DNA from: Candidatus Gastranaerophilales bacterium
GTDB taxonomy: Bacteria > Cyanobacteriota > Vampirovibrionia > Gastranaerophilales > Gastranaerophilaceae
Assembly (NCBI GenBank): GCA_944326015.1
Contig: CALVCJ010000014.1
Coordinates: 1 to 36,230, forward strand
Direction: 5' to 3'
DNA length: 36,230 bases
Shown: positions 1 to 36,230 of the stretch, in pieces
How the letters are laid out: each line of letters opens with the position of its first letter
Position numbering within the stretch: position 1 is the first letter of the stretch
Made by a program: the position numbers and the translations under genes
The notes under the pieces: model-generated
What the model was told of the DNA's origin: nothing
Seen by the model: the letters and a program-made list of their open reading frames with translations, nothing else
Databases searched by the model: none

Positions 1-80
1 GTAAGTATCACAATTTCTGCACAAAACTCATTCAATATGAAGGCTGGAAAATACCCAAAGACTACCCTATAAGATTATAA
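1..80 (+). CDS. C-terminal end of a type IV pilin-like protein (partial)
   Basis: Reading from base 3 to a TAA at 78-80 gives KYHNFCTKLIQYEGWKIPKD followed by YPIRL and stop. This is the same C-terminal signature (C-T-x-L-I-Q-x-x-G-W-K-I-P-K-D-Y-P-x-R) seen in the pilin-like proteins ending near 13161 and 25126. The N-terminal prepilin signal and the rest of the protein lie upstream of the window. Members of this family are presumably inserted in the inner membrane by their hydrophobic N-terminal helix and assembled or released by a type II/IV secretion-like system; that role is inferred from the prepilin signal of the complete members. Confidence 0.8.
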   Translation, partial: KYHNFCTKLIQYEGWKIPKDYPIRL

Positions 81-86
81 AACTTG

Positions 87-1364
87 TTACAGATTTACTC
101 CGCAGCATTTTTTGAACTTTTTACCGCTTCCGCAAGGACAAGGATCATTTCTTCCTATTTTACTTAAATCAATCCCTTCAAGAGAAGGCTTTTCAAGATC
201 TTCCTCAATTATTCCCAGAGTCTTGGAAAATGCCTTTGATTTATACAAAACAGTAGTTGATGAATATATTTTATTTTCAAGATATCTAGATTTATAATGC
301 TGAATAAGCTCATCAAATGTGTAATTTGTTCCCAAAAACTTGTTAACGATTTCCATAAAATTGTCATGCTTATCAGCAACTCTTTTTATTAAGTTAGCCG
401 AAAATTTGTCATTATTCAAAAAGAATTCTATACAAGCTTTTGCATTCTCAACATTATCGGGATTATCAAAAACCTTATTAAATGTTTCAAAAAACGGAAC
501 AGCATATAATCCCAGTTCTTTATCAAAAACTATACCAACATCATAGACTTCTTTGTGTGAAGAAAAACCGCCAAGAGAGTTTTCCAAAAAATTATCATAA
601 GAATTATTAAACTCCGAAACATCAAAAAATTTGTAGGTCTCAGGAAGTTGAATTTTATCCTGATAATCAATCTTTTCACCACCCTCGGTGAAATCATTAA
701 ATGCACCTATCAAATCATCTGCAAATTTATTTGTTGTTACAACTTCATCAGTTCCAAAAAAGTCTATAAATTTAGAATAAATTTCTTTAATATTTTCTTC
801 AATTTCCTTTTGTTTATCCGGATTATCAAAATATACAAGTTCGGGATTTTGAATAATTTTAGCAACCGAATATCTTAATGCGTCGTCTCGCCTTGATGAT
901 GGTAAAACTCCTGATATCTCAAGAAGGTAATAGTAACTTTCAAATTGAAAAATTCTAGCAACAACATATTGACCATTTCCTATACCTTTAAATGTAGTCA
1001 TTTTAACAAGAGAAACAACACTGTATTTCTTTTCATTAATTATATTATTTAAATCAAAACCATTTTGTAAAACCCGTTTAACCTCAAATATAGAAGATAT
1101 GGAATTCATCAAAGCTTTTATAATCTTTTTTGATGATGCAGAAAGTTTTTTTGTATTTTCCAGAAACAACGATAAAATACTTTTATTATCAAGCTTTCTT
1201 TCAAAAATATAATTAAAACAGGCTGACTGAAAATTCATACCGCTCTGTGCTATAGTTTTTAAATATTCTTCAAAATCAGGTTTTACAGTCTCATCATTCT
1301 GAACAAACTCTGCTAAATCCTTAATCACATTATTAATTTCTTTTAAATCTTCTAAAATAAGCAT
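87..1364 (-). CDS. SEC-C motif protein of unknown function
   Basis: This 425-residue protein ends in a textbook SEC-C zinc-binding tail ([19 protein letters not shown], about residues 403-421), with the C-x-C and C-C ligands intact. SEC-C tails occur at the end of SecA and on many otherwise unrelated proteins, where they bind zinc and often mediate contact with partners such as ribosomes or SecB. The first 400 residues are acidic and mostly helical by eye, without a signal peptide or membrane span, and match no family I recognise. The ATG at 1364 is preceded by a strong AGAGGAG Shine-Dalgarno, part of which sits in a small hairpin (1373-1389). It lies downstream of the TPR membrane protein gene on the same strand, 68 bases away. 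Cytoplasmic; function unknown. Confidence 0.85.
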
Positions 1365-1372
1365 CTGTTTCT

Positions 1373-1389
1373 CCTCTTTGGTAAAGAGG
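1373..1389 (-). promoter_or_regulatory. Hairpin overlapping the Shine-Dalgarno of the SEC-C gene
   Basis: On the minus strand CCTCTTT and AAAGAGG form a 7-bp stem with a 3-base ACC loop. The 3' arm contains most of the ribosome binding site (AAAGAGGAG) of the gene starting at 1364, so folding would mask it. This could modulate translation or just be an RNA end-protecting stem. Confidence 0.45.
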
Positions 1390-1432
1390 ATACATTAAAA
1401 TAAGTAAAAACTCAATACCTTAACCGGTTAAT

Positions 1433-2509
1433 TCAAGGTTTTTGTATCAATCTTGTTTCATAATTGAATTTGCATTCAGGACACATATTTCGGGCAATTC
1501 TAAAATCAAACTCCGCACCTGACTTATCTCCGAGAGCAAGTCTTGCTTTTCCTCTGTTATAGTGGACAACAGCCGGAGAAAAATACACTTTTTCTCTTTT
1601 ATCATAAATTTTTACAAGCTTATCTAAAATTGAATAAGCAGATTTGTAATCGTTATTTTTTAATAAATAAGCAGCTTTTTCACTGATTAATAGATACTTA
1701 ATCGGTTTTTCTTTCTCATTATTAATAGCTTTATCAAACTCTGCAACCATATCTTTAAATGGCAGAAAATAAGTTTTCACTCCCAAAATATCATTTGAGA
1801 AATTGTCGGATAAGCTGTATTCATTAGCTTTTTCATAATCAAATACAGCCTCTTTATACTGTTTTAGGTTATATTCAGCGTATGCTCTCTGTGCATAAAT
1901 ATCTGAAGCAATTGGCACTAACGTTAAATATATATCCGAGATTTTAATAACATCATTAAATTTTTTAGCATTGCTTAAATTTTTTATTATAAACGGAGTA
2001 AGTACATAACCGCAAAAAATAACAGTAAGAACAGCTGCAAAATAAACACTCGTTTTCGGAGTTTTTAAATACTCTCGAAAAGCTTTTTCATCAACATTTT
2101 TAATATCAGGCTTAAATTTTATTTTCTGAAAAGTTCCTACATATTTTGTTAAATACTTTTCATAAATCAAATTAACACCCCAGTATGTCAAATATAAAGC
2201 AGCAATCGGGATTAATGAAAGCAATAGAATTACAGCATAATATGGGAATTTCATTAATTGAATATAGTAAGGAAAAACTACAAAATAAATATATGCAATA
2301 ATTTCTAAAGCTATAAGAGAATTCAGTAACGCATTAAATTTTCTATAATTTTTATTTATATGCTTCAATTTTTCATCGGGCAGCACGGCTGAATATCTAT
2401 AACCAATATTCCTCAAAATCCCTACAAGAACAGTTGAGTTACTGATATTAAAAAAAGTACAATACTGAGAATTTAAAAAAAATTTTTTTCTATAGTCATT
2501 TAAAATCAT
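1433..2509 (-). CDS. Membrane-anchored TPR protein
   Basis: A 358-residue protein with three hydrophobic spans (about residues 60-82, 85-112 and 152-176) followed by a soluble region from about 185 to 350. That region contains tetratricopeptide-like helices, for example IYAQRAYAEYNLKQYKEAVF and YNRGKARLALGDKSGAEFDF, which follow the TPR spacing of small and aromatic residues. It ends with a C-x-x-C-like segment (MCPECKF). TPR domains are protein-binding scaffolds, so this is probably a membrane-tethered adaptor; the partner is unknown. No Shine-Dalgarno precedes the ATG, but a promoter (TTGCAT, 17-nt spacer, TAATAT) ends 6 nt before it, so the mRNA is probably leaderless. The gene is divergent from the tRNA-Pro pair. 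Confidence 0.8.
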   Translation of the reverse strand: MILNDYRKKFFLNSQYCTFFNISNSTVLVGILRNIGYRYSAVLPDEKLKHINKNYRKFNALLNSLIALEIIAYIYFVVFPYYIQLMKFPYYAVILLLSLIPIAALYLTYWGVNLIYEKYLTKYVGTFQKIKFKPDIKNVDEKAFREYLKTPKTSVYFAAVLTVIFCGYVLTPFIIKNLSNAKKFNDVIKISDIYLTLVPIASDIYAQRAYAEYNLKQYKEAVFDYEKANEYSLSDNFSNDILGVKTYFLPFKDMVAEFDKAINNEKEKPIKYLLISEKAAYLLKNNDYKSAYSILDKLVKIYDKREKVYFSPAVVHYNRGKARLALGDKSGAEFDFRIARNMCPECKFNYETRLIQKP

Positions 2510-2515
2510 AAAATA

Positions 2516-2544
2516 ATATTAACATTTTTCTAAAAAAAATGCAA
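2516..2544 (-). promoter_or_regulatory. Sigma-70-type promoter placed for a leaderless mRNA (TPR gene)
   Basis: On the minus strand TTGCAT (2544-2539), a 17-nt spacer ending in TGT, and TAATAT (2521-2516) are followed by only 6 nt before the ATG at 2509. The expected transcription start therefore falls at or next to the start codon. Confidence 0.55.
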
Positions 2545-2551
2545 TTTATAA

Positions 2552-2579
2552 TTTACAAAAAATTTTGAGCTGTTATAAT
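2552..2579 (+). promoter_or_regulatory. Promoter of the tRNA-Pro pair
   Basis: TTTACA (2552-2557), a 16-nt spacer and TATAAT (2574-2579), with an extended -10 TG at 2571-2572. It lies 34 nt upstream of the first tRNA and divergent from the TPR-gene promoter. Confidence 0.6.
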
Positions 2580-2613
2580 AATAGAGTCGCAAATTGAAAA
2601 TAAAAAAACAAAA

Positions 2614-2687
2614 CGGGACGTGGCGCAGCTTGGTAGCGTGCTACCTTGGGGTGGTAGAGGTCGCAGGTTCAAATCCTGTCGTTCCGA
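2614..2687 (+). tRNA. tRNA-Pro (anticodon GGG)
   Basis: The 74-nt sequence folds as a cloverleaf. The acceptor stem CGGGACG pairs with CGTTCCG (one G-U) with discriminator A. The anticodon stem CTACC/GGTAG encloses loop TTGGGGT, giving anticodon GGG at 2648-2650, which reads CCC and CCU. The T-arm contains GGTTCAAATCC. CCA is not encoded. Confidence 0.93.
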
Positions 2688-2727
2688 TTTTTTCAAAAAT
2701 ATAATAAATAATAATCAAATCAATTAT

Positions 2728-2801
2728 CGGGATGTAGCGCAGCCTGGTAGCGCACCGTGTTCGGGTCGCGGGGGTCGCAAGTTCGAATCTTGTCATCCCG
2801 A
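2728..2801 (+). tRNA. tRNA-Pro (anticodon CGG)
   Basis: A 74-nt cloverleaf with acceptor stem CGGGATG/CATCCCG, discriminator A and anticodon stem CCGTG/CGCGG around loop TTCGGGT. The anticodon CGG is at 2762-2764 and reads CCG. The T-loop is GTTCGAATC. CCA is not encoded. It lies 40 nt after the GGG tRNA and is probably co-transcribed; a T-run follows directly. Confidence 0.93.
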
Positions 2802-2916
2802 TTTTTTTATTCAGATATTTTTTGATTTATCTTATATTAAACTTACTTCTTACTGTGATAATGCGCAATTACAATAGTTTATTATCCCTCAAAATTAGTA
2901 TTTTTATAGAAAATAT

Positions 2917-2945
2917 TTGAAATTTTAAATAATAAGTTGTATAAT
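2917..2945 (+). promoter_or_regulatory. Promoter of the dicarboxylate/amino-acid symporter gene
   Basis: TTGAAA (2917-2922), an exact 17-nt spacer and a perfect TATAAT (2940-2945), 30 nt upstream of the ATG at 2976. Confidence 0.7.
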
Positions 2946-2975
2946 TTTCTGGTAACGTTATTGAAAGAGGTTTTT

Positions 2976-4298
2976 ATGAAATTACACGTGCAGATTCTAA
3001 TCGCGTTAGGTCTTGGACTTAAACGCAACTGGCATATATTTTCGGGCATTATTCTTGGCATTATTCTTGGTATATTTTTACATGGACATGAATATCCAGT
3101 AGTATCCACATTGTTAACTTTTATTGGGCAAGTATTTATAAGATTAATCCAAATGGTTGTAATCCCTCTTGTAGTGTCTGCAATAATTATAGGTATTACA
3201 AGTATCGGGGACAGTAAACAACTCGGGAAATTCGGAACTAAAATGGTTGCTTACTATGGAATAATCACAACTGTTGCAGTTGTTATAGGAATAGCGCTTG
3301 CCTTAATCTTTAAACCAGGTATAGGTGCCGCACATTATATAACAGAAAATGCCGCAAGCGAAGTTCAGGCATCCGTATCTGCAGCCATGGCACAGCAGCA
3401 GGGTAATATTTTAAATATATTTCTTGGCTTTATTCCAAGTAACCCCATACATTCCTTTGCCGCCGGCGATATGGTGCCAATTATAGTATTTGTACTGATC
3501 TTTGCAGTTGCTCTGGCAAAAGTGGGGGATGTTAACAGACCTATTGTATCATTTTTTGAATCAGTTTTCGCAGCCACAATGAAAATAACCGATTGGATAA
3601 TGTATTTTGCTGCTCCGGGTGTATTTGCATTGACAGCAAGTGCTGTTTCCAGTTTTGGAATAGATATCTTCACAAGTATTTCAAAATATCTTTTCGTATT
3701 GTTATTGGGTTTCATCCTTCAATTGTGTGTTGTTTATCCCTTATTCCTTAAGTTTTTCTCAAAAGTAAATATTATACTGCTTTATTCCGCAGTAGCCGAA
3801 GCACTTATGGTGGCATTTGGAACAGCAAGTTCGTCTGCTACTCTGCCTTTAACTATTGCATGTTGTGAAAAACGCGGTATATCTCATAAAATATCAAGTT
3901 TCGTTTTGCCTTTGGGAGCGACATTAAATATGGATGGGACAGCACTTTTACAAACTGTTGCCGTTATATTCTTAGCACAGGCATACGGGGTTGCATTAAC
4001 ACCGTTTTTAATTATTGAAATTGCTTTACTTGCAATTATAGCATCTTCAACCTGTGCAGGAATTCCAGGAGCTGGTCTAATTACAATCGCTCTAATTCTT
4101 AACGGCATGGGACTAAGTCCTGAACAACTTGTTGCAGGTTTTGCTTTCTTGTTCACTATAGAAAGGGTCACAGATATGATGAGAACACTTGTCAATGTTG
4201 CATCTGATGCAGTTGTTGTTGCAGCTATAGCTGATAATGAAAATGAGATTAACTATGACCTTTTGAATAATCCTGCCGCTTATGAAGATATAGCTTAA
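2976..4298 (+). CDS. Dicarboxylate/amino acid:cation symporter (DAACS family)
   Basis: This 440-residue inner-membrane protein belongs to the GltP/GltT/DctA family, which imports glutamate, aspartate or C4-dicarboxylates with Na+ or H+. The family hallmarks are present: a serine-rich re-entrant hairpin (FGTASSSATLPLT), the LPLGATLNMDGTAL segment, a glycine-rich second hairpin (AGIPGAGLITIALIL), and the substrate and ion motif near the end (ERVTDMMRTLVNVASD), which corresponds to DxxRTxxNVxGD. Hydrophobic spans fill most of the length, as expected for eight helices plus two hairpins. I chose the ATG at 2976 because GAAAGAGG lies 5 nt upstream; the in-frame ATG at 2937 overlaps the -10 box. Whether it prefers glutamate, aspartate, serine or a dicarboxylate cannot be told from the sequence. 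Confidence 0.93.
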   Translation: MKLHVQILIALGLGLKRNWHIFSGIILGIILGIFLHGHEYPVVSTLLTFIGQVFIRLIQMVVIPLVVSAIIIGITSIGDSKQLGKFGTKMVAYYGIITTVAVVIGIALALIFKPGIGAAHYITENAASEVQASVSAAMAQQQGNILNIFLGFIPSNPIHSFAAGDMVPIIVFVLIFAVALAKVGDVNRPIVSFFESVFAATMKITDWIMYFAAPGVFALTASAVSSFGIDIFTSISKYLFVLLLGFILQLCVVYPLFLKFFSKVNIILLYSAVAEALMVAFGTASSSATLPLTIACCEKRGISHKISSFVLPLGATLNMDGTALLQTVAVIFLAQAYGVALTPFLIIEIALLAIIASSTCAGIPGAGLITIALILNGMGLSPEQLVAGFAFLFTIERVTDMMRTLVNVASDAVVVAAIADNENEINYDLLNNPAAYEDIA

Positions 4299-4441
4299 AA
4301 ATGACTTTATTGGGTGCTATTGCCAGAATATGGGTTATAGACTGCTCTACATCATATTTAACCGGACAGGTTTATGCCAGGTTGAGTGGTGTGAGATCTT
4401 TAAATTGCTTATTAATTCATATATAAAGGATATTGCTTCTT

Positions 4442-5437
4442 TTAAGTTGACTTTTTAAAACCGTCCGGATAATTTTTGTGCCACATCCACGCAGATGAAA
4501 TTATTTCTTCAAGTGAATCATGCTGAGGTTTCCAGCCCAGAATTTGCCTTGCTTTTTCACTAGAAGCTATGAGTTTGGCCGGATCGCCGGCCCTTTTAGG
4601 TGAAATATGAGATGGAATAGTATGGCCGGTAACTTTTCTCGCCGTATCGATAACTTCTTTTACCGTAAAACCGACACCATTCCCTAGGTTAAATATATCA
4701 CTTTGCCCGCTATTTTGAAGATATTTAACAGCAAGAATATGTGCTCTTGCAAGATCTGTAACATGAATGTAATCTCTAATACAAGTTCCGTCTTTTGTAT
4801 CATAATCATCTCCGAAAATTGAAATAAATTTCCGTTTTCCATTAGGAACTTGTAAAATTAAAGGGATTAAATGTGTTTCTGGTGAATGGTCTTCACCTAT
4901 TTTACCTGAAACATGAGCACCGCAGGCATTAAAATATCTTAATGAAACAAAGCGGATATTGTGTGCTTTCTCAACCCATTTAAACATTTTTTCCATAGAA
5001 AGTTTAGTTTCACCATAAGTATTTGCAGGTTCAGTTCTATCAGTTTCAATTATGGGTATTCTTTCGGGTTCTCCATAAACGGCAGCTGTTGAGGAAAACA
5101 CTATTTTGTCAACTCCGTTTGCAATCATTGATTCCAGTAAAATTTTTGTACCGCAAATGTTATTGTCATAATATTTTAAAGGGTTGTTCATGCTTTCTGC
5201 TACAATTGAACAGGCAGCAAAATGAATTACAGCATCAATTTTCTCTTTTTTAAAAACTTCATCAAGAAAGTTATTATCTCTTATATCACCTTTATAAAAT
5301 CTTGCTTTTGGATGAATTGCTTCTTCATGGCCTGTTTGAAGATTATCGACAACAGCAATTTCTTCACCGTTATCAATGAGTTCATAAACAGTGTGTGAAC
5401 CTATATAGCCTGCTCCGCCTAAAACCAGAATTGTCAT
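4442..5437 (-). CDS. galE: UDP-glucose 4-epimerase
   Basis: A 331-residue extended short-chain dehydrogenase that interconverts UDP-glucose and UDP-galactose, supplying galactose for surface glycans. The N-terminal Rossmann motif GGAGYIG (residues 7-13) binds NAD. The catalytic Ser/Thr-Tyr-Lys set is visible as FSSTAAVYGEPE and YGETK (about residues 146-150). Substrate-binding segments typical of GalE follow (RYFNACGA, DGTCIRDYIHVTDLA, FNLGNGVGFTVKEVI). Length matches the family. The ATG is preceded by AAAAAGGAAAA; a TATAAT (minus strand, 5462-5457) lies just upstream and is divergent from the acyltransferase promoter. The divergent neighbour, a membrane acyltransferase, fits a role in surface polysaccharide synthesis. 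Confidence 0.95.
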   Translation of the reverse strand: MTILVLGGAGYIGSHTVYELIDNGEEIAVVDNLQTGHEEAIHPKARFYKGDIRDNNFLDEVFKKEKIDAVIHFAACSIVAESMNNPLKYYDNNICGTKILLESMIANGVDKIVFSSTAAVYGEPERIPIIETDRTEPANTYGETKLSMEKMFKWVEKAHNIRFVSLRYFNACGAHVSGKIGEDHSPETHLIPLILQVPNGKRKFISIFGDDYDTKDGTCIRDYIHVTDLARAHILAVKYLQNSGQSDIFNLGNGVGFTVKEVIDTARKVTGHTIPSHISPKRAGDPAKLIASSEKARQILGWKPQHDSLEEIISSAWMWHKNYPDGFKKST

Positions 5438-5476
5438 GAATTTTCCTTTTTGATCTATTATATATCAAAATTTTTA

Positions 5477-5485
5477 TGTTATCAT
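5477..5485 (+). promoter_or_regulatory. Extended -10 element immediately upstream of the acyltransferase ORF
   Basis: TG, one base, then TATCAT (5480-5485) ends 7 nt before the ATG at 5493. There is no Shine-Dalgarno and no good -35, so a leaderless mRNA from an extended -10 promoter is the simplest reading. Confidence 0.45.
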
Positions 5486-5492
5486 TTTTTGT

Positions 5493-6587
5493 ATGGATAA
5501 AGTTTTTTCAAATGAAATAAATGTTTTAAAGGCTCTAGCAATTTTACTTGTAGTATCAGGCCATCTGGAATTTTCGCTTTTAGGAATTTTCACGCCTTAT
5601 TCTTTTCAGCTTGCCTTGTTTTTCTTTATATCCGGCTGTTTGTTTAAGGATAGGTATTTGACAGATATTGTAACATTTGTCGAGAGAAGAATAAAAAGTC
5701 TTCTAGTGCCTTATTTCTGGTACAATCTGTTTTATATGCTGGTTACAATTTTGATAGCAAAACTTACAGGAAAATTCTGGGGAATGCCGATAAGCTTTAA
5801 AAACTTTTTTATTACTCCATTTTTAAACGGTCATCAGTTTGACCTGTCGTGTCCACTATGGTTTGTGACGCAGCTGTTTATGACAATGATAACATTTTTA
5901 TTCATTTTCAGAGCATTAAATTCTATTTCTAAAAATAGATTTACTCATCTGGGATTTTTTGTGCTGCTCGGGCTTCTTGCAATCCCGTTTTCAAAATGCT
6001 TTGCAGTTACCCCTATAATGCTTATTGTCATACGGACCATGTTTTCTATGTTTTTTGTTTACCTGGGTTATTTTTACACCCATTATATAAAAGATAATTA
6101 CAATATTTTTACACCAAAATGGTTTGGAGCTGTGTTCGTTCTGCAATCAATCTTGTGGATGTTTAACAGAGACTATGACCCAGAACACGGAATTGGCTTA
6201 AGTTATGTGCTTGTATGGGCAAGATTTGATGATCAGCTGATAGTTCCTATAATCACAGCATTGACAGGTATCTGGGCATCGTTATTTACAGTAAAAATTC
6301 TTTATCCGTACGTAAAAGATATAAAATTTATTCAGGAGATGGGCAATGTAACCTATCACATTATGGCAAATCACCTACTTGTAATGTATATAATTACAGC
6401 AATTTTTCTTAATATAAACGGAATTCCAATAACAGAGCGTGCAAACCACGATATTTACTGGATTTATAACCCGATTCAGACAACATATCTTTATTTTGTC
6501 ATAACTATGGTCGTCACAACTTACGCCGGCGTTCTACAGAAAAAGTTACTAAATTTTTTCAAGACAAAATTTTCTATTTTCTCTTGA
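5493..6587 (+). CDS. Membrane-bound acyltransferase (acyltransferase family 3)
   Basis: A 364-residue integral membrane protein with about ten hydrophobic spans. The N-terminus (NEINVLKALAILLVVSGHLE) carries the conserved R/K-A-x-A-I-x-x-V-x-x-H pattern of acyltransferase-3 enzymes, whose histidine (here in VVSGH) is needed for O-acyl transfer. These proteins transfer acetyl or similar groups from the cytoplasm onto sugars of exopolysaccharide, lipopolysaccharide, peptidoglycan or glycolipids. The segment FFFISGCLFKDRYL and the WFVTQLFMTM region also fit the fucose 4-O-acetylase-like subgroup. It is divergent from galE, so a role in decorating a galactose-containing surface glycan is plausible but inferred. 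A pilin-like gene follows 16 nt downstream. Confidence 0.87.
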   Translation: MDKVFSNEINVLKALAILLVVSGHLEFSLLGIFTPYSFQLALFFFISGCLFKDRYLTDIVTFVERRIKSLLVPYFWYNLFYMLVTILIAKLTGKFWGMPISFKNFFITPFLNGHQFDLSCPLWFVTQLFMTMITFLFIFRALNSISKNRFTHLGFFVLLGLLAIPFSKCFAVTPIMLIVIRTMFSMFFVYLGYFYTHYIKDNYNIFTPKWFGAVFVLQSILWMFNRDYDPEHGIGLSYVLVWARFDDQLIVPIITALTGIWASLFTVKILYPYVKDIKFIQEMGNVTYHIMANHLLVMYIITAIFLNINGIPITERANHDIYWIYNPIQTTYLYFVITMVVTTYAGVLQKKLLNFFKTKFSIFS

Positions 6588-6603
6588 AAAACTGTAATTT
6601 TAT

Positions 6604-6897
6604 GTGAGGCTGGATTATTCAAAAAAAATACAAGCATTTACGCTTGCAGAAGTTTTAATTACTATTGGAGTTATAGGTGTAGTTGCCGCCATGACACTAC
6701 CTTCAGTTATTAACGATCACAGGAACAAACAGTATGTTGTTGCATTTAAAAAATTATATTCCAATTTTTCAAATGCAATAATTCTGTTTAAGGCTGACCA
6801 GGGATGTGAAGGGATTGATGTTGCTAGCTGTATTGAAAGTCTCGGATACGGCGACAACAATTGTGATGCATTTGCCGAAGTCGCAAAAAAAAAATGA
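6604..6897 (+). CDS. Pilin-like protein, N-terminal part (frame broken at A10)
   Basis: This 97-residue frame carries a type IV prepilin N-terminus: a short positively charged leader (MRLDYSKKIQ), then AFTLAEVLITIGVIGVVAAM with the conserved Glu at mature position 5 and a long hydrophobic helix. Ala replaces the usual Gly before the cleavage site, as in all pilin-like genes of this window. The start is a GTG with no clear Shine-Dalgarno; an in-frame TAA lies 7 nt upstream, so no longer form exists. The frame ends in KKK-TGA at an A10 run (6885-6894), and the remainder of the protein continues at once in the -1 frame (6894-7415). Rejoined, the protein would be about 270 residues, a normal size for this family. 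Either a real slippage or phase-variation site, a decayed gene, or a sequencing length error in the homopolymer. Confidence 0.8.
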   Translation: MRLDYSKKIQAFTLAEVLITIGVIGVVAAMTLPSVINDHRNKQYVVAFKKLYSNFSNAIILFKADQGCEGIDVASCIESLGYGDNNCDAFAEVAKKK

Positions 6898-6928
6898 AAT
6901 ATGTAGAGATGGCTCCTGACGGAGCATC
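6885..6928 (+). promoter_or_regulatory. A10 slippery run with downstream stem-loop
   Basis: Ten As (6885-6894) are read GCA-AAA-AAA-AAA-TGA, which contains the A-AAA-AAA heptamer. Thirteen bases later GATG(G)CTCC (6908-6916) can pair with GGAGCATC (6921-6928) around a TGAC loop: 8 bp with one bulged G. The arrangement resembles -1 frameshift or transcriptional slippage sites; the spacer is longer than the usual 5-9 nt. Confidence 0.4.
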
Positions 6929-7415
6929 TGCAGGTAGCTGGGTTCCTGACAAAAGTTATAATTACTATGGAGAAGAAATAAGCAATGGATATGGAATGGT
7001 TAATAAAACAGGTATAGGCTGCTTTTACGGCCTTCCAGACGGTATGGTGTTAAATGTTGATGTTGACCCTAACGCATTTAAGGTATTTGTTGACACTAAT
7101 GGGAGAAAAGGGCCTAACAGAATAGGGAAAGATGTTCATACGTTTACTGTCGGTTGCGGTGATATTGATGCAGAACTAACTCAAATCTGCATTAAAACCC
7201 AGAAAGATGTTTTCCCTTTTGTTAGCGGAACTTTTCCAGATCAAGTGACAAAAGGTCTCTGTTCTATGGAAAATTATCTCCAGGACGGATGTGATGATGC
7301 AAATATGTATCCAAATGTTTCAGGCGGTGCATCTCCTTCTTTGTATATTCTCACAATGGACAAACTTCCAGACTATAAAAAAATAGCAGCAAAAGTTACA
7401 GGATTTAGACCTTAA
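6894..7415 (+). CDS. Pilin-like protein, C-terminal part (continuation after A10 frameshift)
   Basis: This 173-residue frame starts with an ATG that overlaps the TGA of the N-terminal part (ATGA) and contains the globular C-terminal region of a pilin-like protein. Segments such as GCFYGLPDGMVLNVDVDPNA, FKVFVDTNGRKGPNRIGKDVHTF and CSMENYLQDGC correspond to the pattern 'hydrophobic DG strand, DxNGxKGPNxxGxDxFxF' of pseudopilin C-terminal sheets, with paired cysteines likely to form disulfides outside the cytoplasm. There is no signal peptide or Shine-Dalgarno of its own, so it makes sense only as the continuation of 6604-6897, reached by a -1 shift or by an 11-A allele. It lacks the GWKIPKDYP tail of other family members and ends in TGFRP. 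Confidence 0.8.
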   Translation: MKYVEMAPDGASAGSWVPDKSYNYYGEEISNGYGMVNKTGIGCFYGLPDGMVLNVDVDPNAFKVFVDTNGRKGPNRIGKDVHTFTVGCGDIDAELTQICIKTQKDVFPFVSGTFPDQVTKGLCSMENYLQDGCDDANMYPNVSGGASPSLYILTMDKLPDYKKIAAKVTGFRP

Positions 7416-7488
7416 AGTATCCGGCTGTGTAATTCTAATTAAAGAAAAATCCTTTATATTATTTATGTATAATGTAAAGGAGTATTTT

Positions 7489-7782
7489 ATGTCTAAAAAT
7501 TTATTGAAATCTATCGGTAAGATTATTGAAGACAGCGGGTCAGATAAAATAACAATTTTTACTGGTCACCTTAAAATTGACGGGAATCTTTATCAACCCG
7601 AAGGAAAATGCGAAGAATGTCATGATGACTTTATAACTATTGAAAATGCTATGGTATGTAGACTTTCAGATTACTGTACATGCGATGATGATAAATGTGA
7701 TTGTAATGACTATGTATGCTTTAAATATGACTGGTTGAATATTGCAATAGATAAAATTGTTTCTTTCAGTATTGTTCAATAG
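7489..7782 (+). CDS. Small cysteine-rich protein of unknown function
   Basis: A 97-residue acidic protein with no signal peptide or membrane helix. Its centre is rich in cysteine: C-E-E-C-H-D-D, then YCTCDDDKC and DCNDYVCF, a pattern that could bind a metal ion. I do not recognise the family. I chose the ATG at 7489 because TAAAGGAG lies upstream with good spacing; the in-frame ATG at 7465 overlaps a TATAAT (7468-7473). A hairpin terminator follows at 7797-7829, so the gene is probably monocistronic. Confidence 0.7.
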   Translation: MSKNLLKSIGKIIEDSGSDKITIFTGHLKIDGNLYQPEGKCEECHDDFITIENAMVCRLSDYCTCDDDKCDCNDYVCFKYDWLNIAIDKIVSFSIVQ

Positions 7783-7796
7783 ACTCAAACAAAATT

Positions 7797-7829
7797 AAAT
7801 CCTGCCGGTTTGAATAATCGGTAGGATTT
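7797..7829 (+). terminator. Hairpin terminator after the Cys-rich gene
   Basis: AAATCCTGCCG and CGGTAGGATTT form an 11-bp stem with one G-U pair and an 11-nt loop, starting 15 nt after the stop codon. The T-run is weak (TTTATGATTGTT), so this may be a weak terminator or a 3'-end stabilising hairpin. Confidence 0.6.
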
Positions 7830-7870
7830 ATGATTGTTACATATACATTTTTTGTAATTTAGTAATAAAT

Positions 7871-7936
7871 AAGCCCTCTCCCGCATTTGTAAGCTCACTT
7901 CGTTCGCACAACTGCTCCCTCTCACAAAGAGAGAGG
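7871..7936. repeat. REP-like intergenic repeat fragment
   Basis: The stretch has CCCTCTCCCGC near its start and CCCTCTCACAAAGAGAGAGG at its end, the latter able to fold as CCTCTC/GAGAGG. It resembles the intergenic palindromic repeats built on CCCTCTCC that are common in bacterial genomes. A related piece (GGAGAGGGTCGGGGTGAGG) lies at 24065-24085. Confidence 0.45.
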
Positions 7937-7950
7937 AAAATAACTAAAAT

Positions 7951-7986
7951 AAAAAAGAACCGCTTAATTATAAACGATTCTTTTTT
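7951..7986 (-). terminator. Rho-independent terminator of the GAF/HD-GYP gene
   Basis: On the minus strand an A-rich segment with AAGAATCG pairs with CGGTTCTT (one U-G), followed by TTTTTATTTT. It starts about 18 nt after the stop codon at 8005. Confidence 0.7.
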
Positions 7987-8004
7987 TATATGATATCAGC
8001 CGGT

Positions 8005-9264
8005 TTATTTATTTACGGCCTCGCTTAATGCTTCAACAACAACCGGATCCCATTTTGTACCGGCTTCCTCTTTCATTATTTCAACAGCTTTTTCAACCGG
8101 CATAGCTTTTCTGTAGGGTCTGTCGGATGTCATGGCACAGTATGCGTCGGCAACAGCGATAATTCTTGAACCGAACGGGATTGACTGACCTTTTAAGCCC
8201 TCGGGAGTTCCTGAGCCGTCGTATCTTTCTTTTTGATAAGTTATGTAAGGAACAACTTCCGATAAGAAATTTATATTCATCAAGAAATGTACACCGACAT
8301 TTGAATGTTCCTGAATTTTCTTTAATTCCTCAGATGAAAGTTTGCCGGATGATGTAAACATCTTTTCAGGAAGTGCAATTTTGCCGATATTTTGAAGCAG
8401 CCCTGCATAATAAATTAAATCTGTAGTTTTTTCATTAAGCCCGAGCTGTCTGCAAATTTGTCTTGCAAGATTTGCAGTATTCTGTGAATGCGCTACTTTA
8501 TATCCGCCTTTTGTATCAACAGCATTTGCAAGATGCTGGACAAAACTCTGCTGATAATCGCATAAGTCGCCTATTAACGCTGTTAATTCAGCTCTTATAT
8601 GCTGCAAATCGCCAACTGTTGAATGTTCATCCGCAATAAGCTTATTTGCTTCATCAATATTTCTCTGCAAAGTAATTGACGTTGCAAAAAGAACTGCAAT
8701 GCTTTCAACAAGTTCTATATATTCTTCGTTAATTTCTTTTGCAGGGTCATTTTCTATAACAATAACACCGAGAGAATTTATATTACAGTGCATCGGAACA
8801 GCTATCACATCTGAAAAAACTGTTTCCCCTGTCAAAAAAGCTTTGCCTGCAACAGAATTTTCGTCTATTTCATAACATTCAAGCGCGTTAGTCGTTGTTC
8901 CAGCCAACTCTAATTTACCATCTTTTTCCAGATAAATATGGCATGCTTTAACCTCAAGCATCTGTCGGACAGATTGTGCAATCGAGGTAAATATAGCCTG
9001 TTTTTCACTGTTATCAAAGCTCAACACACATAATGTATTATTCATTGAATATATTGAAATCAATTCTTTCAACTGATTAATCAGACCGGCTTTTTTATCT
9101 TTTACATTAGACGCAATTTTCTTTGCCAGATCTTCAGAAATAAGATTTTCTGCAATAAAATCACCTAAATTAAGAGCGAAAATTTCTTCAATAGGATCCT
9201 TGTCTATCAAATATTCAGACTGGGAAAAAAGTGAAACTCCGTTATTTTTCTCTTCTTTTTTCAT
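8005..9264 (-). CDS. GAF domain + degenerate HD-GYP domain protein
   Basis: This 419-residue cytoplasmic protein has a GAF-like sensor domain (about residues 75-200) and a C-terminal HD-GYP-type domain (about 245-415). Active HD-GYP enzymes hydrolyse cyclic di-GMP using metal ligands in an H...HD...H...HHE...D pattern plus a GYP motif. Here His259, His320 and Asp373 remain, but the central HD of LLHDIGK is Gln291-Asn292 (LLQNIGK), the HHExxDGxGYP block reads YQKERYDGSGTP, and GYP is GTP. With the central ligands missing it is probably not a phosphodiesterase and may act as a c-di-GMP or protein-binding regulator. Start: ATG with AAGGAAAA upstream and TATAGT before that. Monocistronic, with its own terminator. 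Two 12-bp direct repeats (9346-9379) lie about 80 nt upstream. Confidence 0.88.
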   Translation of the reverse strand: MKKEEKNNGVSLFSQSEYLIDKDPIEEIFALNLGDFIAENLISEDLAKKIASNVKDKKAGLINQLKELISIYSMNNTLCVLSFDNSEKQAIFTSIAQSVRQMLEVKACHIYLEKDGKLELAGTTTNALECYEIDENSVAGKAFLTGETVFSDVIAVPMHCNINSLGVIVIENDPAKEINEEYIELVESIAVLFATSITLQRNIDEANKLIADEHSTVGDLQHIRAELTALIGDLCDYQQSFVQHLANAVDTKGGYKVAHSQNTANLARQICRQLGLNEKTTDLIYYAGLLQNIGKIALPEKMFTSSGKLSSEELKKIQEHSNVGVHFLMNINFLSEVVPYITYQKERYDGSGTPEGLKGQSIPFGSRIIAVADAYCAMTSDRPYRKAMPVEKAVEIMKEEAGTKWDPVVVEALSEAVNK

Positions 9265-9345
9265 TAAAAATTTTCCTTACTATACATGCCTTCAAATTCT
9301 TATACGGCATAACCCGGAAAAAACTTTAATGAATTTTACAAAAAT

Positions 9346-9379
9346 TCATACTTTAGTATGGGAAATCTCATACTTTAGT
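9346..9379. repeat. Paired 12-bp direct repeats TCATACTTTAGT upstream of the HD-GYP gene
   Basis: TCATACTTTAGT occurs at 9346-9357 and again at 9368-9379, a 22-bp period or about two helical turns. The first copy extends to CATACTTTAGTATG, an imperfect palindrome. It lies between the stop of the gene at 9394 and the start of the HD-GYP gene at 9264. Possible regulator binding sites. Confidence 0.5.
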
Positions 9380-9393
9380 TAAACATTTGAAAT

Positions 9394-9768
9394 CTATATT
9401 CCAAAGAATTCTTTTAGTAACTTTTCTTGCTGCAAACTTATCTTGATTTGCAGTGTTTTTGAATTCCCAATATCTATTTCAAATATTTTTACAAGAATAC
9501 TTCCATACATTTTAAAATTTTTAAATGTTTTATCCAGAAAATATTCTTGCCCATTGTCTAAAAGAATTATAAAATTAGAATAAATATATATTCCTATGGA
9601 TGTCCCGCGAATTGGAACCGTATTCCAACACTTTCTGTTTGAAAAGTACTTTATTGGCTTTCCATACTTCTTAATTATCCCGCCATTTGGCTTTGTTGAA
9701 ATAAACTGGATTGAAACCAAAATAATAAAACAAATAAACGGAACAGCCCAGAGGATTATATTTTCCAT
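9394..9768 (-). CDS. Small single-span membrane protein of unknown function
   Basis: A 124-residue protein with one N-terminal membrane helix (about residues 4-24, NIILWAVPFICFIILVSIQF) and a basic, probably beta-rich soluble domain on the cytoplasmic side or outside. I do not recognise the family. The ATG is only 3 nt after the ftsL-like stop codon and has no Shine-Dalgarno of its own, so translation is probably coupled to ftsL. It is the third gene of the rsmH-ftsL operon; in most bacteria the gene in this place is ftsI, but this protein has no transpeptidase features. Confidence 0.65.
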   Translation of the reverse strand: MENIILWAVPFICFIILVSIQFISTKPNGGIIKKYGKPIKYFSNRKCWNTVPIRGTSIGIYIYSNFIILLDNGQEYFLDKTFKNFKMYGSILVKIFEIDIGNSKTLQIKISLQQEKLLKEFFGI

Positions 9769-9771
9769 AAA

Positions 9772-10233
9772 TTAATAACCGATAGCCCAGTTAAATGATG
9801 CAGTTTTTTGAGTTTTTTTATCAACCGAAACCGGTGATGCAACAGCCTGAACTTCAATAACTTTAGAAGCTTTCTGAAGCATATTATACTGCATCATTTT
9901 GCTGTCTACATTATTAAAGGATTTTAATCTGTCTAACTGATTTTGCAGCTCAGCATTTTCATCGTTAAGAGTAGTTATCTGACGGCTGAGTTTATTCAGA
10001 GTAAGTTCATTAGACATAGAAAAGTAATAGCTTACAAATGCAATAAGCACTGCAATACCGAGCAAACCACATAAAGTTTTATTTACTTTTCTTATAGCCA
10101 TCGCTTTTTGAGAAATCTCTTTCTGAAAATAACCTTCAATAACCTGATTTTCTTCTGTTATCGGATTGTTTACGTATGATTGATTTGAATAACTTTCCTG
10201 AATTGATACTGTTCTTACTCTTACTGTATTCAA
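9772..10233 (-). CDS. ftsL: FtsL-like cell division protein
   Basis: A 153-residue bitopic protein with a cytoplasmic N-terminus, one membrane helix (about residues 53-70) and an extracytoplasmic coiled coil (about 74-105, with the leucine-rich heptads of NKLSRQITTLNDENAELQNQ). This architecture, and its place directly after rsmH, match FtsL of the division-septum complex (FtsL/DivIC/FtsB with FtsQ/DivIB). FtsL sequences are poorly conserved, so the call leans on gene order. The start is a TTG at 10233 with GGGG 8 nt upstream; no ATG occurs before residue 45. The 31-nt gap to rsmH supports an operon. A second small division-type protein (DivIC/FtsB-like) is at 14568-14966. Confidence 0.72.
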   Translation of the reverse strand: MNTVRVRTVSIQESYSNQSYVNNPITEENQVIEGYFQKEISQKAMAIRKVNKTLCGLLGIAVLIAFVSYYFSMSNELTLNKLSRQITTLNDENAELQNQLDRLKSFNNVDSKMMQYNMLQKASKVIEVQAVASPVSVDKKTQKTASFNWAIGY

Positions 10234-10264
10234 GTTTCTACCCCAACTGAATTATCCTGCTCCT

Positions 10265-11200
10265 CTAAAGCCTTATACACCTTGCTACTCTTAACTTTGC
10301 GCTTCTGGAAGGAGGATTTATTGATATCTCCTCATCACTTGCCGTAATCGGTTTTTTATTAACCGGTTCCAAAACCGGAGGCGGACACTTGCAAATCATC
10401 TGAGTTTTATCGCAATGACACCTCTGCGAGTGATATTTGAATAAGTGTTTCACTAACCTATCCTCTAAGGAATGAAAACTTATTACACTTATTATAGCAC
10501 CAAAGTCGAGTAAATCCAACACATCATTCAGAGTATTTTTTACATTTGTTAACTCATGATTTACTTCAATTCTGATTGCTTGAAATACGCGTGTAGCAGG
10601 ATGTATAGATGATTTTATATGCGGGGTGCAGCTTACGATTAAATCCGCCAGTTCCGTTGTTGTTTCAAGCTTTTTCACCTTTCTTTGCTCAACAATTTTT
10701 TTTGCAATTCTTTTTGAAAATCTTTCTTCTCCGTATTCTGAAAAAATTCTGACCAAATCAGCTTCGCTGTAGCTATTTACCACATCATAGGCAGAAAATT
10801 CCGCATCCTGATTAAATCTCATATCAAGAGGCGCCTCCTTTGAAAAAGAAAACCCGCGTTCCCCCTTGTGGAATTGATGATAAGAAGCCCCGAGATCAAA
10901 CAATACACCGCCTGTAATTCTTTCAATCCCGAGATTTTGTAAAACTTTTTTAATATTTGTATAAGAATCTTTTACTATTGTTAAGTTTTTGTAATCTTTT
11001 AGGCGTTCAGAAGATGCTTCTATCGCATCCTCATCAACGTCAAAAGCAATCAAACGCCCGTCAGGCAGAATTCTCTGTAAAATAAGTTCTGAATGCCCGC
11101 CCCCGCCTAAAGTACAGTCAACATAAATTTTGCCTGACTGACATTCAAGTGCGTCGACTGCTTCATACTTCATTACCGTATAATGAGTAAATTCTTCCAT
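10265..11200 (-). CDS. rsmH: 16S rRNA (cytosine1402-N4)-methyltransferase
   Basis: RsmH (MraW) methylates N4 of C1402 in the decoding centre of 16S rRNA with S-adenosylmethionine. Diagnostic segments are HYTVMKYEAVDAL near the start, the SAM-binding VDCTLGGGGHS, GVLFDLGASYHQF, the EAPLDMRF motif, and the FHSLEDRLVKHLFK and NPPSRSAKLRVAR tail. The 311-residue form starting at the ATG at 11200 matches the family. An in-frame TTG at 11233 would add 11 residues (MRNKFSCYNSS) but would overlap the preceding small ORF. No Shine-Dalgarno precedes 11200, but an extended -10 (TG-T-TACAAT) ends 6 nt upstream, consistent with a leaderless mRNA. First gene of the operon with ftsL, as in the dcw cluster, although no mur, ftsI or mraY genes follow here. 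Confidence 0.95.
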   Translation of the reverse strand: MEEFTHYTVMKYEAVDALECQSGKIYVDCTLGGGGHSELILQRILPDGRLIAFDVDEDAIEASSERLKDYKNLTIVKDSYTNIKKVLQNLGIERITGGVLFDLGASYHQFHKGERGFSFSKEAPLDMRFNQDAEFSAYDVVNSYSEADLVRIFSEYGEERFSKRIAKKIVEQRKVKKLETTTELADLIVSCTPHIKSSIHPATRVFQAIRIEVNHELTNVKNTLNDVLDLLDFGAIISVISFHSLEDRLVKHLFKYHSQRCHCDKTQMICKCPPPVLEPVNKKPITASDEEISINPPSRSAKLRVARCIRL

Positions 11201-11206
11201 AGAAGA

Positions 11207-11215
11207 ATTGTAACA
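11207..11215 (-). promoter_or_regulatory. Extended -10 element of rsmH
   Basis: On the minus strand TG-T-TACAAT ends 6 nt before the ATG at 11200. A weak TTGCGG lies 15 nt upstream. There is no Shine-Dalgarno, so transcription probably starts at the start codon. Confidence 0.5.
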
Positions 11216-11222
11216 CGAAAAT

Positions 11223-11432
11223 TTATTCCGCAATCCGGTTTAATCCGTAATGATCGTAGATATCGATAAAATTTTCATAAGGCAGGCGCTGAACGTTTGA
11301 ACTGTCATTATTATCAGCAATATTAATCATTATTCCGCTCTGCTCAAGTATCCGCGGAAAAATTGCATTAAACAAAACTATCATAAAAATATATTTTTTG
11401 ATCTCGCTTGATGTTATGTATATTTCAATCAT
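11223..11432 (-). CDS. Small hypothetical protein upstream of rsmH
   Basis: A possible 69-residue protein starting at the ATG at 11432 with GGGGA about 7 nt upstream. It has a hydrophobic stretch (KKYIFMIVLFNAIFP) and a polar C-terminus ending DIYDHYGLNRIAE. The same frame stays open to 11516, but the extra residues look like translated AT-rich spacer. I do not recognise it. Its stop lies 22 nt before the rsmH start and overlaps the weak -35 of rsmH. It could be a chance ORF. Confidence 0.4.
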   Translation of the reverse strand: MIEIYITSSEIKKYIFMIVLFNAIFPRILEQSGIMINIADNNDSSNVQRLPYENFIDIYDHYGLNRIAE

Positions 11433-11534
11433 TATTAATCCCCAAAAATATTCTATAAACAATACATATATATTCATTTTTACGGCAAAAAAATATTTTA
11501 TCTTAAAAAAAAACATTTTATTTATTAATTTATA

Positions 11535-11576
11535 TTAAAAATCAAAAGCGGCTCCGAATTTTAATCAAAACCGCTT
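11535..11576 (-). terminator. Rho-independent terminator of gltX
   Basis: On the minus strand AAGCGGTTTTGA (11576-11565) pairs with TCGGAGCCGCTT (11557-11546) in a 12-bp stem with several U-G pairs, followed by TTGATTTTTAA. It starts 27 nt after the gltX stop. Confidence 0.7.
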
Positions 11577-11603
11577 ATTTAATTTATAAAATTTTTATAA
11601 AGT

Positions 11604-13073
11604 TTACACAGTCTGCTTCATTACGGCTTTTACACGGCAGAAAGTTTTTTCTTTGCCGATAATCGCAAGAATTGCGGTCATATCGGCTCCGCACAGTCTG
11701 CCTGTTACAGCAGCCCTGATAGCCCACATTGTAACTTTAGGCTTAATTCCTTTTTCTTTGTAATAAGCCCTGAAAGCTTCCAGTTTTTCATGGAGATTTT
11801 CTTCAGTCCATTCCCAATCCTTTGCCTGTTCCATAAATGTTTTCAAAACATCCTGCGAAACTTCACTATCAAGAGTTTCACGGGCTTTATCATCAATTTC
11901 CACATTTTGACCGAAGAAATAAGGAACAGCATCTGTAATATCAGACAATAGGGTCAACGGTTCATAAGTTATCTCAACCATACGCGTATATTGAGCATCA
12001 GTCAACTCACTTAAATCATATTTTGTCAAATACGGTTTCAACCTTTCCTTCAATTCAGAAATAGAAAGCATCTTGATATAATGGCTGTTCATCCAGTTTA
12101 ATTTATCGTATTCAAAAATTGAATTTGAAGATGAAATTTCATTAATTCTGAAATCCTGAGCGATTTCATCCAACGACTTGATTTCCTGACCGTCAGACGG
12201 TGACCACCCCAGAAGTGCGACAAAGTTTATCAGCGCGTCTGTCAAATAACCTTTTTCAACGAATTCGGAAACAGCAGTTGCACCGTGGCGTTTTGAAAGT
12301 TTGCTTCTGTCAGGTGCCAAAATCATACCGAGATGTCCGAATTTCGGGACTTCCGCACCCAAAGCTTCAAATATTAAAATTTGTTTGAAAGTATTTGAAA
12401 TATGGTCTTCTCCTCTGATAACATGCGAAATTTTCATAAGCATATCATCAATTACAACAGCAAAGTTGTATGTCGGAGTTCCGTTAGATTTCATAATTAC
12501 AAAGTCACCGAGAAGATTTGTATCAACATGTAGTTCGCCTTTAACCATATCATTAAAATTTAACATTGAAGAATTATGAAAAGCCTTTTGAGCCTTTTCA
12601 ATATTAAATCTGATTGCGGGTTTTCTGCCTTCTGCTCTAAGTTTTGCCTTTTCTTCTTCTGTCAAATTCAAACATTTTTTTGTATAAACATAAGGTTTTT
12701 TATTTGCAGCAGCCTGTTTTTTTTCTGCTTCTAGTTCTTCAGGGGTGCAGTAGCATTCGTATGCAAAACCTTTATCTAGAAGAATTTGAGCATATTCAGG
12801 GTAAATATCAAATCTTTCAGACTGTGTATAAGGACCGTACGGACCTCCGACATCAGGCCCTTCGTCCCAGTTTAAACCTAATGCCTTTAAGCTGTCAAAA
12901 ATATTATCAATATAAGCCTGACTTGTACGTTCAGCATCAGTATCTTCAATTCTTAAAACAAATTTTCCGTTATTTTTTTTAGCGAACAAGTAGTTAAATA
13001 ACGCTGTTCTTGCAGTACCTATGTGTAAATTTCCGCTCGGTGACGGAGCAATTCTGACTCTTACGTCTGTCAT
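11604..13073 (-). CDS. gltX: Glutamate--tRNA ligase
   Basis: A 489-residue class I aminoacyl-tRNA synthetase that charges tRNA-Glu, and in organisms lacking GlnRS also tRNA-Gln. The HIGH-type motif is PSPSGNLHIGTA (residues 10-21), and the KMSKS loop is KLSKRHG (258-264). Also visible are the RIEDTD segment that contacts glutamate and the C-terminal helical anticodon-binding domain. Length is normal. The ATG is preceded by AAGGAAAA. The gene stands alone, with a terminator at 11535-11576. No glnS is present in the window, so whether it is discriminating cannot be judged. Confidence 0.97.
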   Translation of the reverse strand: MTDVRVRIAPSPSGNLHIGTARTALFNYLFAKKNNGKFVLRIEDTDAERTSQAYIDNIFDSLKALGLNWDEGPDVGGPYGPYTQSERFDIYPEYAQILLDKGFAYECYCTPEELEAEKKQAAANKKPYVYTKKCLNLTEEEKAKLRAEGRKPAIRFNIEKAQKAFHNSSMLNFNDMVKGELHVDTNLLGDFVIMKSNGTPTYNFAVVIDDMLMKISHVIRGEDHISNTFKQILIFEALGAEVPKFGHLGMILAPDRSKLSKRHGATAVSEFVEKGYLTDALINFVALLGWSPSDGQEIKSLDEIAQDFRINEISSSNSIFEYDKLNWMNSHYIKMLSISELKERLKPYLTKYDLSELTDAQYTRMVEITYEPLTLLSDITDAVPYFFGQNVEIDDKARETLDSEVSQDVLKTFMEQAKDWEWTEENLHEKLEAFRAYYKEKGIKPKVTMWAIRAAVTGRLCGADMTAILAIIGKEKTFCRVKAVMKQTV

Positions 13074-13160
13074 TTTTTCCTTCTTTCTTATTTATAAATC
13101 AGCATAAAAAGGATAGCACAGGCATAAATTGATATCAAGACTTATTTAAATTTATTAATA

Positions 13161-13379
13161 CTAAAATCTGAGAGGATAATCTTTAGGAATTTTCCAGCCG
13201 TTCATTTGAATTAATGCCGTACAGTAAGCTCTTTCATTGCTTACATCTTCTTTACACCCGAGAGAGTTGTTATTGCGCAGCATTTCTTCAGTTCCGTCCC
13301 AATTATGCATATAAGGCTCTACACCCTTATTATAGTGATATTTGTTATTGGCTGCATTGCTCCATGGAGTATAAAACAA
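13161..13379 (-). pseudogene. C-terminal remnant of a type IV pilin-like gene
   Basis: This 72-codon frame encodes only the end of a pilin-like protein: NWDGTEEMLRNNNSLGCKED, then YCTALIQMNGWKIPKDYPLR. It closely matches the tail of the gene at 25126 (ALKTDSNYGCYSGSKYHGYC followed by the same GWK-PKDYP motif) and the partial gene at 1-80. The prepilin N-terminus, hydrophobic helix and the first part of the domain are absent. An in-frame stop lies at about 13395-13397 upstream, and the ribbon-helix-helix gene occupies the space beyond on the other strand. A deletion or recombination remnant; it could serve as a donor for gene conversion. Confidence 0.75.
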
Positions 13380-13405
13380 GTGTAAAATAATGTATATTAT
13401 TAATT

Positions 13406-13576
13406 ATGTTTAGAGTTGAAAAAGAAGAAATGACTAACAAAACATTCAGATTGCCGTTAGAACTTGTAGAACGGCTTTATACAGTCGCACAAAATAAAGG
13501 AGTTTCTCTTAACAGCCTTGTACGTCAGTGCTGCGAATATGCCCTTGACAACCTTGAAGATGATGAAAAGAAATAA
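13406..13576 (+). CDS. Small ribbon-helix-helix (Arc/CopG-type) DNA-binding protein
   Basis: A 56-residue protein. The segment NKTFRLPLELVERLYTVAQN (residues 11-30), then KGVSLNSLVRQCCEYALDNL, has the ribbon-helix-helix layout: a short beta strand with alternating side chains (KTFRLP), a first helix, the G-V-S-x-N turn, and a second helix. Such proteins bind DNA as dimers through the strand and act as repressors or as antitoxins. No toxin-like gene is adjacent. There is no Shine-Dalgarno; the AT-rich TATATTATTAATT directly before the ATG could hold a -10 for a leaderless mRNA. Next on the strand, 48 nt later, is an exported protein. Target unknown. Confidence 0.72.
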   Translation: MFRVEKEEMTNKTFRLPLELVERLYTVAQNKGVSLNSLVRQCCEYALDNLEDDEKK

Positions 13577-13590
13577 AATTTGTTTATAAT

Positions 13591-13618
13591 TTGACTAACT
13601 CCCATAAAGTTTTAAAAT
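13591..13618 (+). promoter_or_regulatory. Promoter of the exported-protein gene, leaderless spacing
   Basis: TTGACT (13591-13596), a 16-nt spacer and TAAAAT (13613-13618), then 6 nt to the ATG at 13625, with no Shine-Dalgarno between. Confidence 0.6.
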
Positions 13619-13624
13619 ATTTAT

Positions 13625-14506
13625 ATGAAGAAGGCTTTACTTGTTTTATTAACTTTAATGTTATTACAAATTCCGGCATTCAGTTCAAATAAGAAAATGC
13701 CGCCTTCTACAAGCACAAATAACCCTCTGCCTAATATTTTTATATACACAATACCGGATGAAAAACCTGACCAAACACAACAAAAAGAGGATGAACAAAA
13801 GTACATAAACAATAATTCAAACAATGAAAAAAGCGAAGATGAAATATTGCTTAACATGAAATATGAAGCTGATGATGAGACTGTTCTTGGCGCAACCGTA
13901 CTGAAAGGGTATGCTGAATATTTAGAAGATTCAGAAGAAATTTATTTGAAAGATGATAATAACAATTTTGTATTAAATTTAAAAGTTCCACAAAAAATTA
14001 CAGGCTCTGAAGGACTAAACCTAATACCTGCAACTAAAAAAAATAAAATGACTAAATACACGGATTCGGAATATACGATTGCCCCGAAATCAGTAAATGC
14101 ATCAAGCTCCAAAGGGAATTTTACATTCGGCGCTCTCTATGGAGATGAAGTTGACAGTATTGCAATGCTTGAATCTGAAGCAGGTCTGTTTACAAAATAT
14201 GAAAAAAACAAATTTGCACTAAGTACAACTTACAAAAAAAATTTGAATACACTCTACAGTCAGTACTATGATACAATTTCTGTTGCTCCAGAATTTAAAT
14301 TAAATAACTTTATGTCAATAAAAAATGAATATAAAGCCGATATTACTAGAAACAGGAAATCAGGAGCACTAATTTTTTCATTTAACCCGCTCGGGAAAAA
14401 AGATTCAGACAGAATGCGCCTCGAACTTGGAGCTAAACAAACTATTTATGCAGACAATACAACACCGAAAACAGAATTTTCTTTTTCAACTAAGTTTAAA
14501 TTGTAA
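13625..14506 (+). CDS. Exported protein of unknown function, beta-rich C-terminus
   Basis: A 293-residue protein with a clear Sec signal peptide (MKKALLVLLTLMLLQIPAFS, cleavage near residues 20-21). A low-complexity, Asn/Glu/Lys-rich linker covers about residues 22-75. The remainder alternates polar and hydrophobic residues as amphipathic strands (GNFTFGALYGDEV, KFALSTTYKKNL, GALIFSFNPLG, RMRLELGAKQTIYA, TEFSFSTKFKL). The repeated strand-turn pattern in the last 140 residues resembles a small outer-membrane barrel or a periplasmic beta structure. I do not recognise the family. It precedes the DivIC-like gene, which has its own promoter. Confidence 0.7.
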   Translation: MKKALLVLLTLMLLQIPAFSSNKKMPPSTSTNNPLPNIFIYTIPDEKPDQTQQKEDEQKYINNNSNNEKSEDEILLNMKYEADDETVLGATVLKGYAEYLEDSEEIYLKDDNNNFVLNLKVPQKITGSEGLNLIPATKKNKMTKYTDSEYTIAPKSVNASSSKGNFTFGALYGDEVDSIAMLESEAGLFTKYEKNKFALSTTYKKNLNTLYSQYYDTISVAPEFKLNNFMSIKNEYKADITRNRKSGALIFSFNPLGKKDSDRMRLELGAKQTIYADNTTPKTEFSFSTKFKL

Positions 14507-14522
14507 ATTTATACTAAATTAA

Positions 14523-14551
14523 TTGTTTTAATAAAGTATTTTGTTTATAAT
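14523..14551 (+). promoter_or_regulatory. Promoter of the DivIC-like gene
   Basis: TTGTTT (14523-14528), a 17-nt spacer and a perfect TATAAT (14546-14551), 16 nt before the ATG. The Shine-Dalgarno GTGAGG is at 14558-14563. Confidence 0.6.
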
Positions 14552-14567
14552 TTTGTTGTGAGGTTTT

Positions 14568-14966
14568 ATGGCTGAAAATTCCGAACAGAATAATATGCAC
14601 GAAGAAGTTATTACATCTTCTAACCAACGGATTAAGAAAAATAAAACCGGTTTTTATTATTCTTTCTTGACGCTAGTGTTATTATTCTGCCTTATCCAAA
14701 TTGGCTTTGGGGCAATTCTCAATATTTCAAAAACAATATCCTATAAAGCTAAAATTTCCACTCTGTCAAAAATAAGAGATTCTGCAGAAAATCGTAATCA
14801 GGAACTTAAAGAAGATATTAAACTTTTCTCTTCTATGTCAAGCCTTGAAGGTATTGCAAGAAATAATCTTAAAATGGCAGGAGAAGACGAAATTTTAATT
14901 TTGATAAACAACAGCCAACAAATTAATTCCACTAAAAATAAAAAACACAATAATAAGAAAAAATAA
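14568..14966 (+). CDS. Septum formation initiator (DivIC/FtsB-like) protein
   Basis: A 132-residue bitopic protein: a polar cytoplasmic N-terminus, one membrane helix (about residues 29-52), an extracytoplasmic coiled coil (about 58-90), then SLEGIARNNLKMAGEDEILI. This last segment matches the conserved end of DivIC/FtsB proteins (I-E-x-x-A-R-x-x-L-x-M-x-x-x-x-E). These proteins pair with FtsL to recruit and activate the septal peptidoglycan synthase. A basic Lys/Asn tail follows. The ATG has GTGAGG upstream. The TPR protein gene begins 10 nt after the stop, so the two are probably one transcript. Its likely partner, the FtsL-like protein, is encoded 4 kb away on the other strand. Confidence 0.78.
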   Translation: MAENSEQNNMHEEVITSSNQRIKKNKTGFYYSFLTLVLLFCLIQIGFGAILNISKTISYKAKISTLSKIRDSAENRNQELKEDIKLFSSMSSLEGIARNNLKMAGEDEILILINNSQQINSTKNKKHNNKKK

Positions 14967-14976
14967 CGGAGTGTAA

Positions 14977-16569
14977 ATGCAGGAAACTTTGGAATACATA
15001 AAACAGGCATTTGAACTTAAATCCCAAAAATGTTATAAACAAGCTATTGAAATGCTTTATAAAGCTCTTGAAGAAGAAAATGAAAACACAGAAATCCTTT
15101 ATCAGCTAGGGGAATTATATTTTCTACTCAATAATTTACATCGCTCTTTAAGATATCTTGAAAAAGTACTTTTAAAAAATGATAGACATATTGAGGCATT
15201 AAAAATTCTCAAAAAAATTTATACATGCTCTGAAAATTTTCAAAACGCTTGTTTTACAGCAGAAAAAATTTATTCAATTGAAAAAACACCTGAGAATCTG
15301 ATTGAAATGATAAATACTATATCAAAAACCAAAAATTTGGATAAACTGAAAGATTTAGATGAGAATGAATTAAAAAATGATGAGGTAATCTATGCAGTAG
15401 CAAATGCTTACTACGAAAATAAAAATTCTGACCAAGCCAAAAATAATCTCAAGCAGGCATTACAAATTAATCCAGAAAATGAAGACGCACTTGTTCTTCT
15501 TGGTAAAATATACTTTGATGAAAGCGAATTTGAAAAATCAAAAAATATTTTTAACTCTCTTTCAAAATCATCTGAAAACCCTGAAGTTTTAAACTTCCTG
15601 GGGCTCTTTGCTACAGAAGACATGCAATTTATTGATGCAATAAAATACTTCTCAAAAGCTTCCTCCATAAGGAAATATGAGCCGCGCTATCTCTATAATC
15701 TTGCAAATGCATACTTTTTTAACGGCTGGCTAAAGGAAGCAGAAACATCCTATATTAATGCCATAATGCTTGCTCCAGATGTCGAAGGTTACAGATATTC
15801 ACTTGCGTATTTATACTATGAAAAAGGAGAGTTTGAAAAAGCACAAAAAGAAATTGATTTTATACTTGAACACAACACCTGTTACTATCCTGCGCATGTG
15901 CTGAATGCTCTTTTAAAATATGAAAAAAAAGATTTTCTAGGTGCACAATTAGAGCTTGAAAATACAATAAAATCAGGTTATGAAGATAATTTTGCACTTA
16001 GTTCGCTCGCAAAAGTCTATACAGAACTTTCTCTTTATGAAAAAGCGGAAAACTCAATAAAAAAGGCAATTGATAATAACCCTGAAAGTTTAAATTATCT
16101 TTGTACACTTGCTGATATTTATATTTCAGAAGAAAATTATGAAAAAGCCATTGAAACAGTTGAAAAAGTTATTAATATTAATGAAAATTATATCTGTGCA
16201 TACGCAATCGGAGCTAAAGCTGCTTATGAAATGAAAGATTATGATAAGACAAAAAATTTTGCGCAACAGACGATTTCTCTTGATATGAATTTTGCCGCGG
16301 GTTATTACTATCTTGCCCTTGTTCGATTTGAAGAAAAAGACTATGAAGAAGCTGTGGAATGTATGAAAAGAGCCATTTTATATGACGTAAATAATGCATT
16401 GTACTATGCCGCAATGAGCGATATTTTTAAAGAAAAAGGTGATTATACAACTGCATTTGAGTACATGAAAGAAGCAGAAAATATTTCACCTGATACGGAT
16501 TACAGGATAAAATATGCTCAACTCGCTTCACTTAAAAGGAAAGCAAATAAAAATTTGACGTCGGAGTAA
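14977..16569 (+). CDS. Tetratricopeptide repeat protein
   Basis: A 530-residue cytoplasmic protein made almost entirely of TPR repeats, at least twelve by eye, for example ETEILYQLGELYFL-type units, ALVLLGKIYFDESEFEKSKN, YLYNLANAYFFNGWLKEAET and AGYYYLALVRFEEKDYEEAV. The W/L-G-Y-A-F/Y-A-P spacing of the 34-residue repeat is well kept throughout. There is no signal peptide, membrane helix or catalytic domain. TPR superhelices act as protein-binding scaffolds; co-transcription with a DivIC-like gene hints at a link to envelope growth or division, which is inference. The ATG has CGGAG upstream with good spacing. Codon use is very AT-rich, like its neighbours. Confidence 0.88.
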   Translation: MQETLEYIKQAFELKSQKCYKQAIEMLYKALEEENENTEILYQLGELYFLLNNLHRSLRYLEKVLLKNDRHIEALKILKKIYTCSENFQNACFTAEKIYSIEKTPENLIEMINTISKTKNLDKLKDLDENELKNDEVIYAVANAYYENKNSDQAKNNLKQALQINPENEDALVLLGKIYFDESEFEKSKNIFNSLSKSSENPEVLNFLGLFATEDMQFIDAIKYFSKASSIRKYEPRYLYNLANAYFFNGWLKEAETSYINAIMLAPDVEGYRYSLAYLYYEKGEFEKAQKEIDFILEHNTCYYPAHVLNALLKYEKKDFLGAQLELENTIKSGYEDNFALSSLAKVYTELSLYEKAENSIKKAIDNNPESLNYLCTLADIYISEENYEKAIETVEKVININENYICAYAIGAKAAYEMKDYDKTKNFAQQTISLDMNFAAGYYYLALVRFEEKDYEEAVECMKRAILYDVNNALYYAAMSDIFKEKGDYTTAFEYMKEAENISPDTDYRIKYAQLASLKRKANKNLTSE

Positions 16570-16633
16570 TATTAATTATAATACTATTATCTGCTACAAG
16601 AATAGCAAAAACAAATATTACAGGAGAAGATTA

Positions 16634-17323
16634 GTGGATAGTAAACAATTAAAAAACATTATATTAACAATAACGCTTATTATGGCATTACAAATGTGCG
16701 CTTTTAGTGCCGGCAAAAATGATGAATTAATAGAAATGCCAAAAACCTACCCCTCAAAATACACAGCTGACTACATAAAACAGATTAAACCAATGTACAA
16801 GTCAACCGGTAAAGAAGAGGTAATTTACGTTGCACTTGATATGCTCAAAGGTACGAATGGAGAATTTTCAAGAAACGCAATACTCGGGAACAATCTTTCA
16901 GGTCGACCTGTAAAAATTGAATTCAGAGATCTTGCAACTATTAACCCTGACTACGCAAAATTTGACGCACTAGGCTGGAAAAAAAATAAACAGCTCTTTA
17001 TATTCATAAACCCTCGGCACAAAGATGCACCCCCTGGAGCAATAGCTGCTCTACTATCCCATGAAGCTTTGCATCAAGATGAATTTAACTCGCTTGCCGA
17101 AGAAACTTATGCCTGGACAATGGAAGCTTCAGTGTGGTATGAAATATCAAAACTTTATCCGGAAAGCAACGATGAATTACATCCGCTTGTCGTAAGAGAA
17201 AATACTCTGAAAAAACTATTTGAACGCGGTGGATATTCAAATAAGTATATAAAAAAGACTGTAATGTCTAATGAAGGCTACAAAAACCTCCCGTCAACTT
17301 CTCCGGGTTTTGAAGATCTTTAG
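16634..17323 (+). CDS. Exported protein with an HExxH metalloprotease motif
   Basis: A 229-residue protein with a signal peptide or N-terminal anchor (about residues 9-26, ending CAFSAG) and a single domain. It contains ALLSHEALHQDEFNSLAEET, an HExxH zinc motif (His143, Glu144, His147) followed by acidic residues (Glu156/157) that could give the third ligand of a gluzincin-like site. Just before the motif, GWKKNKQLFIFIN and PGAIAALLSHEALH form the strand and helix expected for the active site of a minimal metallopeptidase. I do not recognise a named family. The start is a GTG with CAGGAGAAG upstream. The gene sits after the TPR protein and before an S41 protease, so two likely envelope proteases are neighbours. 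Substrate unknown. Confidence 0.75.
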   Translation: MDSKQLKNIILTITLIMALQMCAFSAGKNDELIEMPKTYPSKYTADYIKQIKPMYKSTGKEEVIYVALDMLKGTNGEFSRNAILGNNLSGRPVKIEFRDLATINPDYAKFDALGWKKNKQLFIFINPRHKDAPPGAIAALLSHEALHQDEFNSLAEETYAWTMEASVWYEISKLYPESNDELHPLVVRENTLKKLFERGGYSNKYIKKTVMSNEGYKNLPSTSPGFEDL

Positions 17324-17376
17324 TAAATTAATCTTCTAAACTACTTAAAAAGTATATTGATAAAAAATGAATATTG

Positions 17377-18627
17377 ATGTTAAATATTCGTATGAAAAAA
17401 CATCAGGCAATCATATTTATTATATTAATACTGACTCTTCTGGTGCTTAATAAAATCTTTATGGGTACCGGTAATTATGAAATTTCACAAATGCCTGAAA
17501 TGGTTGATCATGAATATATTTCCTCTCAGAAACTCTTTGACAGCACCTGGAAAATTATACGTGACAACTATTACGATGCAGAGCTGAATAATCAAGCTTG
17601 GGCTAGATGGAAAGAGCACTACCACGGGAAAATAAAAACGGATGATGATGCAAAAGTTGCCATAGATACAATACTTGCAAGTCTTAATGATCCTTATTCC
17701 CGCTACATGTCAAAATCAGAATACTCTGAACAAAATAATTCTATTAATTCAAAAATTACAGGCATTGGTGTTAATATAACATCAATAGCAGGCAAAATCT
17801 ATATCGTAAACGTAATGGAAGGAACTCCAGCACAGTTTGCCAATCTTCTACCAAAAGATATAATTCTTTCAATTGACGGGAAAGATGTAAATGGGTTAAC
17901 GCTTTCCGAAGTCGCAAACATGGTGAGAGGACCGGAAAACAGTTTTGTAAACATAACAGTATTAAGAAATAAAGACAAACTTTTAAAACGTGTTATGCGC
18001 AAAGAAATAAAGATAAAAACAGTTAAAAGCTCAATTGTTGATAAAAATATAGGCTATATTCAAATAACAAGTTTTATAGGCTCAACAACCCCGAATGAAT
18101 TTCTTGAAGCTTTAGAAAAAACAAAAGATACACAAGGGCTAATACTTGATCTAAGAGGTAATACAGGAGGTCTGCTGCCAAATGCCGTGTTTATAGCGAA
18201 TTTGTTTTTACCTGAAGGCAGTAATATTGTAAGTATTGTAGGCAGAAACGGGTATAAATATAATATTAACGCACAGGATACCGAATTTGGGATAAAAAAA
18301 CCAACAGTTGTATTGGTTGATGGGAATTCTGCTAGTGCAAGCGAAATTTTATCTGGAGCACTGAAAGATTATAACAAAGCAAAACTTCTCGGCACAAAAA
18401 CTTACGGAAAAGGCATGGTACAAAAAATCATTCCGATGCCAAACGAAACAGGTTTAAACCTGACAATAGCCAAATACTTAACACCAAAAGGCACTGATAT
18501 TAACAAAAAAGGTATAACTCCAGATATTAAGGTTGAATTTAGCATAAATGATGTCAAAAACAATAACGATGCACAGTTACAGGCTGCAAAAAATATACTA
18601 TCAAAAATGCTGCTGAGTAAAAAATAA
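17377..18627 (+). CDS. S41 family carboxy-terminal processing peptidase (CtpA/Prc-like)
   Basis: A 416-residue envelope serine protease. An N-terminal signal anchor (about residues 10-30) is followed by a helical region, a PDZ domain (about 128-200, TGIGVNITS to VNITVLRNK) that captures C-terminal peptides, and the S41 catalytic core. The catalytic Ser lies in DGNSASASEILSG (about residue 320) and the general-base Lys in TKTYGKGMVQ (about residue 345), with the QGLILDLRGNTGG strand characteristic of the family. These enzymes trim the C-termini of exported proteins. Three in-frame starts are possible (TTG 17374, ATG 17377, ATG 17392), none with a good Shine-Dalgarno; 17392 gives the cleanest signal anchor (MKKHQAIIFII). 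All family motifs are intact. Confidence 0.93.
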   Translation: MLNIRMKKHQAIIFIILILTLLVLNKIFMGTGNYEISQMPEMVDHEYISSQKLFDSTWKIIRDNYYDAELNNQAWARWKEHYHGKIKTDDDAKVAIDTILASLNDPYSRYMSKSEYSEQNNSINSKITGIGVNITSIAGKIYIVNVMEGTPAQFANLLPKDIILSIDGKDVNGLTLSEVANMVRGPENSFVNITVLRNKDKLLKRVMRKEIKIKTVKSSIVDKNIGYIQITSFIGSTTPNEFLEALEKTKDTQGLILDLRGNTGGLLPNAVFIANLFLPEGSNIVSIVGRNGYKYNINAQDTEFGIKKPTVVLVDGNSASASEILSGALKDYNKAKLLGTKTYGKGMVQKIIPMPNETGLNLTIAKYLTPKGTDINKKGITPDIKVEFSINDVKNNNDAQLQAAKNILSKMLLSKK

Positions 18628-18824
18628 TCGACTTTCATAACATACATAAATTAGGCTTGCCAGGATAATCATTTTAGCATTACAGAGAAAAATTGTGATG
18701 ATTTGAGCGGTAGAAGTTAAAAGGATGATTATAAGTGATATAATACAGATCAGTAGATAAATTTAAATTCCTCTCGCATGGAAATTTTGTACAAAATCAA
18801 TGATTTCTATAAATAAAATATTTA

Positions 18825-19658
18825 TTACACCCCTGAAACCGGTGGCAAATCAATACTTTTTAATCGCTGCTCAATTCTACGATACCATTTTAAATGCTGT
18901 TTAAAAAGTATATTGTATTTAGAAATATCACCTTGTGAAATTTCTTTAAACTGGTTATCACAAACTTCCTGCATTGCATGTTCTAAAAAATGTGTTAATT
19001 CCTTCCTTGATAATTTATCAAGCTCATTTCCCTTAACAAGCTCAATACGTTTGCCAAAATCTACAATAACCTCCGGTCTGTTATCTCGGAAAAAGCAATA
19101 ATCAACAGCAAGCGGAATAAGATTAACTCTTCCGTATCTTTTAACGGCATTTTCTGCAATATAAGCAAGCCCTGTCTGAAATTCAATAGGCCTGTAGTGA
19201 GGAGGTCTTATAATTCCCTGTGGGAAAATACAAAGCATATTGCGAATATCACCTACAACATCCACAGAATACTGCAAAGCCTTCATAGCAGACTGTGGAG
19301 ATTTTTTATTGACAGAATAAGCACCACCGCGTCTTAATAGTGGAAATCTATTGAGTTCTTCAACCATTAAACGTATTTCTTTATGAAAAATTCTGTGCGT
19401 GATGTTGTAAAATACTATTCCATCCCACCAATTACAATGCGGCGCAAAAAGTATTGTCGGAATACTAGTATCACCTTCAAAATAATTTTCCACACCACGA
19501 TACCTGAACGCATAAAAGCGGTTTTGAAGCATGTTAAAAAAGAACATACTCGCAACCCATAGCCAAAACTTACTTGTTTTAGCCGGCTTAAACTTTTCCT
19601 CCTTATTTCTGAGCTTTGTAGGGGGGATGTCAGAATATAATTGTTCTTCAACTACCAT
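18825..19658 (-). CDS. Lysophospholipid acyltransferase (PlsC-like)
   Basis: A 277-residue membrane-associated acyltransferase of the PlsC/LPLAT superfamily. The catalytic HX4D motif is HCNWWD (His74-Asp79), and the glycerophosphate-binding motif is FPQG (145-148), followed by PIEFQTGLAYIAE and later PLAVDYCFF. These enzymes transfer acyl chains to the sn-2 position of lysophosphatidate or to related lipids. The segment between HX4D and FPQG (HRIFHKEIRLMVEELNRFPLL, RRGGAYSVNKKS) is of the subgroup common in Cyanobacteria-related lineages, sometimes with glycolipid substrates; the exact substrate is uncertain. No Shine-Dalgarno; a good promoter ends 6 nt before the ATG, so the mRNA is probably leaderless. 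Monocistronic. Confidence 0.85.
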   Translation of the reverse strand: MVVEEQLYSDIPPTKLRNKEEKFKPAKTSKFWLWVASMFFFNMLQNRFYAFRYRGVENYFEGDTSIPTILFAPHCNWWDGIVFYNITHRIFHKEIRLMVEELNRFPLLRRGGAYSVNKKSPQSAMKALQYSVDVVGDIRNMLCIFPQGIIRPPHYRPIEFQTGLAYIAENAVKRYGRVNLIPLAVDYCFFRDNRPEVIVDFGKRIELVKGNELDKLSRKELTHFLEHAMQEVCDNQFKEISQGDISKYNILFKQHLKWYRRIEQRLKSIDLPPVSGV

Positions 19659-19664
19659 AAATTT

Positions 19665-19693
19665 ATTTTACCGCGACAACATAAAATATTCAA
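19665..19693 (-). promoter_or_regulatory. Promoter of the PlsC-like gene, leaderless spacing
   Basis: On the minus strand TTGAAT (19693-19688), a 17-nt spacer and TAAAAT (19670-19665), then 6 nt to the ATG at 19658. Confidence 0.6.
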
Positions 19694-19742
19694 ATAGCTT
19701 TAAGCATAATTTTAAGAAAAATTAACCATATAAAATATTTTA

Positions 19743-20839
19743 CTAATCATCAGCACTAACATCACGTCTCAGATAGTCCATATTGCCATGTGCCATAACC
19801 CAGCCGGAACAGCCGCGGCCATTAGTATCTGCTGAGCCGACAGCTTTATCTTTACTGCAGTACGGCAAATAGTAAATTGGTTTAAAACCATCTTTAGTTA
19901 AGAAAACATTAAAAACATCTACACCAAGGCGCATTGTTGATTTTTTAGGAAAAAATATCCAAAAATCTGCGCATCTGTTCTTTATTCCATAAATTGTAGT
20001 TGTACAATCTAAAGAAGTTATCCAGCCTATCTGAACAATAGTACCATCATTTAAATAGAAAGCTCTGTCGGAACTTATTGTGTAAGGCCAAAATGCCTGT
20101 CTGCCATCAAGAGATTCTATATAAAGATCTGTGTCTCCCTGAGGAACTTTTGCACTGTGAACATATTTCATCAGAATTTTCATAACATTTTCTCCGCCGC
20201 TATAGTCATAAACTGGATTGCCCTCTTCATCCTGTTCGCCGGTATTTGTTATTGACAAGCCCCAGTCCTGAATCTCTCCATATTCATTTGTAGCCATTAA
20301 AAAAGCGTTCTGCAAAACGGACATTGTCCGTTTTAACTGCGTAACACGTTTTTGCTCATGGTACTTTTGCATCAAAGAAGGCATCGTCATGGCAGCAACA
20401 ACTCCTATTATTCCAAGGGTTATTAAAACTTCAGCTAACGTAAAGGCCGCGCATTTTTTTAAGTGAACAGTGGAGCATGATGCAGATTTCTCTGCTACTT
20501 TACTTACTATGAATGCTTTAGGTATAGCGTTATTATTCTCGTCATGCTGAACCGCAGATTGAAATCTGTGTTTCAGAATCAATTTAGAGCCCGCAACAAC
20601 TTTGCGATAAAAGATTACTCCATCACTGATTAGGGTGGATAGGAGGGGCGATTGATTGTTATTAAACAACCTACTATACTTAACTAAGAAGGGAGTGAAA
20701 AATTTAGTAAACCTACATAATCCATTAGTACAACAGCAGCATAATAACTTTAATATTGCCTGACATACTGACCTCTTGCCTTCTGTCAGCTGAAAGTTGC
20801 CCCCCCCCCGCAAAACGCAGTGATATCAATATATTCCAT
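19743..20839 (-). CDS. Type IV pilin-like protein with long leader, start separated by G10 run (predicted phase-variable, copy A)
   Basis: The C-terminal 240 residues are a pilin-like protein: CAAFTLAEVLITLGIIGVVA with the helix, then a Cys-containing globular domain (DLYIESLDGRQAFWPYTISS, LGVDVFNVFLTKDGFKPIYY). Its frame is open upstream to a TTG at 20813, through about 120 residues that include the 199-bp repeat. A strong start lies beyond the G run: AAAAAAGGAGGAAG and ATG at 20839, with a promoter at 20874-20902. With the G10 seen here that ATG gives only MEYIDITAFCGGGATFS and stop. One extra G (or two fewer) joins it to the pilin frame, giving about 365 residues. The leader is unusually long and Cys-rich (LKLLCCCCTNGLC) for a prepilin. 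Possibly a contingency locus; a decayed gene with repeat insertion is the alternative. Confidence 0.75.
20612..20810 (-). repeat. 199-bp perfect direct repeat with G10 at its 5' edge, copy A
   Basis: This segment is identical, base for base, to 26013-26211. In gene orientation it begins C-G10-CAACTTTCAGCTGAC and ends GATGGAGTAATCT. Outside these limits the two loci diverge at once. It contains no transposase, no terminal inverted repeats and no obvious target duplication. In the pilin frame it is fully open (about 65 codons, from GGGNFQLTEGKRSVCQAI to LLSTLISDGVI). It lies in the leader of a pilin-like gene, as does copy B. Confidence 0.95.
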
Positions 20840-20873
20840 ACTTATTCTTCCTCCTTTTTTAACTCTTATATAT

Positions 20874-20902
20874 ATTATAACATTTTTTTAATCAAAGCGC
20901 AA
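20874..20902 (-). promoter_or_regulatory. Promoter of pilin-like gene copy A
   Basis: On the minus strand TTGCGC (20902-20897), a 17-nt spacer and TATAAT (20879-20874) with an extended TG upstream. The Shine-Dalgarno GGAGGAAG follows, then the ATG at 20839. The -35 lies inside the 3' end of the APC permease gene. Confidence 0.6.
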
Positions 20903-22445
20903 CTTTCGACTTTGTCTGACGTTGATTTTTAACTTTTTCTTCAAGTCTCTTTTGTTTATAGCCGTAACCTGCATAAATTGCAAACCCCATCAAAAGCCAA
21001 AGCGGGAAATATAATGAAGATGTTGTCAAAAATTTCATTGAATACACCATCAAACCTCCGCAGGTTAAAATTCCCAAAATCGGGAATAACGGAGATAAAG
21101 GGACTTTAAAAGGTCTCGGTCTATCAGGATCTGTTTTACGCAAAATCAAAACCGCAATACAAATAATTATAAATGATGTAAAAGTTCCGAAATTACAGAG
21201 TTCAGCAGAAATATTCAAATCCATAAATAATGTACAAACTATTACAACAATTCCGGAAATCCATGTCAAGACATGCGGGGTTCTGTATTTTTTATGTATT
21301 AATCTTAATGACTTAGGCAAAAATCTATCCCTGCTCATTGCATAGAGAATTCTCGTTGTTCCAAGCTGATAAATTAATATGACAGATGTCAAAGCACACA
21401 ATGCTCCGATTGAAATTAAACCGGCGAACCAATCTTTGCCCATAACTCTCATAGCATGAGCAATCGGCGCCTGAGTATCAATATGACCGAGCGGAACATT
21501 GCCTGTTAAGACAAGAGCAACAGCAACATACATAATAGTACAAATAATCAAAGTTCCGAGAATAGCTATCGGCAAATCTCTCTGCGGATTTTCAGTTTCT
21601 TCCGCAGTTGTCGAAATCGCGTCAAATCCGATATATGCAAAGAAGATTAAAAAAGCCCCCATAAATACACCTTCAAACCCGTTCGGAGCAAACGGCATCC
21701 AGTTTTCAGGCTTTACATAAAAAGCACCGACAACAATAAATGACAAAATCATAAACATATTTACGCCGACCATAACGCTTGCAAATCTTGTTGATTCTTT
21801 AACACCTTTTATCAATAAAATTGTCAGCAACAGAACTATGACCATTGCAGGAATATTAACTGCAACAGGAATTTTATCAAAAATAAACGGCATCTGTGTA
21901 TGCGGATCAAGCCCGTATTTATCGCAGTATGCAAACATATAACGATAATCAGCTCTTAACCACAACGGAAAATTTACAATAAAATCAGGCAGAATATGTT
22001 TAAAACCCTTTAAAAATTGAACAAAATACCCTGTCCAGGCACATGCTACCGTAATATTTCCGATAGCGTATTCAAGCATCAATATCCAACCGACCATCCA
22101 AGCCATAAATTCGCCCATCGTCGCATAAGTATATGTATAAGCACTGCCGGCAACCGGAATCATTGCAGCAATTTCAGAATAACAAAGAGCTGAAAATACA
22201 CACGCAATTGCTGCCAGAACCATTGATATAATAATAGCAGGCCCGGCTCCAACACTTTCAGGTCCTCCCTGAATTGCCGTGCCGATTATTGTAAAAATTC
22301 CAGTACCCACCACAGCACCAATACCTAACACAATCAGGTCAAACACATTCAATGTCTTTTTCAGTTCAGATTTTTTACTGACAGCTATTAACTCATCGGG
22401 GCTTTTCTTTTTTAAAGCATTATATATTATGTTTTTTAATTCCAT
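20892..22445 (-). CDS. APC family amino acid permease (second of a tandem pair)
   Basis: A 517-residue inner-membrane transporter with about twelve membrane spans, related to the cationic amino acid transporter (CAT/YfnA-like) branch of the APC superfamily. The conserved first helix with its unwound substrate site is IVLGIGAVVGTGIFTIIGTA, and further family blocks are FSALCYSEIAAMIPVAGSAY and FFAYIGFDAISTTAEETENP (helix 6). It probably exchanges or imports amino acids with protons. It overlaps the upstream paralogue by one base (TAATG), so translation is coupled and the two form one operon. It is highly similar to that paralogue throughout. A C-terminal basic tail (KQKRLEEKVKNQRQTKSK) faces the cytoplasm. 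Confidence 0.9.
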   Translation of the reverse strand: MELKNIIYNALKKKSPDELIAVSKKSELKKTLNVFDLIVLGIGAVVGTGIFTIIGTAIQGGPESVGAGPAIIISMVLAAIACVFSALCYSEIAAMIPVAGSAYTYTYATMGEFMAWMVGWILMLEYAIGNITVACAWTGYFVQFLKGFKHILPDFIVNFPLWLRADYRYMFAYCDKYGLDPHTQMPFIFDKIPVAVNIPAMVIVLLLTILLIKGVKESTRFASVMVGVNMFMILSFIVVGAFYVKPENWMPFAPNGFEGVFMGAFLIFFAYIGFDAISTTAEETENPQRDLPIAILGTLIICTIMYVAVALVLTGNVPLGHIDTQAPIAHAMRVMGKDWFAGLISIGALCALTSVILIYQLGTTRILYAMSRDRFLPKSLRLIHKKYRTPHVLTWISGIVVIVCTLFMDLNISAELCNFGTFTSFIIICIAVLILRKTDPDRPRPFKVPLSPLFPILGILTCGGLMVYSMKFLTTSSLYFPLWLLMGFAIYAGYGYKQKRLEEKVKNQRQTKSKVAL

Positions 22446-24037
22446 TATTTCATCATTTCTTGTTTTTTAAGTTCCACTTTTTCATTATGAATTTTATTCT
22501 CATTAAGTCTGTTTTTTACAAATCCGTATAAAAGATAAATTATTGCTCCGACTCCGAGCCAAACAGGGAAGAGTAATGCTGAACCTGACGGCTGCATAGA
22601 TTTATAAATCATAAGCCCTCCGCATGTTATTATGCCTAATGCCGGAGTAACAGGAGAAAATGGCACTTTGAACGGTCTTGGTCTTTCAGGATCGGTTTTG
22701 CGCAAAATCAAAACTGCTACACACACTATTATGAATGAAGTAAATGTACCATAGTTACAAAGTTCTGCCGCTACATCAAGGTTTAAAGTCAAAATCCCGA
22801 CAACAGCAAGAATGCCAACAGTCCATGTCAAAAGAGCAGGAGTATGAAATTTCGGATGTAACTTTTGAAATCTCTGTGAAATAAAATGATCTCTGCTCAT
22901 CGCATACAAAATTCTTGTAGCGGCCATTTCAAGCACAAGCAAAACAGATGTCAAACCGGCTAAAGAACCAATAGAAATCAAGCCTGCGGCCCAATTCATA
23001 TTAAACAATGACATACAATAAGCCATAGGCGCCTTTAAAAATGCAAGAGGCACCGAAGTGCTTGTATCCATCAAACCTGTCATTACAAGCGCAACAGAAA
23101 CATAAACAATTGTTGTTATAATCAACGAACCTATAATACCGACAGGCAAATCTTTCTGCGGATTTTTGCATTCCTCGGCAGCTGTTGCAAGTGCATCAAA
23201 TCCTATATATGCAAAGAAGATTAAAAATGCACCGGCAAATATACCTGACGCACCGTTAGGCGCAAAAGGTGTCCAGTTATCGGGTTTGACAAAAAATGCA
23301 CCGGCAATAACAAATAAAGCGATTACTGCAAGTTTTATAAATACCATTAATCCTGCCATTTTGGTAGAATCTTTAGTACCTCTTACAAGTATAAAAGTTG
23401 TAAGAAGAACAATTAAAATTGCCGGCATATTAATACATACAGGAAGCCCGAAAATCGTAGGGATATGAACAGACGCATCTTCTGAAGCAATTTTTGCGGC
23501 GCTGAAAGCATCATTTACAAGCCATACAGGCGGATGAGCGAGCCAAGCAGGCAGCACTTTTTCAAATCCACTCAAAAACTGGACAAAATGATTTGACCAC
23601 GCGCAGGCAACTGCAATAAATCCGATTGCATACTCAAGCATTAAAACCCAGCCCACCATCCATGCGGCAAACTCACCCAGTGTTGCAAAAGTGTATGTAT
23701 AAGCTCCGCCTGCAACAGGAATCATTGTAGCAAATTCAGAATAACAAAGAGCTGAAAAAATACAGGCTATTGCTGCGATTATCATAGAAACTACAAGAGC
23801 AGGCCCTGCACCTAAAGCTGACCCGTCAGCACTTCCGGCAGCAGCAATTCCTACAACCGCAAAAATACCGGAACCAATAATTGCACCTACACCTAAAATA
23901 ATCAAATCAAAAACCCCGAGAGTTTTTTCTAAACCTTCTGATTTAGCTTCTGCAAGCATTTCATCAGGATTTTTAATTCTTGTGATAGTTTTCAAAAAAT
24001 TGCGAGTAAATGTCGCACGGTGAAATTTTTCAGCCAT
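22445..24037 (-). CDS. APC family amino acid permease (first of a tandem pair)
   Basis: A 530-residue, twelve-span APC transporter, paralogous to the gene that follows. Helix 1 reads IILGVGAIIGSGIFAVVGIA, the next block CIFSALCYSEFATMIPVAGG with AYTYTFATLGEFAAW, and helix 6 FFAYIGFDALATAAEECKNP. The loop near residues 165-195 differs most between the two and may tune substrate choice. The ATG has AAGGAGAAAATAG directly upstream. The gene follows glyQ on the same strand with a 64-nt gap holding a REP-like fragment. Two copies side by side suggest a recent duplication with divergence of specificity; the actual substrates cannot be read from the sequence. Confidence 0.9.
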   Translation of the reverse strand: MAEKFHRATFTRNFLKTITRIKNPDEMLAEAKSEGLEKTLGVFDLIILGVGAIIGSGIFAVVGIAAAGSADGSALGAGPALVVSMIIAAIACIFSALCYSEFATMIPVAGGAYTYTFATLGEFAAWMVGWVLMLEYAIGFIAVACAWSNHFVQFLSGFEKVLPAWLAHPPVWLVNDAFSAAKIASEDASVHIPTIFGLPVCINMPAILIVLLTTFILVRGTKDSTKMAGLMVFIKLAVIALFVIAGAFFVKPDNWTPFAPNGASGIFAGAFLIFFAYIGFDALATAAEECKNPQKDLPVGIIGSLIITTIVYVSVALVMTGLMDTSTSVPLAFLKAPMAYCMSLFNMNWAAGLISIGSLAGLTSVLLVLEMAATRILYAMSRDHFISQRFQKLHPKFHTPALLTWTVGILAVVGILTLNLDVAAELCNYGTFTSFIIVCVAVLILRKTDPERPRPFKVPFSPVTPALGIITCGGLMIYKSMQPSGSALLFPVWLGVGAIIYLLYGFVKNRLNENKIHNEKVELKKQEMMK

Positions 24038-24064
24038 CTATTTTCTCCTTTTCTTCCTCATTTT

Positions 24065-24085
24065 GAGGAGAGGGTCGGGGTGAGG
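24065..24085. repeat. REP-like fragment between glyQ and the permease genes
   Basis: GAGGAGAGGGTCGGGGTGAG resembles the GGAGAGGG/GGGGTGAGG intergenic repeat core common in bacteria, related to the element at 7871-7936. It is preceded by a short CCTCA-TTT-TGAGG hairpin. Confidence 0.4.
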
Positions 24086-24101
24086 TATCAGTCCCCTGTA
24101 A

Positions 24102-24974
24102 TTATTTGCAAAGAGGGAAACCCATTTCTTCTCTCTGTGCTACGTATAATCTTGCAACAGCAGATGCCATTGTTCTGACTCTGTTAATAAAATTAATTCT
24201 TTCATCTTTGCTGATTACGCCTCTTGCATCCAAGAGGTTAAATGTATGAGAACATTTTAGAACGTAATCGTAAGCAGGCAAAACAAGCTTTGCATTAATA
24301 CAATTATCAACTTCTTTTTGGTATAAATCAAACATTGTAAACAAAGCTTTTGCATCACTCACTTCAAAGTTATATTTAGATTGTTCAATCTCGTTTTGCA
24401 GATAAATGTCACCGTATTTCAAAGTATCATTCCACAGAATATCATAAACAGATTCTTTATTTTGAAGATACATTGCAATACGTTCAAGCCCGTAAGTCAA
24501 TTCAAGAGCGACAGGCTTAACCTCTACTCCGCCAACCTGCTGAAAATAAGTAAATTGTGTAATTTCCATACCGTCAAGCCAGACTTCCCAGCCCACCCCT
24601 GCAGCTCCAAGAGTCGGAGACTCCCAGTTATCTTCAACAAATCTTACATCATGCTCTTTCAGGTCAATTCCCATAGCTTCCAAACTTTTTAAATAAAGTT
24701 CCTGAGCATTGTCGGGAGACGGCTTCAAAATAACCTGAAACTGAAAATAATGCCCGAGTCTGTTTGGATTTTCACCATATCTTGCATCAGTAGGACGTCT
24801 GCAAGGTTCAATCATTGCAGTGTTCCATGGTTCAGGGCCCAATGAGCGCAAAAAAGTTGCTGGATTCATTGTAGATGCACCCTTTTCAATATCATAAGGC
24901 TGCTGAATTATACACCCGTAATCCGACCAGAATTTTTGTAAATTAAAAACAAGTTCCTGAAAATTTAAAGCCAT
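24102..24974 (-). CDS. glyQ: Glycine--tRNA ligase alpha subunit
   Basis: The alpha subunit of the bacterial alpha2-beta2 glycyl-tRNA synthetase, which carries the class II catalytic core that activates glycine. Diagnostic stretches are [60 protein letters not shown], and [20 protein letters not shown]. The length (290 residues from the ATG at 24974) is typical. I chose 24974 because AGGAAA lies upstream; an earlier in-frame ATG at 25004 would add ten residues ([10 protein letters not shown]) and overlaps the likely -10 (TACAAT). The beta subunit gene glyS, often adjacent, is not in the window, so the enzyme must be completed from elsewhere. Confidence 0.96.
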
Positions 24975-25125
24975 AATATTTCCTATATATTGTATTTTAT
25001 ACACTTAATTAAAATTAAATTTTTTTGCTTATCCATGCTATGATGAACATGGCAAAATTGCAAATTTTATGTTAAAAATGTAACAGAACAATGCATAAAA
25101 TAATGGCCCCGGGAAATTGTTAACT

Positions 25126-26252
25126 TCACCTATACTTCACTCTATACGGATAATCTTTAGGAAATTTCCAACCGTTAACCTGGATTAATCGTGTACAATA
25201 ACCATGATATTTAGAACCACTATAACAACCATAATTAGAATCTGTTTTTAGAGCATCAGTACTCCCGTTCCATGAAGCTGCATATGTTTCAAAATTCCAG
25301 GCATCATAGTCGCCTGAAGGAATTTTTACAGGCCGGTAACGAAAAGGGAAGAAACACACTCCGTAATTATCTGTTTTATTTCCAGCACAATTATCAATAT
25401 TTCCCGGGAAAAATAACCAGTCAAAAAAGTTATTTTCGGCTGTCATAAGTGAACTGCCATCAACAAAAGTCATATAAAATTTATTACTGTTATCATATTT
25501 CCCTGATTTGACGACTTTAAGATAAGGAATTAGATATTTTTCACACCAAGATTTTTTAGCATCATATCCAGAATTATTTATAAACCAAGTATCACGTGGA
25601 CCATAATTCAATTCAGCCATTGAGATTGCCTGATTCATCACTGAGTGCACTTTTTGCAAACGAGCCTCAACAACTTTTTTGTTATGGTTATCTATCAAAG
25701 AAGGCATGGTCATCGCAGCAACTATACCAATTATTCCTAGAGTGATTAAAACTTCTGCCAGTGTAAATGCGCATCGACGAATAGCGGCAGAAGTATCTAC
25801 CTGCGTAGTACATGCCGCAAGACTAAACACGCAAGTCCGTTTTAGTGGAGAGTAAAAAGTGATAAGCGTTTTAAGCACTCCAACAGAGGGAAGGCATTGA
25901 GGCAGAGAGGGATTAGTCGCGCCATGATGTAATCGTTTCTGCATATAATCTAAGTCAAATTGACCGCGCTGGTTCTGCATAGCACATGATCCCGAAACAG
26001 GTTCGCGATGACAGATTACTCCATCACTGATTAGGGTGGATAGGAGGGGCGATTGATTGTTATTAAACAACCTACTATACTTAACTAAGAAGGGAGTGAA
26101 AAATTTAGTAAACCTACATAATCCATTAGTACAACAGCAGCATAATAACTTTAATATTGCCTGACATACTGACCTCTTGCCTTCTGTCAGCTGAAAGTTG
26201 CCCCCCCCCCGAAATTAGAGGGAATGATATTTCTTTTATTTAACTCACCCAT
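25126..26252 (-). CDS. Type IV pilin-like protein with long leader, start separated by G10 run (predicted phase-variable, copy B)
   Basis: The pilin-like part begins IRRCAFTLAEVLITLGIIGI and ends with the family tail YCTRLIQVNGWKFPKDYPYR. The globular domain includes FYMTFVDGSSLMTAENNFFD and a Cys-rich loop (GNIDNCAGNKTDNYGVCFF). The frame is open upstream through the 199-bp repeat, but an in-frame TAA lies just before the G run, so in this frame the first start codon is a TTG at 26070. As in copy A, an ATG at 26252 (MGELNKRNIIPSNF) leads into the G10 in the frame that ends at TGA (GGGATFS, stop); 11 or 8 Gs would join it to the pilin frame, for about 375 residues. A promoter is at 26295-26323. 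The ATG has only a modest GAG 5 nt upstream, with AAAGGAG 13 nt away. Confidence 0.75.
26013..26211 (-). repeat. 199-bp perfect direct repeat with G10 at its 5' edge, copy B
   Basis: Identical over all 199 positions to 20612-20810 and in the same orientation, 5401 bp apart. The G10 is at 26201-26210. Beyond the distal end both loci continue with different REP-like sequence (here GTCATCGCGAACCTGTTTCG), which is translated in the pilin frame as CHREPVSG. Confidence 0.95.
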
Positions 26253-26294
26253 TATTACTCTATTACTCCTTTCATAATTAATATATACATAATT

Positions 26295-26323
26295 ATATTA
26301 TCATAATTTAGACTATTTTTCAA
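26295..26323 (-). promoter_or_regulatory. Promoter of pilin-like gene copy B
   Basis: On the minus strand TTGAAA (26323-26318), a 17-nt spacer and TAATAT (26300-26295), about 42 nt before the ATG at 26252. Confidence 0.55.
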
Positions 26324-26665
26324 GACTGTAAAATGGGGGACGCTTAATTTATACCAAATATACTACGTTTGAAAGATAAGAAGGGGAAGTTATTTACACT
26401 AAAATGACCACCACACATTTGAAGTGATCCAGAAACTAAGTTCCGCATGACACAAAGATTTATGCAAAAACTATGTGGTTGATGGAGCGGCTATGCATCG
26501 AAAAATTAATTTTTCCTTAAGAAAATTAATTTTTTTATGAATTCATTATATAAATATAATATGAAAGTCATCATGAATTTATTTCAGGATTTGAATAAAA
26601 ATTCTTAAACGCAAAGGTTAATCCAGCGTTTAGAATGACAGACAAGGAAAAAAGGAGAAAATATT
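26324..26665. other. Intergenic region upstream of groES: REP-like palindromes and an AT-rich twin palindrome
   Basis: No gene was found in these 342 bases. A REP-like element lies at 26425-26452 (minus strand GTCATGCGGAACTTAGTTTC, then TGGATC). Two AT palindromes lie at 26501-26536. A TATAAT at 26555-26560 is the most likely groES -10. A second REP-like block at 26566-26640 has an imperfect ATCATGAA/TTCAGGAT hairpin followed by an ATTCTTAAACGC/GCGTTTAGAAT stem with a one-base bulge. No CIRCE element (TTAGCACTC-N9-GAGTGCTAA) is present. Confidence 0.6.
26501..26536. promoter_or_regulatory. Two phased AT palindromes upstream of groES
   Basis: AAAAATTAATTTTT (26501-26514) and AAAATTAATTTT (starting 26522) have centres 20 bp apart, about two helical turns, about 20-50 bp upstream of the likely groES -10. 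Candidate operator or bent DNA; AT-rich background weakens the case. Confidence 0.3.
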
Positions 26666-26950
26666 ATGTTAAAACCATTAGCAGACAGAATTGTTATTAA
26701 AGTAATTGAAGACACTGAACAGACCTCAGGCGGAATTTTTATTCCTGACAGCGCTAAAGAAAAACCGCAAAAAGGTGAAGTTGTTGCAGTAGGCGCCGGC
26801 AAAATGAACGAAAAAGGCGAAAGAGAACCTATGGATGTTAAAGTTGGCGACACAATTCTTTATGCAAAATATGCAGGAACTGATATTAAAATTGACGGAG
26901 TTGAATACAAAATTCTGTCAGTTAAAGACGCATTGGCAATTATTGAATAA
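26666..26950 (+). CDS. groES: Co-chaperonin GroES
   Basis: A 94-residue cytoplasmic co-chaperonin, the heptameric lid of GroEL. The sequence is canonical: [20 protein letters not shown], the mobile loop [14 protein letters not shown] that contacts GroEL, then [10 protein letters not shown] and the [20 protein letters not shown] end. The ATG has AAAAAGGAGAAAA upstream. It forms a two-gene operon with groEL, separated by 90 nt that hold a pair of REP-like hairpins. Confidence 0.98.
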
Positions 26951-26955
26951 CAAAC

Positions 26956-28678
<1,723 letters not shown>

Positions 28679-28700
28679 TAAACTTCAAACCTGTAAAATA

Positions 28701-28730
28701 AAAAAGCACCGATAAAATCGGTGCTTTTTT
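28701..28730 (+). terminator. Rho-independent terminator of groESL
   Basis: AAAAAGCACCGAT and ATCGGTGCTTTTT form a perfect 13-bp stem around an AAA loop, ending in a T6 run, 23 nt after the groEL stop. Confidence 0.95.
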
Positions 28731-28919
28731 ATTAGCCAAAATTACCGGTAAGAATAACAGGTAGAAACTTGTAAGAGAGCAAAAAACTTCATAACATAGT
28801 CTTTATAAATTCATTTTATCTATTTGTAAATTTTTGTAACTTGGATTTCAGTTTTATTAAAGTATGCAAATAATTAATCCGTATTGTAAAAATGTGTAGA
28901 AATAAAGAAAGGAAATAAA

Positions 28920-31178
28920 ATGTCTTTTAACATATCTGGAGTTGAAAACAGCAATAAATCTGTTTCAAAAAACGATACATTTACGAAAAATCGTGAAATG
29001 AGAGCAAACGGCAATTATATCATTACAAAAAAAAAAATGACTTTGAGCGAAATTGCAAAGAAATTCGGCATGAGCGTTGATGAATTCAAAAAAAGAACAG
29101 GAATAAAAAGTTCATCATTGACAGCTGGAACAATTATAAAAAATGTACCTACAGCTCAAATTCCGTCAGGCAAAGGTTTAATGGCACTTGCACGTGAATA
29201 TGGAATGACATTGACAGAATTATGTGACCTTAATGGGATTGATAAAAATTATCCACCTCAAAAAGGAGAAAAGTTTTACGTTAAATACATAGCCGAAAAA
29301 CACACGGATGCAAAATCAGAAACTTCAGAAGAAATGATGACAGGTGAAGCTGGACTTGCAGTTCCTGAACTGGATTCCGAAACAAAAGCCGAGGTTGCTA
29401 AAATTAAAACTGCTGATGAAATAGCAAAGGCACTGTATGAAGAAGCCGACAATAAACGAGGAGCAGTTGGAAAAGATAAATTCAATGCCGTCTTTGCTAA
29501 ATTGAATAAAAACAACATTAACGATATTCTTAGAGCATATAATGAGATTTCCCCTAAAGAAACCATGATTAATATGATTTCCTCTGAATGGGGAAGCGAG
29601 AAATGTGTAAGAAAAGCTGCTATAATGAGGGTGTACGATTTACTTGCGGAAAAAGCAGGCGCCCCGAAAGCAACTGAAGAAAGACGCAAAGCTTTTATCC
29701 AAGAACTTAATGATGAATTCAATTCTTTTGGTACAGTTTCAACAAAAAAACTGGATAAAATGATTTTTAATATGAGTAAAAAAACTCCAGAAGAAATTGC
29801 TGAAGCATTAAAAAATACTGCAAATGGAAAAGGCTTCATTGATAAAGACGATTTTCAAATGCCATTCAGTGACATTAATAAAAATAATGTTATTGAAGTT
29901 TTGCAGGAATATGACAAAATAAAAGGCAACGGATGGTTTGCTGATTCAAGTCTTCTATATAGCATTGCTTCAGATTGGAAAAGCTCTCAAGAAAGCCGAA
30001 AAAATGCAATAACAAGAATTTATGATCTTGTTGCTGAAAAAGTTGGTAATAATATTGCAACACCTGACAAAAGACAGGTATTTATTGACGAATTAAATAA
30101 TGAATTTGATTCATTTGGTATGGTTTCGACAGATAAAATGGATGAAATATTAAACAGTTACATCTATTCTGACAAACAACCCGCAAAAATAGATGAAACA
30201 GAGCCACCAGCAAAGAAAAAGGTTGAAAGAACCGCTAATACCGGCAATAACGCAAGTCATTTGAGCGGGAACGTTTATCCAAATGAAATTTTTTATACTA
30301 CAAACGGCGGTAACAGTAAAGATATAACGCCAACCACAATGACAACAATAAAAGATAGATCTGGAAATTACGTAAATGCCGGCACATTAAAAAAGTGGGC
30401 AATAAACGGCGCTAAAAGAGATGAGGGGTTTAAAGGCGTTAAAAATCCTTTTATTATGCGGCCTTTGCCCAACTATAATACCGAAACAAAAAAAATTGAA
30501 GCAGTAACAGAAGTTCTTGAGCCAAACGCACACGGAAATCTTGACGGAAAAGTTATAATTCTTAATCCCGGGCATGGAGGCTATCAACAAGCAAACGGCT
30601 ACTTTGACCCAGGCACCGTGCTTTCTGTAGAAAACGCCGAAGGCGAACTGATGCCTATCGAAGAATGGCGTGTAGCACAGAGTTATGTAGATAAACTTGC
30701 CGATAATCTTAGAAATCGAGGTGCTAAGCTCGTTATAATTTCAGGAGCGGCTCAACATGGCGGGATGGACGCACAAAACTATATTGAAAACATGTTAGCC
30801 GGCAAAAAAGGAGATGATGCCGTAAGAGAACTAATGCTTAATACAGATAAACAAGATATGCTCTTTTTATCTATTCATGTAGAATCCGTTAAAAACCCTA
30901 AGGAAACCAAGTGTTCAGTAAAATACACAAAAGCTATTGATAAAAAGTTATCAGAAAATATACAAAAATATATTAATATAGGATTTCCAACATTAACTCC
31001 TAAGGTAGATTATTATGATTTGTATGTCAATAACGCGACAAAAGGTATACCGTCATCGCTTATTGAAGTAGGTAATATTGCAAATAAAAGTATTACAAAT
31101 TCACTTTTATCAAGCTTTGACCAGAAAAAATATGCAGAATGTGTTGCTAATGCGATTGAAGATACAATGCTAAATTAG
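28920..31178 (+). CDS. LysM-domain N-acetylmuramoyl-L-alanine amidase with a duplicated internal repeat
   Basis: A 752-residue peptidoglycan hydrolase that would cleave the bond between MurNAc and the stem peptide. Two LysM-like modules lie at about residues 33-76 and 80-121. Two tandem copies of an unrecognised ~125-residue helical unit follow (about 163-287 and 288-415; shared words EIAKAL/EIAEAL, RIYDLVAEK, FIQELNDEFNSFG). After a linker comes an Amidase_3 domain (about 543-751) with zinc ligands His552 (NPGHGG), Glu581 or 582 (IEEWR) and His653 (SIHVES), and catalytic Glu716 (LIEVGN). There is no signal peptide. The ATG has AAAGGAAATAAA upstream. The next gene, a LysM lysozyme, starts 11 nt after the stop, so the two probably work together on the cell wall. 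Confidence 0.88.
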   Translation: MSFNISGVENSNKSVSKNDTFTKNREMRANGNYIITKKKMTLSEIAKKFGMSVDEFKKRTGIKSSSLTAGTIIKNVPTAQIPSGKGLMALAREYGMTLTELCDLNGIDKNYPPQKGEKFYVKYIAEKHTDAKSETSEEMMTGEAGLAVPELDSETKAEVAKIKTADEIAKALYEEADNKRGAVGKDKFNAVFAKLNKNNINDILRAYNEISPKETMINMISSEWGSEKCVRKAAIMRVYDLLAEKAGAPKATEERRKAFIQELNDEFNSFGTVSTKKLDKMIFNMSKKTPEEIAEALKNTANGKGFIDKDDFQMPFSDINKNNVIEVLQEYDKIKGNGWFADSSLLYSIASDWKSSQESRKNAITRIYDLVAEKVGNNIATPDKRQVFIDELNNEFDSFGMVSTDKMDEILNSYIYSDKQPAKIDETEPPAKKKVERTANTGNNASHLSGNVYPNEIFYTTNGGNSKDITPTTMTTIKDRSGNYVNAGTLKKWAINGAKRDEGFKGVKNPFIMRPLPNYNTETKKIEAVTEVLEPNAHGNLDGKVIILNPGHGGYQQANGYFDPGTVLSVENAEGELMPIEEWRVAQSYVDKLADNLRNRGAKLVIISGAAQHGGMDAQNYIENMLAGKKGDDAVRELMLNTDKQDMLFLSIHVESVKNPKETKCSVKYTKAIDKKLSENIQKYINIGFPTLTPKVDYYDLYVNNATKGIPSSLIEVGNIANKSITNSLLSSFDQKKYAECVANAIEDTMLN

Positions 31179-31189
31179 GAGGATTAATT

Positions 31190-32281
31190 TTGAACTATAT
31201 GAATATAACTTTACAACAAAATAATAACGGTAAAACACAGTCCTCAGGCGATCAAAATTTTTGGACACGAACAAAAGAATATGCTCATAGTATGTTTTAC
31301 GGAATAATTAAGTTTTTATCCCCGCGAGAAGAGTCTAAACCCGCAAAAACTACAGAAATTCCTCTGATGAGAGAAATTTCTGATGAACAAATTATCCAAC
31401 AAAATACGAGAAATAAATATATTACGGAAAAACAAAATCCAAACTACACAATAAAAAAGGGTGATAATGTTTCCAAAATAGCAGAGAAATTTGGAGTACA
31501 AACAGCATCTATACTTGCGGCAAACGGTCTGGATGAAAAAAGCGCCACAAGACTCAAACCGGGTCAAGTTTTGAAAATTCCACCGACAAGAATACCTAAA
31601 AATATTAATTCCCTGAAGGATGTTGCAAAAGCCATGGGCGTCAGCAATACATTCATTCTTGAAATGAAACGAATTGAAGACGGAAAAGACTTAAAAGACA
31701 ACCAGTTCCATAATACACCTTACAATGATAAAGGGAATACCAAAACTATAGGCATAGGTCATGTCTGGGAAAAAGGAGAACCTGTATACCTCAGCGATAA
31801 AGAGGTTCTTGCACAATTTTCAAAGGACTTAATTAAGGCGGAAGACCATTTGAGAATTCTTATGGGCGGAGAAAAAAATTTCGACAAACTTCCTTCTCCC
31901 CTAAAAGAAGCCCTGCTTGATATGACATTTAACAAAGGTACTGATATAATCACAAATACGGAAGGACTCTTGTGGTGTCTGAAAAACGGGAAATATGAAG
32001 CAGCAATTTGTAAAATGACAAATAATATTTCTTTTGCAACAAAAAAGCCTATGAGTGGACTCAGCAAACGTCGGCTTTTTGACATGGCAGCCGCAAGCAA
32101 AATATATAAAGAGGATATTCCCAAAAGTATTACAAACACAGCTCAAAAAGTATATAATGAAGGCATAAAACTTTTAAGAGAGGAATTCCCGAACGAAAAT
32201 GAATTTAAAGCCCAGCTTACCGGTTACAATAATGATGTAAAAGGTTACTGGGGCAACAGAATAAAACTTATCACAAATTAA
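31190..32281 (+). CDS. LysM-domain lysozyme (GH24 muramidase)
   Basis: A 363-residue protein with a LysM module (about residues 86-131, NYTIKKGDNVSKIAEKFGVQ) and a C-terminal GH24 phage-type lysozyme domain (about 155-355). The catalytic set can be placed as Glu163 (RIEDGKD), Asp180 (PYND) and Thr186 (KTIGIGH), with Asp-Thr spacing as in T4 lysozyme, and LPSPLKEALLDMTFNKGTD matches the conserved second block. It would cut the MurNAc-GlcNAc backbone. The start is a TTG at 31190 with a perfect AGGAGG 7 nt upstream; the AGGAGG overlaps the stop of the amidase gene. There is no signal peptide. Together with the amidase it could be a lysis or wall-remodelling pair; no holin gene is adjacent. Confidence 0.87.
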   Translation: MNYMNITLQQNNNGKTQSSGDQNFWTRTKEYAHSMFYGIIKFLSPREESKPAKTTEIPLMREISDEQIIQQNTRNKYITEKQNPNYTIKKGDNVSKIAEKFGVQTASILAANGLDEKSATRLKPGQVLKIPPTRIPKNINSLKDVAKAMGVSNTFILEMKRIEDGKDLKDNQFHNTPYNDKGNTKTIGIGHVWEKGEPVYLSDKEVLAQFSKDLIKAEDHLRILMGGEKNFDKLPSPLKEALLDMTFNKGTDIITNTEGLLWCLKNGKYEAAICKMTNNISFATKKPMSGLSKRRLFDMAAASKIYKEDIPKSITNTAQKVYNEGIKLLREEFPNENEFKAQLTGYNNDVKGYWGNRIKLITN

Positions 32282-32340
32282 CTTTTAAAAATATCAAACC
32301 TTCTTTTAAAACGTTTTTAACAACAGCATTGAAATCTATT

Positions 32341-33261
32341 TCAATCAAATAAAACGGTAGATAAATATCTTTCACCGGTATCTGGCAAAATTACGGTAAT
32401 TAACTTGCCAGCATTATCTGGCATTTTTGCAAATTCTAAAGCTGCATACATAACAGCTCCGGATGAAATTCCGCATAAAATCCCTTCATAAGCTGCAAGC
32501 TTTCTTGCTGTTTCAACAGCATCAATATCACCTACAGGATAAATAACATCAACAACTTCTCTATTAAAATTTCTTGGTATAAAATTGGCCCCGATACCCT
32601 GAATTACATGTGATCCTGCCGGCTGACCTATTAAAACCTGTGAACGGAAAGGTTCTACTGCTATTATTTGTATATCCGGATTTTTTCTTTTTAAATTTTT
32701 ACCTATACCGGATATTGTACCGCCTGTTCCAACTCCAGCTATAACTATATCTACTTTACCATTAGTATCATTCCAGATTTCTTCTGCTGTAGTTTTTTCA
32801 TGAATTTCAGGATTTGCAGGATTATTAAACTGCATTGGAACAAATGAATCAGGAATTTCTTCCCGTAACTCCATAGCTTTTTCAACTGCACCAAGCATAC
32901 CTTTATCCCCGTTTGTTAATATTATTTCAGCACCGTAAGCCTTAAGCAGTTTTTGTCTTTCAACACTCATTGTTTCAGGCATTGTCAAAATCATTCGATA
33001 ACCCTTTACGGCACAAACCATAGCTAAACCTATACCGGTGTTGCCGCTTGTAGGTTCTATAATAACTGCCCCTTCCGTCAAAAGCCCGCGTTTTTCAGCA
33101 TCTTCAATAAGATTTAAAGCTGTTCTGTCTTTTAATGAACCTGCAGGGTTGAAACTTTCGAGCTTTGCCGCAACAATTGCTCTTCCATTTTCATTAAGCT
33201 TATTAATTTTTACAAGAGGGGTGTGGCCAATTAAATCAAAAATATTATCTGCAATCTTCAT
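32341..33261 (-). CDS. cysK: Cysteine synthase A (O-acetylserine sulfhydrylase)
   Basis: A 306-residue PLP-dependent enzyme that makes L-cysteine from O-acetylserine and sulfide. The PLP-binding Lys44 is in NPAGSLKDRT, the substrate loop is TSGNTGIG (71-78), the phosphate-binding loop is GVGTGGTISGIGK, and the late Ser motif is GISSGAV. Length and the N-terminal IADNIFDLIGHTPLVKI match CysK rather than CBS or CysM subtypes with extra domains. The ATG has CTGGAGATATT upstream and a TATTAT -10 region before that, which overlaps the tail of the terminator of the Spy-like gene. Probably its own transcription unit. Confidence 0.96.
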   Translation of the reverse strand: MKIADNIFDLIGHTPLVKINKLNENGRAIVAAKLESFNPAGSLKDRTALNLIEDAEKRGLLTEGAVIIEPTSGNTGIGLAMVCAVKGYRMILTMPETMSVERQKLLKAYGAEIILTNGDKGMLGAVEKAMELREEIPDSFVPMQFNNPANPEIHEKTTAEEIWNDTNGKVDIVIAGVGTGGTISGIGKNLKRKNPDIQIIAVEPFRSQVLIGQPAGSHVIQGIGANFIPRNFNREVVDVIYPVGDIDAVETARKLAAYEGILCGISSGAVMYAALEFAKMPDNAGKLITVILPDTGERYLSTVLFD

Positions 33262-33287
33262 AGAATATCTCCAGTTTCTATAATATA

Positions 33288-33314
33288 AAAGGGTTGATAA
33301 AAAATCAACCCTTT
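33288..33314 (-). terminator. Terminator of the anti-sigma / sigma / Spy-like operon
   Basis: AAAGGGTTGAT and ATCAACCCTTT form a perfect 11-bp stem around a 5-base loop, followed on the minus strand by TATATTATAG after the T-rich stem end. It separates the Spy-like gene from cysK and lies directly before the cysK -10 region. Confidence 0.8.
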
Positions 33315-33346
33315 GTGTTTATATATGGCGATTATGCAAAAACAAA

Positions 33347-33970
33347 CTATTCAGTATCAGTGTTATTTTCAGGTGCTGGAGCAACAGCATCTGCAGGTTT
33401 AGGCTCTTCCGTTTCAAAGCCGGGGCGCTGTCCTTCAAAATGGTGATGTCCGCCTTTTTTATGTCTTTTTTCAAAGTTTTTACGGCCTTCTTCTTTCATT
33501 TTTTTTAATTCTTTTAACTGTTTTTTAGTCAATATTGCTTCAAAGTCTTTCATATTCTGCATACGTAGTTCATGGGCAGCCCGTTTTAGTTCTTTTATTT
33601 CTTTATGCAGCTCAGCGAGTTTTTCCTGCTGCATTTCAACGGCCATTCTTGAGCGTTTAACAGCTTCCATTTCCTGACGTTTTTCCTTAATTTTTTCCAT
33701 AATAGGTTTCATCTGCTCAAAACTTTTCTGACGTAATTCTTTTGCCTGAGCTTTCTGTTCATCGGTCAATTTTAAACGTTTTTCAAAAGCTTCCTGACGT
33801 TTTTTAAATTCAGGATTTCTAGGCGGTTTCTTGATTTCAGGAGCAGCAGGAGTTGAAACCACCGGGGTAGCTGTATCAGTTGTAGTCTGAACAGCTGTTT
33901 CTCCGGCAAAACACATTGCAGAACTTGCAAATACTAACACACTTGCCATAATTAAACTTTTCTTCAACAT
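33347..33970 (-). CDS. Spy/CpxP-like periplasmic protein, LTxxQ motifs and His-rich tail
   Basis: A 207-residue exported protein with a signal peptide (residues 1-22, ending MCFA) and a mature helical, highly charged domain. It carries two LTxxQ motifs (LTDEQ at 68-72 and LTKKQ at 147-151), the mark of the Spy/CpxP/metal-resistance fold, here separated by a long Lys/Glu-rich helical stretch. Near the end it has HKKGGHHH (170-177), able to bind divalent metal. The Spy fold serves as a chaperone (Spy), a sensor brake (CpxP) or a metal sensor (CnrX, ZraP). The gene follows the ECF sigma gene by 21 nt and shares its operon, so it may be the sensor or an effector of that system. Confidence 0.83.
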   Translation of the reverse strand: MLKKSLIMASVLVFASSAMCFAGETAVQTTTDTATPVVSTPAAPEIKKPPRNPEFKKRQEAFEKRLKLTDEQKAQAKELRQKSFEQMKPIMEKIKEKRQEMEAVKRSRMAVEMQQEKLAELHKEIKELKRAAHELRMQNMKDFEAILTKKQLKELKKMKEEGRKNFEKRHKKGGHHHFEGQRPGFETEEPKPADAVAPAPENNTDTE

Positions 33971-33991
33971 AAATTCTAATCCTTTCTTTTT

Positions 33992-34489
33992 TTACATTAA
34001 ATCCTTTAGCATTACTGCCAACTCTTTTTTTGCGTTGTACAACCTTGATTTTATTGTCCCTGTCGGACATTTTAGTTTGAATGCGGCATCTTCGTATGAA
34101 TAACCGTATATTTCACATAACATTATGACTTCTTTGAATTTAGGCTTCAAAGAATTTATAGCCTGAGTAATCCTTTTCTGCCTGTCGTTTACTATTAATC
34201 TTAATTCCGGTGTTGATTTTTTATCCTTTACTGTATTTATTATTTCCTCATCGTTTGACAGACAATCCTGATTTCGTTTCTGTTTTGATTTCAAATAATC
34301 TTTTGAAACATTTTTAGCAATAGTATTTATCCAGCTTTTAAAAGCACCCTGTTCAGTGTATTTTGCGGCGTTTTTCCAAACCTTTACATACACTTCCTGT
34401 TCAAGATCTTCATTTGTTTCTTTTGTAATCAGTCTTATTATACTTCTTACATTGTTTTGATTGCTTTTAATAAGCTCTTTGAAATTCAT
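33992..34489 (-). CDS. ECF-type RNA polymerase sigma factor
   Basis: A 165-residue sigma-70 family protein of the extracytoplasmic-function type. Region 2 is NEDLEQEVYVKVWKNAAKYT and FKSWINTIAKNVSKDYLKSK, which bind the core enzyme and melt the -10; region 4 is ITQAINSLKPKFKEVIMLCE with the helix-turn-helix GYSYEDAAFKLKCPTGTIKS that reads the -35. Region 3 is absent, as in ECF factors. It lies between an anti-sigma gene (6 nt upstream) and a Spy-like periplasmic protein, and is likely to direct transcription of its own operon from a GAACTT promoter at 34862-34887. The ATG has no strong Shine-Dalgarno; coupling to the anti-sigma stop is likely. Confidence 0.93.
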   Translation of the reverse strand: MNFKELIKSNQNNVRSIIRLITKETNEDLEQEVYVKVWKNAAKYTEQGAFKSWINTIAKNVSKDYLKSKQKRNQDCLSNDEEIINTVKDKKSTPELRLIVNDRQKRITQAINSLKPKFKEVIMLCEIYGYSYEDAAFKLKCPTGTIKSRLYNAKKELAVMLKDLM

Positions 34490-34495
34490 TATTTA

Positions 34496-34840
34496 CTATT
34501 CCACCATCAATAATCCGTATGAATCTACCGGAAAACCATAATCTTCCGCACTCAATGTTGTCCCGTATTTTATAATATCAGAGACATCCGGATTTAAATT
34601 CACTACACCTAAAGCCGTACTGCTGAACAGAATTACAAATACAGCACAAGCCATTTTAAGCTTTGTAATTTTTTTATGCTGATTTTGATAATACGGTCTT
34701 GCCTCTTTTAGCAAATGCGAATCTTTGTGCAGTATTTCCTGTTCTCTTTTACAATCCTCACAGGTTTCAAGATGATATTTCAAAGTTTCATCGTTACCGA
34801 AAGTAAATAATGCTTCATATTTTGTACATTTATCAGTCAT
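34496..34840 (-). CDS. Membrane-bound zinc-finger anti-sigma factor
   Basis: A 114-residue single-pass membrane protein. The N-terminal part has the ZAS-type motif KYHLETCEDCK (His23, Cys27, Cys30, with Cys5 as possible fourth ligand), which in this family clamps an ECF sigma factor. One membrane helix follows (about residues 62-80, LKMACAVFVILFSSTALGVV), leaving a short tail (residues 81-114) outside the cytoplasm that could receive a signal. It is the first gene of the operon, before the sigma gene. The tail is too short for an independent sensor domain, so sensing probably relies on a partner such as the Spy-like protein or on proteolysis. Confidence 0.88.
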   Translation of the reverse strand: MTDKCTKYEALFTFGNDETLKYHLETCEDCKREQEILHKDSHLLKEARPYYQNQHKKITKLKMACAVFVILFSSTALGVVNLNPDVSDIIKYGTTLSAEDYGFPVDSYGLLMVE

Positions 34841-34861
34841 TTTTTTAACCTCTATACTTAT

Positions 34862-34887
34862 ATAACGATAACGAATTAAAAAAGTTC
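34862..34887 (-). promoter_or_regulatory. Candidate ECF-sigma promoter of the anti-sigma operon
   Basis: On the minus strand GAACTT (34887-34882), 14 nt, then CGTTAT (34867-34862). GAACTT is the typical ECF -35. CGTTAT also occurs 6 bp earlier. It lies about 20-45 nt before the ATG at 34840 and suggests autoregulation. Confidence 0.4.
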
Positions 34888-34981
34888 ATTTGCTAAAAAA
34901 ATTTCTTCATATTATTATAACATATGTTAACAAAACTAGCAAAAAAATTTTTTACCTGCTTTATAAGGCTTGGGAATAGTA

Positions 34982-35521
34982 ATGGCAATAGCAGATTTAA
35001 TAAAAAAGACCTGTAAATCACTGGGCGAAAATAACAAACCAACCTATGTCGTAATGGCAATTGCGGCAGTCAAAGGGATTTGTCGTCCTGCATTTACGAT
35101 GATGGACAAAACCGAAAACCCGGAAACTAAAAAATACACTGCATTAAGGGAAGGTTTAACAGAAGTTATAGCAATTCCTGCATACTGGGCTTGCGGAGAA
35201 GCTGCCGGAAGAATTGCAAAAAAAGCTTTTAACAGCGACGCTGCTCTTGCTAACAGAGCAGAAAAAAATCTTATGTTTATTGGAGTTTGTGCAGCCGCAC
35301 TGTTTGTAATTCCGGCATTGTGTTCAGTGGCAATTAAACCTATTATGGACAAAATGGGCTTAAAGCCAAAAGAACATGACAAAACAATTCCTCAGGTTGA
35401 AACTCCAGCCGCCTTGACTCCGGCACAATTAACCCCGCAGGCAACAGCTCTTAATACATATCCCAAAATGAGTACATTCACAGCCAGACCTCAGATTGGT
35501 CTAAGGGTAGGTGGCTTATGA
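34982..35521 (+). CDS. Membrane protein of unknown function, paralogue of the next gene
   Basis: A 179-residue protein with two hydrophobic segments (about residues 60-80 and 100-120) and a Pro/Thr-rich tail (QVETPAALTPAQLTPQA). The N-terminal part contains ICRPAFTMMDKTENPETKKY and TALREGLTEV, which matches the SIGRPGFILIDNDIDSDTKQ and YAAAKEFLYQ region of the following gene: a shared R-P-x-F-x-x-x-D-x-x-x-x-x-x-T-K-x-Y-x-A motif. I do not recognise the family. The ATG at 34982 has a weak GGGA upstream; the frame also allows a TTG at 34970. It overlaps the next gene by 4 nt (ATGA), so the two are translationally coupled. Confidence 0.7.
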   Translation: MAIADLIKKTCKSLGENNKPTYVVMAIAAVKGICRPAFTMMDKTENPETKKYTALREGLTEVIAIPAYWACGEAAGRIAKKAFNSDAALANRAEKNLMFIGVCAAALFVIPALCSVAIKPIMDKMGLKPKEHDKTIPQVETPAALTPAQLTPQATALNTYPKMSTFTARPQIGLRVGGL

Positions 35522-36156
35522 TAGGAGCAGTAAAAAATTTCTTAACAAGTTCACAGCTTGCCAGTATTGCGCAAAATACCACACAGTCTGTTGCGGTTGA
35601 AACAACGCTTAAATCAATCGGCAGACCCGGATTTATTCTTATAGATAATGATATTGACTCAGACACAAAACAGTATGCTGCGGCAAAAGAATTTCTCTAT
35701 CAGGCAACCTGTCTTGCGGTTTATATGGCTTTGATTGTACCCGTATTTAAAAAAGGCGGATTTAAACTTGCTAAAAAATATATATTTAAAGATACTGAAG
35801 GATTTCAACATTTTAAAGATGTAAAAGAATACATGCATTACAGAAAACTTACAGATAATCCTTCAGTCAATAACCGGTTAAAAACTCTGGAAAAAGAACG
35901 CCTTACTGATAAAACAAAAATTAAAGATAAATACAATGAAACTTTACAAGCAGAACTTGCAAAAGAAAAACCCGAAAAATTTGCATATGTAAAAGGCGCT
36001 GTTGAATTAAGCAACATAATAGGTTCTGTTTTAGGTCTAGCAATTCTGGCACCTCAAGTCAGCCATGCTTTCATACACCCTGCTCTCCGATTTTTAGGGC
36101 TTGAGCAAAAAGATAAAAAAGCACAATTGACTTCTAAGCTAAATACCAAAGCCTAA
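35518..36156 (+). CDS. Membrane protein of unknown function, paralogue of the previous gene
   Basis: A 212-residue protein sharing the RPxF...D...TKxY motif with the upstream gene, followed by a membrane segment (about residues 60-79, FLYQATCLAVYMALIVPVF), a charged helical stretch (about 95-165, rich in Lys/Glu, probably coiled coil) and a second hydrophobic helix (about 173-195, VELSNIIGSVLGLAILAPQV). The two genes are probably old tandem duplicates making a paired membrane complex; function unknown. Its stop codon overlaps by 4 nt the stop of the convergent pilin-like gene at 36153. Confidence 0.7.
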   Translation: MIGAVKNFLTSSQLASIAQNTTQSVAVETTLKSIGRPGFILIDNDIDSDTKQYAAAKEFLYQATCLAVYMALIVPVFKKGGFKLAKKYIFKDTEGFQHFKDVKEYMHYRKLTDNPSVNNRLKTLEKERLTDKTKIKDKYNETLQAELAKEKPEKFAYVKGAVELSNIIGSVLGLAILAPQVSHAFIHPALRFLGLEQKDKKAQLTSKLNTKA

Positions 36157-36230
36157 TATGTAATTTTCCATCCGTCACGTATAATCTTAGCGGCACAATG
36201 ATCGCCTACACCATTAATCTTATCTCTGGG
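36153..36230 (-). CDS. C-terminal end of another type IV pilin-like protein (partial)
   Basis: The last 78 bases read on the minus strand as PRDKINGVGDHCAAKIIRDG followed by WKITY and stop. The C-x-x-x-I-I-x-x-G-W-K-I pattern matches the C-terminal signature of the other pilin-like genes in the window (YCTALIQMNGWKIPKD). The N-terminus lies beyond the right edge. Confidence 0.7.
   Translation of the reverse strand, partial: PRDKINGVGDHCAAKIIRDGWKITY

Follow-up and report, generated by a model that had tools for sequence, protein, structure and literature searches.

Homopolymeric contingency tracts are usually viewed as passive elements, with a drifting length and a reading frame that is open or closed by luck. 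In Neisseria pilC the tract sits in the signal-peptide region, and the CTTCT repeats of the Neisseria opa genes are located in the leader peptide. The opa genes form a multigene surface family in which the repeat lies near the 5' end and the copies switch independently. In pilC1 and pilC2 the coding frame of a pilus gene contains a G/C homopolymer, the length of which determines the ON or OFF state, and Neisseria has on average 15–19 poly-G tracts (PMC5953494). In Campylobacter jejuni, poly-G/C tracts at least seven bases long shift the frames of genes at 29 loci (PMC4965091). A conserved offset at a homopolymer, with the unshifted frame ending early, is also seen in genes with programmed -1 frameshifting or transcriptional slippage, e.g. 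in IS elements (PMC1088944). The pilin-like genes described here resemble all these systems in part.

The window, i.e. the whole stretch of 36,230 nucleotides that was analysed, is contig 14 of the 1.99 Mb, 117-contig assembly of a Candidatus Gastranaerophilales bacterium (G000). Runs of G9 or longer occur at two places in the window, against 0 expected from 100 shuffles of it. Two pilin-like genes on the minus strand, A and B, each include a G10 tract. In gene B, a sigma-70-like promoter match (TTGAAA-17-TAATAT, 26295–26323, 9 of 12 positions) is followed by a Shine-Dalgarno-like AGGAG (26266–26270) at a distance of 13 nt from the ATG, compared with about 7 nt in the paralogues. The earlier note gave each gene its own promoter, but only weak consensus matches were present, with gene B being the one checked; promoter-type sites at the match level of gene B numbered 6 against 1.6 expected, which is weak support. 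The 5' module of gene B (26211–26252; MGELNKRNIIPSNF) includes the ATG (26252–26250) and 13 codons, ends with AAT TTC, and has kindred modules in two other contigs (C5 and C92) of the same genome. The G10 tract (26201–26210) would need one more G to bring the ATG and the pilin frame together. Past the tract the ATG frame reads GCA ACT TTC AGC TGA, so that this unshifted frame is closed at 26187–26189. The pilin frame, one base off the ATG frame, is itself closed by a TAA just 5' of the run, and a run of 11 (or 8) would join the two. From the run to the prepilin motif, the pilin frame contains a leader of 144 stop-free codons (25768–26199). The prepilin N-terminal methylation motif PF07963 (25708–25779; AFTLAEVLITLGIIGIVAAMTMPSL) and a DUF6613 (PF20318) body (25138–25698, E 5.3e-17) follow, and the gene ends at 25126. 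The motif exceeded the curated cut-off of 21.2 bits in two window pilins (22.4 bits in gene B, 23.7 in the other).

Gene A has the same arrangement: a start codon at 20837–20839 with a Shine-Dalgarno sequence (AAGGAGGAAG) upstream, a G10 tract (20800–20809) likewise one G short, a TGA closing the unshifted frame (20786–20788), and a leader of 118 stop-free codons (20445–20798) with the prepilin motif next to it, the gene ending at 19743. As the earlier note stated, gene B enters the tract in the codon phase of gene A, the distance from ATG to run being 42 nt in B and 30 nt in A (both 0 mod 3), and it ends at the same TGA, located just beyond the stretch first described. The 5' ends, called unrelated in that note, are indeed independent, but from the run on the two genes share 198 identical nucleotides, the G10 and the next 188 nt (20612–20809 in A, 26013–26210 in B, covering the tract and the start of the leader). 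Because this segment is a perfect copy, genes A and B count as one event downstream of the run, and since the sequence directly following the run was copied recently, the pair alone could not reveal an offset rule.

Other pilin-related sequences were also present in the window. A stretch on the minus strand at 13146–13227 is 73% similar to the 3' end of gene B and has no listed pilin ORF; judged from its sequence it is probably the remnant of a deleted pilin gene. A palindromic repeat (TCATCCTGAATTTATTTCAGGATC...) is located at 26957–27019 between groES and groEL, and repeats of this type occur also inside pilin leaders.

The survey covered about 250 runs from five species, the material including 47 loci from the genome of the window and about 300–400 kb from each of five relatives. 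Each run was assigned the closest frame that leads to a prepilin motif free of stops, together with the best ATG having a ribosome site, the starts being picked by a simple ribosome-site rule. This gave 192 scored pilin loci in G000, G001, G004, G007 and G019, the last being a held-out species. The assembly of the window's genome includes 73 runs of G9 or more. Among 24 species of the genus, 20 had 26–151 such runs, one had 11 and three had 0–4, while fifteen genomes of the other families of the order had 0–6; the maximum was about 150 runs per 2.2 Mb genome. In the window's own genome, leaders (L024, L038, L018, L057, L073) often contain a duplicated prepilin motif with an insert, e.g. AFTLAEGATHVDTTDNVRRVAFTLAEVLI, and also pieces of palindromic genome repeats. 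Four contig ends of this assembly (C92, C60, C46 and C42) break within about 65 nt of runs, which fits repeated leader segments being impassable for assemblers.

Of the scored loci, 163 were one base short of joining start codon and pilin frame, 19 were two bases short and 10 were in frame. At a run length of 10, found in 170 loci, the corresponding numbers were 160, 7 and 3. Thus 160 of 170 loci need one additional nucleotide, a conserved shift direction at a conserved tract such as marks programmed frameshifting. In the one-short loci of this length the stop-free frame spans 7–248 codons into the prepilin (FTLAEVLITLGIIG). The earlier note took the phase between ATG and run as the selected quantity and proposed to compare it across the genomic copies. 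This was rejected on the criterion set in that note, as all three phases occur, with both G and C runs: the distance modulo 3 was 0, 1 or 2 in 57, 19 and 17 of the one-short G runs of length 10 and in 17, 17 and 7 of the C runs. The total offset is the same in each of the six main pairings of run base with ATG phase, and of 71 clusters of 5' modules 66 had a sum of distance and downstream frame equal to 1 modulo 3. The conserved quantity is the frame offset across the run, i.e. distance and downstream frame together, and it is in this form that selection on the relation between start and run is supported.

A stop between start codon and run closed the pilin frame in 104 of the 137 one-short loci of the first four species, so that in these loci the frame is reachable only via the run. 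In the leaders of the same species the pilin frame had no stops in 4721 codons, and the two remaining frames had 352 and 519; the zero is partly produced by construction, the loci having been chosen for a stop-free path, and the weight of the open leaders must be judged from the frequency of such long paths in AT-rich sequence, with read-through of the run being what matters. The unshifted frame reached a stop within 12 nt past the run in 109 of 134 loci and the third frame in 18 of 134, the difference being weaker in G019 (15 of 26 against 11 of 26). As in contingency genes, the tracts are pure, lie in the 5' coding region and exceed chance, and, given the common offset, lengthening to 11 puts the gene back in frame, a state in which some loci occur. 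A search for the one-short pattern at A/T runs in general found none in the five species, while one window pilin has it. A prepilin-motif gene of the window without a G run (6604–7415) is split mid-gene at an A10 (6885–6894), one base short and with a TGA directly after.

The runs are embedded in a DNA motif, YC-G10-C-N7-8-AGCT, present at gene B as TC-G10-CAACTTTC-AGCT (26189–26212, minus strand), in which the G strand has C on both flanks of the run. Read along the G strand, AGCT occupies positions +8 to +11 relative to the run (its start at about +9 to +11) in both gene orientations, over a background of 3.2%. It lies 3' of the run in G-type genes and 5' of it in C-type genes, so the signal is not oriented along the mRNA. 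Codon-level conservation of the post-run peptide was also considered and rejected, as the codon phase of AGCT differs and it may stand before or after the run. In four species, leading-strand genes had 83 G and 5 C runs and lagging-strand genes 1 G and 30 C runs (Fisher p 7e-22, a value that overstates independence because the orthologous and paralogous loci share ancestry). The G strand of the motif was the leading strand, whatever the gene direction, in 113 of 119 cases, and in G007 the rule held for 46 of 46, the leading strand being read from local GC skew and only for runs with |skew| > 0.04. Base skew to the tenth power could favour the leading strand perhaps 7 to 1, and the strand rule could thus be partly compositional, but compositional skew does not account for AGCT lying on the G strand.

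Tract length was 10 in 136 of 148 motif-bearing runs (92%), compared with 80 of 147 other runs, the lengths of which spread over 9–15. In the assembled sequences, near-identical paralogues differed in length (9/10 and 10/11), and all cross-species pairs alike in both flanks had length 10. The held-out G019 repeated the length, frame and strand rules. Outside the phylum the motif gave scattered single matches, and among the matches listed repeated ones were mainly from Gastranaerophilales. Four matches were in viral contigs.

Four members of the genus serve as natural controls. G002 has 74 runs, but AGCT was present at the motif position in none of the 15 pilin runs sampled, and these runs have lengths 9–15 and mixed frame states, a pattern which by its sequences is that of ordinary phase variation. 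The long, spread G tracts of G002 (9–15; L338–L357) include many in non-pilin genes. The other three are almost without tracts and offer controls for how the switch was gained or lost: G021 has 134 prepilin-motif (PF07963) genes and four runs, its inspected pilins starting plainly with an ATG, a few codons and FTLAEVL, and G013 and G023 have 17 and 23 PF07963 genes and 0–1 runs. Non-pilin genes with runs, including glycosyltransferase-like ones, are often in frame at length 10; this was so for at least nine with frames open on both sides of the run, a result that speaks against lengths having been systematically miscounted. Among non-pilin genes with G/C runs (L036, L062, L109, L116, L122) some have the same flanks, and genes of this group are often in frame at 10. 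Loss of mismatch repair as the cause of the many tracts was unsupported, since mutS and mutL homologues were present (in G013 only a weak mutS match).

The reading we prefer, with a probability of roughly 0.6, is phase variation at the DNA level within a cleaved leader peptide, OFF by default through a replication-oriented motif that keeps the tract length. Genes A and B belong to a pilin-like family with dozens of members per genome, each with a contingency tract, a homopolymer of G10 or C10 as read along the gene, lying within a leader predicted to be cut off by prepilin peptidase; the genome encodes such a peptidase (PF01478, above cut-off). At the usual length of 10 the start codon is one base out of the pilin frame and translation would stop soon past the run, leaving the gene OFF. 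Slippage in living cells by +1 base (to 11) or -2 (to 8) would join the frames and give a complete, expressed prepilin. Tract and flanks form a directional motif aligned with replication and not transcription, accompanying a length held at exactly 10, for which it may be causal. Each cell would express few of its many pilins, the ON state being rare and short-lived. The length is held to 10 more strictly than in classic contingency loci, such as the Neisseria poly-G tracts with lengths of 9–20 (PMC5953494), and the tract could be one not meant to switch. Plain phase variation also leaves unexplained the preference for the -1 over the +1 offset (160 against 7); one idea is that a run of 11 is putatively less stable than one of 9, making ON brief.

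That same fixity, with its constant -1 offset, would suit a recoding mechanism, in which the DNA stays at 10, an extra base is inserted by RNA polymerase or a -1 slip is made by the ribosome on GGG/CCC codons, and the motif and the strand rule do no more than keep the tract stable in replication. An unshifted frame that soon meets a stop past the run, and leaders open beyond the run, are marks of programmed frameshifting, for which a conserved frameshift site is a criterion (PMC3711429). Against this, G and C runs both serve, lengths of 9 and 11 occur among near-identical paralogues, and in slippage data it is G-poor sequence that is called slippery, G-rich sequence being described as prone to pausing (PMC5574713). 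Because motif side and run base follow replication and not transcription, we favour switching at the DNA level and regard recoding as less probable, yet as the main rival. If the loci were instead ordinary contingency loci, OFF at 10 would reflect shared ancestry and a mutational equilibrium length, the motif having no special function. Modules and leaders are indeed copied between loci, and the modal lengths of Neisseria poly-G tracts are also 9–10 (PMC5953494). This account is unlikely, as six combinations of base and phase converge on one offset, AGCT is far over background in both orientations, and the spread lengths and mixed frames of an ordinary system are those of G002.

Miscalling of a true 11 as 10 has to be considered, as all data are consensus assemblies, mostly metagenomic, and poly-G is prone to PCR slippage. 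It is very improbable in view of the non-pilin genes in frame at 10, the lengths of 9–15 that do appear in G002 assemblies and the agreement among several assemblies of different projects; moreover, in fragment analysis of C. jejuni slippage products were a minor signal, with flanking peaks of 14–39% for G8–G11 (PMC4965091). The exact 198 nt of genes A and B and the leaders common to several loci would also be expected of a silent archive, where OFF genes act as recombination donors for a few expressed pilins. Such donors would have no need of the start, the usual ribosome site and the stop-free leader past the run that each copy has, and this is the explanation to which we give the least credence. 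Returning to default-OFF switching in the DNA, a more tentative extension, doubtful as it is, is that one of the template strands is read at YC-G10-C-N7-8-AGCT by a dedicated replication-coupled factor, which sets the tract at exactly ten or brings it back to that length, keeping a genome-wide default-OFF pilin repertoire with rare +1 ON events by an active process and not by passive slippage.

Phase variation itself is well known, but the default-OFF, motif-bound form was found nowhere described in the open-access literature, a search of which gave no paper linking Gastranaerophilales with phase variation and none relevant linking Melainabacteria with the term homopolymeric. If the proposed reading is true, how stable a repeat is and in which direction it slips can be set by sequence in cis, and a very large phase-variable surface repertoire is maintained in one non-photosynthetic cyanobacterial lineage of the gut. 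Compared with the present family, pilC1 and pilC2 are one or two genes per genome, have tract lengths of 9–20 and do not encode a pilin; to our knowledge, neither a flanking motif nor a strand rule or fixed OFF offset has been reported for them. The opa family differs in its CTTCT pentamer of variable length, its about a dozen genes or fewer and its unrelated proteins. In C. jejuni the ON length is set locus by locus, and we know of no pilins and no common flanking motif among its contingency loci. The IS-type slippage genes use A/T runs (PMC1088944), whereas in the pilin family run base and motif side follow the direction of replication. Set against the usual passive tract, the family has a length pinned at 10, an OFF frame apparently built into dozens of genes and a choice of base that tracks the replication fork.
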